From contig NZ_AMZB01000107.1 of NCBI RefSeq assembly GCF_000313755.1, positions 1 through 64,000 on the forward strand: DNA of 64,000 nt, written 5' to 3'. The translations under genes were made by a program, and so were the position numbers. The DNA is from Pseudomonas nitroreducens TX1. GTDB taxonomy: Bacteria; Pseudomonadota; Gammaproteobacteria; Pseudomonadales; Pseudomonadaceae. The notes under the pieces were generated by a model. It was not told the DNA's origin. It worked only from the letters and a program-made list of their open reading frames with translations, and made no database searches. Positions 1 through 64,000 of the stretch are shown here, in pieces; the stretch's first letter is position 1; every line of letters starts with the position of its first letter.

Positions 1-30
1 TCAGGGAGAGGGTTAGGGAGAGGGGAATCC
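1..30. repeat. Partial copy of dispersed GGGAGAGGG repeat
   Basis: The window opens in a purine-rich segment (GGGAGAGGGTTAGGGAGAGG). It matches one arm of the CCCTCTCCCTGAAGGGAGAGGG-type hairpin repeat seen near 18.25, 21.65, 25.11, 25.19 and 39.68 kb. The other arm presumably lies outside the window. No gene is visible up to the end of the first CDS at 167. A separate repeat-like stretch (GTGGATAGCTATCGCTGCGCTCCACATCATCC) lies near 80-112. Confidence 0.5.
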
Positions 31-166
31 CGTGCACGACATTCAGAAGAGAACATCGTGCGTTGTACGTGCTCCGGAGTGGATAGCTATCGCTGCGCTC
101 CACATCATCCTGCAGGTACCGCTCGATCTTCCCTCCGGCAGCGAGCCCGCTGAATACCCCGCCGGA

Positions 167-2368
167 TCAGCGCCCCGCCACCGCCCTGGCCCGTGCCTGG
201 TGCAGCTTCTTGTAGCTCTCGATCAGGCGCAGGTGCTTGTCGAGACCTTCCAGCTTCAGACTGGTGGGCGTCAGGCCGTAGAAGCGCACGCTGCCGTCCA
301 GCGAGCCGAGCACCGCGTCCATGCGCTCGTTGCCGAACATGCGACGGAAATTGGTTTCGAAGTCGGCCATCTCCAGCTCCTCGTCCAGGTGCACTTCCAG
401 CGCCGCATTGAGCGCCTGGTAGAACAGCCCGCGCTCGACGGTGTTGTCGTTGTACTGGAGGAACATTTCCACCAGTTCCTTGGCATTCTCGAAACGCTTC
501 ACGGCCAGGTTGATCAGCAGCTTGAGCTCGAGGATGGTCAACTGGCCCCAGACCGTGTTGTCGTCGAACTCGATACCGATCAACGTGGTGATGTCGGTGT
601 ACTCGTCCACCTCGCAGCTCTCCAGGCGCTTGAGCAGCGACTTGAGACGAACGATGTTGAGGCTGTGCAGGTTGAGGATGTCCGCGCGGAACGCCAGCGC
701 CTTGTTGGTGTTGTCCCAGATCAGGTCTTCCACCGGGTATATCTCCGAGTAGCCCGGCACCAGGATGCGGCACGCCGTGGCGCCCAGGTGCTCGTACACG
801 GCCATGTAGACCTCCCTGCCCTGCTCTTCGAGGATGCCGAACAGGGTCTGCGCTTCCTGCACGTTGGAGTCGTCGCCGTGTCCGGAGAAGTCCCACTCGA
901 CGAATTCGAAGTCGGCCTTGGCACTGAAGAAGCGCCACGACACCACACCGCTGGAGTCGATGAAGTGCTCGACGAAGTTGTTCGGCTCGGTCACCGCCTG
1001 GCTTTCGAAGGTCGGCCGCGGCAGGTCGTTCAGGCCCTCGAAGCTGCGGCCCTGGAGCAGCTCGGTCAGGCTGCGCTCCAGCGCCACTTCAAAGCTTGGG
1101 TGGGCGCCGAAGGAGGCGAACACGCCGCCGGTGCGCGGGTTCATCAGGGTCACGCACATCACCGGGAACTCGCCGCCCAGCGATGCATCCTTGACCAGCA
1201 CCGGGAAGCCCTGCTCCTCCAGACCCTTGATGCCGGCGACGATGCCCGGGTATTTGGCCAGCACGTCCTGCGGCACGTCCGGCAGCGCCAGTTCGCCTTC
1301 GAGGATTTCACGCTTCACCGCGCGCTCGAAGATTTCCGACAGGCACTGCACCTGCGCCTCGGCCAGGGTGTTGCCGGCGCTCATGCCGTTGGAGAGGTAG
1401 AGGTTCTCGATCAGGTTGGACGGGAAGTACACCGTCTCGCCATCGGACTGGCGCACGAACGGCAGCGAGCAGATGCCGCGCTCGGTGTTGCCCGAGTTGG
1501 TGTCATAGAGGTGCGAGCCGCGCAGTTCGCCGTCGGGGTTGTAGATCGCCAGGCAGTACTGGTCGAGGATTTCCTCCGGCAGTGCATCCTTGGCACCGGG
1601 CTTGAACCAGCGCTCGTCGGGGTAATGCACGAACGGCGCGTTGGCGATCTCCTCGCCCCAGAACTGGTCGTTGTAGAAGAAATTGCAGTTCAGCCGTTCG
1701 ATGAACTCGCCCAGCGCCGAAGCCAGCGCGCTTTCCTTGGTGGCGCCCTTGCCGTTGGTGAAGCACATCGGCGACTGCGCGTCGCGGATATGCAGCGACC
1801 AGACGTTGGGCACGATGTTACGCCAGGAGGCGATCTCGATCTTCATTCCCAGGCCGGCGAGGATTTCCGACATGTTGGCGATGGTCTGCTCCAGCGGCAG
1901 GTCCTTGCCCTGGATATAGGTGCTGGCACCCTCGCCGGTGCTGGGCATCAGCAGCGCCTGGGCGTCGGCATCGAGGTTTTCCACTTCCTCGATGACGAAG
2001 TCCGGGCCGGTCTGCACCACCTTCTTCACCGTGCAGCGGTCGATGGAGCGCAGGATGCCCTGGCGGTCCTTCTCGGAGATGTCCGCCGGCAGTTCCACCT
2101 GGATCTTGAAGATCTGCTTGTAGCGATTCTCCGGGTCGACGATGTTGTTCTGCGACAGGCGGATATTCTCCGTGGGGATGTCCCGGGTCTGGCAGTAGAG
2201 CTTGACGAAGTAAGCCGCGCACAGCGCCGAGGACGCCAGGAAATAGTCGAACGGTCCCGGCGCCGAACCGTCGCCCTTGTAGCGGATGGGCTGGTCGGCA
2301 ATCACCGTGAAGTCGTCGAACTTGGCTTCGAGTCGGAGGTTGTCGAGAAAATTGACCTTGATTTCCAT
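167..2368 (-). CDS. ycaO: OsmC domain / YcaO domain fusion protein
   Basis: This 733-residue protein has two parts. Residues 1-130 form an OsmC/Ohr-like domain with both conserved cysteines in family context: C50 in SSALCAAYF and C112 in DRCTVKK. The rest, from about residue 150, is a YcaO domain with glutamate-rich ATP-binding helices (GEFIERL, SEIFERAVK). E. coli YcaO is about 586 residues and, with RimO, takes part in beta-methylthiolation of ribosomal protein S12. By homology this one may do the same. YcaO enzymes use ATP to activate amide backbones. The OsmC part suggests thiol or peroxide chemistry, but its role in the fusion is inference. The gene is single and divergent from the next one. 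The start at 2368 gives a complete OsmC N-terminus. Confidence 0.88.
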   Translation of the reverse strand: MEIKVNFLDNLRLEAKFDDFTVIADQPIRYKGDGSAPGPFDYFLASSALCAAYFVKLYCQTRDIPTENIRLSQNNIVDPENRYKQIFKIQVELPADISEKDRQGILRSIDRCTVKKVVQTGPDFVIEEVENLDADAQALLMPSTGEGASTYIQGKDLPLEQTIANMSEILAGLGMKIEIASWRNIVPNVWSLHIRDAQSPMCFTNGKGATKESALASALGEFIERLNCNFFYNDQFWGEEIANAPFVHYPDERWFKPGAKDALPEEILDQYCLAIYNPDGELRGSHLYDTNSGNTERGICSLPFVRQSDGETVYFPSNLIENLYLSNGMSAGNTLAEAQVQCLSEIFERAVKREILEGELALPDVPQDVLAKYPGIVAGIKGLEEQGFPVLVKDASLGGEFPVMCVTLMNPRTGGVFASFGAHPSFEVALERSLTELLQGRSFEGLNDLPRPTFESQAVTEPNNFVEHFIDSSGVVSWRFFSAKADFEFVEWDFSGHGDDSNVQEAQTLFGILEEQGREVYMAVYEHLGATACRILVPGYSEIYPVEDLIWDNTNKALAFRADILNLHSLNIVRLKSLLKRLESCEVDEYTDITTLIGIEFDDNTVWGQLTILELKLLINLAVKRFENAKELVEMFLQYNDNTVERGLFYQALNAALEVHLDEELEMADFETNFRRMFGNERMDAVLGSLDGSVRFYGLTPTSLKLEGLDKHLRLIESYKKLHQARARAVAGR

Positions 2369-2587
2369 GCGGGCATTACCACGAAAAAGTAGAAAGCGAA
2401 CGGGCCGGCATTATCCGGACAAACACGCCCCGGGGATATCCCGACCTGCCCGGCACCGGTCGGGAAGCCTGCGCATGCGCTGGATGGCAATCGACACACG
2501 GTCGGACACGGGCAGCCCGCGCCGCCGCCCTTGGGGTAAGATGCGCGGCTTTGCGCCGCCCAGGCGCTCGTCCACGAGGAATCCACC

Positions 2588-3775
2588 GTGCTCAGACCCC
2601 AGGTCATCATCATCGGCGCCGGCGCCGCGGGACTGATGTGCGCCATGAGCGCCGCCGCGCGCGGCCGGCAGGTCCTCTTGATCGATCACGCCAACAAGGC
2701 CGGCAAGAAGATCCTCATGTCCGGCGGCGGCCGTTGCAACTTCACCAATATGTACTGCGAGCCGGGCAACTTCCTGTCGCAGAACCCGCACTTCTGCAAG
2801 TCCGCCCTGGCGCGCTTCACCCAGTGGGACTTCATCGCCCTGGTGGCCAAGCACGGCGTGCCCTACCACGAGAAGAAGCTCGGCCAGCTGTTCTGCGATA
2901 ACAAGTCCAGCGACATCCTCGGGCTACTACTGGACGAGTGCGAACAGGTCGGCGTCGACCTGCGCCTGGATACCTCGGTGAGCGAGATCGCCCGCCTCGA
3001 CGAAGGCGGCTACCAGCTGCAGACCAGCCTCGGAGCCGCCCGCTGCGAATCCCTGGTGATCGCCACCGGCGGCTTGTCCATCCCGACCCTGGGCGCCACC
3101 GGCTTCGGCTACCAGGTCGCCCGCCAGTTCGGCCACAACGTGTTGTCGACCCGCGCAGGCCTGGTGCCCTTCACCATCACCGATCCGCAGCTCAAGGCGC
3201 TGTGCACCGAGCTGTCCGGCACCTCGGTGGAGGACTGCCGGGTCAGCTGCAACGGCCAGAGCTTCGTCGAGAACATCCTGTTCACCCACCGTGGCCTCAG
3301 TGGCCCGGCGATCCTGCAGATCTCCTCGTACTGGCAGCCTGGCGACACCCTCAGCATCGACCTGCTGCCCCGTATCGACCTGCCCGTCTGGCTGGCCCAG
3401 CAGCAGCGCGAGCGACCCAACAGCGAGCTGAAGACGCTGCTGGGCGAGCTGTTCACCAAGAAGATGGCCGGCCTGCTGGCCGAGCAGTGGTTCGTCTCCA
3501 AGCCGATGAAGCAGTACACGCCGGGCGAGCTGAAGGCCATCGCCGAGCGCCTGGGCGACTGGCAACTGGTGCCCGCCGGCACCGAGGGCTATCGCACGGC
3601 GGAAGTCACCCTGGGGGGCGTGGATACCCGCGAGGTGTCGTCCAAGACCCTGGAGTCGCTGAAATCCCCTGGCCTGTACTTCGTCGGCGAAGTGCTCGAC
3701 GTCACCGGCCACCTGGGCGGCTTCAACTTCCAGTGGGCCTGGGCCTCGGGCTACGCGGCGGCGCAGTTCGTCTAG
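2588..3775 (+). CDS. NAD(P)/FAD-dependent oxidoreductase, YhiN/HI0933 family
   Basis: This 395-residue flavoprotein starts with a Rossmann dinucleotide-binding loop (IIIGAGAAGLMCA, residues 7-19). It has the family's MSGGGRCNFTN motif near residues 44-54 and a C-terminal FAD motif ending in GGFNFQWAWASG. These define the YhiN/HI0933 family, often annotated as aminoacetone-oxidase-like. The physiological substrate is not established. The start is GTG at 2588, preceded by AGGAATCCACC as ribosome binding site. It is probably monocistronic and cytoplasmic. Confidence 0.9.
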   Translation: MLRPQVIIIGAGAAGLMCAMSAAARGRQVLLIDHANKAGKKILMSGGGRCNFTNMYCEPGNFLSQNPHFCKSALARFTQWDFIALVAKHGVPYHEKKLGQLFCDNKSSDILGLLLDECEQVGVDLRLDTSVSEIARLDEGGYQLQTSLGAARCESLVIATGGLSIPTLGATGFGYQVARQFGHNVLSTRAGLVPFTITDPQLKALCTELSGTSVEDCRVSCNGQSFVENILFTHRGLSGPAILQISSYWQPGDTLSIDLLPRIDLPVWLAQQQRERPNSELKTLLGELFTKKMAGLLAEQWFVSKPMKQYTPGELKAIAERLGDWQLVPAGTEGYRTAEVTLGGVDTREVSSKTLESLKSPGLYFVGEVLDVTGHLGGFNFQWAWASGYAAAQFV

Positions 3776-3790
3776 TCCCGGGTCCGGAGT

Positions 3791-3822
3791 TCCTGCAGGA
3801 ACGCGCTTGCTCGCGAACCGCC
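3791..3822. repeat. REP half-element
   Basis: The stretch TGCAGGAACGCGCTTGCTCGCGAAC is a diverged single copy of the GTAGGAGCGAGCTTGCTCGCGAA repeat found as pairs near 8.0 and 34.0 kb. It lies just after the YhiN gene stop, as is usual for Pseudomonas REP elements. Confidence 0.5.
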
Positions 3823-3849
3823 CGGCACCCCATTCAGGACCCTAGGCCA

Positions 3850-4153
3850 CTGAAGCTGGATGCCGAGTTGCTCTACGCCGGCGCGATGTCCCACGACATA
3901 AGCCTGAAGCCGCGCTGCAGCCAGTGCGAGCGCGTCGAAGTGGACGGCGCCGATTACGCGGCACAGCTCCTGCGCAGCTACGGCATCGCCGAGAGCGATG
4001 TCGACCACCATCGCGCTGTACACCATGGCCGGTGTCCCGCAGCACATGAAGCCGGACCTTCAATGTCAAGACCGACGTGCTGCGATGAACGATGCGGACC
4101 TCGTGCGCGTCGACGTCTGCGAGGTGATCCTGAATTCCGACTGGGCGAGCTAG
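3850..4153 (+). pseudogene. Frameshifted HD-domain protein remnant
   Basis: Two successive + frames give a continuous HD-hydrolase-like sequence. One frame gives LDAELLYAGAMSHDISL..., then VDGADYAAQLLRSYGIAESDVD. After about 4006 the next frame continues TIALYTMAGVPQHMKPDL and ends at a TAG at 4151. The pieces resemble HD-domain proteins of the form LLYxAAMFHDxGL...FEVDGAxxARxFL...GIAE...IALHTTPGIPxxM. The start is missing and the signature MFHD reads MSHD. The C-terminal part is unlike the family, and the region has no intact frame. I read it as a decaying gene whose 3' end overlaps the stop of the LysR gene on the other strand. The original partner or substrate is unknown. Confidence 0.6.
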
Positions 4154-5073
4154 GACCGGGCGTTCACGGGCGCGCCCAATACACCCGGCTCGCCCAGCAG
4201 CCGTGCCAGCCATTGCATGAACACCCGCACCCGCTGCGGCAGGCGGCGGTGGGCATAAAGCAGGGAGATTTCCATGGGAGGCAGCGGCACGTCCCTCAGT
4301 ATCTGCACCAGCCGCCCCGCCTCCAGGTCATCGAGCACACCATGGATCGGCACCTGGATGATCCCCAGCCCGCCCATTGCCGCGCTTTCGTAGGCCTCGG
4401 CATTGTTCACCGACAACGCTCCGCCCATCGGCAGGTAACGTACCTCGTTGTTGTGCAAATACTCGAAGCCCGGCGGCCGCGCGCCCAGCACCGTCACGTA
4501 GTGGATCAGTTGGTGTTCGGCGAGGTCTTCCAGCGATTGCGGCGTACCGTGCTCGGCGAGATATGACGGGCTGGCGCAGCTCACCTGCGGAAACTGTCCG
4601 AGGGTGCGCGCCACCACCGACGGGTCGTTCACCGCGCCAACCCGCACCACACAATCGAAGCCCTCGCGCACCAGGTCGACGCGTCGGTCCGTGCAGCTCA
4701 CTTCCAGCTCCAGCGCCGGGTGCCGCGCGAGGAATTCGCCCAGGCGCGGCATCACCAGCTTGCGCGCCATCACCGTCGGCATGTCCACGCGCAGGCGCCC
4801 TCCCAGGGATTCATCGTTCTGCTGGAACAGGCTCTGGAGTTCGTCGAGCTGGGCGAGCATGTCCTTGCTGCGCTCATAGAGCACCAGGCCGTCCTGGGTC
4901 GCGGTGACGCGGCGCGTGGTGCGTTGCAGCAGCCGCGTGCCGAGCAGCTCCTCCAACGCCTGGATGTGCTCCGAAACCGTGGAACGCGGCAGGCCGAGCT
5001 GCTCGCCAGCCTGGGTGAAACTGGCCAGCTCAGTGACGCGCACGAAAGTACGCAGGAGGTCAGGTCGGATCAT
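4150..5073 (-). CDS. LysR-family transcriptional regulator
   Basis: This 307-residue protein has a winged helix-turn-helix at residues 2-60 (LLRTFVRVTELASFTQAGEQLGL, PRSTVSEHIQALEE) and a periplasmic-binding-protein-like effector domain from about residue 90. It is divergent from a short-chain dehydrogenase gene 149 bp away. LysR proteins commonly control the divergent gene, so the dehydrogenase is the likely target (inference). The effector is unknown. A 9-bp inverted repeat in the shared intergenic region is a candidate operator. Confidence 0.92.
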   Translation of the reverse strand: MIRPDLLRTFVRVTELASFTQAGEQLGLPRSTVSEHIQALEELLGTRLLQRTTRRVTATQDGLVLYERSKDMLAQLDELQSLFQQNDESLGGRLRVDMPTVMARKLVMPRLGEFLARHPALELEVSCTDRRVDLVREGFDCVVRVGAVNDPSVVARTLGQFPQVSCASPSYLAEHGTPQSLEDLAEHQLIHYVTVLGARPPGFEYLHNNEVRYLPMGGALSVNNAEAYESAAMGGLGIIQVPIHGVLDDLEAGRLVQILRDVPLPPMEISLLYAHRRLPQRVRVFMQWLARLLGEPGVLGAPVNARS

Positions 5074-5105
5074 GGGTGGTCCTCACGGGAGGGGCCGACG
5101 GGGCA

Positions 5106-5170
5106 ATTGTTCGGAATATCCGACCATTATTTCCGTTTTCACGCTATTTATCACAACCCGACCGAACAAT
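5106..5170. promoter_or_regulatory. Inverted repeat in LysR/SDR intergenic region
   Basis: ATTGTTCGG at 5106-5114 is repeated in inverse as CCGAACAAT at 5162-5170, a perfect 9-bp match. Between them lies an AT-rich stretch, and the left copy extends into a near-palindrome TCGGAATATCCGA. This is the shared promoter region of the divergent LysR and dehydrogenase genes. The two half-sites, about 56 bp apart centre to centre, could be a looped or two-site operator. No binding data exist; the assignment is inference. Confidence 0.4.
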
Positions 5171-5221
5171 AAGCTTCTTTTCAACCCCACCCGCCCTCCC
5201 TCTCAGGAAAGGAGCTTCGCC

Positions 5222-5980
5222 ATGACCCGCAAGATCGCACTCATCACCGGCGCCAGCCGTGGCCTTGGCCGCAACGCCGCCCTGCACCTCGCCGCCGCCG
5301 GCATCGACATCATCGGCACCTACCGCAGCCAGGCCGACGAAGCCCAGGCCGTCGCCGCAGAAATCCAGCAGCACGGCGGCCGCGCGCTGATGCTGCAACT
5401 GGACGTGGGCGACAGCAGCGCATTCGCCGCCTTCGCCGAGCAGGTGCGCGCCGCGCTGGGCGAGACTTTCGGTCGCGACAGCTTCGACTTCCTGGTGAAC
5501 AACGCCGGCATCGGCCTTAACGCCAGCTTCGCCGAGACCAGCGAGGAGATGTTTGACCAGTTGATGAACATCCAGCTCAAGGGCCCGTTCTTCCTGACCC
5601 AGAAGCTGCTGCCGCTGATCGCCGACGGTGGACGCATCCTCAACGTATCCAGCGGCCTGACACGCTTCTCGCTGCCTGGCTACGCGGCCTACGCGACCAT
5701 GAAGGGCGCCATGGAAACCTTGACCAAGTACCAGGCGAAAGAACTGGGCGCGCGCGGCATCGCCGTGAACATCCTGGCCCCCGGCGCCATCGAGACCGAT
5801 TTCGGCGGCGGCCAGGTGCGCGACAACGCCCAGTTGAACCAGCAGATCGCCGCCAACACCGCTCTGGGCCGTGTCGGCCTGCCGGACGACATAGGCGGCG
5901 CCATCACCACCCTGCTCTCCGAGGGCGGCCGCTGGATCAATGGCCAGCGCGTGGAGGCTTCGGGCGGGATGTTCCTCTGA
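5222..5980 (+). CDS. Short-chain dehydrogenase/reductase (SDR)
   Basis: This 252-residue classical SDR has the cofactor motif TGASRGLG (residues 10-17), the NNAG motif (NNAGIGL) and the catalytic set Ser (NVSSGLTR) and Tyr-x3-Lys (YATMK). It is expected to be a cytoplasmic NAD(P)-dependent oxidoreductase. The substrate cannot be told from sequence. The ATG at 5222 follows AGGAAAGGAGCTTCGCC, a strong ribosome binding site. The gene is divergent from the LysR gene, its likely regulator. Confidence 0.92.
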   Translation: MTRKIALITGASRGLGRNAALHLAAAGIDIIGTYRSQADEAQAVAAEIQQHGGRALMLQLDVGDSSAFAAFAEQVRAALGETFGRDSFDFLVNNAGIGLNASFAETSEEMFDQLMNIQLKGPFFLTQKLLPLIADGGRILNVSSGLTRFSLPGYAAYATMKGAMETLTKYQAKELGARGIAVNILAPGAIETDFGGGQVRDNAQLNQQIAANTALGRVGLPDDIGGAITTLLSEGGRWINGQRVEASGGMFL

Positions 5981-6046
5981 GCCGCAGGACGGCATAACCC
6001 GAGCGTACCGGCGGACTCCGACCGCGATTGGCCCGCATCGCACCGG

Positions 6047-6117
6047 TGACCATCGCGGACGGAGCCCGCCCGTATCGATCCTGTACCTCCGTGCCCCGCA
6101 GGAGCGGGCCCGCGAAT
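6047..6117. repeat. REP-like inverted repeat pair
   Basis: ATCGCGGACGGAGCCCGCCCGTA and, about 25 bp on, CCGCAGGAGCGGGCCCGCGAA form imperfect inverted copies of the REP element found intact at 7926-7991. They lie between the convergent ends of the SDR gene and the 106-residue hypothetical gene. No gene is visible between 5981 and 6181. Confidence 0.45.
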
Positions 6118-6181
6118 CCCTCCCCGGCTTCGCGATTGTCGGCGTCCCCGCCCCTGCAACGCCCGACGCCGGGCGTGGCGA

Positions 6182-6502
6182 TTACTTCAGGCGGCGCTCG
6201 GCGGCGATCTCCGGCAGGTCGGTGCGGCGCAGGTAGGTGAGCAAGGCCTCGTTGAGGTTCAGGCGATCATGGATGTTCTGTTCGGCGAGGATCTGCAGGC
6301 ACTCGCGGCTCAGGGTCATCACCGCGCCGTGCTTCTGCGCCCAGACGAATTCGCAGGCCGGGCGAATGCTGTCCTCGGCCACGTCCATGCCGAAAGAATC
6401 CTCGCTGAAGCGCACGATGTACTTGCCAGTCTTGAGGTTGAAGCCGACGAACCCGGACAGCCCGTCGGCGGCATTGCAGATATCGCTGGAAGTGATGGCC
6501 AT
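6182..6502 (-). CDS. Hypothetical protein (106 aa) beside sfnG
   Basis: The protein starts MAITSSDICNAADG, is 106 residues long, soluble and without signal peptide. It has three cysteines (in SDICN, RPACEF, SRECLQ) but no recognisable metal motif. I do not recognise its family. The chosen ATG at 6502 has an AGGGGG ribosome binding site 7 nt upstream; longer frames upstream have poor codon content. It is divergent from sfnG across a 299-bp region holding the sigma-54 promoter and SfnR-type repeat. It could therefore be part of the organosulfur regulon, but the context is the only hint. Confidence 0.72.
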   Translation of the reverse strand: MAITSSDICNAADGLSGFVGFNLKTGKYIVRFSEDSFGMDVAEDSIRPACEFVWAQKHGAVMTLSRECLQILAEQNIHDRLNLNEALLTYLRRTDLPEIAAERRLK

Positions 6503-6631
6503 GGTAGTGCCCCCTGGATTTTTCCTGTTATGGATTCGCACGCAGGAGGTTCCCGCTTCTGTGAGCGGGTGAACGTCGGATTTTGACAGCCTTGCCGGCG
6601 CCTGCTCAGGGGCGGGTTGTCGCACCCGGCG

Positions 6632-6649
6632 CTGTTGCCTGAGCAACAG
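6632..6649. promoter_or_regulatory. Inverted repeat, candidate SfnR enhancer of sfnG
   Basis: CTGTTGC-CTGA-GCAACAG is a perfect 7-bp palindrome with a 4-nt centre. It lies about 86 bp upstream of the -24 element of sfnG. The half-site CTGTTGCCTG recurs as a 12-bp-arm inverted repeat upstream of the msuE operon (13589-13625). Sigma-54 activators such as SfnR bind dyad enhancers 60-200 bp upstream of their promoters. I infer that this is an SfnR site. Confidence 0.6.
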
Positions 6650-6734
6650 TTTGCCAGCAACGTTGGGCCAGACGGAACAGCAGCCGTTGTCCCGGCTAAT
6701 GACCAAGTGTCTGATCCGCCGGGAATTCCTCCCG

Positions 6735-6750
6735 TGGCACGGCTTTCGCT
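6735..6750 (+). promoter_or_regulatory. Sigma-54 (-24/-12) promoter of sfnG
   Basis: TGGCACGGCTTTCGCT matches the RpoN consensus TGGCACG-N4-TTGCW, with the GG and GC dinucleotides at the required spacing and one mismatch (TCGC for TTGC). It lies 51 bp before the GTG start of sfnG. It fits regulation of sfnG by the sigma-54 activator SfnR encoded about 3 kb away. Confidence 0.75.
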
Positions 6751-6801
6751 CTGTACATCCTGCGGCACCTTCGCCGCAGTGCAGCATCGAGGAGCCGAGC
6801 C

Positions 6802-7896
6802 GTGAGCCAACAAGCGATCCGTTTTGCCTACTGGGTTCCCAACGTCAGTGGCGGCCTGGTGGTCAGCAAGATTGAGCAGCGCACCCACTGGGACATCGAC
6901 TACAACCGCGAGCTCGCGCGCATTGCCGAGAACGCCGGATTCGACTACGCGCTGACGCAGATCCGCTTCACCGCCGGCTACGGCGCCGAGAACCAGCACG
7001 AGTCGGTGGCATTCAGCCATGCCCTGCTGGGCGCCACCGAGAAACTCAAGGTGATCGCCGCCATCCTCCCCGGCCCCTGGACGCCCGCGCTGGCCGCCAA
7101 GCAACTGGCCACCATCGACCAGCTCACTGCCGGGCGTATTGCGGTAAACATCGTCAGCGGCTGGTTCAAGGGTGAATTCCAGGCCATCGGCGAGCCCTGG
7201 CTGGAACACGACGAACGCTACCGTCGCTCGGAGGAATTCATCCGCGCCCTGAAGGGCATCTGGACCCAGGACAACTTCACTTTCACGGGCGACTTCTACC
7301 GCTTCCACGATTACAACCTCAAGCCCAAACCCATCCAGCGTCCGCACCCGGAGATCTTCCAGGGCGGCAGCTCGCGAGCCGCGCGGGACATGGCTTCGCG
7401 CGTTTCCGACTGGTACTTCACCAACGGCAACAGCGTGGAAGGCATCAAGGCCCAGGTGGACGACATCCGCGAAAAAGCCGCAGCCAACGGACATTCGGTG
7501 AAGATCGGCGTGAACGCTTTCGTCATCGCCCGCGACACCGAGCAAGAGGCCCGCGCGGTGCTCGCCGAGATCATCGACAAGGCCGACCCGGAAGCGGTGA
7601 ACGCCTTCGGCCACGCGGCGAAACAAGCCGGTGCAGCGTCACCGGAGGGCGAAGGAAACTGGGCGAAATCCACCTTCGAGGACCTGGTGCAGTACAACGA
7701 CGGCTTCAAGACTAACCTGATCGGCACGCCCCAGCAGATCGCCGAGCGCATCGTCGCGCTCAAGGCAGTGGGTGTGGACCTGGTGCTGGCGGGCTTCCTG
7801 CATTTCCAGGAAGAGGTGCGCTACTTCGGTGAAAAGGTACTGCCGCGGGTGCGCGAACTGGAGCAGAAGAAGGCGCGACGGACCGAGGCGGCTTGA
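6802..7896 (+). CDS. sfnG: Dimethylsulfone monooxygenase SfnG (FMNH2-dependent)
   Basis: This 364-residue protein of the bacterial luciferase-like TIM-barrel family is close in length and sequence to SfnG. SfnG uses FMNH2 and O2 to convert dimethylsulfone to methanesulfinate in sulfur-limited pseudomonads. Characteristic segments are FAYWVPNVSGGLVVSK near the N-terminus, GRIAVNIVSGWFKGEF and EIFQGGSS. The start is GTG at 6802 after GGAGCCGAGCC. It stands alone on +, behind a sigma-54 promoter and an inverted repeat. The reductase partner is probably MsuE, encoded in the nearby operon. Confidence 0.92.
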   Translation: MSQQAIRFAYWVPNVSGGLVVSKIEQRTHWDIDYNRELARIAENAGFDYALTQIRFTAGYGAENQHESVAFSHALLGATEKLKVIAAILPGPWTPALAAKQLATIDQLTAGRIAVNIVSGWFKGEFQAIGEPWLEHDERYRRSEEFIRALKGIWTQDNFTFTGDFYRFHDYNLKPKPIQRPHPEIFQGGSSRAARDMASRVSDWYFTNGNSVEGIKAQVDDIREKAAANGHSVKIGVNAFVIARDTEQEARAVLAEIIDKADPEAVNAFGHAAKQAGAASPEGEGNWAKSTFEDLVQYNDGFKTNLIGTPQQIAERIVALKAVGVDLVLAGFLHFQEEVRYFGEKVLPRVRELEQKKARRTEAA

Positions 7897-7925
7897 TCAC
7901 CGACCGTCCGCGTGCGCGGATAGCC

Positions 7926-7991
7926 ATCGCGGACACAGTCCGCTCCTACGCCGGGCTCACCGATGACGTAGGAGCGGACTCCGTCCGCGAT
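7926..7991. repeat. REP inverted pair (GTAGGAGCGGAC type)
   Basis: ATCGCGGACACAGTCCGCTCCTAC (7926-7949) and GTAGGAGCGGACTCCGTCCGCGAT (7968-7991) are near-perfect inverse copies separated by 18 bp, a typical Pseudomonas REP doublet. It sits just after sfnG, between convergent genes, where it may stabilise mRNA ends or bind gyrase or IHF (general knowledge of REPs, not shown here). Confidence 0.8.
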
Positions 7992-8023
7992 CGTTTCCAG
8001 GCCGCATCACGGGCAGGCCTGGG

Positions 8024-8094
8024 TTCGCGAGCAAGCTCGCTCCTAGTCACCGGAAGCACCGGCGTGCTGTTGTAGGAGCGAGCTTGCTCGCGAA
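8024..8094. repeat. REP inverted pair (GTAGGAGCGAGC type)
   Basis: TTCGCGAGCAAGCTCGCTCCTA (8024-8045) and TAGGAGCGAGCTTGCTCGCGAA (8073-8094) form a second REP doublet 33 bp after the first. Its core differs (AGCTTGCTCGCGAA rather than GGACTCCGTCCGCGAT). Two REP variants side by side fill the 203-bp gap between sfnG and the next gene. Confidence 0.8.
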
Positions 8095-8099
8095 CGCCC

Positions 8100-9272
8100 T
8101 CAGGCGCCCTGCGTCAGGTGTTTTGCAATCGCCGTGCGCAGCGGCGGCAGGTTCTGCGCCAGGCGCAGGCCGGCGTTGCGCAGCAGACGAACTGGCGGGC
8201 GCGGGTCGGTGTACATGCCGACGATCAGCCGCGTGGCCTGGTACAGCGGCCAGGTCGCCAGGCGGTGAGCCATGGCGTAGCGGCGCAGCGGCCAGGTGCC
8301 GCCGATATCGCCGCCCCGGCGATGGGTCGCGAGGATTTCATTGGCCAGCCGGCGCTGGCTCTGCAGGCCGAAGTTGAAGCCGTGGGCGGTGACCGGGTGC
8401 ATGCCGACGGCGGCATCGCCGATCAGCGCGCTGCGCGGGCCGACGAAACGGTCCGAGTACACCCCCACCAGCGGATAGCTGTGACGCGCGCCGAGCAACT
8501 CCATGCCGCCCAGACGACGGTCGAAACGGCGCTCCACCTCGCGGGCGAAGGCCTGCTCGTCCAGCTCCAGCAGCGGCGCCATCTCGCGCTGCGGCAAGGT
8601 CAGCACGACGGAAGAGCGGTCGCCATTGATCGGCAGCAACGCCAGGGTCTGCCCGTAGCCGAACCATTCCCAGGCCACGTTGTGGTGCGGTTTCTCATGG
8701 GCCATGCGGCAGACCATCATGGTCTTGCCGAAGTCCTCCATGCTCGCGCCGATACCCAGCATGCGGCGGGTCTCGGAGAAGCGGCTGTCGGCAGCGACCA
8801 GCAGGCGCGCATGGACGCGGCTGTCGTCGTCCAGGGTCAGCGCCACGCCGTCCTGCCGGACCTGCAGCGAACGCAAGGCGCGGCCGCAGACCAGCGAGAC
8901 GTCGGCACACTCGTGCACCGCGTCGAAGGCAGCGCGGCGGATCATCTGGTTGGAGACGAAATACCCCAGCTGTTCCGCACCAGCCTGCTCGGCCTCGATG
9001 CGCAGGGTGAACAGCGAAGGGCCATTGAGCACCTGGGCATCGCGCAGCGGCGAGACGTCCTCGGGGTCGATCCGCGACCACATGCCCAGCCGCTGCAGTT
9101 CGGCGCGGGAGGCGTGGGTCAGCGCGATCTCGCGGCCGTCCTCGGCGGGGTCGGACACCGCGGCCAGCGGCTGACGGTCGATCAGCAGGATCGACAGGCC
9201 GTTGCCCGACAGCGAGCGGGCCAGGCAAAGCCCGGCGGGGCCGGCGCCGACGATGGCGATGTCCACGTGCAT
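8100..9272 (-). CDS. UbiH/UbiF/COQ6-type FAD-dependent hydroxylase
   Basis: This 390-residue flavoprotein monooxygenase has an N-terminal dinucleotide-binding loop (IVGAGPAGLCLA, residues 7-18). The FAD-ribityl GD motif is IGDAAVGMHPVTAHGFN. The MHPVTAHGFNFGLQ segment is typical of ubiquinone-biosynthesis hydroxylases (UbiH/UbiI/UbiF; a UbiM-like role is possible). The exact ring position it acts on cannot be told. The start ATG at 9272 follows AGGAGTCACCC. It lies 125 bp downstream of sfnR on the same strand but looks independent of that operon. Confidence 0.82.
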   Translation of the reverse strand: MHVDIAIVGAGPAGLCLARSLSGNGLSILLIDRQPLAAVSDPAEDGREIALTHASRAELQRLGMWSRIDPEDVSPLRDAQVLNGPSLFTLRIEAEQAGAEQLGYFVSNQMIRRAAFDAVHECADVSLVCGRALRSLQVRQDGVALTLDDDSRVHARLLVAADSRFSETRRMLGIGASMEDFGKTMMVCRMAHEKPHHNVAWEWFGYGQTLALLPINGDRSSVVLTLPQREMAPLLELDEQAFAREVERRFDRRLGGMELLGARHSYPLVGVYSDRFVGPRSALIGDAAVGMHPVTAHGFNFGLQSQRRLANEILATHRRGGDIGGTWPLRRYAMAHRLATWPLYQATRLIVGMYTDPRPPVRLLRNAGLRLAQNLPPLRTAIAKHLTQGA

Positions 9273-9396
9273 GGGTGACTCCTTTGGCGAGGGATGGGCG
9301 GTCCCGGAGTCTAGGCTGGCCACTGGCCCGTTTCGTTGCCGTGGATCAGTGGCCCACGGCGAATACCTCCAAATAGACGGGCCCGACCCGAGCGAG

Positions 9397-10511
<1,115 letters not shown>

Positions 10512-10515
<4 letters not shown>

Positions 10516-11696
10516 GAGTAGAAAGTCGGTTGCGGCAGTTGCTGGTTCAGCGCCCAGTCGCCCAGTTCGCGAACCTTGTAGTCCACCGGGTCGTGCAGGG
10601 TCTGGGTGCGCAGATTGCGCCAGTAGCGGTCGATGCGCAGCGCGGCGTGGGTGGAGCGCGCACCGGTGACTTCGAACAGGCGGTTGCAGATGTCCAGGCC
10701 GTTGCGGGTCGCCGCGACCTTGGCGGTGGCGATGGCCACGGCCAGCCGGCCGCGCTCCTCGGCGTCCAGGGCGGCGCCTCTGCTCCAGGCTTCGTCGAGC
10801 AATTGGGCGGCGCGGCGCACCAGCAGGCGGGTGCTTTCCAGGCCGACCCAGAACTCGCCGTAATGCCCAAGCACGTAAGGGTCCTCACCCACTGTGGCGG
10901 CGTTGGAACGGAACCACGGACGGGCCTCCTTGAGCGTGTACTGCCGCGCCTCTTCGAACGCGCCCTCGGCAATGCCGAGGAATACATGGGTAAAGATCAG
11001 TTGGGCAATCAGCGGGCGCAGGCAGGCGAACGGCGTGCTCAGCGGGCCCGGATCGAGCAGCAGCTCGCTCTCCTCCACCCGCACCCGCTCAAAGGTGGCG
11101 CTGCCGCTGTCGGTCTGGCGCTGGCCCATGTTGTCCCAGTCGTGGGCGAGGCTGATGCCGCTGCGGGCGGTGGGAATGGCGGCGATCAGCAGCTTGCCGC
11201 CCTCGCCGTCCAGCGCCGAGGCAATGAGCATCTGCGAATCCAGCGCGCCGGAGCAGAAGCTCTTGCGCCCGGAGAATTCCCGCCAGCCGGCGAAGTTACG
11301 CGACACGGTGCGGGTGTCCAGCGGGTTCAGGGCGTTGCCCCAGAACCATTGGTTGCGCGCGGTCAGTTCGTACCACGGCTGCCACTGCTCGGGGCGGGAG
11401 AACAGCCGCACGGTGGCCAGCATCAGGTGCTGGAAGCCGAACACGTGGGCGATGGAGCTATCGACCACGGCAAACTGGCGCACGACGTCCAGCGTTGTGC
11501 TCCAGTCGGCGCCCAGGCCACCGTACTCGGTGGGGATGATCAGCGACAGCAGGCCGCTCTGGCGCAGCGCATCGCGCTCGGCCTTCGGCGTGCCGCCACG
11601 GATGTCGCGCTCGGCGGCGGTTTCGGCGAAACCGGCGGCCAGGCGTTGGGCTATTTGCCCGGGTGTCTGTACGTCGAGCCGCGTATTGGCGTTCAC
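10512..11696 (-). CDS. sfnC: Acyl-CoA dehydrogenase-family monooxygenase SfnC
   Basis: This protein of about 394 residues belongs to the acyl-CoA dehydrogenase/flavin monooxygenase (DszC-like) family. Segments include LIIPTEYGGLGADWSTTLDVV and a C-terminal helical region (RYWRNLRTQTLHDPVDYK) characteristic of flavin-dependent sulfur-oxidising members. In P. putida sfnC belongs to the sfnECR operon needed for organosulfur use; its exact substrate is not settled. I chose the GTG at 11696, preceded by GAGGAAGCGAGC; the frame is open to 11747. Its stop overlaps the sfnR start by 4 nt. Confidence 0.85.
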
Positions 11697-11758
11697 GCTC
11701 GCTTCCTCTTCTATCGATTCGGGATGTGCCAGGCCCCTGCCCGGCACACCAGGAGAAC

Positions 11759-12904
11759 TCAGCCGGCCTTGCGCCCAGGCAGCACATCGTTGGCGATCAT
11801 CTCGCCGAAGGGCCCGGTGAGGTTGGTCACGCCGCGGCCGGCGAGGCTCGCATAGGGCTCGGGCAGCAGCGGGAAGACCAGTTCGGCGAAACGGTAGGCC
11901 TCTTCCAGGTGCGGGTAGCCGGAGAAGATGAAGCTGTCGATCCCTAGGTCCGCATACTCCTTGATGCGCTCGGCGACCTGCTGCGGGTCGCCCACCAGCG
12001 CGGTACCGGCGCCGCCACGCACCAGGCCGACGCCGGCCCAGAGGTTGGGGTAGATCTCCAGCTGGTCACGGCGGCCGCCGTGCAGCGCGGCCATGCGCCG
12101 CTGGCCTTCGGAGTCGAAGCGGGCGAAGGATTTCTGCGCGTTGGCGATGGTCTCGTCGGAGATGTTGCCGATCAGCTTGTCGGCGGCCTGCCAGGCCTCC
12201 TCGGCGGTCTCGCGGACGATCACGTGCAGGCGAATGCCGAACTTGACGGTGCGCCCCTGCTTCGCGGCTTTCTCGCGCACATCGGCAAGCTTCTGCGCGA
12301 CCGCTTGCGGCGGCTCGCCCCAGGTCAGGTAGACGTCCACCTGCTCGGCGGCCAGGTCGTGGGCCTCGGCGGAGGAGCCGCCGAAGTACAGCGGCGGATA
12401 CGGCTTCTGGATCGGCGGATAGAGCGCCTTGGCGTTCTCCACCTGCAGGTGCTTGCCCTTGAAGTCCACGGATTCGCCCTGCAGCACGCGGCGCCAGATA
12501 CGCAGGAATTCATCGGTGACTTCATAGCGCTCGGCGTGGCTGAGGTGGATGCCGTCGCCACGGTTTTCATCCGGGTCGCCGCCGGTGACCACGTTGATCA
12601 GCAGGCGGCCGCCGGACAGCCGGTCCAGGGTCGCGGCCATGCGCGCGGACACGGTGGGCGAGATGATCCCCGGACGGATCGCCACCAGGTAACGCAGGCG
12701 CTCGGTGAGCGGCGCCAGGGCCGAGGCGACCACCCAGGAATCCTCGCAGGAGCGGCCGGTGGGAATCAGCACGCCGTAATAGCCGAGGGAATCGGCGGCC
12801 TGGGCGATCTGTTTGAGATACGGCAGCGACACCGGGCGCGCACCCTCGCTGGTGCCGAGGAAGTGGCCGTCGCCGTGGGTGGGCAGGAACCAGAACACGT
12901 TCAT
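11759..12904 (-). CDS. msuD: FMNH2-dependent methanesulfonate/alkanesulfonate monooxygenase MsuD
   Basis: At 381 residues it has the usual length of MsuD/SsuD. These TIM-barrel, luciferase-like enzymes release sulfite from C1 or longer alkanesulfonates. Family marks are [15 protein letters not shown] at the N-terminus, [26 protein letters not shown] and [15 protein letters not shown]. Similarity of the remembered P. aeruginosa MsuD sequence and the operon context favour MsuD over SsuD. It starts 10 nt after the msuE stop. It takes FMNH2 from MsuE and acts downstream of SfnG in the dimethylsulfone to sulfite route. Confidence 0.9.
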
Positions 12905-12914
12905 CGCGGGCTCC

Positions 12915-13472
12915 TCAGGCAGTCTTGCGCAGTTGCGGGCGGGCGAACAGCGGCGCGGCGCGCTCGGCGGCCAGCTGGATGCGCGCGCGCAGGGTGTCGC
13001 TGATGATCTGGTAGTTGGCGAAGTCCCCTTCGCTGGCGTACACGCCGATGGGTAGCGTGATCGACTGGAAGAAGCTGAACAGCGGGCGCAGCTGGTGGTC
13101 GAGGACAAGGGCGTGACGCTCGCTGCCGCCGGTGGCGGCGAGCAGCACCGGGGTGTCGATCAGGGCGTTCATGTCCACCAGGTCGAACAGGTGCTTGAGC
13201 AGGCCCGGATAGGAGCCACGGTAGACCGGAGAGGCGACTACCAGCAGATCGGCGGTCTCGATCTCGCGTAGCGTGGCTTCCAGCTCGGCGGAGAGCTCCT
13301 GGCGGGACAATGCGGCACCCAGCGGGCGGGCGATGTCGGCCAGTTCGATGAGCCGGGTGTCTACCGGCAAGCGTTCGCCGAGGGCGTCCAGCACGGCCTG
13401 GGTGAGCACCAGGGTGCGCGAGGGACGATAGGTGCCGCCGGAGACGGCGACCACTTTGATGGGGCTGGTCAT
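12915..13472 (-). CDS. msuE: NAD(P)H-dependent FMN reductase MsuE
   Basis: This 185-residue flavodoxin-fold reductase has the N-terminal phosphate loop [10 protein letters not shown] and the [19 protein letters not shown] segment typical of MsuE/SsuE. It supplies FMNH2 to MsuD and probably to SfnG. It is the first gene of a four-gene operon transcribed from a sigma-54 promoter about 43 bp upstream. In P. putida the equivalent gene is called sfnE. Confidence 0.92.
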
Positions 13473-13514
13473 GGGTTTTCCCTGTTGACTGTTGCGCTAG
13501 GTACAGAAGCCTTG

Positions 13515-13530
13515 AGCAAGGGCCGTACCA
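13515..13530 (-). promoter_or_regulatory. Sigma-54 (-24/-12) promoter of msuE-msuD-sfnC-sfnR
   Basis: Read on the minus strand the site is TGGTACGGCCCTTGCT, matching TGGCACG-N4-TTGCW with one change (T for C in the -24 box). It ends 43 bp before the msuE ATG. Together with the upstream dyad at 13589-13625 it puts the operon, including sfnR itself, under RpoN control. Confidence 0.78.
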
Positions 13531-13588
13531 ACAGGGAAATGTATGATTTTCGGGCACTTCAGCCCGTTCTGGCGGATGTTCCGTGTCA

Positions 13589-13625
13589 CCCAGGCAACAG
13601 CGCTGCTGATCGACTGTTGCCTGGG
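13589..13625. promoter_or_regulatory. 12-bp inverted repeat, candidate SfnR enhancer
   Basis: CCCAGGCAACAG (13589-13600) and CTGTTGCCTGGG (13614-13625) are perfect inverse copies with a 13-nt spacer. They are centred about 77 bp upstream of the -24 box of the msuE operon. The core CTGTTGCCTG also occurs in the sfnG upstream palindrome at 6632-6649. The shared sequence before two sigma-54 promoters is the basis for calling it an SfnR (autoregulatory) site. Confidence 0.62.
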
Positions 13626-13638
13626 AAACACTTCGCCA

Positions 13639-14754
13639 TCAGTGCACGACCAACTCGCGCAAGCCGTGGGAGATATCCAACCCTTCGAGCTCGGCCACGT
13701 ATTCGTCCGTGGTGAGCAGGCCGACACAGGGCGTCGCTCCGCGCTGACGCAGTTGCCCGGCGGCGAGCTTGCGCGCCAGCGCCACCGCCGCCATGCAGGG
13801 AATGTTCGGGCCGTGGTCTTGCTGCGCCAGCATCTCCCAGCACAATCCCAGCGGCTTGCCGTCGCCATCGACGCCCTGCAGGTGGACGAACATGCCGCTG
13901 AGCCCGTCGCCCAAGGGCTCCATCGCCACGGCCAGGCGGTGCAGGCCGGCGCCCAGGCGTGCCGCATTCTTCACCAGGCCGGCGCGCACCAGCCAGGAAA
14001 GGCCCCAGGTGCCGAACTGGGTGAGGCTCAGGCCAAGGCCCGCGGAGAAGCGCACGTCCTGCACGCCGGGATAACGCTGTGGGAAGAGGTCGAGGTCCGG
14101 CACGTCGCAGTGGGCCAGCCAGCGCGCGCCCAGCGGCGCGGGAAAACAATGGCGATTGAGCCCCTGCCAACCGTGGACGTCCTGCCAGCGGCCCTGGCGC
14201 CATTGCCGCAGCGGCTTGCCGCAGTAGCCCAGCACCGCGGATACCGTGGCCTGCCCGGGAATCTTGGCCGACGAGCTGATGCCATGGTGGATGCTGTCCA
14301 GGCGCTGGAAACGTGGCAGCAGGTCGTCGATCACCGAGGCGGCCAGGGCGGGCACCGAACTGGCGCCACTGCACACCAGCACCCCGGCGCTGCGCGCGGC
14401 ACGGTCGAGTTCGTGGATGCCGCAGACGAACTGGCGGGCATCGGCCAGGTCGACGTAATGCGCGCGGGCGCCGATGGCGGCGCGGGCGACGCGGTAGTCC
14501 TGGCCCTGGAACGGTCCGGCAGTGGAAATCACCAGGTCGACCTTCAGTTCGTTGAGGCGACCGGCCAGCGTCGGCTGGTTCATGTCCAGGCACACCGCCT
14601 CGCCGCCTACCTGCACCGCCAGTTCAGTGGCGCGGCGCTGGTCGCGCCCCCCCACCAGCACGCGGATGCCTCCGATGCCGCTCAGGCGGCGCACGATCAG
14701 GCTGCCGAAGTTGCCGTAACCGCCCAACACCAGCACGCGAAATGTCCGTTCCAT
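13639..14754 (-). CDS. Saccharopine dehydrogenase-like NAD(P)-binding protein
   Basis: This 371-residue protein has an N-terminal Rossmann fold (VLVLGGYGNFGSLIVRRL, then VGGRD) and the STAGPFQGQDYRVARAAI segment typical of saccharopine-dehydrogenase/trans-acting enoyl reductase-like proteins. The remainder is a family-specific domain of unknown substrate. I chose the ATG at 14754 because the Rossmann fold begins there; the frame runs open to 15177 through the GFA gene region. It is 46 bp downstream of the GFA gene on the same strand. Confidence 0.8.
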   Translation of the reverse strand: MERTFRVLVLGGYGNFGSLIVRRLSGIGGIRVLVGGRDQRRATELAVQVGGEAVCLDMNQPTLAGRLNELKVDLVISTAGPFQGQDYRVARAAIGARAHYVDLADARQFVCGIHELDRAARSAGVLVCSGASSVPALAASVIDDLLPRFQRLDSIHHGISSSAKIPGQATVSAVLGYCGKPLRQWRQGRWQDVHGWQGLNRHCFPAPLGARWLAHCDVPDLDLFPQRYPGVQDVRFSAGLGLSLTQFGTWGLSWLVRAGLVKNAARLGAGLHRLAVAMEPLGDGLSGMFVHLQGVDGDGKPLGLCWEMLAQQDHGPNIPCMAAVALARKLAAGQLRQRGATPCVGLLTTDEYVAELEGLDISHGLRELVVH

Positions 14755-14800
14755 TCCCACTGAACCTGTTACTCCCTGACTGCTGGCGGCGCCAGCTCCT

Positions 14801-15202
14801 TCAACCCGGCTTTGCACCGCCGTGGCGGGGCAGATTGTCCTCCAGCGGCCACCAACTGGCGCGGGAGTCGACGTAGTAATGTGCTTCGAGCTTTGTCCGC
14901 ACCGGCTCGTCGAGGGTTCCCGCACGCACCCGCAAAGTTTTCGGCAGCGCATCGCGGGCGCTGTAGATTGGCGAGCCACAGAGGCGGCAGAACACCCGTA
15001 GTTTTTCCGGCGTCGCACGATACCCGGCCAGTTCCGACTCGCCGCTGAGCAGGCGGAACGCCGCGCGGTCCACCGGGAGGTTGGTGGCGAATGGCCCGCC
15101 CTGCGCCTTGCGGCACTGGCTGCAATGGCAGACCTGGATGGGTGCCAGCTCGCCGCTGATTTCGTAGCGCACCGCACCGCACAGACAACCGCCCCTATGC
15201 AT
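14801..15202 (-). CDS. GFA family (CENP-V/GFA zinc-binding) protein
   Basis: This 133-residue protein has the zinc-cysteine pattern of the GFA fold: CLCG (residues 7-10), CHCSQC and CRLCGSP. The founding member, Gfa, was proposed to join glutathione and formaldehyde, but most homologues have no proven function. A link to C1 by-products of the neighbouring methanesulfonate/dimethylsulfone pathway (which release formaldehyde) is tempting but only inference. It is probably cotranscribed with the saccharopine-dehydrogenase-like gene. Confidence 0.88.
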   Translation of the reverse strand: MHRGGCLCGAVRYEISGELAPIQVCHCSQCRKAQGGPFATNLPVDRAAFRLLSGESELAGYRATPEKLRVFCRLCGSPIYSARDALPKTLRVRAGTLDEPVRTKLEAHYYVDSRASWWPLEDNLPRHGGAKPG

Positions 15203-15388
15203 GACTCGCTCTCCCGCCCATATTCACGAAGCGAGGAAGTCTAGATCAGCCTCGCCGGCATGCACCACCGTGCGCAGGAGCCACTGTCTTTTCCCTGGGG
15301 AAATCCGTTCCACACTCTCCCTCCCCCAGCCCTGTCCCAACGGCAGAGTGAGCCGAGCGTGCCAGCCCCGTAGGGCACAACCCTCTCG

Positions 15389-16516
15389 TCAGGCTTCACT
15401 TTCCCACCCCAGCGGATAGAGCAGTTCTTCCTTGTAGCCGGCCCACACCCGCACCGCGGCGGGGAGGCTCGCGTCCAGCTCGGCGTCACCGCTGTCCACC
15501 AGCAGCGGCCGGCCTTCGAGGGTGGCAAGCTTGCGCTTGGTGGCGATCACCCGCAGCCGCTCGATACCGACGGCGCGCAGCACCCGCGGGCTGATCTGCT
15601 GGTTGCCGCGCCCCAGGATGTGCCCCTGCCCACCGATGGCCGTCACCAGCACAAAGGCCGGGTGGCCGTCCACCAGTTCGAACAGCTGCGCCTCGGTCAC
15701 ATCGCGGGCGATTACCTGACCGTTCTCGATCACGTCGACGCCCAGCAGCGTGGTCTCCAGGTGCAGGTCGGTGGCCAGCCCGTGCAGCGTCGAGCCGGGA
15801 CCGAAGACGTAGCGCACGTCGTCCTCCCAGCTGTCCTCCAGCCAGGCGGCGAGGTCGGCCAGCACCAGCTCCTCGGTCTCCATGCCGGCCTGCTTCACGT
15901 GCTGCATGAAGTGGCCTTCCTCGGGCACCGTCAGCTCGGCATACCAGCGCGCGGCGACGCGCCCCTCGCGCAGCGCGGCCTCGTCGAGGTCGCGCACTTC
16001 GCCCTGGGTCAGGCGCACCAGCCCGCCATCCACGAGGCGCCGCGCCAGTTCCCCGGCGGCGCGCGGGCTGATGGCGTAGACCCCGGAATGGATCTTCACC
16101 CCGGCGGGAATGCCCAGCACCGGCTGGCCTTCGCGGGCGACCTCGGCCACGTCGCGTGCGGTGCCGTCGCCGCCGGCGAAGAGGATCAGCGCCACACCGG
16201 CCTCCTGCAGCGCCTGCACGGCGTGACGGGTATCAGCCGCGCTGCTCTGCGCCTGCTCCAGGGCCCCCACCAGGCGATGGGCAAAGCCCATGTCCGCCAG
16301 CAGGTCGGCGCCCATCGGGCCGGGGAAGGTGAGGAACTGCAGGCGCTCGCGCACCGGCAGCAGGTGCTCCAGGGCTACACGCGTGCGCTCTGCCGCCCTT
16401 CGTTCGGCGCCTCGCGCCAGAGCCAGCTCGACGACGCCGTCACTGCCCTTGAGCGCGGTCGGGCCGCCGATACCGGCCAGCGGATTGATGATCAGCCCTA
16501 TGCGAATCCTGTCCAT
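15389..16516 (-). CDS. ATP-NAD kinase family protein
   Basis: This 375-residue protein has the NAD kinase/diacylglycerol kinase signature GGDGT (FAGGDGTARDV) and an N-terminal GLIINPLAGIGG loop. These put it in the ATP-NAD kinase (AcoX-like) group rather than canonical NadK. The phosphate acceptor is not known. The start ATG at 16516 has a GAGG ribosome binding site 6 nt upstream; a TTG two codons earlier is also possible. Its divergent neighbour is a PA1571-like small gene, an arrangement shared with other pseudomonads. Confidence 0.85.
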   Translation of the reverse strand: MDRIRIGLIINPLAGIGGPTALKGSDGVVELALARGAERRAAERTRVALEHLLPVRERLQFLTFPGPMGADLLADMGFAHRLVGALEQAQSSAADTRHAVQALQEAGVALILFAGGDGTARDVAEVAREGQPVLGIPAGVKIHSGVYAISPRAAGELARRLVDGGLVRLTQGEVRDLDEAALREGRVAARWYAELTVPEEGHFMQHVKQAGMETEELVLADLAAWLEDSWEDDVRYVFGPGSTLHGLATDLHLETTLLGVDVIENGQVIARDVTEAQLFELVDGHPAFVLVTAIGGQGHILGRGNQQISPRVLRAVGIERLRVIATKRKLATLEGRPLLVDSGDAELDASLPAAVRVWAGYKEELLYPLGWESEA

Positions 16517-16764
16517 ACTCAACCTCGAGGGAAACTTCTTCGAACTACCGGCGCAAGGCCGGGTCGGACCAGGGAAACGGCAACTCCACGAACTATAACG
16601 ACAAGCAGGTGACCGGGGACCTCGTGATTGGCACGCAATCTGCGAGGCAACCCGTCGTCTGTCTTCGGTGACGATTCTCCGGCGCTGCCCTGGGCAGCCT
16701 CTGTCACCGGGCTTTCATCTGATCTGCCTAGACTGCAATGCACCTGATGTAGAGGAGATTGGCC

Positions 16765-16938
16765 ATGAGCCTGCAAACCCAACGTGAAACCACTCCCCGT
16801 CCCACCCCGCGTCATCCGCAGCAGCCGGTTGGCGGTTCGATCATTGATGCCCAGGGCCGCGAAGTGCCCATCACCGAAGACATGATCCAGCGCGCCTGCC
16901 AGGAGCTGGACAAGACCTGCGAGCCACCGCGCCGCTGA
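16765..16938 (+). CDS. PA1571-like small protein (57 aa)
   Basis: This short gene encodes 57 residues starting MSLQTQRETTPRPTPRHP and ending CEPPRR. The N-terminal third is Pro/Arg/Thr-rich and probably disordered. It is followed by GGSIIDAQGREVPITEDMIQ, which resembles the conserved core of PA1571-family proteins. The ATG follows AGAGGAGATTGGCC, a strong ribosome binding site. Function is unknown. It is divergent from the ATP-NAD kinase homologue and its stop is 16 bp from the convergent pdxB stop. Confidence 0.75.
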   Translation: MSLQTQRETTPRPTPRHPQQPVGGSIIDAQGREVPITEDMIQRACQELDKTCEPPRR

Positions 16939-16953
16939 CCAGGCGCGTCTGCC

Positions 16954-18102
16954 CTATTCCCCGACCCGGTTGGCGCCCAGCGCGGTCAGCAGGCTTTCCA
17001 GGCGCGGCGAATCGCCCTGGATGTCCACCCACAACCCGGTGATCTCCCGGCGCGGCGGGTAGTGCTTGCGCAGCGCGTCGAAGGCCGCCCGCCGAGTCTG
17101 GGTGTCCCCCTGCAGGCTGCGGCGGAAATTGGCGTCATCGCTGCGCGGGTCGTACACCGCGCGGCAGAGCATCGCCAGCGCCCAGTCCGGGTCGCATTCT
17201 TCCTTCAGGCTCAGTTCGGCCAGCCATTGCGCGGGCAACAGGTCGTCGAGGACGACGGCCGGCTCGCAGCGCTGCCAGGCGCAGAATGCCTCGTAGATCT
17301 GCGCGGTGCCGCGCAGCTTGCCGTCCAGGCTGTAGCCGGCGATGTGCGGAGTGGCGATGCGGCAGTGTTGGGCCAGCTGCACGTTCACTTCCGGCTCGCC
17401 CTCCCAGACGTCCAGCGCCACGTCGATATCGGCGCCGGACTCCAGGTGAATGCGCAGCGCCGTATTGTCGATCACCCCACCCCGGCTGGCGTTGATCAGC
17501 CAGGTGCCGGGGCGCAGCGTCGTTAGGCGAGCGGCGTCGATCAGGTGGCGCGTCGGGTTTTCCCCGTCGCGGGTCAGCGGCGTGTGCAGGCTGATCACGT
17601 CGCACTCGCGCAGCACCTCCTCCAGACTGTGGAAGTCGCCACCTTCGGCGGCGGCGCGCGGCGGGTCGCAGACACGCACATCCCAGCCCAGCCCGCGCAG
17701 CACATCCACCAGGCGCCCCCCCACCTGCCCCGCGCCGATCACGCCATAGCGGCGTTCGGCAAGCCTGGCGCCATGCACTTCGGCCAGGGCCAGCAGGCTG
17801 CCCAGCACCCAGTCCACCACGCCGCGGGCATTGCAGCCCGGCGCGCTGGACCAGGCGATGCCGGCCTCGGCGAAGTAATCGAGGTCCAGGTGATCAGTGC
17901 CGATGGTGCAGGTGCCGACGAACTTCACCTGGCTACCCTCGAGCAGCTCGCGGCTGACATCGGTCACCGAGCGAACCAGCAGGACTTCGGCGTCGCCCAG
18001 GGCGGCACGATCGATGCCGCGCCCGGGCAGGCGACGGATGTCGCCATGGGCCCCGAAGAAGGCTTCGACCAGGGGAATATTTTCATCGGCAAGGATACGC
18101 AT
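16954..18102 (-). CDS. pdxB: Erythronate-4-phosphate dehydrogenase PdxB
   Basis: This 382-residue D-2-hydroxyacid dehydrogenase catalyses oxidation of 4-phosphoerythronate in the DXP-dependent pyridoxal phosphate pathway. Visible marks are the N-terminal [17 protein letters not shown], the NAD-binding [12 protein letters not shown], catalytic Arg in [10 protein letters not shown], Glu in DVWEGEP and His in TPHIAGYS, and the C-terminal PdxB dimerisation domain (about residues 290-382). The start ATG at 18102 gives the canonical N-terminus; the open frame reaches 18171. Confidence 0.95.
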
Positions 18103-18239
18103 GGGCTGACTCCAGAAATCGGCACCGGGTACTTTACCAGTGAGACGGGCGACGGAGGCACTCGCACCCATCTATAGGTACGGCCTGTGGGTGCGATCGC
18201 GAGCGCGGCCTGAACCTGCAATTGAGCTGCTGCGCTTCG

Positions 18240-18360
18240 GGCAACCATCACCCTAGCGCTCTCCCAGAGGGAGAGGGGACGAACGGCGCAGGATGAAGCC
18301 ATGGCGTCAGTCGGCACTATCTTCCCCCTCTCCCTCCGGGAAAGGATTGGGGTGGGGGCA
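18240..18360. repeat. Intergenic region with two purine/pyrimidine hairpin repeats
   Basis: The 405-bp gap between pdxB and the MATE gene (18103-18507) holds no supported gene. It contains CTCTCCCAGAGGGAGAGG (about 18260-18277) and CCCCTCTCCCTCCGGGAAAGG (about 18325-18345). Both are variants of the dispersed CCCTCTCCC-N-GGGAGAGGG hairpin. The MATE promoter must lie between them and 18508. Confidence 0.55.
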
Positions 18361-18507
18361 TGCACCGGCACGGCCCCGCAGAAGAACTTTCGGCTGTACC
18401 GACAACGGTAAGCGCGAAGCACGAAGGGTCAATGCCACGCTTTGCTGACCACCCGGACAACCCGTAAACTGGCCGGCTTCCTGTCCATTTCTCTGCCAAG
18501 GAAAGCC

Positions 18508-19911
18508 GTGACCAGCCTCACCCAGCCCGTCTCCCGCGGACGGCGCACCGCCACCGAACTCAAGGAACTGCTGACCCTCGCAGCGCCCATCATGATCGCC
18601 CAGCTGGCGACCACCGCCATGGGCTTCGTCGACGCGGTGATGGCTGGCAGCGTGGGGCCGCGCGACCTGGCCGCGGTGGCGCTGGGCAATTCGATCTGGA
18701 TTCCGGTCTTCCTGCTGATGACCGGCACCCTGCTCGCCACCACCGCCAAGGTGGCCCAGCGCTACGGCGCGGGCGACCAGGCCGGCACCGGCCCGCTGGT
18801 GCGCCAGGCGCTGTGGCTGGCACTGCTGGTCGGCCCGCTGGCAGGGGCGACGCTGTGGTTGCTGTCCGAACCGGTCCTGCGGGCGATGAAGGTCGAGCAA
18901 GCGCTGATCGAGCCGAGCTGCTTCTACCTGCGCGGCATCGCCTGCGGCCTGCCGGCGGTGGCGCTGTACCACGTGCTGCGCTGCTTCAGCGACGGCCTGG
19001 GGCGCACCCGGCCGAGCATGGTGCTGGGCATCTGCGGGCTGATGCTGAACATCCCGATCAACTACGTACTGATCTACGGCCATCTTGGCTTCCCGGCCCT
19101 GGGCGGCCCCGGCTGCGGCTGGGCCACCGGCTCGGTGATGTGGTTCATGCTGCTGGGCATGCTGGTGTGGGTGAACGGGGCCAAGGTATACAAGCCGAGC
19201 CAACTGTTCAGCCATTGGGAACTGCCGCGGCCCAAGGTAATCGGCAGCCTGGTGGCGGTCGGCCTGCCGATCGGCATCGCGGTGTTCGCCGAGTCCAGCA
19301 TCTTCTCGGTGATCGCCCTGCTGATCGGCGAACTCGGCGAAAAGGTCGTGGCGGGCCACCAGGTGGCACTGAACTTCAGTGCGCTGGTGTTCATGATTCC
19401 CTACTCGCTGGCCATGGCCGTGACCGTACGCGTGGGGCAGTCCCTGGGCGCCGGCGCACCGCGCGATGCACGCTTCGCTGCGGGTGTGGGCATGGGAGCG
19501 GCGCTGGCGTACGCCTGCGTTTCCGCCAGCGGTATGCTGCTGATGCGTGAGCACATCGCGGGGCTCTACACCCAGGACCCTGAGGTCCTGGCGCTGGCCG
19601 CCACTCTGCTGGTGTTCTCGGCGCTGTTCCAGTTCTCCGACGCCGTGCAGGTCACCGCCGCCGGTGCACTGCGCGGCTACCAGGACACCCGCGCGACCAT
19701 GATCATGACCCTGTTCGCCTACTGGGGCATCGGCCTGCCGGTGGGCTACAGCCTGGGCCTCGCCCACTGGCTGCAGGAACCCACCGGCCCGCGCGGCCTG
19801 TGGGAGGGCCTGATCGTCGGCCTGACCTGCGCGGCGGTGATGCTGTGCATCCGCCTGTCACGCAGCGCCAGGCGGCAGATCGTGCTCAACGAGCGGCGAA
19901 CTGCCGGTTGA
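18508..19911 (+). CDS. MATE family multidrug efflux transporter
   Basis: This 467-residue membrane protein has the 12-helix layout of NorM/PmpM-type MATE exporters, which expel cationic drugs in exchange for H+ or Na+. Family marks are LAAPIMIAQLATTAMGFVD in helix 1, VMAGSVGPRDLAAVALG and the internal repeat LVAVGLPIGIAVFAESS. I chose the GTG at 18508, 5 nt after AAGGAAA, over an in-frame start at 18442, because the first helix then starts about 20 residues in, as in homologues. A terminator follows. Confidence 0.9.
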   Translation: MTSLTQPVSRGRRTATELKELLTLAAPIMIAQLATTAMGFVDAVMAGSVGPRDLAAVALGNSIWIPVFLLMTGTLLATTAKVAQRYGAGDQAGTGPLVRQALWLALLVGPLAGATLWLLSEPVLRAMKVEQALIEPSCFYLRGIACGLPAVALYHVLRCFSDGLGRTRPSMVLGICGLMLNIPINYVLIYGHLGFPALGGPGCGWATGSVMWFMLLGMLVWVNGAKVYKPSQLFSHWELPRPKVIGSLVAVGLPIGIAVFAESSIFSVIALLIGELGEKVVAGHQVALNFSALVFMIPYSLAMAVTVRVGQSLGAGAPRDARFAAGVGMGAALAYACVSASGMLLMREHIAGLYTQDPEVLALAATLLVFSALFQFSDAVQVTAAGALRGYQDTRATMIMTLFAYWGIGLPVGYSLGLAHWLQEPTGPRGLWEGLIVGLTCAAVMLCIRLSRSARRQIVLNERRTAG

Positions 19912-19925
19912 ACACCCATCACGCG

Positions 19926-19950
19926 AAAAGCCGCCCGAAGGCGGCCTTTT
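19926..19950 (+). terminator. Rho-independent terminator after MATE gene
   Basis: AAAAGCCGCC-CGAA-GGCGGCCTTTT is a strong stem-loop with a T-run, 15 bp after the MATE stop. It is symmetric and could also end transcription of the convergent rhtA gene. Confidence 0.85.
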
Positions 19951-19968
19951 CATCTGCTATCGCGACAC

Positions 19969-20844
19969 TCAGTCAGCCACCAGCGCAGGTCTCGGCCGGC
20001 TGCTCAGCGTCGTGCCCACCGAGGCGACGATGATGGCGCCGATGGCGATCCACTGGTGCGAGGTCAGTTGTTCGCCCAGGAAGAACAACCCGGATAACGC
20101 CCCGAACGCCGGCTCGATGCTCATCAGCGTGCCAAACGTACGCGCAGGGAGGCGGGTCAGCGCAATCATCTCCAGGGTATAGGGCAAAGCGCTGGAGAGG
20201 ACCGCCACCCCCAGGAGCGCGGGGAACAGGCTGAGATCCAGCAGCGCCGTGCCGCTGTGGGCGAAGCCGATGGGCGCCATGCAGACGGCGGCGATGGTGA
20301 TGCCCAGCGCCGCGCCCTGCGCGCCCAGGTCACTGCCGGCGCGCTGGCCGAAGATGATGTACAGCCCCCAGCACACGCCCGCCCCCAGCGCCAGCGCGGC
20401 ACCCTTGGGATCGATACCGGCACCGAAGTCGGCAATCGGCAGCAACAGCCCCAGGCCCACCACGGCCAGGGCGATCCAGAGGAAGTCCAGCGGCTTGCGC
20501 GAGTAGAACAGCGCCACCGCCAGCGGCCCGGTGAACTCCAGCGCTACGGCGACGCCCAGCGGAATGCTCTGCAGCGCCATATAGAACATCAGGTTCATCA
20601 GGCCCAGGTTGAGGCCGTAGATGAACAGCGGCTTGAGCGGTTTGCCGCGCAACGAAGTGCGCCACGGACGCAGGATCGCCAACAGGATGATCGCGGCGAA
20701 GATAAGTCGCATGGAGGTGACCCCCTCCGCGCCGAGGACCGGGAACAGGCTTTTGGCCACGGAGGCGCCGGTCTGGATCGAAGCCATCGAGACGATCAGG
20801 ATGGCGATGGGGAAGACAGTAGAAAGAAGGCGGGAGCGAGGCAT
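19969..20844 (-). CDS. rhtA: EamA/RhtA-type threonine/homoserine exporter
   Basis: This 291-residue inner-membrane protein has ten predicted helices formed by two EamA repeats. Length and sequence resemble E. coli RhtA (295 residues), which exports threonine and homoserine. Typical segments are FYMALQSIPLGVAVALEFTGPL and PALGVAVLSSALPYTLEM-like helices. It is divergent from an XRE-cupin regulator, a common pairing for amino-acid exporters. The start ATG at 20844 gives a short N-terminus before helix 1. Confidence 0.85.
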   Translation of the reverse strand: MPRSRLLSTVFPIAILIVSMASIQTGASVAKSLFPVLGAEGVTSMRLIFAAIILLAILRPWRTSLRGKPLKPLFIYGLNLGLMNLMFYMALQSIPLGVAVALEFTGPLAVALFYSRKPLDFLWIALAVVGLGLLLPIADFGAGIDPKGAALALGAGVCWGLYIIFGQRAGSDLGAQGAALGITIAAVCMAPIGFAHSGTALLDLSLFPALLGVAVLSSALPYTLEMIALTRLPARTFGTLMSIEPAFGALSGLFFLGEQLTSHQWIAIGAIIVASVGTTLSSRPRPALVAD

Positions 20845-20891
20845 GATGCGGACCTGATCAGGCGTTGCAACGATGGGGAAATCTTGATTGA

Positions 20892-20915
20892 CTGTTATGC
20901 GCAACATAATGCGCA
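20892..20915. promoter_or_regulatory. Palindrome between rhtA and XRE-cupin gene
   Basis: The intergenic sequence CTGTTATGCGCAACATAATGCGCAA holds the dyad TTATG-CGCAA-CATAA and a direct repeat (TATGCGCAA / AATGCGCAA). It lies between the divergent starts, 12 bp before the XRE gene ATG. It is a plausible operator for the XRE protein; there is no direct evidence. Confidence 0.4.
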
Positions 20916-20926
20916 AAAAGGCCAGA

Positions 20927-21499
20927 ATGAGCAATATACTGCCCACATCTTCCGACCGCCCCAGCGTGCTGGTGCACGTTGCCGATAACGTGAAGACCCA
21001 CCGCCGCGACGCCGGCCTCAGCCAGGATGCCCTGGCGAAGGCCTCGGGCGTCAGCCGGCGGATGCTGGTTGGCATCGAAGGCGGCGACACCAACGTCAGC
21101 CTCGCCACCCTTGACCGTATCGCCGCGGCCTTGAAAGTCACCTTTGCCGACCTGGTGCGGCCGCCATCCACCGGCGGCCTGACCCGCGTCGACGCCGTCG
21201 CCTGGGGCGGCAAGCAGCCCGACAGCCGGGGCACCCTCCTCGCCAGCACCCCTGCTTCGCGCCAGGCCGAACTCTGGCACTGGACCCTGGCCCCCGGCGA
21301 CACCTACAACGCAGAACCGGATGCCGAGGGATGGTACGACATGGCCTATGTCATCGAAGGACGGCTGACCATCGTATTGGCCGAAGAGACGGTGCAAGTC
21401 GAGGCCGGGGGATTCCATGTGTTCAAGAGCAACCAGCCGTTTTCCTATCAGAACCATGGGGATGTGTTGCTGCGGTTTGTGCGGAACGTGGTGAATTGA
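20927..21499 (+). CDS. XRE-family regulator with C-terminal cupin domain
   Basis: This 190-residue protein has an N-terminal Cro/C1-type helix-turn-helix (LSQDALAKASGVSRRML, with VSLATLDRIAAAL) at about residues 15-75. A C-terminal cupin_2 beta-barrel follows (GWYDMAYVIEGRLTIVL) at about 110-190. Such proteins often regulate amino-acid or polyamine metabolism, with the cupin sensing the ligand. The start at 20927 is chosen for the MSNILPT N-terminus; the frame is open to 20888. It is divergent from rhtA, its probable target. Confidence 0.88.
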   Translation: MSNILPTSSDRPSVLVHVADNVKTHRRDAGLSQDALAKASGVSRRMLVGIEGGDTNVSLATLDRIAAALKVTFADLVRPPSTGGLTRVDAVAWGGKQPDSRGTLLASTPASRQAELWHWTLAPGDTYNAEPDAEGWYDMAYVIEGRLTIVLAEETVQVEAGGFHVFKSNQPFSYQNHGDVLLRFVRNVVN

Positions 21500-21537
21500 A
21501 TTTCGCTGACAGGCCGCCCCCGCAGAACGGCGAGCCA

Positions 21538-21685
21538 ATCGCGAACGAAGCCCGCTCCTGGGTCAGGGGAAGCAGCGGCGTTGATCTGCAGGAGTGCGCG
21601 TGCTCGCGAACGATCTGGAAGAATGCTGAACCACCCTCTCTCCAACCCTCTCCCCCGCCCTCTCCCTGAAGGGAGAGGGAGCTAT
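21538..21685. repeat. REP-like pair and CCCTCTCCC hairpin repeat
   Basis: ATCGCGAACGAAGCCCGCTCCTGGG and CTGCAGGAGTGCGCGTGCTCGCGAACGAT (21538-21612) are diverged REP copies. Next comes CCCTCTCCCTGAAGGGAGAGGG (about 21659-21680), a copy of the dispersed hairpin repeat. The 564-bp gap 21500-22063 holds no supported gene. Confidence 0.6.
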
Positions 21686-21693
21686 TCGTGCTC

Positions 21694-21717
21694 GCTTTAG
21701 CTTTGGCTTTGGCTTTG
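21694..21717. repeat. Short tandem repeat (GCTTTR)4
   Basis: GCTTTA-GCTTTG-GCTTTG-GCTTTG is a short hexanucleotide tandem array in the noncoding gap, directly before the long inverted repeat. No function can be assigned. Confidence 0.55.
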
Positions 21718-21764
21718 AAGACTTCCAGAGCAATGTCCGCGCGCCGAATGCCCCGTTCAGGAGG

Positions 21765-21874
21765 CCTCGTTGAAGCGCAGTTTCAGGGGTTGAGCGACAG
21801 GGATGTCGCGACAGCGGCGATGGGCCAGGGATGGCCCTTCGCCGCGTGCCCCTGAAACTCCGCTTCAACGAGGG
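21765..21874. repeat. MITE-like long inverted repeat
   Basis: Arms CCTCGTTGAAGCGCAGTTTC+AGGGG (21765-21789) and CCCCTGAAACTCCGCTTCAA+CGAGG (21850-21874) pair over 25 bp with one mismatch around a 60-bp loop. A second dyad, GGTTACTTTGG...CCAAAGTAAC, follows near 21921-21950. No transposase is present. The element may be a miniature transposable element or a large structured repeat. Confidence 0.65.
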
Positions 21875-22022
21875 AATTTTTCGCCCAAGCGAAAAACCGG
21901 ATGTCCGAGGCAAGACCTTTGGTTACTTTGGGGCGTTTGCCAAAGTAACTCGCCCGAGGGGGCGAAACCGAAGACATCAGCCCGCTCCAAAGCGACGCAG
22001 AAACACCCGACCCCAACACAAG

Positions 22023-22048
22023 AAAGGCCCGCACTAAGCGGGCCTTTT
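22023..22048 (-). terminator. Rho-independent terminator of phnX
   Basis: AAAGGCCCGC-ACTAA-GCGGGCCTTTT is a 10-bp stem-loop with flanking A and T runs, 16 bp beyond the phnX stop. Confidence 0.82.
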
Positions 22049-22063
22049 CATTCATATCGAGCG

Positions 22064-22891
22064 TCAGCTGCTTTGCGGCATCTCCCCCCGCGCCAGGCGC
22101 GCATTGATATCGGCGATCACAGCCGGCAGATCGACAATGGTGTCGATCAGGTAATGCGGCCGCGAGCCCTCGAACATCTGCCCGATGCGGCGGCGCTCCT
22201 GCTCCAGCTTGTCCGCCGGCAGCGCCTTGTACTGCTCGTAGGTCAGGCCCAGCGCGTTGCCCGAGCAGGTCAGCGCCACGGTCCACATGCCGGCGCTGCG
22301 GCCCTCAAGTATGCCCGGCCAGGTGTCGTCGACCTTCACGCAGGCCGCTACGTCGTTGATGCCCAGGGCAATCACGTTGGCCAGCGCCTGCGCCGGGTGC
22401 GGGCGGCCGTTGGGCACTTCATCGGTGGCGACCACGTGGTCAGCGACGTAGCCGTTGGTCTTCGCCAGGGCGACGACCTTTTCCATCACCACAGCCGGAT
22501 AACCGGAGCAGGAACCGACCTTCAGCCCGCCTTGGCGCACGGCAGCGATGGCGTCCAGCGCGCCGGGAATCAGCGCCGAATGCTCGGCGATCTTCTCGAT
22601 CTGCAGCGGCATGAAGCGCTCGTAGATGGCGGTGACGTCATCGTCGCTCGGCACGCGGCCGAACCTGGCCTTGTAGCGCTCGGCGATGGCCGGGATATCG
22701 CACAGGGTGCGGATGTGGTCCCACTTGCCCATGCCCATCGGGCCACGGGCTTCTTCCAGGCTGACCTGCACGCCGAACTCGGCGAAGGCTTCGACGAAGA
22801 TCTGGGTCGGCGCGAAGGAGCCGAAGTCGACCACGGTGCCGGCCCAGTCGAGGATGACGGCTTGCAGTTGCTGGGGTTGCTGGTAATTCAT
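22064..22891 (-). CDS. phnX: Phosphonoacetaldehyde hydrolase PhnX
   Basis: This 275-residue HAD-superfamily enzyme cleaves the C-P bond of phosphonoacetaldehyde to acetaldehyde and phosphate. The nucleophile motif is [13 protein letters not shown] (Asp in DWAG), with the GSCSGYP motif II. The Schiff-base lysine of the cap domain is probably in [11 protein letters not shown], as in characterised phosphonatases. It lies 32 bp downstream of phnW and follows it in the 2-aminoethylphosphonate pathway. Confidence 0.95.
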
Positions 22892-22923
22892 GGCGTTCAA
22901 TCCTGTGAGAATTCGGGCGGGCG

Positions 22924-24039
22924 TCAGATTTCGAAGACTTCCATTTCCTTCAGCGTCTCGGCGATGGCCGCTACGGCGGCGCGCATGCCGCTGGCGTCGA
23001 CCTGGCCGATGCAACCGACGCGGAAGGTTTCCACCTGGGTCAGCTTGCCCGGGTAGAGGATGAAGCCCTTCTCGCGCACCCGGTTGTAGAACTCGGAAAA
23101 GCTGTAACGGGCGTCGCGCGGGGCATGGAAGGTGACGATGATCGGCGCCTGGATCTCGGCCGGCAGGAAGCTGCGGAACCCGAGCTCGGCCATCTCCGCC
23201 AGCAGAGTCTGGCAATTGTTTGCGTAACGCTGATGACGGGCGGCGAGACCGCCCTCCTCCTCGTACTGGCTCAGCGCTTCGTGCAGCGCGGCCACCACGT
23301 GGGTTGGCGGGGTGAAGCGCCACTGGCCGGTCTTGGCCATGTAGGCGTGCTGGTCCTGCAGGTCCATGGACAGCGAGTGGCAGTTGCCGGCACTGGCATT
23401 CAGGGCGGTGCTGCGGGCGAAGACGAAGCCCATGCCCGGCACACCTTCCAGGCATTTGCCGGACGCGGCGATCAGCGCATCGAAGGGAATCTGCCGGGCG
23501 TCGATGTCCAGCGCGCCGAAGGAGCTCATGGCATCGATGATCAGCCGCTTGCCGTGGGACTCGATGACCTTGGCGATGTCCTGCAACGGGTTGAGGATGC
23601 CGGTGCTGGTCTCGCAGTGGATCAGTGCGACGTGGGTGACGCTGGGGTCCGCGCTGAGCAGACGGTCGACGTCGGCGGCAGTGGTCGGCACGTCTTCTTC
23701 GGTTTCGAAGGTGCTGAACTCGCGGCCGATCACCTGGCAGATCTTCGCCAGGCGCTTGCCGTAGGCGCCGTTGATCAGCACCAGCACCTTGCCGTCGCGC
23801 GGCACCAGGGTCCCAACGGCGGCCTCCACGGAGAAGGTGCCGCTGCCCTGCAGGGGCACGCAGGTGTGGGTCGCCTCGCCGTGGATGATCGCCAGCAGGC
23901 GCTTGCAGACATCTGCCGTCAGGTCGTTGAAGTCGCGGTCCCACGATCCCCAGTCGACCATCATGGCGCGGCGGGTGCGGGGGGACGTGGTCAGCGGACC
24001 GGGAGTCAGCAGGATGGGGGCTCGCTCGGCAGTGCTCAT
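22924..24039 (-). CDS. phnW: 2-aminoethylphosphonate:pyruvate transaminase PhnW
   Basis: This 371-residue class V PLP aminotransferase makes phosphonoacetaldehyde and alanine from 2-aminoethylphosphonate and pyruvate. It has [17 protein letters not shown] at the N-terminus, [11 protein letters not shown] for cofactor phosphate binding, DAMSSFGA (Asp to the pyridine nitrogen) and the PLP lysine in ASGKCLEG. It heads a phnW-phnX operon divergent from a LysR regulator. The operon allows use of the commonest natural phosphonate as P, N and C source. Confidence 0.95.
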
Positions 24040-24136
24040 GCTCGATTCCTCTGTGTTGGGAACGTCGTCAGGGCTGAATTCGGTTGGGCCGGGCGGGTTC
24101 GCGGCGGCCTGGGCATAACTTGCCGGCCGGGTAGAT

Positions 24137-24160
24137 ATCGTTCAAATTGTTTATCACGAT
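24137..24160. promoter_or_regulatory. Candidate LysR operator, phnW/LysR intergenic
   Basis: ATCGT (24137-24141) and ACGAT (24156-24160) form an inverted repeat around an AT-rich centre in the 148-bp divergent region. Short interrupted dyads with AT-rich middles are usual LysR sites. The assignment is weak. Confidence 0.3.
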
Positions 24161-24187
24161 GCACCACATAAGCCGGACATATACCTC

Positions 24188-25048
24188 ATGAATCTCTTCC
24201 AGCTCCGCGCCTTCGACGCCGTCGCCCGCGAACGCAGCTTCACCCGCGCCGCCGAGCGCCTGTTCATCAGCCAGCCGGCAGTGACAGGGCACGTCAAGGC
24301 GCTGGAGGAGCACTACCAGGTCAATCTGTTCCGCCGCACCGCGCGGGGTGTTGAGCTGACAGAAGATGGCGTACGGCTGTCGGCGATCAGTCGCACGCTG
24401 TTCGCCCTGGAAGAGGAAGCCGAGGCCATGCTCGACGCCAGCCGCGAACTGGTGACCGGACGCATCGAGGTCGCTGCCGACGGGCCGCACCTGGTGATGC
24501 CGATGCTCGCCCGGCTGCGCGCAAGCTACCCCGGCATCACCGTCAACCTGCGCCTGGGCAACGCGCAGGAAACTCTCGCGGCGCTGATGGACGAACATGT
24601 CGATATCGCCGTACTGACGGAAATCGAACCGCGTCCCGGGCTGTTCCTGCGTGAACTGGTGGAATCGCGCATCTGCGCCCTGGTCCCTGCCAGTCATGCC
24701 TGGAGCGAGCGCGACGGCGAGCTGCCGCTGGGTGAGCTGGACCAGCAGATCATGGTGCTGCGCGAGCCCGACTCCATCACCCGGCGCACCTTCGATGCGG
24801 CCTGCTCGGCGGCGTCGGTGGAGCCACGCGTGCTGCTGGAGCTTGACAGCCGCGAGGCGGTGACCGAGGCGGTGGCGGCGGAACTGGGGATCGGCATCGT
24901 GTCGTCGCTGGAGATCAGCCCGGACCCGCGCGTGAAGGCGATCCCGCTGGGTGGGGACGGCCTGCTCAACCGCCATGCCATCGGCTGTCTGGAACGGCGC
25001 CGGGGACTGCGGGTGGTGAGCGCGTTTCTGGAGTTGGCGGAGGGTTGA
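24188..25048 (+). CDS. LysR-family regulator, probably of phnWX
   Basis: This 286-residue LysR protein has an N-terminal winged helix (MNLFQLRAFDAVARERSFTR, SQPAVTGHVKALEE) and an effector-binding domain from about residue 88. It is divergent from phnW, so it most likely activates aminoethylphosphonate catabolism. Orthologues beside phnW exist in P. aeruginosa (PA1309 region, by memory). A second LysR gene of similar sequence lies 225 bp on. Confidence 0.9.
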   Translation: MNLFQLRAFDAVARERSFTRAAERLFISQPAVTGHVKALEEHYQVNLFRRTARGVELTEDGVRLSAISRTLFALEEEAEAMLDASRELVTGRIEVAADGPHLVMPMLARLRASYPGITVNLRLGNAQETLAALMDEHVDIAVLTEIEPRPGLFLRELVESRICALVPASHAWSERDGELPLGELDQQIMVLREPDSITRRTFDAACSAASVEPRVLLELDSREAVTEAVAAELGIGIVSSLEISPDPRVKAIPLGGDGLLNRHAIGCLERRRGLRVVSAFLELAEG

Positions 25049-25107
25049 ACCTGGTAAGCCAACACCTCTTCCGGCTAACGCCAGCGCAGCCGCGCCTGCC
25101 GAACGGT

Positions 25108-25225
25108 CCCCTCTCCCGCTTGCGGGGGAGGGTTAGGGAGGGGGAAAGGAGTCAAGCACTCTAGAGGAGCTGCGGGGAAGCATCGGCCCCTCTCCTCAGC
25201 CCTCTCCCTGAAGGGAGAGGGGGTA
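25108..25225. repeat. Two copies of the CCCTCTCCC hairpin repeat
   Basis: CCCCTCTCCCGCTTGCGGGGGAGGG (about 25109-25133) and CCCTCTCCCTGAAGGGAGAGGG (about 25199-25220) are two variants in the 224-bp gap between the convergent LysR genes. Each can form a hairpin and they may serve as transcription barriers. No gene is present. Confidence 0.65.
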
Positions 25226-25272
25226 TCCGTGCAGCTTGATGCCGCGAATAGGTCGTTGAGCATACCTTCCCC

Positions 25273-26148
25273 TCAGACAGGCAAATCTTCCTTCACCAGA
25301 TCAAGAAAGGTCGCCACGATCCGCCGGGTGCTCTGCTCGCGCAGGCACACCAGGGTCTCGCTCATCCGCCACTGGCAATCGAGGATCGGCAGCGCATGCA
25401 CGCGGGCATCCGCGCCCAGTTCGGCGGCGGACACCACGCCGACGCCAATCCCCACCGCCACCGCTTCCAGCGAGGCCTCGCGACCTTCCACTTCGATCGC
25501 CGGGCGGATGCGCAGGCCGGCGCGGGCCATTTCCACTTCCAGCATCTGCCGGGTCACCGAGCCCTGCTCGCGCACGACCAGCGGCGTGTCGTCGAGGTCA
25601 GCCAGTTCGATGGACTCGCGCCCGGCCCAGGGATGGCTGCGGCCCACGAAAGCGACTATGGGGTCACTGCGCAGGGTGAAGGTCAGCAAGCGCTCGTCCT
25701 GCACCTCGCGCCCCAGCAGCGCCAGGTCCGCCTGGTAATCGAACAGCCGCTGCAGCGACTCATCGGTGTTGCCCGTCTCCAGCTTCACCCGGATGCCCGG
25801 ATGGCGCTGGCAGAAGCGCGCGATCTGCGGCAGCACATGCACCGGCGCATCCACCGCCAGGGTCAGGCTGCCGGTCTGCAGCGCGCTGGACTCCTGCAGC
25901 AGCTCCTGCGCTTCGGCCTCGATCACGAACAAGCGCTGGGTCACCGCCAACAGGCGCTCACCCAGTTCGGTCAGACGCACCGAACGCTTGTTGCGGTGGA
26001 ACAGCAGCACGCCGTAGCGCTCTTCCAGCTTGCGCACCTGGTCGGAAATCGCCGGCTGGGTGAGGAACAGTCGTTCGGCAGCGCGGGTAAAGCTGCCGTG
26101 CACGGCAACGGCATGGAAGGCCTTGAGCTGAGCGTGGGAAACGGACAT
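25273..26148 (-). CDS. LysR-family regulator, divergent from OPA transporter
   Basis: This 291-residue LysR regulator has its helix-turn-helix at residues 1-62 (LKAFHAVAVHGSFTRAAERL, TQPAISDQVRKLEE). It is clearly a paralogue of the LysR protein at 24188 (same SFTRAAERLF and GIRVKLETGN-type segments). It is divergent from an MFS transporter gene and probably controls it. The ATG at 26148 is chosen for alignment with LysR N-termini; an open frame extends to 26238. Confidence 0.9.
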   Translation of the reverse strand: MSVSHAQLKAFHAVAVHGSFTRAAERLFLTQPAISDQVRKLEERYGVLLFHRNKRSVRLTELGERLLAVTQRLFVIEAEAQELLQESSALQTGSLTLAVDAPVHVLPQIARFCQRHPGIRVKLETGNTDESLQRLFDYQADLALLGREVQDERLLTFTLRSDPIVAFVGRSHPWAGRESIELADLDDTPLVVREQGSVTRQMLEVEMARAGLRIRPAIEVEGREASLEAVAVGIGVGVVSAAELGADARVHALPILDCQWRMSETLVCLREQSTRRIVATFLDLVKEDLPV

Positions 26149-26270
26149 GGGCGGGTCTCTGCAGGGAGGTTCTGACCGTCTTTCCAGCGGCAGACGGAAA
26201 GCGACTACGAGGTCATTCGCGCAGAACACTAGCGTCATGGCGCACTGTCATACAAGCTCGGCTTATTTTT

Positions 26271-26301
26271 GAAATCTGATAAATCGATTTCAGTTATTTA
26301 T
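26271..26301. promoter_or_regulatory. AT-rich dyads, candidate LysR operator
   Basis: GAAATC-N9-GATTTC (26271-26291) and the overlapping ATAAAT-N11-ATTTAT (26279-26301) lie in the 332-bp divergent region between the LysR gene and the MFS gene. The second has the T-N11-A layout of LysR boxes. The AT content stands out against the GC-rich surroundings. The rest of the gap holds no gene. Confidence 0.5.
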
Positions 26302-26480
26302 TCGAAATTGTTTCCATCCCTCCACCGCCGCCGAACCTGATGGGTTCAGCAAGCGGTACAGAACAGCTGCAGCGCTTCTGACCCGCACCGCGAAGACGGT
26401 GCGACGTGCTTCGAAAACAAAAATAAAAAAGGCGTTACCCACTGACTGCCGGCACAGCACAACAACAAAGAGGTCAGATC

Positions 26481-27839
26481 ATGCTCAACCCTCACGGCAC
26501 CGCTTCGCCGCGCGCTTCCCTGGCGCGCTGGAAATGGCAGATCTTCGCCATCACCTGGCTGGCCTATGCAGCCTTCTATTTCACCCGTAAAGCCTTCTCG
26601 GTGGCCAAGCTCGGCATCGCCGAAGACCCCAGCTTCCATCTCGACAAGATCGCGATGGCCAACCTCGACGCCATCTACCTCACCGCCTACGCGGTGGGCC
26701 AGTTCACCTGGGGCGTTTTCGCCGACCGCTATGGCCCGCGCGTCGTGGTGTTCGGCGGCCTGCTGATCTCCGCCTCCGCCGCGCTGGTGATGGGCAGCTT
26801 CGCCACGCTGCCGGTCTTCGCCACCTGCATGGTGGTGCAAGGGCTGGCGCAATCCACCGGCTGGTCAGGACTTTGCAAGAACATCGGCAGTTTCTTCGCC
26901 ACCCATGAGCGCGGGCGCGTGCTCGGGCTGTGGAGCACCTGCTATGCCTTCGGCGGGCTGGTCGCCTCGCCTTTCGCAGGCTGGTGGGCCTATGAAGTAT
27001 TCGGCACCTGGCACGCGGCCTTCTACTCCACCGCCGCCGTGGTCGGAGCAGTGGCCATCCTGTTCCTCCTGCTGCAACGCAATCGCCCGCAGGATGTCGG
27101 CCTGCCGCCGGTGGAAGCCGACGTGCAGCAGCCCGAGGCGGTGAACTACGCCGGCTTCAAGCACGAGGGCGAGAACGGCAAATCCCTGCGCATCCTTGGC
27201 AAGGTGCTGCGCAATCGCACCGTGCTGACCCTGGGCCTGGCCTATTTCCTGCTCAAGCCGGCGCGCTACGCAATCCTGCTGTGGGGCCCGGTGATCGTCT
27301 ACGAGCGCATGCCGGGGCTGGGCAAGGTGGGCGCGGCGATCCTGCCGTCGGCCTTCGAGGTCGCCGGGCTGCTCGGACCGATCCTGATCGGCTACGCCTC
27401 CGACCGCATATTCGGCGCACGGCGCATGCCAGCCTGCGTGATAAGCCTGCTCGCCCTCACCGCTTGCCTCGCCCTGTTCGTCCCCGCCATGCAGACCGGC
27501 AGCAGTCTGGTCGTGCTGGCCCTGCTGTTCATGATGGGCCTGACCCTGTACGGGCCGGACTCGATGATCAGCGGCGCAGCCGCGGTGGACTTCGGCACCG
27601 GCGAAGCGGCCGGCACTGCGGCGGGCTTCGTCAACGGCTGCGGCTCCATCGGCGCGATTCTCGGCGGCCTGCTGCCCGGCTACTTCGACACCTACACCGT
27701 GTTTATCGGCTTCACCGTCACCGCGCTGATCGCCGCCGGCATCCTGATCCCGCACTGGAACAGCCGTCCGGAAGCGGCCGTCCCGGTGCGGCCCGCCAGC
27801 GACAACTCCCGTCTGAACGCACGCCCGGTGCGTTCCTGA
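26481..27839 (+). CDS. MFS transporter, organophosphate:phosphate antiporter-like
   Basis: This 452-residue, 12-helix transporter resembles GlpT/UhpT-type (OPA) proteins, with an N-terminal helix 1 containing TWLAYAAFYFTRKAFSVAK and a GVFADRYGPRVVV loop. OPA proteins exchange organophosphates for phosphate. Placement beside phnWX and a paralogous LysR gene suggests uptake of aminoethylphosphonate or a related phosphonate (inference). P. aeruginosa has a similar gene order around phnWX. The start at 26481 follows an AAAGAGGTCAG region. Confidence 0.88.
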   Translation: MLNPHGTASPRASLARWKWQIFAITWLAYAAFYFTRKAFSVAKLGIAEDPSFHLDKIAMANLDAIYLTAYAVGQFTWGVFADRYGPRVVVFGGLLISASAALVMGSFATLPVFATCMVVQGLAQSTGWSGLCKNIGSFFATHERGRVLGLWSTCYAFGGLVASPFAGWWAYEVFGTWHAAFYSTAAVVGAVAILFLLLQRNRPQDVGLPPVEADVQQPEAVNYAGFKHEGENGKSLRILGKVLRNRTVLTLGLAYFLLKPARYAILLWGPVIVYERMPGLGKVGAAILPSAFEVAGLLGPILIGYASDRIFGARRMPACVISLLALTACLALFVPAMQTGSSLVVLALLFMMGLTLYGPDSMISGAAAVDFGTGEAAGTAAGFVNGCGSIGAILGGLLPGYFDTYTVFIGFTVTALIAAGILIPHWNSRPEAAVPVRPASDNSRLNARPVRS

Positions 27840-27873
27840 GTCCCGCTTCCCCCTCACCGGCCGGCTGAGGGAT

Positions 27874-27906
27874 GGGCGAGGCGCCCCGCGCGCCTCGCCC
27901 TTTTTT
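27874..27906 (+). terminator. Rho-independent terminator of MFS gene
   Basis: GGGCGAGGCGC (27874-27884) pairs with GCGCCTCGCCC (27890-27900), followed by six T residues. It lies 35 bp after the MFS stop and separates this unit from the heme-uptake operon. Confidence 0.92.
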
Positions 27907-27967
27907 CGTTGGGCCGCACACCTCCGGAACCGGGCGCGGGCTTGTGCCATCCGCCACAGCTCAATAG

Positions 27968-27992
27968 TATTAATTATCATTTGATAATTATT
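27968..27992. promoter_or_regulatory. Fur box upstream of hxuI
   Basis: The AT-rich near-palindrome AATTATCATTTGATAATTATT matches the Fur consensus GATAATGATAATCATTATC in its TTATCA/TGATAA core. It lies about 20-40 bp upstream of the ECF sigma start, overlapping the likely promoter. It implies iron repression of the heme-signalling genes. Confidence 0.75.
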
Positions 27993-28008
27993 CCTGCTGG
28001 ACGCCCTT

Positions 28009-28530
28009 GTGAGCACTTCCAACCTCGACGCGGTCTTCCTGGCCCAGCGCCTGCCCTTGCTGCGCACGCTCGTACGGATGGTGAAGAACCCGAGCATCGC
28101 CGAAGACCTGGTGCAGGAAACCTACCTGCGCGTCGCCCGCACCCTGCTCGAACGCCGCATCGATCACCTGGAACCCTTCCTTTTCCAGACTGGCCGTAAC
28201 CTTGCCCTGGACCACCTGCGCCACCGGCGCATGCAGTCGCGGACCCTGCTCGAGGACGTGCCTTTCGACGTGTTGCAGGCCGTGCCAGCGCCCGGTTCCA
28301 GCGCCGAGGATCAATTGCACGCGCAGAAGCTGCTGGAACGACTGGGCGCCACACTCGAGCAACTCAGCGGGCGCCAGCAGCGCATCTTCATCCTCAGCCG
28401 CCTGCACGGCTGCGGCTACGCGGAGATCGCCGAGCAGCTCGACATCTCGCCCAGCACGGTGCAGAAGGAGCTCAAACTGATCATGGCGATCTGCGTCGGA
28501 CTGGTCAGCCGCCTCGAGGAAACGGTATGA
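28009..28530 (+). CDS. hxuI: ECF sigma factor of heme-uptake system (HxuI-like)
   Basis: This 173-residue FecI-type ECF sigma factor has region 2 at about residues 10-75 (NPSIAEDLVQETYLRVA) and region 4 at about 110-165 (LSGRQQRIFILSRLHGCGYA, TVQKELKLI). It recruits RNA polymerase to the receptor gene when the anti-sigma factor is relieved. The start is GTG at 28009, placed by homology. Its stop overlaps the fecR-like gene by 4 nt. Order and position after phnWX match the P. aeruginosa Hxu system (PA1300-1302, by memory). Confidence 0.88.
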   Translation: MSTSNLDAVFLAQRLPLLRTLVRMVKNPSIAEDLVQETYLRVARTLLERRIDHLEPFLFQTGRNLALDHLRHRRMQSRTLLEDVPFDVLQAVPAPGSSAEDQLHAQKLLERLGATLEQLSGRQQRIFILSRLHGCGYAEIAEQLDISPSTVQKELKLIMAICVGLVSRLEETV

Positions 28531-29561
28531 CGGACTACCGTTCGCCGCTCGATTCGACAACAATGCGCGGCTCACCACCCCGGCACTGCCCCGAGGATCG
28601 CTCCTTGCCCGACTTCCCACAGCCAGACGAGCAGGCGGTGGCCGAAGCCCTCGACTGGCTTGTCCTCCAGGACGACATGGACACCGCCAGCCGCGCGCGC
28701 TTCGATGCCTGGCTCGCCGCCAGCGAAGACAACGCGCGCGCATACCAGCGCGTGCGCGATGCGTGGCAGTCGCCGTTGCTGCCGGTCGTCGCCGCGCGCC
28801 TGGAGCGCAGGCTGGTGCAGGAAAAGTCGCGACCGGTCCATCGCCCGCGCCGTTTCTGGAAACCCCTCGTCACGGCAGCCGCAGTGATGCTCGCCATCGG
28901 CGTCGTGGTCCAGGGCGATCTGCTGACACGCCTGCGCGCGGACCACCTCACCGCGGTCGGCGAACGCCAGAAAGTCCAGCTGGCCGACGGCTCCAATGTG
29001 CTGCTCAACACCGATACCGCGCTCTCCAGCAAGGTCGATGACCAGCAGCGCATCGCCCGCCTTTACCGCGGCGAAGCCTTCTTCGACATCGCCCATGACC
29101 GCAGTCGCCCCTTCGAGGTGGAAGCCGGGCCGGTGCAGGTCACCGTGCGTGGCACCGCATTCGCCGTGCGCTACCTGGGCAACGAGGCGGAAGTCAGCGT
29201 GCAGCGCGGCGAAGTGGACCTGCGCACACGCCAGGACGACGCCCGCGTCAGCCTCGGCGCTGGCGACAGTATCCGCGTCGGCCCGCAGGGCTTCGGCGAA
29301 CGCCAGCACGGCACCGAGGCCCAATCCCAGCTGGCCTGGGTGAAGGGCCGCATGGTGTTCGAGAACTGCCCGCTCAGCCAGGTGCTGGCCGAGCTGCGCC
29401 GTTATTACCCCGGCTGGATCGTCACTACCAACGAGCGCCTGGAGAACCTCAGCGTCACTGGCAACTGGCGCCTGGACGACCCGCTGGGCGTGGCCCGCTC
29501 GCTGGCGCAGATCACCTCCGCCGAGCTGCACGAATACCCGAAACTGCTGATCCTCAACTGA
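28527..29561 (+). CDS. hxuR: FecR-family anti-sigma factor (HxuR-like)
   Basis: This 344-residue single-pass inner-membrane regulator has three parts. The cytoplasmic N-terminal anti-sigma part includes ALDWLVLQDDMDTASRARF and FDAWLAAS, the DUF4880 motif. One transmembrane helix lies near residues 112-132 (PLVTAAAVMLAIGVVV). The periplasmic FecR domain includes GEAFFDIAHD and VRGTAFAVR. It carries the signal from the heme-loaded TonB receptor to the sigma factor. It is translationally coupled to hxuI by an ATGA overlap. Confidence 0.9.
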   Translation: MTDYRSPLDSTTMRGSPPRHCPEDRSLPDFPQPDEQAVAEALDWLVLQDDMDTASRARFDAWLAASEDNARAYQRVRDAWQSPLLPVVAARLERRLVQEKSRPVHRPRRFWKPLVTAAAVMLAIGVVVQGDLLTRLRADHLTAVGERQKVQLADGSNVLLNTDTALSSKVDDQQRIARLYRGEAFFDIAHDRSRPFEVEAGPVQVTVRGTAFAVRYLGNEAEVSVQRGEVDLRTRQDDARVSLGAGDSIRVGPQGFGERQHGTEAQSQLAWVKGRMVFENCPLSQVLAELRRYYPGWIVTTNERLENLSVTGNWRLDDPLGVARSLAQITSAELHEYPKLLILN

Positions 29562-29636
29562 TAGCCCGCACCCGATAAAAGTATTTTTACGCGATCCGAA
29601 AGGCTCGTTCGTTTAGTCAGAAGCCAATGCAATAGA

Positions 29637-29656
29637 TTCGCATTTACGAATGCGAA
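29637..29656. promoter_or_regulatory. Inverted repeat upstream of hxuA
   Basis: TTCGCATT-TACG-AATGCGAA is a perfect 8-bp dyad in the 121-bp gap between hxuR and hxuA, 27 bp before the receptor ATG. It overlaps the probable leader or promoter and is not Fur-like. It could be a transcript hairpin or a regulator site. Confidence 0.4.
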
Positions 29657-29682
29657 CAAAGACTGACTAAGAGAGCCCTTCG

Positions 29683-32286
29683 ATGACCATTGCTTCTTCG
29701 CGTGCCCCTCTGCGCCGGCTTTCCGCCCCGGCCAGCATCTCGCTGCTCGCCCTGTCCATCGGACTCGCCAGCCTGCCGGCCACTTCCGCCCTGGCAGCCG
29801 AAGCCAGCCAGACGCAGGCCGGCTACAGCTTCGACATCGCCCGTCAGCCGCTGCCCCAGGCACTGAACCAGTTCAGCGCGGTGACCGGCTGGCAGGTGGG
29901 CGTTGCCGGCGACCTGGCCGATGGCGTGGTATCCCCGGGCGTCAGCGGCCGCCTGCCGGCGGAGCGCGCGCTGAAGTCTCTGCTCGGCGGCACCGGCCTC
30001 ACCGTACGCCAGCTCGGCCCGCGCAACGTGGTGCTGGAGCGAAACCTGTCCTCCATCGCCGAGATGCAGCCGCTCACCGTCACCGCCACCCGCCAGGCGC
30101 AGAGCGTCACCTCGGTGCCCTCCACGGTGAATGTCGTCGGCCGTGAGGAGCTGGACCGCAAGAACGTCAACAGCATCAAGGAGCTGGTGCGCGACATGCC
30201 CGGCGTCTCCGTCGGCGGCACCGGCAACCGCGCCGGCATCACCGGCTACAACATCCGTGGCATCGACGGCGACCGCGTGCTGACGCAGGTCGATGGCGTC
30301 GAAATCCCCAACAGCTTCTTCAACGGCCCCTATGCGCAGACCGAGCGCAACTACGTCGACCCGGAGATCGTCAAGCGTGTGGAAATCCTCCGTGGCCCGG
30401 CCTCGGCCCTGTACGGCAGCAACGCCATCGGTGGCGCGGTGAGCTACTTCACCCTCGACCCGGACGACATCATCAAGGAAGGCAAGGACATCGGCGCGCG
30501 CCTGAAGACCGGCTACAGCTCCGCCGATGACAGCTGGCTGACCTCCGCCACCGTCGCCGGCCGCCTCGACACCTTCGACGGCCTGCTGCACCTGAGCCAA
30601 CGCAACGGCCACGAGACCGAGTCCTACGGCAGCACCGGCGGCACCGGCCTGTCGCGCACCGAAGCCAACCCGGAAGACGTGCGCACCACCAACGTGCTGG
30701 CGAAGCTCGGCTGGAACTACGCCGAAGGCAGCCGCTTCGGCCTGGTCTACGAGAAGTACAAGGACGACGTCGACACCGACCAGAAGAGCGCCTACGGCGG
30801 CCCGTACTTCAACGGTGCGCCGACCATCCCGCACTCCGTTCTGCCCGGCGGTATGTACCAGTGGCGCACCGGCAACGACACCATCACCCGCGAGCGCTAC
30901 GGCCTGGAACACCAGATGCTGCTGGACAGCGCGGTGGCCGATCACCTGAAGTGGACCTTCAACTACCAGATCGCCAAGACCGACCAGAGCACCGACGAGT
31001 TCTACTACCCCATCACCCGCCAGGTGCTGCGTACCCGCGAGACCCAGTACAAGGAGCGCCAGTGGGTGCTGGACCTGCAGATGGACAAGGCCTTCGCCCT
31101 GGGCGACACCGACCACCTGTTGACCTACGGCACCACCCTCAAGCGCCAGAAGGTCACCGGCTACCGCGAAGGCGATGCCACCTGCCTGGCTGTCAGCCGT
31201 ACCTGCACCACCATCGGCGGCCCGAGTTCGGTCGCTTCCGACCGACTGGCCCGCAGCAGCGATTTCCCCGATCCGACCATCGACACCTATGCCCTCTTCG
31301 CCCAGGACGAAATCCGCTGGAACGACTGGACCTTCCTGCCCGGCCTGCGTTACGACCACACCCGCCTGAAACCGCACATCACCGAGGAGTTCCTGCGCAC
31401 GGTCGACCAGAGCGGCGAAGGCGACGTCAGCAGCGAGAGCAAGAGCTGGCACCAGCTCTCGCCCAAGCTAGGCGTAACCTACGCGTTCAACGACAACTAC
31501 CTGTGGTACGGCCAGTACGCCCAGGGCTTCCGTACCCCGACCGCCAAGGCGCTGTACGGCCGCTTCGACAACCCCACCAGCGGCTACCGCGTGGAGCCCA
31601 ACCCGGACCTGGACCCGGAACGCAGCCAGAGCTACGAGACCGGCCTGCGCGGCAACTTCGAGGAAGGCTCGTTCGACGTGGCGGTCTTCTACAACAAGTA
31701 CCGCGACTTCATCAACGAAGACGCCATTACCCCCGGCTACGACGAACCGACCTTCACCAGCAACAACATCAAGCACGCGATCATCAAGGGCGTGGAAATG
31801 AAGGGCCGTCTGGAACTGGGCGCGTTCGGCGCACCGCAGGGCCTCTACACCAAGGGATCGGTGGCCTACGCCTACGGCCGCAACAAGGACACCAGCGAGC
31901 CGATCAACAGCGTCAACCCGCTCACCGGGGTGTTCGGCCTGGGCTACGACGAACAGGCTGGCCGCTACGGCGCCCTGCTCGACTGGACCCTGGTCAAGCG
32001 CAAGGATCGCGTGGATGACAGCCAGTTCAACGCCCCGGACGGCACCAGCAGCCAGTTCAAGACCCCGGGCTTCGGCATCCTCGACCTGACCGGCTACTAC
32101 AAGCTGACCGACGAACTGACCCTCAACGCCGGCCTGTACAACCTCACCGACAAGAAGTACTGGCTGTGGGATGACGTGCGCGGCTACGACGGCGTCGGCG
32201 AAGCCTCGGTACTGGCCCCGGCCAACCTCGACCGCCTGACCCAGCCGGGCCGCAACTTCGCGATCAATCTGGTGTGGGACATCTGA
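29683..32286 (+). CDS. hxuA: TonB-dependent heme/hemoglobin receptor with STN signalling domain
   Basis: This 867-residue outer-membrane receptor has four parts: a signal peptide (about 1-38, cleaved near ALAAEA); a secretin/TonB short N-terminal domain (about 48-115, FDIARQPLPQALNQFSAVTG); a plug (LTVTATRQAQSVTSVPSTVN to about residue 270); and a 22-strand barrel. The barrel has the heme-receptor family segment near QGFRTPTAKALYGRF. The STN domain is the part that signals to FecR-type regulators, in agreement with the sigma/anti-sigma genes just upstream. It takes up heme or heme-protein iron using TonB energy. Confidence 0.9.
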   Translation: MTIASSRAPLRRLSAPASISLLALSIGLASLPATSALAAEASQTQAGYSFDIARQPLPQALNQFSAVTGWQVGVAGDLADGVVSPGVSGRLPAERALKSLLGGTGLTVRQLGPRNVVLERNLSSIAEMQPLTVTATRQAQSVTSVPSTVNVVGREELDRKNVNSIKELVRDMPGVSVGGTGNRAGITGYNIRGIDGDRVLTQVDGVEIPNSFFNGPYAQTERNYVDPEIVKRVEILRGPASALYGSNAIGGAVSYFTLDPDDIIKEGKDIGARLKTGYSSADDSWLTSATVAGRLDTFDGLLHLSQRNGHETESYGSTGGTGLSRTEANPEDVRTTNVLAKLGWNYAEGSRFGLVYEKYKDDVDTDQKSAYGGPYFNGAPTIPHSVLPGGMYQWRTGNDTITRERYGLEHQMLLDSAVADHLKWTFNYQIAKTDQSTDEFYYPITRQVLRTRETQYKERQWVLDLQMDKAFALGDTDHLLTYGTTLKRQKVTGYREGDATCLAVSRTCTTIGGPSSVASDRLARSSDFPDPTIDTYALFAQDEIRWNDWTFLPGLRYDHTRLKPHITEEFLRTVDQSGEGDVSSESKSWHQLSPKLGVTYAFNDNYLWYGQYAQGFRTPTAKALYGRFDNPTSGYRVEPNPDLDPERSQSYETGLRGNFEEGSFDVAVFYNKYRDFINEDAITPGYDEPTFTSNNIKHAIIKGVEMKGRLELGAFGAPQGLYTKGSVAYAYGRNKDTSEPINSVNPLTGVFGLGYDEQAGRYGALLDWTLVKRKDRVDDSQFNAPDGTSSQFKTPGFGILDLTGYYKLTDELTLNAGLYNLTDKKYWLWDDVRGYDGVGEASVLAPANLDRLTQPGRNFAINLVWDI

Positions 32287-32311
32287 TGCACCAGCGCCCA
32301 GGTTGAGCGTG

Positions 32312-32344
32312 GGGCGGATAACGCTGACGCGTTATGCGCCCTAC
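32312..32344. repeat. Stem-loop repeat after hxuA
   Basis: GGGCGGATAACGC-TGAC-GCGTTATGCGCCC is an almost perfect dyad of the GTAGGGCGCATAACGC... class common between Pseudomonas genes. It lies 26 bp after the receptor stop and could limit read-through into hemO, although no T-run follows. Confidence 0.6.
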
Positions 32345-32442
32345 AAAAGCTGCCCCACACAGTGAACAAACCGACAATCTTTACGCTTTCCCAACGCTGA
32401 TTCGTCTCGTCTACAAAGCCGTGTAATTTCAAGGAATTGGAC

Positions 32443-33042
32443 ATGACCACCGTGGAACTTCCCGCCCTGCGCTCGCAGCGCCTGAACGCGCTGACCCATG
32501 CTCCCCACGAGCGGCTCGACCGCGCCGTCAAAGCCCGCGAGCCCTTCTCCAGCCGCGAGCGTTTCGCCCGCTTCGTGGTCGCCCAGTACCTGTTCCAGTC
32601 CGAGCTGCAGGCCCTGTACCAGGATGCTGAGCTGGGCAAGGTCTTCCCCGACCTGCCACAACGCTGCCGCGCCGAACAGGCCCGCCTGGACCTGGCCGAC
32701 CTCGATACCGAAGTCCCCGGCCCGGTCGTCGGCGCCATCAGCAACCCGACCCGGGCCCACGCCCTGGGCTGGTTGTTCGTCTCCGAAGGCTCCAAGCTCG
32801 GCGCGGCCTTCCTGATCAAGCGCGTCGCCGCGCTGGGCCTGGACGAGAACACCGGCGCGCGCCACCTGGGCGAGCCCGAAGGCGGCCGTGCCGAAGGCTG
32901 GAAGCGCTTCACCCGCACCCTCGATGGCCTGGAGCTGAGCGAGGCCGAAGAGCGCGAAGCTGAAGCCGGTGCCGTGGCCGCCTTCGAGCGCTTCTCCCAA
33001 CTGCTGCAACACAGCTACGACAGTGCTCCCGCCACCGTCTGA
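32443..33042 (+). CDS. hemO: Heme oxygenase HemO (PigA-like)
   Basis: This 199-residue protein resembles P. aeruginosa HemO/PigA. The segments are LRSQRLNALTHAPHERLDRAV (proximal histidine expected in APHERL), RFARFVVAQYLFQ, and ALGWLFVSEGSKLGAAFLIKR, which forms the distal helix. HemO opens the heme ring in the cytoplasm to biliverdin, CO and iron. Placement just after the heme receptor is functionally coherent. The ATG at 32443 follows AAGGAATTGG. No own Fur box is visible in the 156-bp gap, so read-through from the hxu unit is possible. Confidence 0.93.
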   Translation: MTTVELPALRSQRLNALTHAPHERLDRAVKAREPFSSRERFARFVVAQYLFQSELQALYQDAELGKVFPDLPQRCRAEQARLDLADLDTEVPGPVVGAISNPTRAHALGWLFVSEGSKLGAAFLIKRVAALGLDENTGARHLGEPEGGRAEGWKRFTRTLDGLELSEAEEREAEAGAVAAFERFSQLLQHSYDSAPATV

Positions 33043-33472
33043 CGCCCTGGAGCGCGCGCCGGCTGATGCGGCGCGCGCCAATGCCTTCGGTCCGGCCCGC
33101 TCACGGCTGGCTCGACTGGCATTTGCGTTGCTGGCGTACACCAGCCTCGGCGTGGGCATGCTGGGATTGGTGGTGCCAGGCTTGCCGACCACCGAGTTCG
33201 TCCTGCTTGCCGCCTGGGCCGCGTCGAAGAGTTCGCCGCGGCTGTCCGCCTGGCTGGAGAACCACCGGCTGTTCGGCCCGATCCTGCACAACTGGCGCAA
33301 CGGCCGCGCCGTCGCCCGCCGCGCCAAGATCAGCGCCAGCCTGGCGATGCTCGCGGCGCTTGCGCTCATGCTGATCACCCTGCCCCACGGTCTCTGGCTG
33401 TACGCGGTGATCCTCGGCATGGCGGTTGGCAATCTGTGGATCTGGTCGCGCCCCGACACGCCCAGGGCGTAG
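33023..33472 (+). CDS. ybaN: YbaN/DUF454 family inner-membrane protein
   Basis: This 149-residue protein belongs to the DUF454/YbaN family, marked by LGVGMLGLVVPGLPTTEF and HNWRNGRAVARRAK. It has about three or four membrane helices and an N-terminal cytoplasmic extension. I chose the GTG at 33023, which overlaps hemO by 20 nt; without it no ATG precedes the first helix in frame. The overlap points to coupled translation with hemO. Function is unknown; genes of this family often sit by heme-uptake or heme-oxygenase genes. Confidence 0.8.
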   Translation: MLPPPSDALERAPADAARANAFGPARSRLARLAFALLAYTSLGVGMLGLVVPGLPTTEFVLLAAWAASKSSPRLSAWLENHRLFGPILHNWRNGRAVARRAKISASLAMLAALALMLITLPHGLWLYAVILGMAVGNLWIWSRPDTPRA

Positions 33473-33529
33473 TCAGGGCGCCAGGCCGGATTTATGCTGG
33501 AGGTCCGATCCGTACAGCCGCCACGAGCC

Positions 33530-33898
33530 ATGAACCAGCCCACCAGCAAAGTCGACGCCGTCCTCGCCGAAGCCCAGCGCCGCCGCGAAAGCAGCTACCG
33601 CGAAAAAGCCCTGAAGATGTACCCCTGGATCTGCGGTCGCTGCGGCCGTGAATTCAGCGGCGTGCGCCTGCGCGAACTGACCGTGCATCACCGCGACCAC
33701 AACCACGACAACAACCCCGAGGATGGCTCCAATTGGGAGCTGCTGTGCCTCTATTGCCACGACAACGAGCACCAGCGGCAGGTGGACCTGCACTACCAGA
33801 ACAGCAACGACGCCGGCGCCAAGGGGCCGAAGGTCACCCACAAGGGGCTGGCCGGGCTGGCGGACCTGCTGAAGAAGAAGGACGACGGCGAGTCCTGA
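33530..33898 (+). CDS. yajD: YajD family HNH nuclease
   Basis: This 122-residue HNH-fold protein has a zinc-binding CGRCGREF and LYCHDNEH pair and the catalytic VHHRDHNHDNNPEDG motif. This matches the YajD family, which is widespread and of unknown role. The ATG at 33530 matches family N-termini (MNQPTSKVDAVLAEAQRRRE); an in-frame start at 33494 lies in the upstream leader. It is followed by REP elements. Confidence 0.88.
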   Translation: MNQPTSKVDAVLAEAQRRRESSYREKALKMYPWICGRCGREFSGVRLRELTVHHRDHNHDNNPEDGSNWELLCLYCHDNEHQRQVDLHYQNSNDAGAKGPKVTHKGLAGLADLLKKKDDGES

Positions 33899-33915
33899 GA
33901 AAACCGCCCAGCCCC

Positions 33916-34051
33916 GTAGGAGCGGATCTTATCCGCGAAGAGCTTCGCTTACTGCCGGAACATCCGGCGTGCCAGGTCAGGATTCGCGGACAAGGTCCGC
34001 TCCTACAGTCGAGGCTCGGCACCCTCCTGTAGGAGCGAACTTGCTCGCGAA
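33916..34051. repeat. REP cluster (three elements)
   Basis: GTAGGAGCGGATCTTATCCGCGAA (33916-33939), TTCGCGGACAAGGTCCGCTC+CTAC (33983-34006) and TGTAGGAGCGAACTTGCTCGCGAAC (34029-34053) are three REP copies in the gap between yajD and the convergent luciferase-like gene. The first two form an inverted pair; the third belongs to the second REP variant. Confidence 0.78.
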
Positions 34052-34106
34052 CCCAGCACCGTCGGGAGGCCATTCGCAAGCACCCTCGCTCCCGCAACAG
34101 CTTCCA

Positions 34107-35102
34107 CTACTTGAGGCCGGCAACGATCTCCAGCGAGCGCAGGCGCAGTTCGTGGTCGTAGATGTCGCTGGTGAAGATGATTTCGTCCACGCCGGTCTGC
34201 TCCAGCAGAATCTCCAGGCGGCTACGCACCTTCTCCGGCCCGCCGATCACCGCCAGGCCGAAGAAATTGCCCACCGCGTCCTGCTCGTGGGGCAGCCACA
34301 GGCCGGCCATGCTTTTCACCGGCGGCTTCTGCTTCAGGCTGTCGCCACGGATCAGCGCCAGTACCCGCTGGAAGGCCGTGGTCGCCAGGTATTCGGCTTC
34401 CTCGTCGGTCGGCGCGGCCACCAGCGGTACGCCGATCATGGCATAGGGCTTGTCGAGCACCGCCGAGGGCTGGAAGTTCTCGCGGTAAATGCGCAGCGCG
34501 TCATGCAGGTAGCGCGGCGCGAAGTGCGAAGCGAAGGCATAGGGCAGGCCTTTCTGCGCGGCCAGATGGGCGCTGAACAGGCTGGAGCCCAGCAGCCAGA
34601 TCGGCACGTGGGTGCCCTCCCCCGGAATCGCCAGCAGTGACTGCTGGGAGCGGCGCGGGCCGAGGAGCATTTCCAGTTCGGCAACCTGCTCGGGGAAGTC
34701 CGCGCCATCGCCCAGGCGATCGCGGCGCAGCGCGCGCATGGTCGCCTGGTCGGCACCGGGCGCTCGGCCCAGCCCCAGGTCGATACGACCGGGATAGAGG
34801 GTCTCCAGGGTGCCGAAATTCTCCGCCACCACCAGCGGCGGGTGGTTGGGCAGCATCACCCCGCCTGAGCCGACGCGGATGCGCTCGGTCTTGCCGGCAA
34901 TGTGGCCAATCAGCACCGCAGTGGCCGAACTGGCGATGCCGTCCATGTTGTGGTGCTCCGCCAGCCAGTAGCGGGTAAAGCCCAGGCGCTCGACGTGACG
35001 GGCAACCTCGACGGCATTGTGCAGCGCCTCGGCAGCGGTGCCCTGGTCACGCACGGGCACCAGGTCGAGCATGGAGAAGGCAATATCTGACAGGGACTTC
35101 AT
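34107..35102 (-). CDS. LLM-class flavin-dependent oxidoreductase (YhbW-like)
   Basis: This 331-residue protein belongs to the luciferase-like monooxygenase family, YhbW subgroup. Marks are [39 protein letters not shown] and [20 protein letters not shown]. It should bind FMN and act on an unknown substrate. The ATG at 35102 gives the standard N-terminus; a longer frame to 35267 lacks similarity. It is probably monocistronic. Confidence 0.9.
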
Positions 35103-35390
35103 AAACACTCCGATTCGGGTCACGCGGACGCCTGCGAGCAACGCCGCGGACATGACTTTGACCGTGACTCTATCGACGCACCCGGCGCCTGGCCACTTGT
35201 CGGGATTGATAGTGCTCATGCCGGCGAGTGATACAGCAGTGACAGCGCATTGCCATGGAGCGTTCACGGGATGGTCACCACCCTGTCATGCCGGGCAGCC
35301 AGAATGCACTTGCGCTGAAGGACCAGCGCCCCATCTCTACGGGAATCCGCCGATCATCCTCCCCGGGCAACGGCGAGATCCTGTGGCCTA
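35103..35390. other. Intergenic region without supported gene
   Basis: The 343-bp gap between the divergent LLM gene start (35102) and the ArsC-like gene end (35446) has no ORF with recognisable coding signal. It contains a single good Pho-type heptamer (CTGTCAT near 35283-35289) with a poor partner, and the arsC terminator at its right end. Confidence 0.5.
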
Positions 35391-35394
35391 CGAA

Positions 35395-35426
35395 GCAAAA
35401 AGCCCGCATCCGCCCGGGCTTTTTGC
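35395..35426 (-). terminator. Rho-independent terminator of ArsC-like gene
   Basis: GCAAAAAGCCCG (35395-35406) pairs with CGGGCTTTTTGC (35415-35426) over 12 bp. It lies 20 bp beyond the stop of the minus-strand gene, with a T-run on that strand. Confidence 0.9.
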
Positions 35427-35445
35427 TTTGTCATCGCCGGAGGCT

Positions 35446-35859
35446 TCAGTCGCGGTTCTTCACCATTTCGAAGAGCTTCAGGCGATCACTGATTTCCTGC
35501 AGGGTGTGGCGGAACGGGTCGTGCTGTTCGCTATGGGCCGGGTCGCTGAAGTTCCACACGATCACCTTGCTGGAACTTGGCAGCTCGTCGCCCTCGTCGG
35601 TGGACTTGTCGCACAAGTCGATCAGGTAATCGAAGTGCTGGCCACGGAATTCATCTATCGACTTGCTGCGCAGGCCTTCGGCGGAGATACCTGCGTGCTC
35701 CAGCACATTGCGCGCACGCGGGTCGATGGCGGTCTGGTGGATGCCCGCGCTGAAGGCTTCGAAGTGCTCGCCATCGGTATGCCGCAACAGCGCCTCGGCC
35801 ATCGGCGAGCGGGCATCGTTGGCGACGCAGACGAACAGGACTCGGCGTTTCTCGGTCAT
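35446..35859 (-). CDS. Low-molecular-weight phosphatase / arsenate reductase-like protein
   Basis: This 137-residue LMW-PTP-fold protein has the P-loop C11-V-A-N-D-A-R17-S (C-x5-R) and a downstream Asp-Pro in WNFSDPAH. Thioredoxin-linked ArsC uses two further cysteines in a C-x6-C loop. Here one is present (LIDLCDKSTDEGDELP) but the second position is not cysteine. It may therefore use another reductant, or be a phosphatase. A Pho-box-like site lies 39 bp upstream. There is no ars operon around it. Confidence 0.8.
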   Translation of the reverse strand: MTEKRRVLFVCVANDARSPMAEALLRHTDGEHFEAFSAGIHQTAIDPRARNVLEHAGISAEGLRSKSIDEFRGQHFDYLIDLCDKSTDEGDELPSSSKVIVWNFSDPAHSEQHDPFRHTLQEISDRLKLFEMVKNRD

Positions 35860-35897
35860 TGTTACCTCGGCACGGGGTCGGCTATGCGCCCCTTATA

Positions 35898-35915
35898 CGT
35901 CAGGTTTTATGACAG
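35898..35915 (-). promoter_or_regulatory. Pho-box-like site upstream of ArsC-like gene
   Basis: On the minus strand the site reads CTGTCATAAAACCTGACG. The first heptamer matches the PhoB consensus CTGTCAT perfectly, the 4-nt AT-rich spacer fits, and the second (CCTGACG) is weaker. It lies 39 bp before the ATG. Phosphate control of an arsenate reductase-like protein would make sense because arsenate enters by phosphate transporters (inference). Confidence 0.45.
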
Positions 35916-35938
35916 GGCCGTGTCAGCACCATGAAGGC

Positions 35939-36430
35939 TCACAACACGATGTAGTCGCTGCGCTGCACGATGCCGCGGCTCTCGCCCTCCACGAGGTGTA
36001 CGTAGCGCCCGCCGACCTGGTCGATGGCGATGCAGTCGTCGACGTCGATCACCGCGTCGGTATGCGCCTTGTCCCAGCTGCGCGGCATGCGCCGCTTGGC
36101 GCGCACCTTGGCGTCAGCCGCGTCGCGCGCAGCCACCAGCACGTACTGGTGCGCCTCGCCGAAACTCCCCAGTTCGTAGCCACCCAGGTTTACGAAGAAC
36201 AATCGCAGTTCGCCCGGCGCCGGCATCGCCGCGCTGAACTCGACGCGGTACGCCTCGACGCCGTCCACCTCCAGCCAGGAGTCGATATGCAGGCCATCCG
36301 GGCTGCCGAACCAGGCCTCGCGCAATTGCGGATAGGTGGATTTCAGGTTGTCGCCAATGACGAAGGCCACGTCATGGACTTCGATCCGCGCGCGCGGATG
36401 GCGTCCCCCCAGCATGACTACGAACAGCAT
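35939..36430 (-). CDS. DUF1543 domain-containing protein
   Basis: This 163-residue protein starts MLFVVMLGGRHPRARIEVHD, matching DUF1543 proteins (LFxxxLGGxxxGxxxE-H). It carries a second related segment (LRLFFVNLGGYELGSFGE AHQYV) in the middle, so it looks like an internal duplication of the domain. It is soluble and its function is unknown. The ATG at 36430 is chosen because the conserved motif begins there. Confidence 0.78.
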   Translation of the reverse strand: MLFVVMLGGRHPRARIEVHDVAFVIGDNLKSTYPQLREAWFGSPDGLHIDSWLEVDGVEAYRVEFSAAMPAPGELRLFFVNLGGYELGSFGEAHQYVLVAARDAADAKVRAKRRMPRSWDKAHTDAVIDVDDCIAIDQVGGRYVHLVEGESRGIVQRSDYIVL

Positions 36431-36616
36431 TTCAGCCCCTTCCCAGGTTTCAGACTGGCTCTGACATATCCACCCTGGGGCAGGTTCAATCCAATGGCAG
36501 ATAAATGGCCAAGCGCCAGCGAGACCGGCTGGCGTTGTAGCGCCGGGCGACGCCTGCACTAAGCTGAGAATGTCCGCAGGGCCCCGCGCCATGCATGCAT
36601 TCATCCGGGAGACGCC

Positions 36617-36913
36617 ATGAAATCGCTACTGATCGCCACGCTGTCGCTGATCGTCGTGCAGCCCGTCTTTGCCGCCATCCCCATGCTCAATTACGACTGC
36701 CCGATGAACATCCAGGTCCACTCCGACGAGGGAGGACCGGTCTACATCAATGGCCAGGAAGCCAGGCTCAAGGTGGTCAACGACAACTACTACGAAGCCA
36801 AGGGCTCGGGGGTGACGATATCCATCAGCATCAACCCCGATGGCACAGCCTCGGTTTCCTACACCGGCAAGAAGGGCGCCAACGGTATCTGTCAGCCTGC
36901 CGAGGGCGACTGA
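36617..36913 (+). CDS. Small secreted hypothetical protein (98 aa)
   Basis: This 98-residue protein has a clear Sec signal peptide (MKSLLIATLSLIVVQPVFA, cleavage about residue 19/20). It is followed by a short beta-rich domain with two cysteines (YDCPMNIQV and NGICQPAE) that could form a disulfide. I do not recognise a family. It is convergent with the DUF1615 lipoprotein gene with a 1-bp gap. Confidence 0.75.
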   Translation: MKSLLIATLSLIVVQPVFAAIPMLNYDCPMNIQVHSDEGGPVYINGQEARLKVVNDNYYEAKGSGVTISISINPDGTASVSYTGKKGANGICQPAEGD

Positions 36914-36914
36914 T

Positions 36915-38057
36915 TCAGTTCTTCGGCGCGCGCCCCAGGCAACGCTGGTAGCGCTCGTCCACGCGCTGGGCGAACCAGGCAGTGGTGAGCTGGCGGGTGA
37001 TCTTCGGGCTGTGCAGCGTGATGCCCGGCAGCATCGCCCGCGGCATCGGCTTGCCAGCGGAGCGTTCGGCCAGCGCGAAGACCTTGGTGTAGAGCTCCGA
37101 TTTCGTAAACTCCGGCTTGTCGCCCAGCTCCAGGTCGCGGCGGATTTCCCGCTCGCTCATGCCCAGTTTCGGCGTCAGGGTGCGCACCGCCTTCTCGGTG
37201 CTACCGGCGTCATAGCTGCCGTAGAGGATCAGGTCGCCATCCAGTGCCAGGCTGATGCCGGTCAGGTCTGACACCACACGCTGGAACGCGGCGTTGCGGC
37301 TGGCGTACCAGCCGGCGTTGAAGTCGGCGAATCGGTACAGCTGGCGCGGGTAGTTCACCGGGTAACCGAGCAGGTGGGCGACTCCGAAGTACATGCCGCC
37401 GCGACGAGTGAACACCTCGCGGCGGATACTGCCGTCCACCGGGTACGGATAGCCGTCGGCGTGGGCCTGGGCGAACTCGATGCTGACCTGCATCGGTCCG
37501 CCGGTATGCACCGGGTTGAAGCGGCCGAACAGTTGCTGGCCCAGGGGTACGCCGCCGATGAAGTCATCGAAGATCGCGCTCAGCTCCCGCTCGGTTTTCG
37601 CGCTCGCCAGGCGCTGGCTGTAGGTGCGGCCATTCGGCGATTTCAGCGCCAGAGCGGTATCGATGAGAAAACCCGGCACATGCACCTTGCTCGCACGCCG
37701 GTCGATCTCGGCGCGGGCGATCTTGCCCAGGCCCGGTACCGGCGGGTCGGCCTTGAAATTGGACTCCTGCTCGGTGATCGCGACCACCGAGCAAAGGTTT
37801 TCGGTGGTTGCCGGAATGCGCTGGGTGGTGAACGCGACCTGGATGTCCTTCGCCCAGCCCTGGCGGTCGGACGCGCCAGCCGGAATCAGCCTCGCCAATG
37901 TGCCGCGTACCTCTTCCGGGGTGGGCTCCGGCACGCTGGGTGCGCGAGTGCCGCAGCCGGCCAGCGCCAGCAGCGCGGCCAGGCCCAACAGGTGCATGAA
38001 TCGTGGTGAAGGCCTTTTCAGGCTGGATGAATCTGCCGTCAGGGCAGCCGCAGTCAT
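36915..38057 (-). CDS. DUF1615 lipoprotein
   Basis: This 380-residue protein has a lipoprotein signal with lipobox LALAGC near residue 35. It is followed by the DUF1615 domain (LARLIPAGASDRQGWAKDIQ, TEQESNFKADP, GGPMQVSIEFAQ). The ESNF and GPMQVS segments recall lytic-transglycosylase-like active sites, but enzymatic activity is unproven. It is expected at the periplasmic face of the outer membrane. The ATG at 38057 follows AAGGAACGGACT; the N-terminal extension before the hydrophobic stretch supplies positive charge. Confidence 0.85.
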   Translation of the reverse strand: MTAAALTADSSSLKRPSPRFMHLLGLAALLALAGCGTRAPSVPEPTPEEVRGTLARLIPAGASDRQGWAKDIQVAFTTQRIPATTENLCSVVAITEQESNFKADPPVPGLGKIARAEIDRRASKVHVPGFLIDTALALKSPNGRTYSQRLASAKTERELSAIFDDFIGGVPLGQQLFGRFNPVHTGGPMQVSIEFAQAHADGYPYPVDGSIRREVFTRRGGMYFGVAHLLGYPVNYPRQLYRFADFNAGWYASRNAAFQRVVSDLTGISLALDGDLILYGSYDAGSTEKAVRTLTPKLGMSEREIRRDLELGDKPEFTKSELYTKVFALAERSAGKPMPRAMLPGITLHSPKITRQLTTAWFAQRVDERYQRCLGRAPKN

Positions 38058-38143
38058 AGTCCGTTCCTTGCTTGATTTCCGCCGCCTACAGGACCTGCGC
38101 CCGTCGGCACAGGTTCCCCGGCATTGTCAGGCAAGCATGGATT

Positions 38144-39037
38144 TCAGCGCCAGGCCAGGCGTCGCAGGTTCAGGCTCCAGCCGCGTTGCATGCCGGCCGC
38201 AGCCAACAGGATGGCGACCACGCCCAGCCATTGCAACGGAGTCAGGCGGTGGCCGAAGGCGAACCAGTCGACGAAGATCGCGGCGATCGGGTAAATGAAC
38301 GAGAGTGCGCCGGTCAGCGCCGTGGGCAGTTTCTGGATCGCGCCATAGAGCAGCACGTACATGATGCCGGTGTGCACGATGCCCAGGGTCGCCAGGCTGG
38401 CCCAGGCTGTGGTGGCCTGCGGCAGTGGGGAGAGGTTCGCCCAGGGCGCCAGCAGCAGGACGCCGGTCACCGCCTGGATCAGCGCGATCAGGTGCGGCGG
38501 TACGCCGGTCAAGCGCTTGATGATCAACGCCGCCACTGCATACAGGGCCGCCGCACCGAGGGCCAGGGCGATGCCGCCCAGATAGTCGCTACCCACCTGC
38601 CCCGCTTCGCCGTGCGCGCTGACGATGGCGAGCATGCCGACGAAGGAAAGGCCAAGCCAGGCGAGCTTTTGCGCGGTCACCTTCTCGCCGAGGAACAGCG
38701 CGCCGAGCAACACCAGCAGGAATGGCTGCACGTTATAGACCGCCGTGCCGATGGCGATCGATGCCCGCGAGTAGGAGCCGAACAGCAGCACCCAGTTGCC
38801 GACGATCGCCGCGCCGCTGAGCAGCGCCAGGCCGAAAGTGACGCGGGTGAGGACGCCGGGCCGCAGGAAGCCCATGGCCGCACAGATCACCAGGAGCGTC
38901 GCGGCGCCGAACACGCAGCGCCAGAACACCACATCCAGCACCGGTTGGCCGGAAATCACCACCAGCCAGCCGATGGTGCCGCAGATCAGCATGGCGCTGA
39001 TCATTTCCAGGGTGCCGCGCCTGATTCCTTCGTTCAT
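38144..39037 (-). CDS. EamA/DMT family transporter
   Basis: This 297-residue inner-membrane protein has ten predicted helices in two EamA repeats (SAMLICGTIGWLVVISGQPV; YLGGIALALGAAALYAVAAL). It is divergent from an Lrp/AsnC regulator, and this pairing is usual for amino-acid or metabolite exporters. The substrate is not predictable. Confidence 0.9.
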   Translation of the reverse strand: MNEGIRRGTLEMISAMLICGTIGWLVVISGQPVLDVVFWRCVFGAATLLVICAAMGFLRPGVLTRVTFGLALLSGAAIVGNWVLLFGSYSRASIAIGTAVYNVQPFLLVLLGALFLGEKVTAQKLAWLGLSFVGMLAIVSAHGEAGQVGSDYLGGIALALGAAALYAVAALIIKRLTGVPPHLIALIQAVTGVLLLAPWANLSPLPQATTAWASLATLGIVHTGIMYVLLYGAIQKLPTALTGALSFIYPIAAIFVDWFAFGHRLTPLQWLGVVAILLAAAGMQRGWSLNLRRLAWR

Positions 39038-39167
39038 GGTTCACCTCCGCTTGTTGGTGACCAGTATGAACGGGTGGATTCGTGCACTCCATCGCCTGAT
39101 GCAGGCAAATCCTGATGTTTACCTTTACTATCAAGGCAAGTAGCCAACTTCACCTTTCGAGACCAAG

Positions 39168-39605
39168 ATGACCGACGACATCGACCAGTTGTTGATCGCC
39201 GCGCTGATGGAAGACTCGCGCCTATCCCTCAAGGCCCTGGCCCAGGTCAGTGGCCTGAGTTCCCCCAGCGTTGCCGAGCGCCTGCGCAAGCTGGAGGAGC
39301 GCCAGGTGATCACCGGCTACACGGTGAACGTCGATCCACGCGCCTTCGGCTACCACCTGCAAGCCATCGTCCGGGTGCGCCCGCTGCCGGGAAAACTGCA
39401 GGAAGTAGAGAAACAGATCCTGGCGATTCCCGAGTTCACCGAGTGCGACAAGGTCACCGGTGAGGATTGCTTCTACGCGCGGATGTGCGTGCGCTCCATG
39501 GAGCAACTGGACGAGATCCTGGATCACCTCAACGGGTTTGCCGAGACCAACACGGCCATCGTCAAGAAGAGCCCGGTGAAGCGGCGCTTGCCGCCGATGG
39601 CGTGA
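39168..39605 (+). CDS. Lrp/AsnC family transcriptional regulator
   Basis: This 145-residue protein has an N-terminal winged helix (DQLLIAALMEDSRLSLKALA, SSPSVAERLRKLEE) and a C-terminal RAM ligand-binding domain (about residues 65-140, ending near ETNTAIVKKSPVKRRL). It probably controls the divergent EamA transporter, 130 bp away. The amino-acid ligand is unknown. Confidence 0.92.
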   Translation: MTDDIDQLLIAALMEDSRLSLKALAQVSGLSSPSVAERLRKLEERQVITGYTVNVDPRAFGYHLQAIVRVRPLPGKLQEVEKQILAIPEFTECDKVTGEDCFYARMCVRSMEQLDEILDHLNGFAETNTAIVKKSPVKRRLPPMA

Positions 39606-39674
39606 GCATCGTTGTTAGACGAGGTGTTTTCGCGCGGCTTCGGAGTGGCTTTTTCCTGAGAGTCCGTGCGGGCA

Positions 39675-39728
39675 CCTTTTCCCTCTCCTCCCGCCCTCTC
39701 CCTGAAGGGAGAGGGTTAGAGAGAGGGG
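39675..39728. repeat. CCCTCTCCC hairpin repeat
   Basis: CCCTCTCCTCCCGCCCTCTCCCTGAAGGGAGAGGGTTAGAGAGAGGGG-type sequence is the fullest copy of the dispersed repeat. It sits between convergent genes. Confidence 0.7.
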
Positions 39729-39759
39729 CTCTTGATCTAGCGAATCCACGACAGAAGAG

Positions 39760-39781
39760 AAAGGCCCCTTGCGGGGCCTTT
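39760..39781 (-). terminator. Rho-independent terminator of DUF1302-DUF1329 operon
   Basis: AAAGGCCCC-TTGC-GGGGCCTTT is a 9-bp stem-loop, 14 bp beyond the DUF1329 stop. Confidence 0.82.
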
Positions 39782-39794
39782 GTCGTTCAGGTGC

Positions 39795-41165
39795 TTAGCG
39801 CGATGCCTTGCGGCGCAGCGCCGAAGGACTGAAGTTCGAATCGTCCGGCGCCGGCTGGCTGAAATCGGCGGTGCCGGGCTCCTCGTTGTCCAGCCACTGG
39901 ATGCTGTAGCGGTGCGCCTGGAGGTCATGGAAGGTGTCCAGTGCGGTCCACACCATCGGCTGCTCGTAGAAACTCTTCAGGTAGGCCAGCGACACACGCC
40001 ACAGCTCGCCGCGGCCGTCATACTGGTCGACCACGGCGGCGCCCCAGCTGTCCTCGTCGAGGTACAGGGTACGGCGCGAGTAGATGTGCCGCGCACCGGG
40101 CTTCAGCTTGCCGTCCACCACCCACACGCGGTGCAACTCGTAGCGGGTGTACTTGGGATTGACGTGGCCGGGGGTGAGCAGGTCCTTGTACTTAACCTCC
40201 GGGCTGGTGATCTGGTAGTTGTTGTAGGGGATGTAGATTTCCTTCTTGCCTACCAGGGTCCAGTCGTAGCGGTCCGGCGCGCCGTTGTACATGTCGGTGT
40301 CGTCGGCGGTGCGCAGGCCATCGGAATCTTCGATGGGGGTGTCGTAGGCCAGCGTCGGGGCGCGGCGCACGCGGCGCTGGCCAGGGTTGTAACCCCAGGC
40401 CTGGCGCGGCTCCTTGACCTGGTCGAGGGTCTCCTGCACCAGCGCGCCATTACCGGCCAGGCGGGCCGGGGCGGTGGTGAAGGTCATGTAGTAGAACAGG
40501 GTGTTGCCGAGCTTCTCGAAGCTGCCCTTGGGGTCGTAGAAGCGGAACAGTGCTTCGTCCTGCGAGGTCACCAGCGCATAGGCGCCGTTGCGCTGCACGC
40601 CGGCCTGGGAGGAACGGCGCACGATGTAGGTGCCGCGATAGCGGGCAATGTGGTTCCACACCGCTTCCACGCCGCTCTGCGGGATCGGGAACGGCACGCC
40701 ACCGTAGGCATCGGAGAAGCCGTTGCCGCCTTCGACCAGCTTGGCGCTGGTGGCGTTCTTGTAGATGTTGTCGTAGATCCACTGCGGCGCCGAGCCGGTG
40801 CGGTGGGTCTGGTAGACCGGCATCTGGTAGGTGTCCGGGTAGGCGTTGAACAGCGCGATCTGACCCGGCGTCAGGTTCGCCTTGTACTGGTCGAGGTTGG
40901 CCTTGGTGATGACGAACTTGGGCTTCTCGCCAGCGAACGGGTCGACATGGTGCGCCCCGGGTCCCTTGTAGCCGGCGGGCGCCGAAGTCAGGCCACCGCT
41001 CCAGGCGGGAATGCTGCCGGCGGCGTTGCCGGCCTTCTCCGCGCCCATGGGGGTCAGGCTGCTTTTCAACTGGGCGGCCTGGTCGGCCGGGACGGCGGCA
41101 CGCGCATCAGTGACGGCCAGGGCAGTCAGCGCGGCAAGGACGATCAGGGAACTCTTCTTGTACAT
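39795..41165 (-). CDS. DUF1329 domain-containing periplasmic/outer-membrane protein
   Basis: This 456-residue protein has a Sec signal peptide (about 1-23, ending TDARAAV) and a DUF1329 domain. The domain is related in fold to the LolA/LolB lipid carriers (segments GAEKAGNAAGSIPAWSGGL, HRVWVVDGKLKPGARHIYSR). It forms an operon with the DUF1302 gene 13 bp upstream. DUF1329/DUF1302 pairs often accompany hydrophobic-compound catabolism or RND-type lipid transport genes, none of which lies here. A role in moving a hydrophobic molecule through the envelope is inference. Confidence 0.87.
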   Translation of the reverse strand: MYKKSSLIVLAALTALAVTDARAAVPADQAAQLKSSLTPMGAEKAGNAAGSIPAWSGGLTSAPAGYKGPGAHHVDPFAGEKPKFVITKANLDQYKANLTPGQIALFNAYPDTYQMPVYQTHRTGSAPQWIYDNIYKNATSAKLVEGGNGFSDAYGGVPFPIPQSGVEAVWNHIARYRGTYIVRRSSQAGVQRNGAYALVTSQDEALFRFYDPKGSFEKLGNTLFYYMTFTTAPARLAGNGALVQETLDQVKEPRQAWGYNPGQRRVRRAPTLAYDTPIEDSDGLRTADDTDMYNGAPDRYDWTLVGKKEIYIPYNNYQITSPEVKYKDLLTPGHVNPKYTRYELHRVWVVDGKLKPGARHIYSRRTLYLDEDSWGAAVVDQYDGRGELWRVSLAYLKSFYEQPMVWTALDTFHDLQAHRYSIQWLDNEEPGTADFSQPAPDDSNFSPSALRRKASR

Positions 41166-41178
41166 GGTTCTCTCCGGA

Positions 41179-43140
41179 TCAGAACGAGTATTTCGCGGTG
41201 ATCGAGACGTTGTCGCGGTCGCGCATGGAGTTGCTGGAGCCGGCGCCGTAGTAGTTGGTGTACTGGGTGCCGACCTCGAAGGTGTTCAGGTAGCTGGCGT
41301 CGATACCGAGGGTGTAGGCCTTGCGACCCTCAATGAAGTTGCCGGTGCGGTCGGAGTTGCCGCTGAAGTCCTCCTGGTAGACGGCGTAGGGCGACAGCTT
41401 CACGCCAGCGTAGACGTCGTTCCAGCTGCCGGTGAGCAACAGGGTGTAGCCGTAGCTGTCGCGGCTGATCTGCACGTCGTCGCCATTGCCACCGACGTAG
41501 GCCTTGTCCTGGGCGCCGACGAACTTGCGCTCGCTGCCATCCCAGGCGGTGTATTTCAGGCTGCTGCCTCGAATGTGTTCCGAGGCCAGTTCGGCGACGC
41601 CGGTCATGGAATCGAAGCTCAGGTGCGGGCCGAAGTTGTAGATGGTCGACAGCGAGATGTTGTAGGTCTCGGCGCGCTCGTAGTTCTCGAACAGCTCGCC
41701 ACGGCACAGCTGCTTGCCGGCCACCGGTGCGCAGGCCTGGCCGGCCGGCGTGTTGGCATCGAACAGGTTGGTCTGGCCGAGTACGCCCTGGGTCAGCAGG
41801 TCGCCCAGCAGGTCGTCGGTGGCGGAGATGCTGATCGGCATGTTCGGCCGGTAGGCGATCTCGCCGGACACCGAGGCATCGCCCAGGGTGGTGTTGAAGC
41901 TGAAGCCGTACATGCGGATGTCTTCGACGTAGTCGCGACGGGCCTCGGCGTTGCTCGCCATGTCCAGCGTCGCCAGGCCCGGCACGGCCTCGCCGAGGCC
42001 GAGCGAGCCGAGCAGCGAGTTCAGCGCGTCGACGTCGACGCCCTGGTAGCCGCGCAGGTCCACCGCGATCTGCGGCTCCTTGGCGTGGTAATTGACGAAG
42101 TAGAAGCCGAACTCGGTGGAGTTGAGTTCCTCGGCGATGTAGCGGAAGGCGACGCCGAACTGGCCGTTGTCACGGGCCTCGATGTCCTTGCCGACATTGG
42201 CCACCTTGAAGGTCCCGGTATTGGGGTTCAGGTAGGCGTTCGGCCCGTGCGGCCCGTTGCCCAGCAGCCCGAGGGAGGCAACCGTGGGATAACCGGCCAG
42301 CAGTTCCTTGATCAGCGGGTTGTCTTCCGTGGTGTAGGCGGTGTTGCCGCCGTCGCTGAACAGGTCGGTGTCGGAGAAGTAGGTACCCACCGAGTCCAGG
42401 CGGGTTTCCTTCCACTTCCACTGGTAGAAGGTCTCCATGGACAGGTCGTCGGTCAGGCCGAAGTTGAGGCTCAGCGCCTCGGTCGGCACCAGCACTTCCT
42501 TGAGCTCGGAGCCCGGCAGGTGGAAGCGCGCGGCGTCCACCGGGTTGATGGTGTTGATGCCGCCCCGGTAGAACACGCCCTCGCCCCAGTTCAGCACCTG
42601 GCGGCCGACGCGGCCGGTCAGCGGATGCTCGGCGACGTCCCAGCTGCCGGACAGGTAGGCATCCAGCAGCTCGGCCTTGCGCCCGGCGATGTGGCGGGTG
42701 TCATCGGTGAAGTGATCGTCCTGCGGGAACGACTGGCTGGGACGTTCCACGCCATTGGTGGTGTCGTAGTAGTCGTTGCGCTTGTCCATGATCTGCGTGT
42801 CGTAGTAGGCAGTGCCGCGCATGAACAGGCCGTAGTTCTGGTACTTGGCCGAGAGGTCGGAGGTGAGCTTGAAGACCTGGGAAACCAGCCCGGTATCGAA
42901 GTTGCGGTTGCCGTCGTCGGCATTGATATCGGTGATGTTGCTCTTCTCGCGGCCCTGCACGCGCCACATCGCGCCGTAGGACAGCGTGCTGTCCAGCGAG
43001 CCGGTGATCTCGTTCTCGGCCAGCTTGAACTCCAGGGCCTGGGCCGACCCCGCCACCAGCAGCGGCAAGAGTCCCATCACCGCCCCCGCTTTGCGCGGCG
43101 CCCAGAAAATGGACGAGCGCGCACCCAATCGACTGTTCAT
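41179..43140 (-). CDS. DUF1302 outer-membrane beta-barrel protein
   Basis: This 653-residue protein has a signal peptide (ending about AQALEFK) and many alternating beta strands. It ends in Tyr-Ser-Phe, the C-terminal phenylalanine usual for BAM-assembled barrels. Family segments include WGEGVFYRGGINTINPVDAA and AYLSGSWDVAEHPLTGRVGR. It is the first gene of a DUF1302-DUF1329 operon. I chose the ATG at 43140, about 11 nt after GGAGG; upstream in-frame starts exist at 43149 and 43164. Confidence 0.87.
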   Translation of the reverse strand: MNSRLGARSSIFWAPRKAGAVMGLLPLLVAGSAQALEFKLAENEITGSLDSTLSYGAMWRVQGREKSNITDINADDGNRNFDTGLVSQVFKLTSDLSAKYQNYGLFMRGTAYYDTQIMDKRNDYYDTTNGVERPSQSFPQDDHFTDDTRHIAGRKAELLDAYLSGSWDVAEHPLTGRVGRQVLNWGEGVFYRGGINTINPVDAARFHLPGSELKEVLVPTEALSLNFGLTDDLSMETFYQWKWKETRLDSVGTYFSDTDLFSDGGNTAYTTEDNPLIKELLAGYPTVASLGLLGNGPHGPNAYLNPNTGTFKVANVGKDIEARDNGQFGVAFRYIAEELNSTEFGFYFVNYHAKEPQIAVDLRGYQGVDVDALNSLLGSLGLGEAVPGLATLDMASNAEARRDYVEDIRMYGFSFNTTLGDASVSGEIAYRPNMPISISATDDLLGDLLTQGVLGQTNLFDANTPAGQACAPVAGKQLCRGELFENYERAETYNISLSTIYNFGPHLSFDSMTGVAELASEHIRGSSLKYTAWDGSERKFVGAQDKAYVGGNGDDVQISRDSYGYTLLLTGSWNDVYAGVKLSPYAVYQEDFSGNSDRTGNFIEGRKAYTLGIDASYLNTFEVGTQYTNYYGAGSSNSMRDRDNVSITAKYSF

Positions 43141-43400
43141 AGACAGCATTACCTCCATGGCCAAGATTTATCGCCCCGGTCATTGCGGCCGGCGCTGTTC
43201 TTATTCGTTTCTCGGCTGCCGACGGCTCCGGACAAGCCGGGCCATCGTGCAGTAACACTCCTGCCAGAGCGCTCGCGGACGCTTTGGCCCCCTCTCCTCT
43301 TCTGACTCGCACGCGGGATTTGGGACTATCGTGCAGGCAAAGTAACAAACTGTTTCCCTGCTGCCAATCCGCAGATGTCATCCGCGTCATTCAGTAAGCA
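43141..43400. other. Intergenic region without supported gene
   Basis: The 330-bp gap between the DUF1302 start and the DUF3859 stop shows no ORF with coding signal. It must hold the DUF1302 promoter (minus strand). I do not see a clear sigma-54, Fur or Pho motif in it. Confidence 0.5.
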
Positions 43401-43403
43401 AAG

Positions 43404-43432
43404 AAAAGCCCGGCAAATAGCCGGGCTTTTTT
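43404..43432 (-). terminator. Rho-independent terminator of DUF3859 gene
   Basis: AAAAGCCCGGC-AAAT-AGCCGGGCTTTTTT is a strong stem-loop with T-runs on both sides, 38 bp beyond the DUF3859 stop. Confidence 0.88.
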
Positions 43433-43470
43433 CACACAGAAGTTACGACCGAGCGACCGTACTTCGAGAC

Positions 43471-43944
43471 TTACTCCACGGTGAAGGTCTTTTCCGCCAG
43501 CAGCCGGTCGCCCTGGAAGACCATGAAGCGCCACTGGCCCTGCACGACTTCATGATTCTCAGTGAACTGGTAGGCCATCACGTCGGTGGGCGCGCCCACC
43601 ACCAGCTTCTGTACGACTTCGAGCTTGTCGTGACGCTGGCCGTCCGGAGTCACCACGCCGGGGGTGAAGTACAGCAGGGTGAGCGGGGTATCGCCTTCCT
43701 GCTTGCCGCTGAGCTGGTAGCGCATGCCGAACTTGGTGCCCAGCTTGGCGGGCACGCGGGTAGTGGCTTCGATCTCCTGCTCGCTGCGGCTGAGCACACG
43801 CTCGCCCGGCTGGTAATCCTTGTACTGGCTGACGAAGACGCCGTACTCCACCGGGCCGTTGACGCGCACTTCGGCGAAAGCCGAGGAGGCAAAGGTACAA
43901 GCCAGGGAGAGAGCCAGGACTGCTGGCAGGCGGGAAATGGACAT
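43471..43944 (-). CDS. Secreted DUF3859 domain protein, PhoB-linked
   Basis: This 157-residue protein has a Sec signal peptide (about 1-24, ending SSAFAEV) and a beta-sandwich-like DUF3859 domain (VNGPVEYGVFVSQYKDYQ; QGQWRFMVFQGDRLLAEKTF). It is expected in the periplasm or outside; its function is not known. A three-repeat Pho box lies 32 bp upstream, so it is probably induced by phosphate starvation. A terminator follows, so the gene is a single unit. Confidence 0.82.
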   Translation of the reverse strand: MSISRLPAVLALSLACTFASSAFAEVRVNGPVEYGVFVSQYKDYQPGERVLSRSEQEIEATTRVPAKLGTKFGMRYQLSGKQEGDTPLTLLYFTPGVVTPDGQRHDKLEVVQKLVVGAPTDVMAYQFTENHEVVQGQWRFMVFQGDRLLAEKTFTVE

Positions 43945-43976
43945 GTCGCGCTCCTTGTTGGGGTCCGCGCGAGGCT

Positions 43977-44005
43977 ATGACATGGGCGTGACAGGTTGAT
44001 GACAG
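43977..44005 (-). promoter_or_regulatory. Pho box with three 11-bp direct repeats
   Basis: On the minus strand: CTGTCAT-CAAC-CTGTCAC-GCCC-ATGTCAT, that is three heptamers at exact 11-bp spacing. The first is identical to the PhoB consensus heptamer and the others have one change each. It lies 32 bp before the DUF3859 gene start. The spacing and match make this the clearest Pho box in the window. Confidence 0.78.
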
Positions 44006-44074
44006 CTTGAAGCGAGGCCGCTCGGCGCCGTGCCAAGCGGCTATCATGCGTGAATCGGACCACTGGACAGCATC

Positions 44075-44941
44075 ATGAGCGACAATCTGCTAACCATCCG
44101 CCCCCGCGCCGAAGACGTCGAAGGCATGCCCATCCTGCGCCCCCTGCCCTCGGCCCAGCGCCGCAATGTCGGCCCCTTCGTGTTCTTCGACCATATGCTA
44201 GAGAGCCGCTTCGAGCCCGAACACGGCATGGACATCCGCCAGCATCCGCATATCGGCCTGTCCACCCTCACCTACCTGTTCGAGGGCCAGGTGCAGCACA
44301 AGGACAGCCTCGGCTCGGACCAGCTGGTGCTGCCCGGCGACGTCAGCTGGATGACCGCCGGGCGCGGTGTCGCCCACATCGAGCGGACCCCGGCCGACCT
44401 GCTGCACCGTGGCTCGCGCCTGCACGGCCTGCAGGTCTGGCTGGCCCTGCCACGCGAGCTGGAGGACTGTGAGCCCAGCTACAGCCACCACGCCAGCGCC
44501 AGCCTGCCGGAGAGCGACAGCCTGGGCGTGCGCATCCGCATGATCGCAGGCACAGGCTTCTGCCTGGAGTCGCCGGTGCCGGTACGCTCCAAGACGCTCT
44601 ATGCCGAGCTGCAGCTCAGCGCCGGGGCGACCCTGGCGATCCCCGACGAACATCCCGAGCGCGCGCTATACCTGATCGAAGGCGAAGCGCTGCTTGACGA
44701 TGACCCGCTGCCGCTGCACGAACTGGTGGTGCTGCCCGAGGGCGAGACCTTCACCCTCTGTGCCTGTGGCGACTGCCACGCGGTGATCATCGGCGGCGAC
44801 CCGTTGGACGGGCCGAGGCGGATGAACTGGAACTTCGTCGCCAGCGATCCCGAGCGGATCGACAGCGCCCGCGCCCGCTGGGCTGCCCACGACTGGCCGA
44901 GGGTGCCGGGCGAGTCGGAACGCATCGAATTGCCGCGCTAG
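44075..44941 (+). CDS. Pirin family protein
   Basis: This 288-residue bicupin has the pirin N-terminal iron-binding signature (VFFDHMLESRFEPEHGMDIR followed by QHPHIGLSTLTYLFEGQVQHKDSLG). The three His and one Glu ligand of pirins fall in HPHIG and EGQVQH. Bacterial pirins include quercetinase-like dioxygenases and regulators of pyruvate dehydrogenase or stress responses; which applies here is unknown. It lies 130 bp from the divergent DUF3859 start. Confidence 0.92.
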   Translation: MSDNLLTIRPRAEDVEGMPILRPLPSAQRRNVGPFVFFDHMLESRFEPEHGMDIRQHPHIGLSTLTYLFEGQVQHKDSLGSDQLVLPGDVSWMTAGRGVAHIERTPADLLHRGSRLHGLQVWLALPRELEDCEPSYSHHASASLPESDSLGVRIRMIAGTGFCLESPVPVRSKTLYAELQLSAGATLAIPDEHPERALYLIEGEALLDDDPLPLHELVVLPEGETFTLCACGDCHAVIIGGDPLDGPRRMNWNFVASDPERIDSARARWAAHDWPRVPGESERIELPR

Positions 44942-45085
44942 CCATACAGAGAAATCGATCAGAAATCGCCGCCTTGCCATCGAAAGCGGCGAATGCTTGA
45001 GGACTCGCGCAGTGGCTTGCCGCAGCATCGCGCCCCGAACCCTTGCCGACGGCAAGCCCGCTACATCTGGCCCAAGGAGTCCGTG

Positions 45086-46339
45086 ATGGACCAGTCGACC
45101 GCCAACCGCCACACCAGCGCCCTCACCGTGTTGACCCTGCTGTTCTTCATGTGGGGCCTGATCACTTCGCTGAACGATATCCTCGTGCCGCACCTCAAGG
45201 CGGTCTTTACCCTGTCCTATGTTCAGGCTTCGCTGATCCAGTTCTGCTTCTTCGGCGCCTATTTCGTCATGTCCTTCCCCTCCGGGCGGCTGGTGGAAAT
45301 GGTCGGCTACAAGCGCGGGATCATCGTCGGCCTGGCCACCGCTGGCGTCGGCTGCCTGCTGTTCTACCCGGCGGCCAGCGCGCAGTCCTACCCATTCTTC
45401 CTCGCCGCGCTGTTCATCCTCGCTTCGGGCATCACCCTGCTGCAGGTTGCCGCCAACCCCTATGTCAACGTGCTGGGCCCGGCATCCACCGCAGCCAGCC
45501 GGCTGAACCTCACCCAGGCGTTCAACTCCCTGGGCACCACGGTCGGCCCGCTGGTCGGCTCGCTGACCATCCTCGCCATCGGTGCAGGAGCCGCCTCGCA
45601 GATCGGCAGCTCCGCCGCCAGCGAAGCGGACTCGGTGAAGACGCCCTACCTGGTGCTGGCCGGCCTGCTGTTTATCATTGCCGTGCTGATCGCCCTGTTC
45701 CGACTGCCGCGGATCCATCACGGCGAGCCCACTGACGGCGTGGCCTCTCGCCAGTCGATCTTCGCCCATCGGCACCTGGTGTTCGGGGTCATCGCGATCT
45801 TCTGCTACGTCGGCGCCGAGGTTTCCATCGGCAGCTACCTCGTCAGTCTGATGGGCCAGCCGGACATCGCCGGGCTGCCCGCCGAGCAGGCCGGCAAATA
45901 CCTGTCGTTCTACTGGGGCGGCGCCATGGTCGGGCGCTTCATCGGCAGCGCGCTGATGCGCAGCATCGCGCCGAACCGCCTGCTGGCATTCAATGCCGTG
46001 GCCATCGCCGTGCTGATCGGCATCGCGCTGAGCGTGGGCGGGCATCTGGCGATGTGGGCGCTGATCCTGATCGGCCTGTTCAACTCGATCATGTTCCCGA
46101 CCATCTTCTCCCTGGCGCTGGAGGGCCTGGGCAACCTCACCAGCAAAGGTTCGGGCCTGCTCTGCATGGCCATAGTCGGCGGCGCCGTGATGCCACTGGT
46201 GCAAGCCTTCTTCGCCGACCGTATCGGCCTGTTGCCCTCCTTCGCCGTCCCGTTGGTCTGCTACCTGTACATCGTCTGGTTCGGAGCACGCGGTTACCGC
46301 GCCGACCTGCCTTCCGCGGCCCCCGCTGGCCACGCCTGA
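45086..46339 (+). CDS. Sugar MFS transporter, FucP/GluP family
   Basis: This 417-residue, 12-helix permease has the FucP/GluP-family signature. Segments are ALTVLTLLFFMWGLITSLND, YFVMSFPSGRLVEMVGYKRG, QVAANPYVNVLGP and SRLNLTQAFNSLGTTVGPL. Members take up fucose, glucose or galactose with protons. The ATG at 45086 follows AAGGAGTCCGTG. No sugar-catabolic gene is next to it, so the substrate is open. Confidence 0.88.
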   Translation: MDQSTANRHTSALTVLTLLFFMWGLITSLNDILVPHLKAVFTLSYVQASLIQFCFFGAYFVMSFPSGRLVEMVGYKRGIIVGLATAGVGCLLFYPAASAQSYPFFLAALFILASGITLLQVAANPYVNVLGPASTAASRLNLTQAFNSLGTTVGPLVGSLTILAIGAGAASQIGSSAASEADSVKTPYLVLAGLLFIIAVLIALFRLPRIHHGEPTDGVASRQSIFAHRHLVFGVIAIFCYVGAEVSIGSYLVSLMGQPDIAGLPAEQAGKYLSFYWGGAMVGRFIGSALMRSIAPNRLLAFNAVAIAVLIGIALSVGGHLAMWALILIGLFNSIMFPTIFSLALEGLGNLTSKGSGLLCMAIVGGAVMPLVQAFFADRIGLLPSFAVPLVCYLYIVWFGARGYRADLPSAAPAGHA

Positions 46340-46511
46340 AGACGCTTGACGGGGCGCAGCGCTTGCGCCCCTATCACCTGATTCCTACAGTCCTTTCGGC
46401 CTGCACGCCCTAGCTCACGTCAGGCCGCTCCCAAAGACTTCCTTCCTTTTCCCTGCACCATCGGCCTTGGTCGCGGTGTCGGTCAGACTCTTTCAGGAAG
46501 GAACCCACCCC

Positions 46512-47003
46512 GTGGCTGATCCCCTCTCGCTGGTCGTCAACGGCCAGACCCGGCAGCTTACCGTGGCGGCCGACACGCCCCTGCTGTACGTGCTGCGCAA
46601 CGACCTGCAGCTCAACGGGCCCAAGTTCGGCTGCGGCCTGGGCGAGTGCGGCGCCTGCACCGTCCACCTCGACGGCGTCGCCACCCGCTCCTGCATCACG
46701 CCGGTCAGTGCGGCCGTGGGCCGGCAGGTCACCACGCTGGAAGGCCTGGGCACGCGCGAAGCCCCGCACCGGGTCCAGCAGGCCTTCATCGCCGAACAGG
46801 CCGCGCAGTGCGGCTACTGCACCAACGGCATGATCATGACCAGCGCCGCCCTGCTTGCCCGCAATCCCAACCCGAGCGACGACCAGATTCGCCAGGAGCT
46901 GGCCTACAACCTGTGCCGCTGCGGTACCCATGTGGAAATCCTCAACGCCGTGCGGCGTGCCGCCGGCCGCGCTGGCGACGACGGGCAGGAGTATCCGGCA
47001 TGA
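46512..47003 (+). CDS. Molybdenum hydroxylase (2Fe-2S) subunit
   Basis: This 163-residue small subunit has the plant-type ferredoxin cluster motif CGLGECGACTV and the C-terminal four-helix cluster motif CGYCTNGM...CRCG. It passes electrons from the molybdenum centre to the cytochrome subunit. The start is GTG at 46512 after AGGAAGGAACCC. Its TGA overlaps the ATG of the next gene (ATGA). It belongs to the isoquinoline 1-oxidoreductase / nicotinate dehydrogenase-like group. Confidence 0.92.
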   Translation: MADPLSLVVNGQTRQLTVAADTPLLYVLRNDLQLNGPKFGCGLGECGACTVHLDGVATRSCITPVSAAVGRQVTTLEGLGTREAPHRVQQAFIAEQAAQCGYCTNGMIMTSAALLARNPNPSDDQIRQELAYNLCRCGTHVEILNAVRRAAGRAGDDGQEYPA

Positions 47004-49240
47004 ATCCCTTGAGTCGTCGCGGTTTTCTCAAAGCGGGCGGCGTGTTGCTGGTCAGCGTGCAGTTGCCGCGCCCGCTGCTGGCACAGCCCACCCGCGCACT
47101 TTCCCTGCCGCTGGACCAGGTCGACAGCTTCATCGCCATCGCCGGCAACGGCACCATTACCGCCGCCTGCGGCCATGTCGACCTCGGTACCGGCATCCGC
47201 ACTGCATTGAGCCAGATAGTTGCAGAAGAGCTGAACGTCGACGTCAGGCAGGTGAGCCTGCTGCTGGGCGACACCCGCTATACCCCCGACCAGGGCCCGA
47301 CCATTGCCAGTTCCAGCCTGCAGGTCAGCGCCATTCCGCTGCGCCGTGCGGCGGCCGAGGCGCGGGAATTCCTCATGCAACGCGCGGCCCAGTACCTGAA
47401 GACCGACATCCGCCAGCTTGGCTGCGAGGACGGGGAAATCTTCGTCCAGCGCAAACCGACCCGGCGTATCGGTTACGGCGAACTGCTGCGTGGCGAGCGA
47501 TTCGAGCTGAAGATCGATGCCAGCGCGCCACTCAAGTCCTATAGCGAGTACCGGGTGGTCGGCCATTCGGTGCCGCGCCTGGATATTCCGCCCAAGGTCA
47601 CCGGCGAGCTGACTTACGTGCACGACATGCGCCTGCCGGGGATGCTCCATGGCCGCGTGGTACGCCCGCCCTATACCGGCGCCGACGTCAACGCACCGCT
47701 GGGCAGGAGCCTGGTGGAGGTGGACGAACAATCCGTGGCTCACCTGCCGGGTTTCGTCCGCCTCGTGGTGGTAGGCGACTTCATCGGCGTGGTGGCCGAG
47801 CGCGAGGAACAGGCGATCCGCATTGCGCGGGCGCTGAAGGTGCGCTGGAAGAGCTGGAGCGACCTGCCGCCGCTCGGCCTCGATGACCTGGAAGCAACCC
47901 TGCGCGCCCATCCCAGGCAGCCTCGCCTGTTGCAGGACGATGCGCAGATGGAAGCGGTGCTCAGGCAGGTCGAGCGCCCACTGCAACGCACCTACGTCTG
48001 GCCCTACCACCAGCACGCCTCCATCGGCCCGTCCTGTGCGCTGGCGAATTTCGAGGACGGCGTCATGAAGGTCTGGTCCGGCAGCCAGAACCCCCACGAC
48101 CTGCGAGCCGACCTGGCGACACTGTTGGGCATGCCGCCCGAGCAGGTCGAAGTCATACGGATGGAGGCGTCCGGCTGCTATGGGCGCAACTGCGCCGATG
48201 ACGTCGCCGCCGACGCCGCCCTGCTCGCCATGGCGGTAGGCCGGCCGGTGCGCGTGCAGCTGATGCGCGAACAGGAACATGGCTGGGAGCCCAAGGGGTC
48301 GGCGCAACTGATCGAAGTACGCGGGGGGCTGGACAAGGATGGCAACGTGGCCGCCTACGACTTCGCCACCTGCTACCCCTCCAACAACGGCATCAACCTG
48401 GCGCTGCTGCTCACCTCGCGGGTGGACATGAAGCCCCAGGTGACGCAGATGGGCGACCGCACCGCCGTCCCGCAATACGCCTACCCACACCTTCGGGTGG
48501 TCTGCAATGACGCCGCGCCCATCGTCCGCGCGTCGTGGATGCGCGGCGTCTCCGCACTACCCAACGTTTTCGCCCACGAATCCTACATCGACGAGCTGGC
48601 GCAGATGGCCGGCGCCGATCCCATCGAGTTCCGCCTGCGCTACCTGCACGACGAACGCGCGGTGGCGCTGATCAACGCCCTGGCCACCTCCGCCCACTGG
48701 CAGCCGCGTGTTTCGCCCAACCCGCAGGCGCGCCAGGGCAACCTGCTGGTCGGGTGCGGTTTCGCCTATGCACGCTACTTCCACAGCGCCTTCCCGGGGG
48801 TCGGTTCGGCCTGGGCAGCCTGGATAGTGGACGTCGAGGTCGAGCCGCACACCGGTGCCGTCCGAGTGACGGACGTGCATGTCGCCCAGGATTGCGGGCA
48901 GATGGTCAATCCCGATGGAGTGCGCCATCAGGTCCATGGCAACGTGATCCAGGCCACCAGCCGCGCGTTGATGGAGTACGCCACGTTCGACCGCCGCGGT
49001 GTCACCAGCCTGGAATGGGGTGGATACCCGATCCTCGGCTTCCACCAGGTCCCGAGGATCACCGCGCTGCTGCTCGACCGCCCCGGCACGCCGCCGCTGG
49101 GGGCCGGGGAATCCACTTCCGTGCCCAGCGCCGCCGCCATCGCCAATGCCCTGCACGATGCCACCGGCGTGCGCTTCCCCCGCCCGCCGTTCACCCCTGA
49201 GCGGGTTCGCGCCGCACTGCAGGAGAAGCAACCATCATGA
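47000..49240 (+). CDS. Molybdopterin-binding xanthine dehydrogenase-family subunit, Tat-exported
   Basis: This 746-residue catalytic subunit has an N-terminal twin-arginine signal (SRRGFLKAGGVLLVSV). It has family motifs of isoquinoline 1-oxidoreductase beta subunits: GHVDLGTGIRTAL, ASGCYGRNCADDVAADAALL and the active-site glutamate in LGAGESTSVPSAAAIANAL. The enzyme likely hydroxylates an N-heterocycle or oxidises an aldehyde in the periplasm. The substrate is unknown. It is translationally coupled to both neighbours (4-nt overlaps). Confidence 0.9.
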   Translation: MNPLSRRGFLKAGGVLLVSVQLPRPLLAQPTRALSLPLDQVDSFIAIAGNGTITAACGHVDLGTGIRTALSQIVAEELNVDVRQVSLLLGDTRYTPDQGPTIASSSLQVSAIPLRRAAAEAREFLMQRAAQYLKTDIRQLGCEDGEIFVQRKPTRRIGYGELLRGERFELKIDASAPLKSYSEYRVVGHSVPRLDIPPKVTGELTYVHDMRLPGMLHGRVVRPPYTGADVNAPLGRSLVEVDEQSVAHLPGFVRLVVVGDFIGVVAEREEQAIRIARALKVRWKSWSDLPPLGLDDLEATLRAHPRQPRLLQDDAQMEAVLRQVERPLQRTYVWPYHQHASIGPSCALANFEDGVMKVWSGSQNPHDLRADLATLLGMPPEQVEVIRMEASGCYGRNCADDVAADAALLAMAVGRPVRVQLMREQEHGWEPKGSAQLIEVRGGLDKDGNVAAYDFATCYPSNNGINLALLLTSRVDMKPQVTQMGDRTAVPQYAYPHLRVVCNDAAPIVRASWMRGVSALPNVFAHESYIDELAQMAGADPIEFRLRYLHDERAVALINALATSAHWQPRVSPNPQARQGNLLVGCGFAYARYFHSAFPGVGSAWAAWIVDVEVEPHTGAVRVTDVHVAQDCGQMVNPDGVRHQVHGNVIQATSRALMEYATFDRRGVTSLEWGGYPILGFHQVPRITALLLDRPGTPPLGAGESTSVPSAAAIANALHDATGVRFPRPPFTPERVRAALQEKQPS

Positions 49241-50517
49241 AAAACGCCACACTGGCCGTCATCGGCGGGCTTGTCGGCCTTGTCGCGGCAGGCCTGTTCC
49301 TCAGTTGGCGGCCAAGCATCGCGCCCATCGCCCCACCCGAGCCGGCCAGCTTCAGCGCTGAAGCCATCGCTCGAGGGCAGCAACTGGCGGCGCTTGGCAA
49401 CTGCGCGGTGTGTCACACCCGCGACGGCGGCGCTCCGCTGGCGGGGGGCCGCGCCATGGCCACGCCGTTCGGCACGCTCTATTCCTCCAACCTCACCCCG
49501 GATCGCAACACCGGCATCGGCGTCTGGTCCTTCGACGCCTTCAAGCGGGCCATGCGCGAAGGCATCTCGCGCGAGGGAGACTACCTCTACCCGGCCTTCC
49601 CCTACACCGCCTTCACCCGCGTCGGCGACGAAGACCTGCGCGACCTCTACGCCTACCTGATGAGCCGCCCGGCGGTGTCAGCGGAACCGCCGGATAATCG
49701 CCTGCCCTTCCCTTACAGCCAGCGTCGGATCCTGGCGGGCTGGAATCTCCTGTTCTTCGAAAAGGGGCCCTTCCAGCCGCAACCTCATCGCGACGCAGCC
49801 TGGAATCGCGGCGCCTACCTGGTGGAAGGAATGGGCCATTGCAGCGCCTGCCACTCGCCTCGTAACTCGCTGGGCGCCGAGCGCACCGGCAAGAGTCGCT
49901 TCGCCGGCGCGACAGTGGATGGCTGGCAGGCCCCGCCGCTGAACGGCGCCAGCAAGCCTGCCATTGCCTGGACCCAGGCCACCCTGTACGACTACCTGCG
50001 CAACGGCTTCTCGCGCTATCACGGAGCCGCTGCCGGCCCCATGGCGCCGGTGGCCGCCGGGCTCACCCAGCAGCCGGACGCCGACCTGCAGGCAATGGCG
50101 CGCTACCTGGCGACCTTCCTGCCGGAGCAGGCGGGAAACTTCTCGCCAGAGCAGCAGGCCATCGAACTGGAGCAGCGTACCTACGGCACCCTGCAGCCCG
50201 TCAGTGGCAGCGGAGGACGTCTGTTCAACGGTGCCTGCATGGCTTGCCACCACGACGGCGACAGCCCGCGGCTCAATGGCGTCAGGCCCTCGCTGGCGGT
50301 GAGCAGCAAGGTGTACGCAGCCACGCCGGACAACCTGCTGAAAGTGATCCTGGACGGCATTGGCGATCCCGCCCGCCCTGGGCTGGGGTACATGCCGGCG
50401 TTCCGCAACAGCCTGAACAACGAGCAGCTCATCGCGCTGGCACGCTATCTGCGGGAGGATTTCGCCGGCCTGCCCGCCTGGCCGGACCTCGAGTTCAAGG
50501 CCGCCAGGCTGCGTTGA
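49237..50517 (+). CDS. Triheme cytochrome c, electron acceptor of Mo hydroxylase
   Basis: This 426-residue protein has an N-terminal membrane anchor or signal (about 5-23) and three heme sites, CAVCH, CSACH and CMACH, at about residues 56, 202 and 331. Such alcohol-dehydrogenase-type triheme cytochromes pass electrons from periplasmic Mo hydroxylases to the quinone pool or terminal oxidases. Its ATG overlaps the preceding stop. In P. putida nicotinate hydroxylase the cytochrome is fused to the Mo subunit; here it is separate. Confidence 0.9.
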   Translation: MKNATLAVIGGLVGLVAAGLFLSWRPSIAPIAPPEPASFSAEAIARGQQLAALGNCAVCHTRDGGAPLAGGRAMATPFGTLYSSNLTPDRNTGIGVWSFDAFKRAMREGISREGDYLYPAFPYTAFTRVGDEDLRDLYAYLMSRPAVSAEPPDNRLPFPYSQRRILAGWNLLFFEKGPFQPQPHRDAAWNRGAYLVEGMGHCSACHSPRNSLGAERTGKSRFAGATVDGWQAPPLNGASKPAIAWTQATLYDYLRNGFSRYHGAAAGPMAPVAAGLTQQPDADLQAMARYLATFLPEQAGNFSPEQQAIELEQRTYGTLQPVSGSGGRLFNGACMACHHDGDSPRLNGVRPSLAVSSKVYAATPDNLLKVILDGIGDPARPGLGYMPAFRNSLNNEQLIALARYLREDFAGLPAWPDLEFKAARLR

Positions 50518-50557
50518 GGCCGGCACGGGGAGCGGCGCAACGCCCTCCCCGATCGGG

Positions 50558-51289
50558 TCAGGCGCCGAAGCGCTCGTCCAGCAGGTCGAACATGGCGGCG
50601 AAGGCCCGGCGTGCCACCTTGGCGTCGTACTGCATCTTGCCGGGGATCTGCGCATGTGGATCGGTGAAGGAATGCGCGGCACCGCCGTAGCTGGTCAGGG
50701 CCCAGTCGACCTGGGCATCGATCATTTCCCTGGCGAAGTCGGCCAGTTGCTCACGCGGCACGAAGGGGTCGATGGCGCCGTCGAGGACCAGCACCGAGCC
50801 TTTGATGTTCTTCGCGTCGGCCGGGTTCGGCGTGTCCAGGGTACCGTGGAAGGACACGGCAGCCGCCAGCGGCGCGCCATCGCGAGCCAGTTCCAGCGCG
50901 CAACAACCGCCGAAGCAGAAGCCGAAGGTGGCCAGCCGGCTGGTATCCAGCGGCGCCTTGCCGGCCTGCTCCAGCAGGGTGGCGAGCGAAAGCTGCATAC
51001 GCTTGCGCAGCAACGCGCGGTCATTCTTCAGTGGCATCATGGCGGCCGCCGCCTGCTCCGTGCCATTGGGGCGGATGTCCTTGCCATAGAGGTCGGCCAC
51101 CAGCACTACGTAGCCGCGCTCGGCGACTTTCTGCGCGATATCCACGGCGCCCTGGCTGACGCCCATCCAGTTGGGCGCCATCAGCAGGCCGGGGCGCGGC
51201 GCCTTGCTGGCAGCATCGAATACCAGCTGGCCCTCGAAGGACACGCCGTCCTGACTGTAGGCAACCGGTTGCACGCTGATCTGACTCAT
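50558..51289 (-). CDS. Dienelactone hydrolase family protein
   Basis: This 243-residue alpha/beta hydrolase has the cysteine nucleophile elbow GFCFGGCC near residue 122 and the other catalytic residues in DGAIDPFVP and HSFTDP. This triad (Cys-Asp-His) is that of dienelactone hydrolases, but most homologues have no defined substrate. The ATG at 51289 gives the family N-terminus. It is convergent with the cytochrome gene 41 bp away. Confidence 0.88.
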   Translation of the reverse strand: MSQISVQPVAYSQDGVSFEGQLVFDAASKAPRPGLLMAPNWMGVSQGAVDIAQKVAERGYVVLVADLYGKDIRPNGTEQAAAAMMPLKNDRALLRKRMQLSLATLLEQAGKAPLDTSRLATFGFCFGGCCALELARDGAPLAAAVSFHGTLDTPNPADAKNIKGSVLVLDGAIDPFVPREQLADFAREMIDAQVDWALTSYGGAAHSFTDPHAQIPGKMQYDAKVARRAFAAMFDLLDERFGA

Positions 51290-51389
51290 TGGGGTAGTCC
51301 TCTTGTGAATGCCGGAGAAATATAGCGAACCGGGATCGACCTTATTCAACAATCCAGGGAGCGGCAGGTGATTCCTGCACGGGCGGCTG

Positions 51390-52436
51390 TCAGGACGGCG
51401 CGTCTATCGCCAGCAATGTGCCAACCAACCGGGCCGCATAGTCCGCCTCGAAACGGTAGCCGCCCTCGCTGTGAACGATGCTGCCGGCGGCGAGCCGCGC
51501 CTCCCACCAGTCACTCAGGAAGCCGGGGGCATAGCCGCCCGTGCAGAACCCGTAAGGGTCGGCCACATAGCGGGTGGTCAGCATCAGCGTGTAGCAGGGG
51601 CGCCGGTAATCGCTCTGCTCCCGGGAGCAGTCATGGAAGTCTTCATAAGATTCGGCGAGCTTGAGCTGGGAGAACAGCCAGAACATGGCGTCGTACATCA
51701 GTTGCGAATCCGCGTCGGCATGCAGGGCGAAAAAGCCCTTGGCGCGTACGATCCGCTCGGCCAGGCGGCGAATGTACCGCTCGCCATCGGGCAGCTCATC
51801 CGCCGCGGCATCCAGCGCGCGGCGCAGAATGGGCGACAGCGTGCCGCGCTGCACCGTGGCGAGGTCGGCCTCGAGCGTTTTCGCGTCGTCGTTGAACTCG
51901 TCCTCGCTGACCAACCCGCGGATGAAGGTCGCGAAGTCCGGCGCGACCTCGGTAATCGCAAAGTCGGCTTCCTGGTCGACATGCACGACCCGTGGCTCCC
52001 CCTGCGGCCCGCACTGGCGGTAGTCGAGCATGATCATTTCGTGCCCGGCGCTGGGGGTATTGGCAATGGCGATGCCGATGTCCGGATAGCCCCATTCGGC
52101 ACACATGAAGGCCGACCCGAGGTCGCCACACAGCGAATAGATTGCCGTGCGCCCGATGGCGTAGAGGCCGGTGATGGCGATGTGGTCCTCGGCCCAGCCG
52201 GTCGGCTCATCCATCGGGTAGCAGCAGCGCTCGACAGCGCCACCATTGCGCAGACGTGCCAGCTCCACGTAGGCGTCCGGCAAGCGGTAGCCGCACTCGG
52301 CCTCGATCTGCGCAATCAGTTCATCGCTGGGGGCTGGCTCGGTGTAATGGCTGGCCGAGTAGTCGCCATCGTCCCAGAAGCCTTCCAGATCGAAGCCTGC
52401 GAAGGCCCCGGTGGTTCTCCCGACGGGTTGTGTCAT
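51390..52436 (-). CDS. SMI1/KNR4 (SUKH) domain protein
   Basis: This 348-residue protein has an N-terminal SUKH fold (about 25-170). Its marks are IEAECGYRLPDAYVELARLRNGG near the start and EWGYPDIGIAIANTPSAGHEMIMLDYRQ-type segments, with GEPRVVHVDQEADFAITEVA later. The C-terminal half is helical and I do not recognise it. SUKH proteins are commonly immunity proteins of contact-dependent toxins, but some are housekeeping. No toxin gene is adjacent. The start at 52436 is supported by the domain alignment only. Confidence 0.75.
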   Translation of the reverse strand: MTQPVGRTTGAFAGFDLEGFWDDGDYSASHYTEPAPSDELIAQIEAECGYRLPDAYVELARLRNGGAVERCCYPMDEPTGWAEDHIAITGLYAIGRTAIYSLCGDLGSAFMCAEWGYPDIGIAIANTPSAGHEMIMLDYRQCGPQGEPRVVHVDQEADFAITEVAPDFATFIRGLVSEDEFNDDAKTLEADLATVQRGTLSPILRRALDAAADELPDGERYIRRLAERIVRAKGFFALHADADSQLMYDAMFWLFSQLKLAESYEDFHDCSREQSDYRRPCYTLMLTTRYVADPYGFCTGGYAPGFLSDWWEARLAAGSIVHSEGGYRFEADYAARLVGTLLAIDAPS

Positions 52437-52537
52437 TCCCTTCTCCCTTTACGGCGCAGATGCTTGCATCCGCACAGAATCAGCTTTCCGAGCAGTGGAT
52501 CTTCCTTGCACGGGATCGTTCATAGCCAGGCTCAATG

Positions 52538-52572
52538 AAAAACGCCACGATCCCAGCACTGAAATCGTGGCG
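52538..52572 (-). terminator. Rho-independent terminator of htpG
   Basis: On the minus strand CGCCACGAT (52572-52564), a 12-nt loop and ATCGTGGCG (52551-52543) pair over 9 bp, followed by TTTTT. The element lies 23 bp beyond the htpG stop. Confidence 0.85.
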
Positions 52573-52594
52573 TCTGTTCAAGCCTTCACAGCGC

Positions 52595-54499
52595 TCAGGC
52601 GGAAAGCTCCACCAGCAGCTTGTTCAGGCGGCGCACGTAGGCGGCCGGGTCCTTCAGGCTGTCCCCCGCGGCCAGCGCGGCCTGGTCGAAGAGGATGTGG
52701 CTCAGCTCGCCGAAGCGGTCTTCGTCGGCTTCCGCGTCGAGCTTCTCGATCAGCGGGTGGGCCGGGTTGAACTCGAAGATCGGCTTGGATTCCGGCACCT
52801 TCTGCCCGCTGGCCTCGAGGATCTGACGCATCTGCAGACCCAGGTCCTGCTCGCCGATGGCGAGGATCGCCGGCGAATCGGTCAGGCGGTGGGACACGCG
52901 CACCTCGGCGACTTCATCGCCCAGCGCGGCCTTCAGGCGCTCGGCCAGGCCTTCCTTCGCCTTGGCGATCTCTTCCTGGGCCTTCTTGTCCTCTTCGGAA
53001 TCCAGCTTGCCCAGGTCCAGGTCGCCACGAGCGACGTCGACGAACTGCTTGCCGTCGAACTCGGGCAGGTAGCTCATCAGCCACTCGTCGATACGGTCGG
53101 TGAGCAGCAGCACTTCGATGCCTTTCTTGCGGAAGACTTCCAGGTGCGGGCTGTTCTTCACCTGGGCGAAGCTCTCGCCGGTGAGGTAGTAGATCTTGTC
53201 CTGGCCTTCCTTCAGGCGACCGATGTAGTCGGCCAGGGAAACGCTCTGCTCTCCGCTCTCGTCGCTGGTGGAAGAGAAGCGCAGCAGGCCGGCGATCTTG
53301 TCCTTGTTGGCGAAGTCCTCGGCCGGGCCTTCCTTCAGCACCTGGCCGAAGTTCTTCCAGAAGCCCTTGTAGGCTTCGGCGTCGTTGCTCGCGAGTTTCT
53401 CCAGCATGTCCAGCGAGCGCTTGGTCAGCGCCGATTTCATCGAATCGACGATGGGGCCGGACTGCAGGATCTCCCGGGAGACGTTCAGCGACAGGTCGTT
53501 GGAGTCCACCACGCCCTTGATGAAGCGCAGGTACAGCGGCAGGAACTGGTCGGCCTGGTCCATGATGAACACGCGCTGCACGTACAGCTTCAGGCCGCGC
53601 GGGGCCTCGCGGTGGTAAAGGTCGAACGGCGCGCGGGCCGGGACGTACAGCAGCGAGGTGTACTCGAGCTTGCCCTCGACCTTGTTGTGGCTCCAGGTCA
53701 GCGGGTTCTCGAAGTCGTGGGCGATGTGCTTGTAGAACTCCTGGTATTCCTCGTCCTTCACCTCGGTGCGCGGACGGGTCCACAGGGCGCTGGCACGGTT
53801 GACCACTTCCCACTCGGTTTCCGCCGGCTTGTCGGCGTCCTCACCGTGGTGCTCCTTCGGCAACTCGATGGGCAGCGCGATGTGGTCGGAGTATTTCTTG
53901 ACGATGTTGCGCAGGCGCCAGCCGTCGGCGAACTCGTCCTCGCCGTCCTTCAGGTGCAGGACGATGCGGGTGCCGCGTTCGGCCTTGTCGATGGTCGCGA
54001 CTTCGAACTCACCTTCACCCCTGGAGGACCAATGCACACCTTCGCTGGCCGGTGCGCCGGCACGGCGGGTGAAGACGTCCACCTTGTCGGCGACGATGAA
54101 GGCGCTGTAGAAGCCCACGCCGAACTGGCCGATCAGGTGCGAGTCCTTCTTCTGGTCGCCCGAAAGATTCTTCAGGAAATCAGCGGTGCCGGACTTGGCG
54201 ATGGTGCCCAGGTGCGCGATCACTTCCTCGCGGCTCATGCCGATGCCGTTGTCTTCGAGAGTGACGGTCTTGGCGTCCTTGTCGAAGCTCACACGGATCT
54301 TCAGTTCGGCGCCGCCTTCGAGCAATTCAGGCTTGGCCAGCGCCTCGAAACGCAGCTTGTCGGCCGCGTCGGAGGCATTGGAAATCAGTTCGCGAAGGAA
54401 GATTTCCTTGTTCGAATACAGGGAGTGAATCATCAGGTGAAGCAGTTGCTTCACTTCAGTCTGGAAGCCCAGTGTTTCTTTTTGAGTCTCCGCGCTCAT
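52595..54499 (-). CDS. htpG: Molecular chaperone HtpG (Hsp90)
   Basis: This 634-residue bacterial Hsp90 is close in length to E. coli HtpG (624). The N-terminal ATPase has [34 protein letters not shown] and [15 protein letters not shown]. The middle-domain arginine segment is [19 protein letters not shown]. It is an ATP-dependent cytosolic chaperone, often heat-induced. The ATG at 54499 gives the standard [20 protein letters not shown] start. No sigma-32 promoter was sought in detail. Confidence 0.97.
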
Positions 54500-54627
54500 C
54501 GTTTCTCGCTCCGAGGTGACAAATGCCGCGTCTTGCGGCCGATGTCAGCGAGATGGGGGCTTCCCGAACCAATTCAAGGGGTTGGCGAAAATTCGCCGCG
54601 TCCTCGGCCAGGGCCGCCGGCGCAGGG

Positions 54628-55872
54628 TCAGCGCGCCGACAGCTCGATGTCGGTGATTTCGCTGGGGCGCAGCGTGTAGCTGGCCTCACCCGGCCCGTCG
54701 ATGACCTGGCGGATGACGATGCGCCCGTCGGCATCGAGGCCGACGAAAACTCCTTCGGCGATCCGCCCGCGCTCGGTGGTCACGCGCATACCGCGATTGA
54801 CGTAGCGCTGCGGAGCGGACAGCAGGCGCTCCAGGGACAGGCGGCCGCTTTCCACTGCCTGCGGCACAGGAGCGCTCGCTTGCGCGGCGACAGTGGACGG
54901 CGCCGGCGGCGCGGCGGCGCTCACCGCCCTCAGGCGCGGATAGCGGTCGCCACGCACGCCCCAGCCACGCGTCGGGGTCTTCTCCAGCGTGACCTGAAGG
55001 GCTTGCGACTGGCCCCCTACCTCGACCGTCAACGGCACCTCCTGGGCGGCCCGCTGGATATCCAGCACGGGCATCCTGCCGATGACGACATCGCGGCGGG
55101 CGAAGCGGCGCTGCAGATAGTCCTGCAGCACGTAACGCAGGGTATCGCGGGAGTCGAAGCGGGTATCCACCTCGCCGTCGTGGTAGCGCAGGCGGTCGGT
55201 GAAGACTTCGATACGGCCCGAAAGCGTGGTCTGCATTTGCGCCGGCAGCACCAGGTGGAAGGCACCCTCCATGCGATTGGGGGCCTTCGGCGTCAGGTCC
55301 AGATGCAGGCTGTAGCCGCGCTGCAGGCGTATCGCCTCGGGCAGCTCCTGGCCCGGCGCGAGCCAGCTGAGTTCAATTTCCGGCAGGCGGCCGTTGTCGT
55401 CAGGCAGCACGTCGAGCCGGATCGGCCCGCTGACCGGCGCCGCCAGGCGTACCTGGATTTCGCGGTGGGCATAGAAGTCCTGCCCTTCGCGCAGACTGAG
55501 CACGCCATCGATGAATTCGGCCTGCTCGGGTACGAAGGGCTTGCCGTTGAGTTCGCCACGCAGGTCGATAGCCAGTTCAGGCTGCACGACCGGTTCGGAT
55601 CTGAGCCACTCCAGGCTGAGGATGGCCTGCAGGCGCGCGCTATCCTGGCTGGCCAGCAGGGTGAGGCCGACCACCAGCGGAATGCAGCCCAGGCCACCGA
55701 GGGCAACGGCGCTGCGGGCGTGGCGCCAGTGAATCAGCATGAATAACAGCGCCAGGGGCGGCAGCAGGCTGGCGAGCCCCCAGAACAGGCTGCGCTCGAA
55801 CGCGCGGGCGATCAGCCAGACGTACCCGGCGAGAATCAGCAGCAGGCCGAGCAGGATGAGCAGCGTGTCCAT
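54628..55872 (-). CDS. Hypothetical membrane protein downstream of thioesterases
   Basis: This 414-residue protein has two N-terminal membrane helices (TLLILLGLLLILAGYVWLIA; LASLLPPLALLFMLIHW) and a third near 58-76. A large soluble, beta-rich domain follows, with a C-terminal SH3/Sm-like segment (about 345-414, RYVNRGMRVTTERGRIAEGV). I do not recognise the family; automatic labels such as MFS are not supported. It starts directly after the upstream thioesterase stop (no gap), so it is coupled to that pair. Confidence 0.78.
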   Translation of the reverse strand: MDTLLILLGLLLILAGYVWLIARAFERSLFWGLASLLPPLALLFMLIHWRHARSAVALGGLGCIPLVVGLTLLASQDSARLQAILSLEWLRSEPVVQPELAIDLRGELNGKPFVPEQAEFIDGVLSLREGQDFYAHREIQVRLAAPVSGPIRLDVLPDDNGRLPEIELSWLAPGQELPEAIRLQRGYSLHLDLTPKAPNRMEGAFHLVLPAQMQTTLSGRIEVFTDRLRYHDGEVDTRFDSRDTLRYVLQDYLQRRFARRDVVIGRMPVLDIQRAAQEVPLTVEVGGQSQALQVTLEKTPTRGWGVRGDRYPRLRAVSAAAPPAPSTVAAQASAPVPQAVESGRLSLERLLSAPQRYVNRGMRVTTERGRIAEGVFVGLDADGRIVIRQVIDGPGEASYTLRPSEITDIELSAR

Positions 55873-56319
55873 TCAGGCGCCGTCGACCTTGAAGTGCGCG
55901 CGGGCGGTGGCAATCGGCTCGGTGCGCGTGGTCTGCCAGGCGGTGATGGCGACGTTGGCAACCCGCCGGCCCTGTCGCCACACCTGGCACTGCGCATAGG
56001 TGTCGCGGAAATGGCCGGCGCGCAGGTAGTCGATGGAAAAGTCGATGATCTTGGGCATGTGCGGGATGCCCATGAACATCAGCAGGTGCAGCAGGGCCGA
56101 TTGCTCCATGAAGCCGGCGATCACGCCGCCATGCAGGGCCGGCAGCGTCGGGTTGCCGATGTTGTCCGGGTTGGCCGGCAGGTGGAAGATCGCGTCGTCA
56201 CCCAGGCGCAGGCAGCGGATGCCGAGCAGGCGGGCGTAGGGAATCATGTCCAGCAGCGGATCGTAGTTCTTGCTCTCGTGCGCCGTGCGCACCATGGCCT
56301 CGATATTCACCGTGCTCAT
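55873..56319 (-). CDS. Hotdog-fold thioesterase
   Basis: This 148-residue PaaI-type hotdog protein has the core LPALHGGVIAGFMEQSALLHLLM (HGG motif on the hot-dog helix) and IDFSIDYLRAG on the following strand. It should hydrolyse an acyl-CoA thioester. The ATG at 56319 overlaps the stop of the preceding thioesterase gene by 4 nt, showing translational coupling. The two proteins may form a hetero-oligomer (inference). Confidence 0.87.
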   Translation of the reverse strand: MSTVNIEAMVRTAHESKNYDPLLDMIPYARLLGIRCLRLGDDAIFHLPANPDNIGNPTLPALHGGVIAGFMEQSALLHLLMFMGIPHMPKIIDFSIDYLRAGHFRDTYAQCQVWRQGRRVANVAITAWQTTRTEPIATARAHFKVDGA

Positions 56320-56789
56320 CCTTGGCTCCCTTCGACGTCGCGCTTCACGGCGCCGGCGGAAACCGCCTTGCCCATGCGCATGAAGGTGCCGACCACATGG
56401 GCGATGGGCTCCGAGGGGTCGTCCTGGTAGGCGTAGCCGCGGGTGAAGATGATGTTCGGGGTGACCCGATAGCACTCGGCGAATCCGAAGACGTCCTTGT
56501 GCGGCTGCGCCGGGTGCATGTAGTCGATGCGCAGGTCCAGGGTCGGGCAGATCTCGAACTGCGGCAGCACGCAGACTGTGGAGATGCCGCAGGTGGTGTC
56601 CATCAGCGTGGTGATGGCGCCGCCATGGATCACACCGGTTTCCGGGTTGCCGACAATGGCTTGGCTGTAGGGAAGCCGCAGAGTCAGGCCGGAGGCATCC
56701 GCCGCGTGTGCGCTGATGCCCAGCAATTGGCAGTGGCGCAGCGCCGACAGGAAGCGCTGGGCGCGCTCAAGGAGTGGGTTTTCGGACAT
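56316..56789 (-). CDS. Hotdog-fold thioesterase (PaaI-like)
   Basis: This 157-residue protein has the PaaI-family motif NPETGVIHGGAITTLMDTTCG with the conserved HGG and Asp, and TLDLRIDYMHPA on the next strand. It is first of a three-gene unit: thioesterase, thioesterase, membrane protein. The substrate is probably an aryl- or acyl-CoA ester, not further defined. Confidence 0.88.
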   Translation of the reverse strand: MSENPLLERAQRFLSALRHCQLLGISAHAADASGLTLRLPYSQAIVGNPETGVIHGGAITTLMDTTCGISTVCVLPQFEICPTLDLRIDYMHPAQPHKDVFGFAECYRVTPNIIFTRGYAYQDDPSEPIAHVVGTFMRMGKAVSAGAVKRDVEGSQG

Positions 56790-56949
56790 GGGAGGGGTGA
56801 CCGATTGACTGCACGGGGGCGCATGATACCCCGCTCGTTGTCACTCCTGCAGTGATGCAATGGTGGGTCGCAGGAATATTCGTTGAACTAATTCACACTA
56901 CTTCGGCTCAAAGGGCTAACACCAGGAAAGCCACACATGGAGGCTCCGC

Positions 56950-57171
56950 ATGAAAAAAACCCTTCCCTTCGCTCTGCTGATCGTCGCTGGCCTCGGCCTT
57001 GCCGCCTGCGACAAGAAAGAAGAGCCCAAAGCCCCGGCCGCGCCCGCCGCGACCGAGCAGCCGGCTACCCCGGCGCCGACCACCCCGCCGGCGCCTGAAG
57101 CCTCCCCGGCTGCTCCGGCTGCCCCGGCTACCGCGCCGCAGGAGCCCGCCGGCGGCGAGCAGAAGCAATAA
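56950..57171 (+). CDS. Small Ala/Pro-rich lipoprotein (73 aa)
   Basis: This 73-residue protein has a lipoprotein signal with lipobox GLAAC (Cys at residue 20). It is followed by DKKEE and a tail made almost only of Ala, Pro, Thr and Glu. The tail should be extended and disordered, perhaps spanning or contacting the cell wall. The ATG follows GGAGGCTCCGC. A terminator follows the stop. Its function is unknown. Confidence 0.82.
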   Translation: MKKTLPFALLIVAGLGLAACDKKEEPKAPAAPAATEQPATPAPTTPPAPEASPAAPAAPATAPQEPAGGEQKQ

Positions 57172-57191
57172 TCGCTTTTCTGCCGCACAGA

Positions 57192-57218
57192 ACAAGGCCC
57201 GCTCATGGCGGGCCTTGT
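57192..57218. terminator. Bidirectional terminator between lipoprotein and DUF599 genes
   Basis: ACAAGGCCCGC-TCAT-GGCGGGCCTTGT is an 11-bp stem-loop between convergent genes, 21 bp from each stop. The T-runs are short, so efficiency is uncertain. Confidence 0.65.
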
Positions 57219-57237
57219 CGTTTCCGGGTCTGGGTTG

Positions 57238-57999
57238 TCAGCCGCTGGGAGGAATGTCGTTGTCCCGTGGCGCATCGCCCTGCGGCGTCGGCGTATAGAC
57301 CATCACATGCAGCACGCTGGAGTGGAACTCGCGCTGGTACAGCACGCCCACCACGCCCGCCGTCACCAGCATGAATATCCAGGGGTTGATGAACCAGGCC
57401 AGCATCGCCAGGCCGAAGTAATAGGTCCGCAGGCCCTGGTTGAACTGGTGCGCCGCCAGCGACACCACGCGCGCCGCGCGTTCAGCGAAGGACTTGCGCT
57501 CCAGTTCGCCGACATTGCGCTCCCCCACCATGGGCGCCGAGCCGATCAGCACCGCAGCGAAATTGTACTGGCGCATGCACCAGCTGAACGTGAAGAAGGC
57601 ATAGACGAATACCACCGCCAGGCACAGCAGCTTGAGCTCCGAGAGGCCACGCGTCGGCGCCGTGACGAAAGGCAGGTCAGCCAGCACCGAGATCGTGCGC
57701 TCGGCCGACCCCAGGAGTGTGAGGATACCGGCCAGGATGATCAGGGTGCTGGACGCGAAGAACGAGGCGTTGCGCTCCAGATTGCCGATCACGCTGGCGT
57801 CCGCCACGCGGTTGTCGCGCAGCAGCACGCGGCGCATCCAGTCCTGGCGGTAGAGGTGCAGCACGCTGGCCAGGCAGGCCGTGTCGCGGGCCTTGGTCTT
57901 GGCGTAGCGGGTGTAGCCGATCCAGCAGAAAAGGAACCAGAGGATGGCGAGCAGGTTCCAGAAGTACTGGATGTCGAACAGGTCGACGATATCGGTCAT
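57238..57999 (-). CDS. DUF599 family membrane protein
   Basis: This 253-residue inner-membrane protein has four predicted helices (FWNLLAILWFLFCWIGYTRY; ASSTLIILAGILTLLG; LLCLAVVFVYAFFTFSW; AMLAWFINPWIFMLVTAGVV) and the DUF599 middle (RQYNFAAVLIGSAP, AHQFNQGLRTYYFGLA). The function is unknown. It is a single unit convergent with the small lipoprotein gene. Confidence 0.87.
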   Translation of the reverse strand: MTDIVDLFDIQYFWNLLAILWFLFCWIGYTRYAKTKARDTACLASVLHLYRQDWMRRVLLRDNRVADASVIGNLERNASFFASSTLIILAGILTLLGSAERTISVLADLPFVTAPTRGLSELKLLCLAVVFVYAFFTFSWCMRQYNFAAVLIGSAPMVGERNVGELERKSFAERAARVVSLAAHQFNQGLRTYYFGLAMLAWFINPWIFMLVTAGVVGVLYQREFHSSVLHVMVYTPTPQGDAPRDNDIPPSG

Positions 58000-58312
58000 G
58001 GATGTCCTTGCGATTCGAGACGGAATGAAGTCGGTACGCAGCCGATAGACGCCAGTTTATCGCTTCGGGACACGACGCCACATCGCGGAACACTGCAGGT
58101 ACGAAAAAGGCCGCGTGCTGGGCGGCCCATCAGAGCTATGGGTCGAGGAGCCGTCCCGCCTGACGATCCAGGGCAGGCGGCATCTGGAGGTTATCGCCCC
58201 GCCCTCGCTGACTGGCAGCAGCGGGAACGACAGGAACGTCTGGCTGGCGGAGATCCGAAGTGAGACGTGGGTAATGGACGTCCCTGCTCCTGCGAGGGGG
58301 ACTGGCCGTGGG
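58000..58312. other. Intergenic region without supported gene
   Basis: The 313-bp gap between the DUF599 start and the glsB stop has no clear gene. An open frame near 58098-58190 (GRVLGGPSELWVEEPSRLTI) has some coding flavour and a weak hairpin (GGCCGC...GCGGCC) lies at about 58108-58124. Neither is enough to call a feature. Confidence 0.4.
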
Positions 58313-59221
58313 TCAGAACACCGACCAGCCGATTCGCGAACTCAGCAGCTCGAGCGCCGCCATTCCGGCGTAGGAGTTACCCGCCGCATTCAGCTCCGGC
58401 GACCACACACAGACGGTGAACCGGCCCGGCACGATGGCCACGATCCCGCCGCCCACGCCACTCTTGCCCGGCAATCCCACGCGGTAGGCGAAATTCCCCG
58501 CTTCGTCATACAGCCCGCTGGTGGCCATGATCGAGTTCACCTGCTGGGTCTGGCGCCGGGTCAGGATCTGCTCACCGCTGTGCTTGCAGAACCCATCGTT
58601 GGCCAGGAAACAGAACGCTCGCGCCAGGTCGAGACAATTCATCTGCAGCGCGCAGTAACTGAAATAGCTGCGCAGTACCGTCTCGACCTCGTTATGGAAG
58701 TTGCCGAATGACTGCATCAGGTAGGCCATGGCCGCGTTGCGCGCGCGGAACTGGTACTCCGAATCGGCGACACGGGCATCCATCGTTACATGGGGATTGC
58801 CCGATAGGCGTCGAACGAAGTCGCGCATGGACAAAATGGGGGCTGCGAAGCGCGACTGGTTGATATCGCAGATCACCAGCGCACCCGCATTGATAAAGGG
58901 GTTACGCGGGCGCCCGCGCTCGAACTCCAACTGCACCAGCGAGTTGAACGGCTGGCCGGAGGGCTCATGGCCGAGCCGGTCCCAGATGGCTTCGCCGGAG
59001 TGGCCGATCGCCTGAACCAGGCTGAACACCTTGGAAATGCTCTGCACCGAGAACGGCACCATCGCGTCGCCCGCACAGTGATAGCTGCCATCGTTGCCAT
59101 AAACCGCGATGCCCAACTGCTGCGGCGGCACGTCAGCCAGCGCGGGAATGTAGTCGGCCACTTTGCCCTTGCCGATCAAGGGACGAACTTCTTCGAGTAT
59201 CTCGTTCAACAGCGTTTGCAT
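58313..59221 (-). CDS. glsB: Glutaminase GlsB
   Basis: This 302-residue serine-dependent glutaminase (beta-lactamase-like fold) converts glutamine to glutamate and ammonia. Marks are the catalytic Ser-x2-Lys in [37 protein letters not shown] and the [12 protein letters not shown] turn. The ATG at 59221 gives [16 protein letters not shown], matching E. coli YneH/GlsB; the frame is open to 59296. Confidence 0.95.
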
Positions 59222-59607
59222 GGAAGGCCCTGTTATCAGTCCCCAGACGACGGCACGGGGCAGCATTCTTGACGCAGGCCGATTAGCAGAAATCACACTG
59301 GCGAAATCAAAATGGCGGCGATCACCCGGCGGCGGCGGTCGCTGCGGACTGACAGCAAGCTCGCCCGGCTCGCACCGGACGAGCCCGCGCTTTACTGATG
59401 GACGGGATAGCCGACGTGTGCCACGCCCAATGCTTGCACGTCAAAGCGATGGAAATACGCGGTGATGCTGGCACCGGCCGCTGCGGGGTAGCGGGTCAAC
59501 CGATGAAGGGGCACGAAACGTGCCCCTGCCCGCCTGCTCCAGCGCGGCGGGCGAGCACCCGGGCGGGGCTTTGTCGCCGGTACTGCACCCGACCGTCGCG
59601 CGGCAGG
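59222..59607. other. Intergenic region with possible gene remnant and stem-loop
   Basis: The 387-bp gap holds a perfect 8-bp stem-loop (GGGGCACG-AAA-CGTGCCCC, 59508-59526). It also holds a minus-strand open frame ending at 59392, whose last residues ([20 protein letters not shown]) read like real coding sequence without a start. It might be the 3' end of a degraded gene downstream of the tag unit. The evidence is weak. Confidence 0.35.
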
Positions 59608-59608
59608 C

Positions 59609-60199
59609 CTAGAACAGCCCGCCGATATACACCGCCGCACCGCCGCCGGCCTGCAGACCGGCGGTCACGCCACGCATGAACAGCGCGCCACGCGCCGACT
59701 GGAGCAACTGCCGCTGGACGTTGAAGCCGCCCCACACCTGGGACGCCGGCATGGTCGCCATTGCCATGGACAATGCCAGGAGCTTGGCGTCCAGCCCGAA
59801 CAGCACCGCCGTACCGCTGTAGCCCAGGCCAAGGCCGCCTGCCAGCTCGATATAGGCGCAGGCGCCGGTGATGTCATCGTGGCTCAGGTCGCGGTCACGC
59901 AGCGCATCGGAGACATACACCTGGCCCGTGCTGGGGAAGGACTCGGCGGCACCGGTAGCGCCCACGCTCTTGCCGCGCACGTTCAGGTTGACCTTGCCGA
60001 TCTTCGGCAGGCGAGCGCCGAAGCCCGCGCCCACACCCACGCCGCCGAAGGAGAACTTGTCCTCCTGGCCCTGCGGGTTCTTCAACACCAACTGGCCGCC
60101 CCCGCCGGCCAGGAACATGAAACTGACGCCGCCGCTACTGCCGGTGACGTATTCCCAGGCGCTGGAGCGCAGGCTGATGGGGATGATCGAGTTTTCCAT
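59609..60199 (-). CDS. Glycine-rich hypothetical protein downstream of tag genes
   Basis: This 196-residue protein starts MENSIIPISLRSSAWEYVTG, has no signal peptide, and is rich in Gly/Ala/Val. It contains repeated GxGxGxG stretches (FGGVGVGAGFGARL; LAGGLGLGYSG; LQAGGGAAVYIGG), suggesting beta strands or membrane-associated hairpins. I do not recognise the family. It lies 32 bp after the DUF3592 gene and ends the run of minus-strand genes that begins with tagS. A link to secretion is inferred from position only. Confidence 0.75.
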   Translation of the reverse strand: MENSIIPISLRSSAWEYVTGSSGGVSFMFLAGGGGQLVLKNPQGQEDKFSFGGVGVGAGFGARLPKIGKVNLNVRGKSVGATGAAESFPSTGQVYVSDALRDRDLSHDDITGACAYIELAGGLGLGYSGTAVLFGLDAKLLALSMAMATMPASQVWGGFNVQRQLLQSARGALFMRGVTAGLQAGGGAAVYIGGLF

Positions 60200-60231
60200 G
60201 GTTCAGATTCCTTTGAACGAATACACGCGCC

Positions 60232-60642
60232 CTACCGGCGCTTGAGCAGCGAATGCAGGCCGACACCGGCGAAGGCGGCGCCCAGCAGACCGAGCAGGGC
60301 CGTCATGCCCCACAGGGCGCCGAAATCATCGACGATGGCGCTGGCCTGGGCACGCTCGGGCAGGTACAGCACACGGACGCTCTGGCCCTGCTGATAGCCG
60401 AAGATCAGCCCGTTCTGCGGATAGGAAATCCGCTGGCCGCCGTCCGTGGTGAAGGCCACCTGCGGGTGCGAACCGCCGGCGTTGAGGCTCTCGACCTGGC
60501 CATCGGCAACGCGGGCGTTGCGCAGAAACTGCACGCGGTCGACCACCTCGTAGGCAACGATCGCCAGGCAGACCAGGCCGATCACGCCGAACAGCAGGCC
60601 GCCCATGACTTCAGCGGGGCGGGAAACGGAAGGTTCAGACAT
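60232..60642 (-). CDS. DUF3592 membrane protein downstream of tagQ
   Basis: This 136-residue protein has membrane helices near residues 12-32 (VMGGLLFGVIGLVCLAIVAY) and 108-128 (GMTALLGLLGAAFAGVGL). They flank a periplasmic beta-domain (GGSHPQVAFTTDGGQRISYP) of the DUF3592 type (SH3/OB-like, with VRVLYLPERAQASAI). Function is unknown. It lies 92 bp downstream of tagQ, beyond a strong hairpin, so it may be expressed at a lower level in the same operon. Confidence 0.82.
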   Translation of the reverse strand: MSEPSVSRPAEVMGGLLFGVIGLVCLAIVAYEVVDRVQFLRNARVADGQVESLNAGGSHPQVAFTTDGGQRISYPQNGLIFGYQQGQSVRVLYLPERAQASAIVDDFGALWGMTALLGLLGAAFAGVGLHSLLKRR

Positions 60643-60671
60643 CGCGAGGACTCATCCTTGTTCAGTGACAG

Positions 60672-60698
60672 CCCCCGCCGGGCCAGGCCCGGCGGGGG
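60672..60698. promoter_or_regulatory. Strong hairpin between tagQ and DUF3592 gene
   Basis: CCCCCGCCGGGCC (60672-60684) and GGCCCGGCGGGGG (60686-60698) are perfect 13-bp inverse copies separated by one base. There is no T-run, so it is more likely an mRNA-stabilising or attenuating structure than a terminator. It would set the ratio of tag genes to the two downstream genes. Confidence 0.6.
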
Positions 60699-60734
60699 GA
60701 AGAACGGCGGCCGGCAGGAGCCGGACGCCCTGGC

Positions 60735-61679
60735 TTACGCGTTCGGGCAGGGAACCGGCGCCCAGTCGCCGATATCCGGGTTCTTGCACATGCCGTTGAC
60801 CTGGCTGGTACCCGCCGCCGCTACCTGCTGGCTCTTCACCTGCTTGGCCTGGGCGTCGCCCAGGGCGCGCTCGGTGGTGACCGCCTCGGCCGGAACGACC
60901 GGCAGCTTCTTCTGCTGGGTCTTGGTCTTGGTCTTGGTCTTGGCCTTGGTGGGCGAAGTGGTGGTGCTGCTGGCCTGGGCGACGGTGGCGACGTCGGCAC
61001 GCTTGACGCCCACGGTCTGCAGGTCCTTCTCGTAGGCCTGGGTGTAGTTGCTCAGGTCTTCACCGGCCTTGCCGCTGACCGCGGTGATCAGGTCGTTGGA
61101 CTCCTTGAGGCCGGCGACGATTTCAGCCAGGCGCTTGCGGCCTTCTTCGTCCTTGATGGTGCCGGCCTTGCGCTGCTGCAGCAAGGCGCTGAACTGCTGC
61201 TGGTAGCAGGACTGCGAGGCCTGGGCGTAGGCCACGCTGCGGTCGATGTCGGCGGCGCTCTTGTCCGCGTCGGCGGCATAGGAACCCAGGCGCTGGTGGT
61301 CGTCGGTGATCTGCTTCTGCTTCTCGGTGTAGTAACCGGCGGCACCGCCGACCAGCGCACCACCGGCAGCGCCGATGGCAGCGTTGCGACCACGGTCTTC
61401 GCTGTTGCCCACCAGCGCGCCGGTCAGCGCGCCACCCACAGCTCCGATCACGGCGCCGGTGGCGACCGATTTGGTCATGTTGGAATCGGTGTCGCGCAGG
61501 TGCTGCACCGGCTCGTAGCAGCTGGGGTAGTACTCGACCTTGGTGCTCTTGCCGATCTGCGAGACCGGCGAACTGGAGCAGCCGCTGAGCAATACAGCGA
61601 CACAGGTGAAGCTGGCGGTGGCCAGCGACAGCGCGCGGCGGCGCGGTTGCAGGATGACGGGATTAGCGAACGATTGCAT
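60735..61679 (-). CDS. tagQ: TagQ-like outer-membrane lipoprotein
   Basis: This 314-residue lipoprotein has a lipobox LLSGC (Cys at about residue 34) and two glycine-zipper segments (AVIGAVGGALTGALVG; AAIGAAGGALVGGAAGY). A long helical region follows (about 120-240), then a Lys/Thr-rich linker and a short C-terminal segment with two cysteines. Length and place after an FGE-like tagR gene match TagQ of the P. aeruginosa H1 type VI secretion regulator TagQRST. There TagQ holds TagR at the outer membrane. The ATG at 61679 is chosen because upstream codons precede the signal peptide. Confidence 0.72.
   Translation of the reverse strand: MQSFANPVILQPRRRALSLATASFTCVAVLLSGCSSSPVSQIGKSTKVEYYPSCYEPVQHLRDTDSNMTKSVATGAVIGAVGGALTGALVGNSEDRGRNAAIGAAGGALVGGAAGYYTEKQKQITDDHQRLGSYAADADKSAADIDRSVAYAQASQSCYQQQFSALLQQRKAGTIKDEEGRKRLAEIVAGLKESNDLITAVSGKAGEDLSNYTQAYEKDLQTVGVKRADVATVAQASSTTTSPTKAKTKTKTKTQQKKLPVVPAEAVTTERALGDAQAKQVKSQQVAAAGTSQVNGMCKNPDIGDWAPVPCPNA
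60918..60947. repeat. Hexanucleotide tandem repeat inside tagQ
   Basis: Four perfect copies of GGTCTT (60918-60941) and a fifth with one change encode the Lys-Thr repeats of the TagQ linker. Length changes by replication slippage would stay in frame and alter the linker only. Confidence 0.75.
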
Positions 61680-61763
61680 GTCTGAGCTCTCTGCTGGGGT
61701 TTGACCACCCCGGAACGGCGGGTCGCCGACCGGGTTCCTTCTGTACATGCCTGGCATCGGTGG

Positions 61764-63512
61764 TCATGGCTTCGGTACGGCCGATGCAAGCAATTCCTTC
61801 AGGACCGCCTCCGGTTCCGCGCGCTGTTGCTGGCGGTACTGGCCGACGTGCCTGACGAACAGGGTGGCGCGGGTGACCAGGCTCTTGCCGATCACCGGCT
61901 TGCGATTGAGTTCTTCCTTGATGCGCTGGAACTGCGCCTGGATCACCGCGTCGGTGTAGCGCGTGCCGGTGGCCAGGTTGTCGATGTAGATGGCTACGGC
62001 GCCGTTGAGCGCGCTGCTGCCGTTCTCGATGGCCTGGCCGAACAGCTTGGCGCTGGCGGCGTCCTTGGCCTGCTCCGCCTGCTGCTGGCTCTTGCGCAGG
62101 TTGGTGAGGCGGATGTTGTAGTTATTGATGGTTTCAGCCACCAGCGCCGAGGACTGGATCAGGTTGCCGGCGGCCTCTTCGCGCTGCCGGGCGATCAGCG
62201 CGACGTTGCGCTTGAGTTCCTCGTTGATCGTGCCCAGTTCGGCCTGCAGGTGCGTATCGGTGGTCGCGGCGATGATGCCGTCCAGGCGCTGGGTCGGGTC
62301 CTGGGTGTCGTCGATGGCATCGGTCAGCCCGGCCAGGCGCCCTTCCTTCTTCCATTGCTCGAAGAGCTCCTGGTAGCGCGAGCGCGGCGCCGACAACGCA
62401 CCAATGGCCACGCGGAATCCGGTGGTCTCGTTGCGCTGCTCGGTGCCGTCCGGGGCGAACAGCGGGTACTCGCGACGCATGCCGGTGAACAGCGTGCCCT
62501 CGCCTTCCAGGTAATTACCGCCCTTGACCACGAAGCCGCCATAGGTGCCCTGCAGGCGACCGGCATGCACCAGTTGGAAGGACTCCTGGACCATCTCGGC
62601 GGCATTGCCGATCACATCGAACAGGCCGATCGGATTCGGCTGCCGGGTACCGATGGGCATGAGGCGCGCCGCCTGGCCGGTGCCGCCGGCCACCTGGTTG
62701 AACACGGCCCAGTCGGCGAGCGGTCCGTCGTTGTCACTGCCCTCGACCCGGCGCGGGAACAGCCGCGCCTCCAATTCCTGCCGCGATACCGCCTGGGCAC
62801 CGCGTGCGGCGAACTCCCACTCGACCTCGGTGGGCAGACGGACGAAGCCGAAGCCGCCATCTTCCTCGCTCTTGCCGCGGCCGCTGACCGGCAGACGGTC
62901 GCGCTGGTACTTCATCAGCCAGGCGCTGTACACCGCGGAAAAGCGCTCGGCCTCGAAACGCGACAGCTTCACCTTCGGCAGGCGCCCGGCAACCCCTTCG
63001 GGCAGGTTCAGTGTCTCGCAGGCGGGCGCATCCTGCCCCTCGGCCAGCGCCTGGGCCTGGGCCATCACCTGGGCGTACTGGCGCGCGGTCACCTCGTACT
63101 TGCCGAGGAAATAGAACATCGGCTTGAGCGGCTCGCCCTTGCCCGATTTGGGCAACTGGCCGGCGATGGCCTTGCTCCATTCCGCCGGCAGGTCGCCGAG
63201 GCTGAACTGGCCGTTGATGTACTCGCGGCGGTAGCCGGAAATGAACGACTGCTTGTAGCCGGGTTCGCCCTCGCTGAACGGATAGCCCAGGTTGACCTCG
63301 CGGTCGTCCAGCGCCCCCTTGGCCAGTACGTAGACGTAACGGAACACCATCTGGCCGCCACAGGGCAGCGGCAGCGCCACGTCATCGGCCAGCGGCTTGG
63401 GATTGTTCAGCTTGTCGCCCTCCTCGGCCAGCACGAAGGGCGCCGCCAGCAGGGACTGGACGGCAAGGGCAATGGGGGCCAAGGCCAGGACAGCACGGCG
63501 CCATTCAGACAT
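61764..63512 (-). CDS. tagR: TagR-like FGE-sulfatase-domain protein, catalytic cysteines absent
   Basis: This 582-residue periplasmic protein has a signal peptide (about 1-29), an FGE/SUMF1 domain (about 100-390; KYEVTARQYAQ, RLPTEVEWEFAARG, NPIGLFDVIGNAAEMVQ, ETTGFRVAI) and a C-terminal helical/coiled-coil region (about 400-582). Active FGEs have cysteines in a motif like RGGSxLCxxxYC; the equivalent here is VKGGNYLEGEGTLFTGMRRE, without cysteine. It is therefore a pseudoenzyme-like adaptor, as described for TagR, which activates the kinase PpkA. It overlaps tagS by 8 nt. Confidence 0.8.
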   Translation of the reverse strand: MSEWRRAVLALAPIALAVQSLLAAPFVLAEEGDKLNNPKPLADDVALPLPCGGQMVFRYVYVLAKGALDDREVNLGYPFSEGEPGYKQSFISGYRREYINGQFSLGDLPAEWSKAIAGQLPKSGKGEPLKPMFYFLGKYEVTARQYAQVMAQAQALAEGQDAPACETLNLPEGVAGRLPKVKLSRFEAERFSAVYSAWLMKYQRDRLPVSGRGKSEEDGGFGFVRLPTEVEWEFAARGAQAVSRQELEARLFPRRVEGSDNDGPLADWAVFNQVAGGTGQAARLMPIGTRQPNPIGLFDVIGNAAEMVQESFQLVHAGRLQGTYGGFVVKGGNYLEGEGTLFTGMRREYPLFAPDGTEQRNETTGFRVAIGALSAPRSRYQELFEQWKKEGRLAGLTDAIDDTQDPTQRLDGIIAATTDTHLQAELGTINEELKRNVALIARQREEAAGNLIQSSALVAETINNYNIRLTNLRKSQQQAEQAKDAASAKLFGQAIENGSSALNGAVAIYIDNLATGTRYTDAVIQAQFQRIKEELNRKPVIGKSLVTRATLFVRHVGQYRQQQRAEPEAVLKELLASAVPKP

Positions 63513-64000
63513 CTCTGACTCCTTGAGCAGCATCGATTCGGCAGGTGCGCCACCCGCCGAGCAGCGCCGCCAGCAGGCTGGCCGCGAGCACGGCGAGGAC
63601 GGCAATGAGGTAGTGAACGGGCAGCAATTGCGCGGCATGCTCGCCCGGCTGCGCCACGAACAAGTGGTTCAACCCGCCCTGCGCCAGGCGGTACACCAGC
63701 GCCGACAGCAAGGTGGCGAAGGCTGAGCTGTAGAGCGCCTGCAACACCACGAAAGCGAGCAGCGCCGAGGTGCCGAAACCCACCAGCCGCAGCACCGCCA
63801 GCTCGCGGCGCTTGCGCTGCACCGCAGCCAGCGCGCCGGCACAGATAGCGGCGAAGGCGCCCGCCAGGGCCAGGGCGGCGATCAGCCAGAAGACCAGCGT
63901 CAGGTTGCGCGACAGCGAGCGCACCCGCTCGATAGCGGCGGCCTGGGTGAAGACCTCCACGCCCTGCTTGGCAAAATGCAGGCGCAGCGGTTCGACATCG
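63505..64000 (-). CDS. tagS: TagS-like ABC transporter permease (C-terminal part)
   Basis: The visible 164 residues form the C-terminal part of an FtsX/MacB-type permease. A periplasmic stretch (TQAAAIERVRSLSRN) is followed by four helices with the signature AVQRKRRELAVLRLVGFG in the cytoplasmic loop, and the end is TCRIDAAQGVRDV. The reading frame is open to the window end, so the 5' part and probably tagT (ATPase) lie beyond 64000. With TagT it forms the inner-membrane complex of the TagQRST signalling system. Confidence 0.78.
   Translation of the reverse strand, partial: DVEPLRLHFAKQGVEVFTQAAAIERVRSLSRNLTLVFWLIAALALAGAFAAICAGALAAVQRKRRELAVLRLVGFGTSALLAFVVLQALYSSAFATLLSALVYRLAQGGLNHLFVAQPGEHAAQLLPVHYLIAVLAVLAASLLAALLGGWRTCRIDAAQGVRDV

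Follow-up and report, generated by a model that had tools for sequence, protein, structure and literature searches.

The window analysed here, i.e., the whole stretch of 64,000 nucleotides from Pseudomonas nitroreducens TX1, carries sfnG on the forward strand and an msuE-msuD-msuC-sfnR operon on the reverse strand, with 1.5 kb between the ends of sfnG and sfnR.

6802 to 7896, forward strand: sfnG, dimethylsulfone monooxygenase (TIGR04021, 630.6 bits, cut-off 382.95)
12915 to 13472, reverse strand: msuE, FMN reductase (TIGR03566, 261.5 bits, cut-off 212.5)
11759 to 12904, reverse strand: msuD, FMNH2-dependent alkanesulfonate monooxygenase (TIGR03565, 645.2 bits, cut-off 518.2)
10512 to 11696, reverse strand: msuC, DszC/SfnB-like monooxygenase, below both family cut-offs
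9397 to 10515, reverse strand: sfnR, sigma-54 activator (PF00158 at residues 30-193; GAFTGA in the translation)

The start of msuC was set at the GTG at 11696, and the gene, called sfnC in the sequence-only reading, is named by its operon position, as given in the available part of PMC8234197. Two traits of SfnR-type activators are present in the product of sfnR: an AAA+ sigma-54 interaction domain with GAFTGA and without an N-terminal regulatory domain, and linkage to msu/sfn genes. Only about 29 residues precede the AAA+ domain, no receiver or sensor domain is found, and the C-terminus is helical, with four helices in a structure model of low overall confidence (mean pLDDT 55) and, for a Fis-type helix-turn-helix, an HTH_8 match of 12.7 bits, under the cut-off of 22. 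Among the best 25 of 29 NCBIfam families, none above its cut-off gave the name SfnR; no curated SfnR model matched, and the name is given by synteny.

Upstream of both sfnG and msuE lie a sigma-54 box and two predicted enhancer sites (bases matched of the 14 specified in CTGTTGC-N4-GCAACAG).

6632 to 6649, forward strand: predicted distal enhancer site of sfnG, a perfect CTGTTGC-N4-GCAACAG, centre -120.5
6663 to 6680, forward strand: predicted proximal enhancer site of sfnG, degenerate, 9/14, centre -89.5, 31 bp from the distal site
6735 to 6750, forward strand: -24/-12 sigma-54 box of sfnG, TGGCACGGCTTTCGCT
13614 to 13631, reverse strand: predicted distal enhancer site of msuE, GTGTTTCCCAGGCAACAG, 12/14, centre -118.5
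13583 to 13600, reverse strand: predicted proximal enhancer site of msuE, CTGTTGCCTGGGTGACAC, 11/14, centre -87.5
13515 to 13530, reverse strand: -24/-12 sigma-54 box of msuE, TGGTACGGCCCTTGCT

The sequence-only reading had reported the first dyad (CTGTTGCCTGAGCAACAG), both boxes and two msuE-side half-sites, and all were recovered where it had placed them, the half-sites at 13591-13600 (reverse strand) and 13614-13623 (forward strand); it had overlooked the opposite polarity of the two dyads and the second site 31 bp away at each promoter. Both boxes have GG at -24 and GC at -12 at the correct spacing, and each is one base off the consensus used. The single half-site is common, with seven matches of at most one mismatch in the 64 kb against 5.67 expected, and was dropped as evidence since its frequency is at chance level; the -24/-12 pattern with two mismatches permitted likewise occurs 14 times in the window against 15.1 expected. 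The perfect 18-bp palindrome and the perfect dyad with a 13-nt spacer (N13) each occur once in the window and in none of 30 first-order Markov copies. Across the 6.69-Mb genome there are six palindromes with at most one mismatch, against none for the reversed control, and the sfnG palindrome is the only perfect one among them.

The enhancer reading had been staked on the dyads being kept before sfnG and msuE in relatives, and they are conserved. The distal palindrome matches at 10-14 of 14 bases in all 34 sfnG and msuE upstream regions when the best-scoring place is taken, and the top-scoring site before each of the 13 sfnG genes at 11-14. A -24/-12 box scoring at least 10 of 12 is found at 12/13 sfnG and 20/21 msuE genes; palindromic sites lie at a conserved distance upstream of the sigma-54 box. 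A profile (R1) trained on sfnG and msuE enhancers of the same genus was then searched in 198 family genomes. The comparison itself shows where the sites lie, how they are conserved, and their association with -24/-12 boxes, with sulfur genes and with the presence of SfnR. Outside the genus, R1 returned 39 rows corresponding to 38 distinct sites (one found on both strands), all of which were examined. A box scoring at least 10 stands at 60-100 bp, on either strand, at 34 of these held-out sites (25/26 and 9/12), against 1.06% of random positions. Among the four exceptions, one (L319) stands upstream of an msuE with a box that scores 9, another (L251) lies inside a gene, and the other two (L317 and L318) come from the two SfnR-negative genomes. 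SfnR is present in 43/45 R1-positive genomes overall and in 22/24 outside the genus, where the co-occurrence table (22/27/2/122) gives a Fisher p of 2.5e-12, uncorrected for shared ancestry. Only 2/127 SfnR-negative genomes have an R1 hit, and neither hit has a well-scoring box at the usual spacing. Conversely, R1 gives no hit at E 0.001 in 27/49 SfnR-positive genomes outside the genus and in 28/71 overall. A strict palindrome-plus-box pattern was matched in 102/398 family genomes, with no control among the matches listed; a scan with seven instead of six bases between the promoter elements gave two off-lineage matches and serves as an accidental negative control only. The strict pattern is unmatched in the TX1 genome itself, where the distal msuE site and the -12 box of sfnG deviate from it. 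That the sites found outside the training genus go with sigma-54 promoters before sulfur genes, and with SfnR, supports the enhancer reading. With a probability of about 0.83, judged from sequence comparison, 6632-6680 and 13583-13631 would be SfnR enhancers for the sigma-54 promoters of sfnG and msuE-msuD-msuC-sfnR, SfnR autoactivation included.

The alternative that survives best concerns the identity of the activator. A second, stand-alone sfnR-like gene on contig C117 encodes a protein 63% identical to the operon SfnR, with which it shares most of the likely recognition helix. The sites may thus be recognised mainly by this paralogue, the operon SfnR having another role or none, an alternative that we regard as possible, though distinctly the less likely. 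Paralogues of 61-63% identity occur in 16/24 genus genomes among the matches listed, their C-terminal signature is similar (SRNIVRARLEKIGEL versus a 15-residue counterpart), and Lundgren (2019), by its title, names SfnR2 of P. aeruginosa PAO1 as a regulator of dimethyl-sulfide-related utilization. The region upstream of the C117 gene has neither the palindrome site nor a good sigma-54 box, which also suits this alternative; it contains a conserved AT-rich block that matches once in the genome at three or fewer mismatches. Against it, several genomes with an R1 hit (e.g., G006, G016, G045, G089) have one SfnR-like protein only at E 1e-100.

As for the architecture of the sites, the sequence-only reading had described the same half-site at two spacings, 4 nt before sfnG and 13 nt before msuE, and this proved wrong: the predicted binding unit is the 18-bp palindrome CTGTTGC-N4-GCAACAG, present as two copies 31 bp apart at both sfnG and msuE, and the N13 dyad consists of the inner halves of two neighbouring msuE palindromes. 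At each promoter the distal copy, near -118/-120, is strong, and a weaker one follows three helix turns (31 bp) on. That each dyad is a single binding site in its own right is highly improbable, despite the perfect N13 dyad of the window, because the sfnG dyad and the N13 dyad have opposite polarity, five relatives (L090, L093, L097, L101, L106) have a full, perfect palindrome as their distal msuE site, the proximal sfnG site has a degenerate left half and a better kept right half, and an independent operon shows two near-full palindromes 31 bp apart. In the msuE set, +31 is clearly the best non-zero offset (mean 9.33, next 6.10), and in the sfnG set it leads barely (7.92, next 7.85 at -15). 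At an alkanesulfonate-monooxygenase operon absent from training, 9/11 promoters have a partner of at least 9 of 14 at 31 bp (mean 9.73 versus 4.53 at control offsets). The pair is not obligatory, since the partner is missing in 6/6 SfnB promoters (4.00 versus 4.59 for controls) and scores at least 9 of 14 in just 10/24 of the out-of-genus promoters tested.

The CysB-SfnR hierarchy, which the two proteins reportedly form in P. putida, speaks for the idea that the palindromes bind a regulator other than a sigma-54 activator, of which CysB, a sulfur-responsive LysR-type protein, would be one example, but the regular spacing to -24/-12 at 34/38 held-out sites and the co-occurrence with SfnR make this very unlikely. 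Descent or chance, i.e., short palindromes without regulatory role in slow-changing intergenic DNA, is scarcely credible: genus members are closely related and the single half-site is unenriched in the window, but the site precedes unrelated genes in several genera (msuE, sfnG, SfnB-like, SsuD-like and sulfonate-binding-like), and the random-position rate is about 1%.

Returning to SfnR enhancers, we infer SfnR binding, activation, autoregulation, a role for IHF and a trigger by the paralogue. SfnR dimers would occupy the 18-bp palindromes on the same face of the helix, strongly at the distal copy near -118/-120 and more weakly 31 bp nearer the promoter, and bound SfnR would make sigma-54 polymerase form open complexes at -24/-12. 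In some relatives IHF would probably bend the intervening DNA. IHF-like sites, weak in the TX1 genome, are found at both promoters.

6704 to 6716, reverse strand: IHF-like site of sfnG, 7 of 9, at about -51
13536 to 13548, reverse strand: IHF-like site of msuE, 7 of 9, at about -38

Three other sfnG promoters (L058, L062, L067) match at 8-9 of 9, and 22/78 promoters match at 8 of 9 or better, against 2.2 expected from single-base shuffles, with the window promoters at only 7/9. The targets would be sfnG and msuE-msuD-msuC-sfnR, in a positive loop: sfnR ends the msuE operon, which places the activator in its own regulon, and SfnR has no sensor domain, so that output should follow the amount of SfnR. 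Such a loop would need an external start, for which the stand-alone paralogue appears the most plausible source.

A further palindrome overlaps the transcription start of msuE and is a candidate feedback operator.

13489 to 13506, reverse strand: candidate third site, CTGTACCTAGCGCAACAG, 12/14, centre +6.5

The element at +6.5 is missing in 3/13 out-of-genus msuE leaders (L254, L259, L263), and five more divergent leaders (L102-L106) have an apparent RNA hairpin, seen by eye, across the downstream element, which is an alternative to an operator. Downstream of the sfnG start, the best scores are 7-9 of 14, not over the 95% shuffle level in 12/12 cases, and no claim is made for a site there. In P. 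putida DS1, sfnFG is also under negative control by SfnR, exerted from a position past the start. One may speculate, with the odds against it, that msuEDC-sfnR is a self-limiting amplifier, started by a CysB-driven paralogue, boosted by the paired enhancer and shut by occupation of the position-conserved +6.5 palindrome, in a regulon that includes TonB/SsuA-type sulfonate uptake.

The regulon, which the sequence-only reading had called compact, is probably larger, with two more candidate targets elsewhere in the genome (C99 and C134). Their E values (0.51 and 0.16) are within noise, and they are candidates because they are conserved in relatives; for the two window sites E is 4e-12 and 1e-8, though both are in the training set. 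The direction of C134 is uncertain because weaker boxes also face a phosphatase-like gene on the opposite strand. A site at C85:25046 (E 0.0024) has a score-10 box within 200 bp, but was rejected, its best palindrome matching 10/14 and no sulfur gene being identified; one-mismatch palindromes on C114, C120, C121 and C136 were set aside as well, without a box scoring at least 9 within 260 bp.

Two points against the SfnR enhancer reading come from P. putida DS1, where CysB is the activator of the sfnECR operon and where SfnR, as noted above, has a negative action on sfnFG. DS1 shares with this locus, as far as the titles of the papers on it tell, the activator family, the sigma factor, the target sfnG and the CysB hierarchy; here, unlike in DS1, sfnR is the last gene of an msuEDC operon that has a sigma-54 box and paired sites of its own, which implies autoregulation. 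NtrC-type sigma-54 activators use tandem enhancers, and the paired palindromes resemble these in lying about three turns apart upstream of -24/-12 with an IHF-like site between in some promoters. SfnR differs from NtrC in having no receiver or sensor domain and in its site, CTGTTGC-N4-GCAACAG. An SfnR/sigma-54 sulfur regulon with sfnFG and sfnA is already known from P. putida DS1, judging from the titles of the reports (Endoh 2003, 2005; Habe 2007; Kouzuma 2008). For P. aeruginosa PAO1, the accessible parts of the sources describe msuEDC-sfnR1 and SfnR2 (Kertesz 1999; Lundgren 2019) and a rise of sfnG, msuD, msuE and SfnR1 under sulfur starvation (PMC12581299). No paper containing both SfnR and a word starting with CTGTTG was found in the literature covered, outside which the primary SfnR papers lie, and the motif is not claimed to be unpublished.

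With the SfnR site defined in sequence, the sulfur-scavenging regulon could be predicted across a large bacterial family from genome data only, and candidate members would be added to it. What turns on, and what restrains, a sigma-54 activator that lacks a sensor would thereby become a question for one reporter experiment.

The inverted repeats and sigma-54 promoters that the sequence-only reading had placed before sfnG and the msuE operon were both found in the sequence at those positions. The accompanying proposal of a shared half-site with dyad spacings of 4 and 13 nt did not survive, as half-site orientation is opposite at the two promoters: the half-sites converge at sfnG (CTGTTGC>N4<GCAACAG) and diverge at msuE (GCAACAG N13 CTGTTGC), which rules out a single dyad with a variable spacer. 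Each promoter carries two 18-bp palindromes (CTGTTGC-N4-GCAACAG), putative SfnR enhancers, 31 bp apart and at a nearly equal distance from the promoter. This paired arrangement was drawn from the window alone and fixed ahead of looking at the upstream regions of relatives.

Paired palindromes before sfnG and msuE (matches to the 14 specified bases).
sfnG, forward strand, centre -120.5: distal palindrome, 14/14
sfnG, forward strand, centre -89.5: proximal palindrome, 9/14
msuE, reverse strand, centre -118.5: distal palindrome, 12/14
msuE, reverse strand, centre -87.5: proximal palindrome, 11/14

The sfnG gene lies 1.5 kb from sfnR. The gene names first assigned are sound in general, with the exception of sfnC, equivalent to msuC in the operon known from P. 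aeruginosa and P. fluorescens. SfnG, MsuE and MsuD exceed their curated family cut-offs, and MsuC falls under those of DszC and SfnB; the SfnR of the window matched no curated model of that name, so its identification rests on domains and operon position. Gene spacing (10 bases between msuE and msuD, 62 between msuD and msuC with the GTG at 11696 as msuC start, and a 4-base overlap of msuC and sfnR) fits a single msuE-msuD-msuC-sfnR operon. Between sfnG and a ubiM-like gene, repeated GC-rich inverted units were seen by eye (7915-8100), resembling the REP elements usual in Pseudomonas.

The genus test set, own genome included, comprised the upstream regions of 13 sfnG (12 full-length genes and the start of one broken copy) and 21 msuE. 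A -24/-12 element scoring at least 10/12 was present in 12/13 and 20/21, respectively (exceptions L057 and L107), and the best-scoring place in each of the 34 promoters held a distal palindrome matching 10-14 of 14 bases; conservation in relatives, on which the first interpretation depended, holds for the sites of both genes. When partners were sought within 60 bp on either side of the best site, the top non-zero offset was +31 for msuE (mean 9.33; runner-up 6.10) and also for sfnG (7.92), but weakly there, as -15 reaches 7.85. In five msuE promoters (L091, L092, L095, L098, L099) the enhancer lies about 21 bp farther upstream; by eye, they seem to carry two sigma-54 promoters in tandem, a duplication of about 21-22 bp period in which the outer copy has decayed and the enhancer stands two helical turns farther from the working copy. 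One sfnG is broken into two reading frames and retains its promoter box and enhancer (G017:C2:178955-179990), and eight genus members (G003, G006, G011, G012, G015, G019, G020, G021) carry sfnR and msuE with no sfnG over the family cut-off.

A sequence-only profile (R1) was built from 25 of the 34 genus enhancers, the window's two included, and searched with stricter filters against 198 family genomes, where it matched 45 at E <=0.001, 24 of them outside the genus. All 38 distinct out-of-genus sites (39 rows) were examined, and 34 had a box scoring at least 10 at 60-100 bp on either strand, the same criterion picking out 1.06% of 20,000 random positions in 20 of the fetched loci. Of the four sites without such a box, L319 has a score-9 box upstream of an msuE, L251 lies within a gene, and L317 and L318 belong to genomes G098 and G152. 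The first ORFs after the 34 sites with such a box, part of which were named by eye and by BLAST similarity to proteins of the window and the genus, include msuE, sfnG, msuC and SfnB-like dehydrogenases, and some resemble sulfonate-binding proteins. In an order-wide sample of 115 genomes, two had R1 matches, both members of the window's genus.

An SfnR-like protein (E <=1e-100) is encoded by 71 of the 198 family genomes and by 43 of the 45 R1-positive ones, the remaining two being G098 and G152, whose sites are without promoter context. Outside the genus, site and protein occur together in 22 genomes, SfnR alone in 27, the site alone in 2 and neither in 122 (Fisher p 2.5e-12, shared ancestry ignored). 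The 27 genomes with SfnR and no match imply that the profile misses many sites or that these genomes have divergent ones.

In the own genome, R1 placed the window sites, both training members, far ahead (E 4e-12 and 1e-8), and few other loci were prominent by score. Conservation supports two further candidate loci, on contigs C99 and C134.

Candidate promoters elsewhere in the genome.
C99: site 13/14 at -118.5, box CGGCACAGCTTGTGCA, IHF-like match 9/9 at -51
C134: weaker sites 11/14 and 10/14, box CGGTACGGATATTGCG, IHF-like match 9/9

The first precedes an SfnB protein (TIGR04022, 636 bits, above cut-off), and the second a TonB receptor followed by SsuA-like and SsuD-like genes. All six C99-type SfnB promoters, own included, combine a 13-14/14 site at -118.5 with the IHF match, and five promoters, the own one among them, make up the C134 type, in which weaker boxes occur on the opposite strand too; both sets were chosen for having matches, so that such fractions are not frequencies. 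The C99 locus (L142 2815-9815) is one cluster with one sigma-54 box, three SfnB-like dehydrogenases, an NtaA/DmoA-family monooxygenase and MetI/MetQ-like transport genes, the proteins scanned being the first dehydrogenase, the monooxygenase and the MetQ-like protein. Outside the training set, an alkanesulfonate-monooxygenase operon carries sites in 11 genus genomes (family tested on L149, other members assigned by similarity and by eye), with the 31-bp partner in 9/11. None of the six SfnB promoters has that partner, so the pairing is common and not obligatory.

A third palindrome, CTGTACCTAGCGCAACAG (13489-13506), is centred at +6.5 of msuE. Among genus leaders, a palindrome at or above the 95% shuffle level is present in 19/20, L106 just equalling that level; its position is +6.5 in the 15 closer leaders, and +15.5 to +18.5 in the five more divergent. 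Of the 13 out-of-genus msuE examined, 10 reach 9-11/14 at exactly +6.5 and L254, L259 and L263 stay at 1-5; the SfnB and monooxygenase groups, 17 promoters in all, give 2-7 there (mean 4.7). The element is therefore position-conserved and particular to msuE. Leaders of close relatives hardly differ, and in the five divergent ones the element overlaps an apparent hairpin, so a role in the RNA is possible. For P. putida DS1, SfnR bound downstream of the start is reported to have a negative effect on sfnFG.

With some 29 residues ahead of its AAA+ domain, SfnR lacks a sensor domain, and a self-activating operon would then need a trigger. A stand-alone paralogue (63% identity) is encoded on C117. 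Its 1-kb start regions in 13 genomes contain no palindrome above 11/14 and no box above 9/12; score-9 box-like matches, at least some 350 bp upstream in 4/13 genomes (own included), probably sit in another gene. Directly upstream of the paralogue gene lies an AT-rich block (GTTATATATAAATTC..), strongly conserved in an alignment of 13 (7 viewed; G010 most divergent) and with a single match in the own genome when <=3 mismatches are allowed; a putative CysB/sigma-70 promoter would lie there. On locus L271 (own C117:19300-20300) the block reads TATATAAATTCTAATTGATAATTTTTT, AT-rich and strongly conserved in the genus.

Reports on P. putida describe regulation of sfnFG and sfnA by SfnR with sigma-54 and a hierarchy of CysB and SfnR; in P. 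aeruginosa, SfnR2 is described as regulating dimethyl-sulfide-related use, and sulfur-starved PAO1 is stated to increase sfnG, msuD and msuE transcripts and the proteins SfnG, SfnR1 and MsuCDE (PMC12581299). This kind of system is therefore already known; what is described here is the 18-bp site, its 31-bp pairing and family-wide spread, and the sigma-54 box and sites before msuEDC-sfnR.

Follow-up and report, generated by a model that had tools for sequence, protein, structure and literature searches.

Two sigma-54 promoters, one before sfnG and one before the msuE-msuD-sfnC-sfnR genes, raise the question of whether a single activator serves both and through what kind of operator. A sequence-only reading of the window (the whole stretch of 64,000 nt that was analysed) had placed dyads of the same half-site before each promoter, with 4 nt between the halves at sfnG and 13 nt at msuE, and had proposed that SfnR binds them. 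Our analysis leads us to think that 6632-6680 and 13583-13631 are very probably two copies of one SfnR enhancer, through which SfnR would activate sfnG, the msuE operon and the sfnB operon.

Operator architecture at the sfnG and msuE promoters

The dyads and the -24/-12 elements that had been described at the two promoters were all found in place (Table 1). At sfnG, which here stands alone, the distance from the end of the CTGTTGC-CTGA-GCAACAG dyad to the TGG of the -24 element measured 85 bp, and the exact 18-mer occurs once in the window, at 6632-6649. At msuE, CCCAGGCAACAG-N13-CTGTTGCCTGGG was located at 13589-13625, and for this type of arrangement (GCAACAG-N5..20-CTGTTGC) the window yields a single instance where 0.01 would be expected. 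The earlier reading had overlooked that the polarity of the two dyads as written is opposite, CTGTTGC..GCAACAG at sfnG and GCAACAG..CTGTTGC at msuE. The N13 dyad consists of the joined inner halves of two adjacent 18-mers, each with a weak outer half in this sequence, and in relatives msuE site 1 is complete; the nearer of these 18-mers lies 52 bp from the -24 element and the farther one 83 bp. The supposed difference in spacing does not hold on this reading, in which both promoters carry an N4 18-bp dyad, 85 and 83 bp from the -24 element, and have in common a 13-bp linker with CAGCA and a second, weaker site. In silico, the two promoters share one operator, R-CTGTTGC-N4-GCAACAG-Y, followed by CRRCA 11 bp on and by a weaker site about 31 bp on. 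The enhancer-like placement stands, with 83-85 bp between the end of the sites and the -24 element at both promoters. Site 2 at sfnG is a half-site only.

Two other readings of the msuE dyad have to be weighed against this one. If it were a separate, real operator type, SfnR would have to tolerate two spacings, and the presence of the inner CTGTTGC half 13-14 nt past site 1 in 32 of 58 msuE promoters (16 of 22 within the genus) would fit such a view. The same half is found in only 3 of 89 sfnG/sfnF promoters, however, whereas site 1 keeps at least 10 of its 12 core bases in 57 of 58 msuE and 85 of 89 sfnG/sfnF promoters; both inner halves, moreover, belong to N4 18-mers in a geometry that matches sfnG. 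We therefore discarded the idea that N4 and N13 are site types of equal rank, and regard a distinct N13 operator as very improbable. A role as a transcription terminator, or as a repeat element that follows the upstream gene, is suggested by the 12-bp stem in the letters, 8 bp from the upstream stop codon at 13639-13641, but there are no terminator-like sites in 13400-13800 and no T-run, and the msuE sites persist in relatives whose preceding sequence differs, so that we give this idea virtually no credence.

Table 1. Positions of the operator sites, promoter elements and genes in the window
Feature	Position	Strand	Remarks
sfnG operator site 1	6632..6649	+	CTGTTGCCTGAGCAACAG; 18-bp dyad, N4; recognisable in 13 aligned genus loci
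sfnG third half-site	6655..6659	+	CAGCA, 11 bp past CAACA of site 1
sfnG weak site 2	6663..6680	+	TTGGGCCAGACGGAACAG; right half-site alone; centred 31 bp from site 1
sfnG -24/-12 sigma-54 element	6735..6750	+	TGGCACGGCTTTCGCT (GG-N10-GC)
sfnG	6802..7896	+	dimethylsulfone monooxygenase; TIGR04021 630.6 bits, cut-off 382.95
sfnR	9397..10515	-	sigma-54 activator without N-terminal sensory domain; PF00158
sfnC	10512..11747	-	DszC/SfnB-like acyl-CoA-dehydrogenase-type oxidoreductase; NF043015 350.2 bits, TIGR04022 276.4 bits, both below cut-off; named by position
msuD	11759..12904	-	alkanesulfonate monooxygenase; TIGR03565 645.1 bits, cut-off 518.2
msuE	12915..13472	-	FMN reductase; TIGR03566 261.5 bits, cut-off 212.5
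SfnR-like dyad in msuE leader	13489..13506	-	CTGTACCTAGCGCAACAG; 10/12 core bases; around expected transcription start
msuE -24/-12 sigma-54 element	13515..13530	-	TGGTACGGCCCTTGCT (GG-N10-GC)
msuE operator site 2	13583..13600	-	CTGTTGCCTGGGTGACAC; centred 31 bp from site 1
msuE third half-site	13604..13608	-	CAGCA, 11 bp past CAACA of site 1
msuE operator site 1	13614..13631	-	GTGTTTCCCAGGCAACAG; full CTGTTGC-N4-GCAACAG in several relatives

The shared sites are conserved, specific and co-occur with SfnR

Lack of conservation of the dyads before sfnG and msuE in relatives had been set beforehand as one refuting outcome; the dyad proved to be conserved. From 155 upstream regions, 8 were dropped for want of a strict sigma-54 match and 1 more for a short window; at least 10 of the 12 core bases were present in 141 of the 146 sfnG, sfnF and msuE sigma-54 promoters, as against 1.75% of 2,920 shuffles. 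Positions that were not scored are conserved as well, namely the flanking R and Y together with C24, C27 and A28, at 81-96%. Among dereplicated promoters, CRRCA lies at +24 in 38 of 49 sfnG/sfnF and 16 of 21 msuE cases, with no other offset exceeding 7 of 49 and 4 of 21, respectively; 30 of the 49 sfnG/sfnF promoters have ACA, placed at offset 45 or 46. The distance from dyad to sigma-54 element at sfnG in relatives is mostly 72-100 bp, sometimes 148-187 bp, and where sfnF lies ahead of sfnG, promoter and dyad sit before sfnF in 11 of 12 loci.

The shared letters at the two promoters are not due to chance, and it is the exact site, its placement and its conservation that constitute the evidence, not counts of the plain dyad. 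Those counts were dropped for want of enrichment: with up to 3 mismatches the window holds 8 plain dyads against 4.54 expected, a number reached by 6 of 100 shuffles and thus not significant, and with up to 2 mismatches the whole genome gives 155/149 against 147/147 in the reversed control, with no enrichment. For CTGTTGCN5CAACAG in the 6.69-Mb assembly, the sfnG site is the sole zero-mismatch place among the matches listed. A scan of this genome for a sigma-54 element plus CAACA returned 16 matches, compared with 9 in the reversed control, and among them only the sfnG and msuE promoters reach 11 or 12 of 12.

Of 248 family genomes, 65 contain the composite motif, with 120 matches in all as opposed to 1 in the reversed control, and with one mismatch allowed it gives 4 matches at 3 places in this genome (sfnG, msuE and sfnB) and none in the control. 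The third place, before sfnB and outside the window, has a GG-N10-GC element at 83 bp with CGG instead of TGG; the sigma-54-plus-CAACA scan missed it because TGG was demanded. The compact regulon that had been proposed thus holds in kind, but it comprises three promoters in this genome, not two. A further 20 composite places inspected in relatives lie mostly before genes for sulfonate transport or of SsuD, SsuE, SfnB, SfnC or DmoA type. The company it keeps in relatives means that the motif can serve to place unknown genes in organosulfur scavenging, and this definition of the operator can be searched without annotation.

The motif also travels with the activator. With an SfnR orthologue defined by at least 75% identity and called from 8 scored candidates per genome, 60 of the 248 genomes have both composite and orthologue, 5 the motif only, 10 SfnR only and 173 neither, so that 60 of 65 composite-positive genomes have the orthologue (Fisher p 1e-40, phylogeny ignored).

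SfnR as the predicted activator

SfnR would be the protein bound at these sites. Its AAA+ domain (PF00158) spans residues 30-193 with 239.4 bits and is preceded by only 29 residues, in which Pfam finds no other domain at E 0.01. As for the DNA-binding domain, no Pfam HTH was found in SfnR at E 0.01, and its paralogue shows a weak HTH_30 below cut-off. This paralogue, 63% identical to SfnR, is accompanied in the genome by at least 15 more distant relatives. It would be one contender if a different regulator occupied the sites and SfnR worked at other places or had no part in it. Its C-terminus resembles that of SfnR by eye. Its gene lies on another contig among neighbours without an obvious sulfur role, with no dyad near a sigma-54 element in its surroundings. 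Against this contender, the composite occurs in just 1 of the 14 genomes that have only SfnR-like proteins below 75%; and in the 10 g6 genomes, where sfnG is accompanied only by SfnR-like proteins of 66-69%, no strict sigma-54 element lies within 420 bp before sfnG. CysB could be named in its place as the known master regulator above SfnR, a position that Kouzuma is said to have assigned to it in P. putida in 2008, but, being of the LysR type, it would not alone account for the link to sigma-54 promoters. We consider binding by either of these regulators improbable.

With SfnR as the preferred candidate, the following scheme can be drawn. Because SfnR lacks a sensory domain, the signal is probably how much of it is present. 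Under sulfate shortage, a cue taken from published work, SfnR made from the msuE operon would bind the sites and assemble; in their layout the CRRCA half-site falls one helical turn downstream of the strong dyad and the weaker site about three turns downstream. Assembled SfnR would then trigger opening by sigma-54 polymerase at the promoters of sfnG, msuE-msuD-sfnC-sfnR and the sfnB operon outside the window. The msuE, msuD, sfnC and sfnR genes follow one another in tandem (gaps of 10 and 11 bp, then a 4-bp overlap), and from this operon anatomy positive autoregulation would follow, with SfnR feeding back on its own production.

Possible feedback at msuE and comparison with known systems

In msuE leaders there is an additional SfnR-like dyad close to where transcription is expected to start, a candidate autorepression site that hints at a limiting branch besides the positive feedback. 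No comparable dyad was seen in sfnG leaders, and none was found downstream in sfnF leaders, where the best score is 7-8 of 12 in 11 loci. One tentative possibility, which we put at well below even chances, is that the operon encoding SfnR, unlike sfnG, carries an extra SfnR operator over its own start, so that the upstream enhancer would turn it on while SfnR is scarce and the leader site would block it once SfnR is abundant. If true, the leader site would set an intrinsic upper limit for an activator without a sensory domain; it makes SfnR feedback a testable question. A P. putida study reportedly described a negative effect of SfnR on sfnFG, exerted from a position downstream of the start, which, if right, would be a precedent for this idea, though at another promoter.

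The SfnR system itself is already known in print. Control of sfnFG, sfnAB and sfnECR by SfnR and sigma-54 in Pseudomonas putida DS1 was reportedly described by Endoh in 2003 and 2005, Habe in 2007 and Kouzuma in 2008. The present system resembles it in activator family, target genes, sigma-54 promoters and, presumably, sulfate starvation, but differs in that msuD lies in the sfnR operon, sfnG is alone, and the sfnB operon replaces sfnAB as the third target. For P. aeruginosa PAO1, Lundgren is said to have reported in 2019 on SfnR2 regulation of dimethyl-sulfide-related utilisation, and the likeness here lies in having an SfnR-type activator alongside sfnG and msu genes.

PAO1 has both sfnR1 and sfnR2 (PMC8234197), whereas the second SfnR-like gene of our genome is the paralogue described above, away from obvious sulfur genes. 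The passages seen of PMC13352529, PMC8234197, PMC8041468, PMC7962211, PMC10949508, PMC5372953, PMC12581299 and PMC10256816 contain no letters of an SfnR binding site. A parallel in format comes from GcsR, which binds 18-bp TGTAACG-N4-CGTTCCG tandem sites at the gcs2 operon of P. aeruginosa (PMC4894688). There the letters are different, the activator is a TyrR-like sensor protein and the sites are three and full, as opposed to one strong site plus half-sites here. Both systems place several copies of an 18-bp site, with two 7-bp arms around N4, upstream of a sigma-54 promoter, and the GcsR format provides a precedent for 18-bp dyads of the SfnR type.

Paired operators upstream of sfnG and msuE

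Re-reading the window confirmed the letters and coordinates of the dyads picked out by the sequence-only reading, while the difference in spacing that it proposed, 4 nt before sfnG against 13 nt before msuE, was not borne out. An alignment of msuE upstream regions (23 loci, found in 22 of the 25 genus genomes) resolves the N13 dyad into a pair of neighbouring 18-mers of the sfnG type, CTGTTGC-N4-GCAACAG. Site 1 reads GTGTTTCCCAGGCAACAG in the window, whereas loci such as L026 and L029 have CTGTTGCCCAGGCAACAG; site 2 is CTGTTGCCTGGGTGACAC, and the two centres lie 31 bp apart. The sfnG upstream regions of 13 genus genomes (14 gave a match, of which a partial one was omitted) share this layout, with a strong site 1, a linker containing CAGCA and a weak site 2 that retains its right half, GGAACAG, and distances to the -24 element nearly agree (85 and 54 bp for sfnG versus 83 and 52 bp for msuE). 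An exact match to its pattern, the sfnG dyad is the sole zero-mismatch place listed for the assembly. Once mismatches are allowed, counts of the plain dyad in the window and assembly do not exceed chance, and the case therefore has to rest on place and conservation.

Some msuE upstream regions (G006, G009, G012, G018 and G021; loci L022, L031, L024, L034 and L032) carry an insertion of about 21-22 bp that looks as though the -24/-12 element had been duplicated in tandem, the upstream copy lacking GG. It shifts the operator by two helical turns, to 103-105 bp versus 82-84 bp. Directly upstream of the msuE -24 lies AAATC..ACATTT, retained in the 16 closest genus loci, which could be the site of another factor.

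Coordinates of the features discussed (G000, own genome; C, contig; L, locus)
Feature	Location	Strand	Sequence or remark
msuE leader dyad	window 13506-13489	minus	CTGTACCTAGCGCAACAG, around expected start
AAATC..ACATTT	window 13535-13550	minus	
UbiM-family hydroxylase gene	window 8100-9323	minus	NF006593, 572.6 bits
Third composite operator	G000:C99:42966-42992 (L004, L240)		CTGTTGCCACAGCAACAC, before SfnB gene
SfnR-like paralogue	G000:C117:18355-19428 (L209)		63% identical to SfnR
sfnF between sigma-54 promoter and sfnG	L073, L080, L088, L091, L092, L118, L119, L120, L125, L127, L140		

Conservation and probable extent of the regulon

The dyad is conserved before sfnG and msuE in relatives, as expected: 141 of 146 promoters (155 were gathered; 8 lacked a strict element and 1 was excluded for its short window) match at least 10 of its 12 core bases, against 1.75% for shuffles. 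Strict sigma-54 elements occur in 58 of the 64 family msuE loci. Among 80 named sfnG loci, 68 carry one within 600 bp, and the best dyad of each scores 8 to 12 of 12. For 11 of the other 12, an msuE-like gene, sfnF, directly precedes sfnG, and it is before sfnF that the sigma-54 element and a dyad (10 to 12 of 12) are found; elsewhere the promoter serves sfnG alone. Positions unused in site picking are conserved too, namely a flanking R and Y and, 11 bp on, CRRCA; in a set dereplicated by similarity, which retained 70 of 142 sequences, CRRCA stands at offset 24 in 38/49 sfnG/sfnF and 16/21 msuE promoters.

SfnG proteins 85-88% identical to Pseudomonas SfnG are encoded at L080, L088, L120, L132 and L140, whose records are titled Aquitalea, Zoogloea, Burkholderiaceae, Methylobacillus and Thauera, a possible case of horizontal transfer.

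Matches to the composite TGTTG-N6-CAACA-N-Y-N4-CRRCA numbered 120, spread over 65 of the 248 family genomes, against a single match to the reversed control pattern. With one mismatch allowed, the own genome holds four matches at three places (sfnG, msuE and contig C99) and none for the control. Thus, of the compact regulon first proposed, the operator shared by both promoters stands, whereas its extent grows to three promoters with the addition of C99. There, a sigma-54-like element, CGGCACAGCTTGTGC, follows the operator by 83 bp and precedes SfnB (TIGR04022, 636.2 bits; cut-off 430.9). The same-strand row sfnB - DmoA-type - MetI-like - MetQ-like - sfnB - sfnB - DmoA-type probably forms one operon. 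By eye, the C99 form of the site was read in 14 genus genomes including the own, the downstream gene being checked in two. Among 20 hand-chosen composite-match regions of relatives, a sigma-54-like element follows the composite at 40-230 bp in 17, doubtfully in one of these (L256); none was found in L246, L254 and L258, and the L246 downstream protein appeared unrelated. NCBIfam names ten of the downstream proteins (SfnB, SsuA-, SsuE-, SsuD-, SfnC-like and DmoA-type), the remainder being named solely from similar N-termini.

The probable binder and the msuE leader dyad

SfnG, MsuE and MsuD pass NCBIfam cut-offs in a profile search of the window, SfnC resembles DszC/SfnB with scores under the cut-off, and a domain search marks SfnR as a sigma-54 activator type without a sensory domain. 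The closest named SfnG, 97% identical, is that of Pseudomonas nicosulfuronedens. With 8 candidates scored per genome, SfnR of at least 75% identity is present in 60 of 65 motif genomes versus 10 of 183 others, a comparison uncorrected for kinship within the family. Since the motif occurs in only 1 of 14 genomes with none but less similar SfnR-like proteins, co-occurrence favours SfnR over an SfnR-like paralogue as the binder. No operator close to a sigma-54 element was found in the C117 surroundings of the own paralogue, whose neighbours are pseudouridine synthase, cation efflux, MFS, LysR and PAS-kinase genes.

A further dyad lies in the msuE leader. At least 8 of 12 bases match in 53 of 58 msuE leaders (16/20 dereplicated versus 1.65 by shuffles), and in a shuffle-like 11 of 83 sfnG leaders (5/41 dereplicated); exact GCAACA or TGTTGC occurs in 10/20 versus 1/41 dereplicated leaders. 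It is a tentative candidate for an SfnR operator over the start of SfnR's own operon, serving autorepression, which we consider rather doubtful. Against it, the entire msuE leader is conserved within the genus, the left half of the dyad is weak, sfnF leaders lack a dyad of this type, and an RNA hairpin with a different centre, seen by eye in some relatives, overlaps it.

Proposed mechanism and relation to the known system

Given the observed layout, geometry, conservation and specificity of the sites and their co-occurrence with SfnR, an SfnR dimer would bind site 1, neighbouring half-sites on the same face would aid assembly, and the assembled ring would open the sigma-54 polymerase. Because sfnR is the last gene of the msuE-msuD-sfnC-sfnR operon, whose first three genes are spaced by 10 and 11 bp and whose last two overlap by 4 bp, positive feedback would follow, provided that the operon is one transcript. 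On the same strand, 73 bp after sfnR, lies a UbiM-family hydroxylase gene that may be co-transcribed with it.

The SfnR system, its targets and the place of CysB above SfnR have reportedly been published already. Sulfur starvation of PAO1 raised sfnG about 260-fold and msuD and msuE more than 50-fold (PMC12581299). Within this known system, the present analysis corrects the operator first proposed, points to a third promoter and, in the msuE leader dyad, offers one testable surprise.
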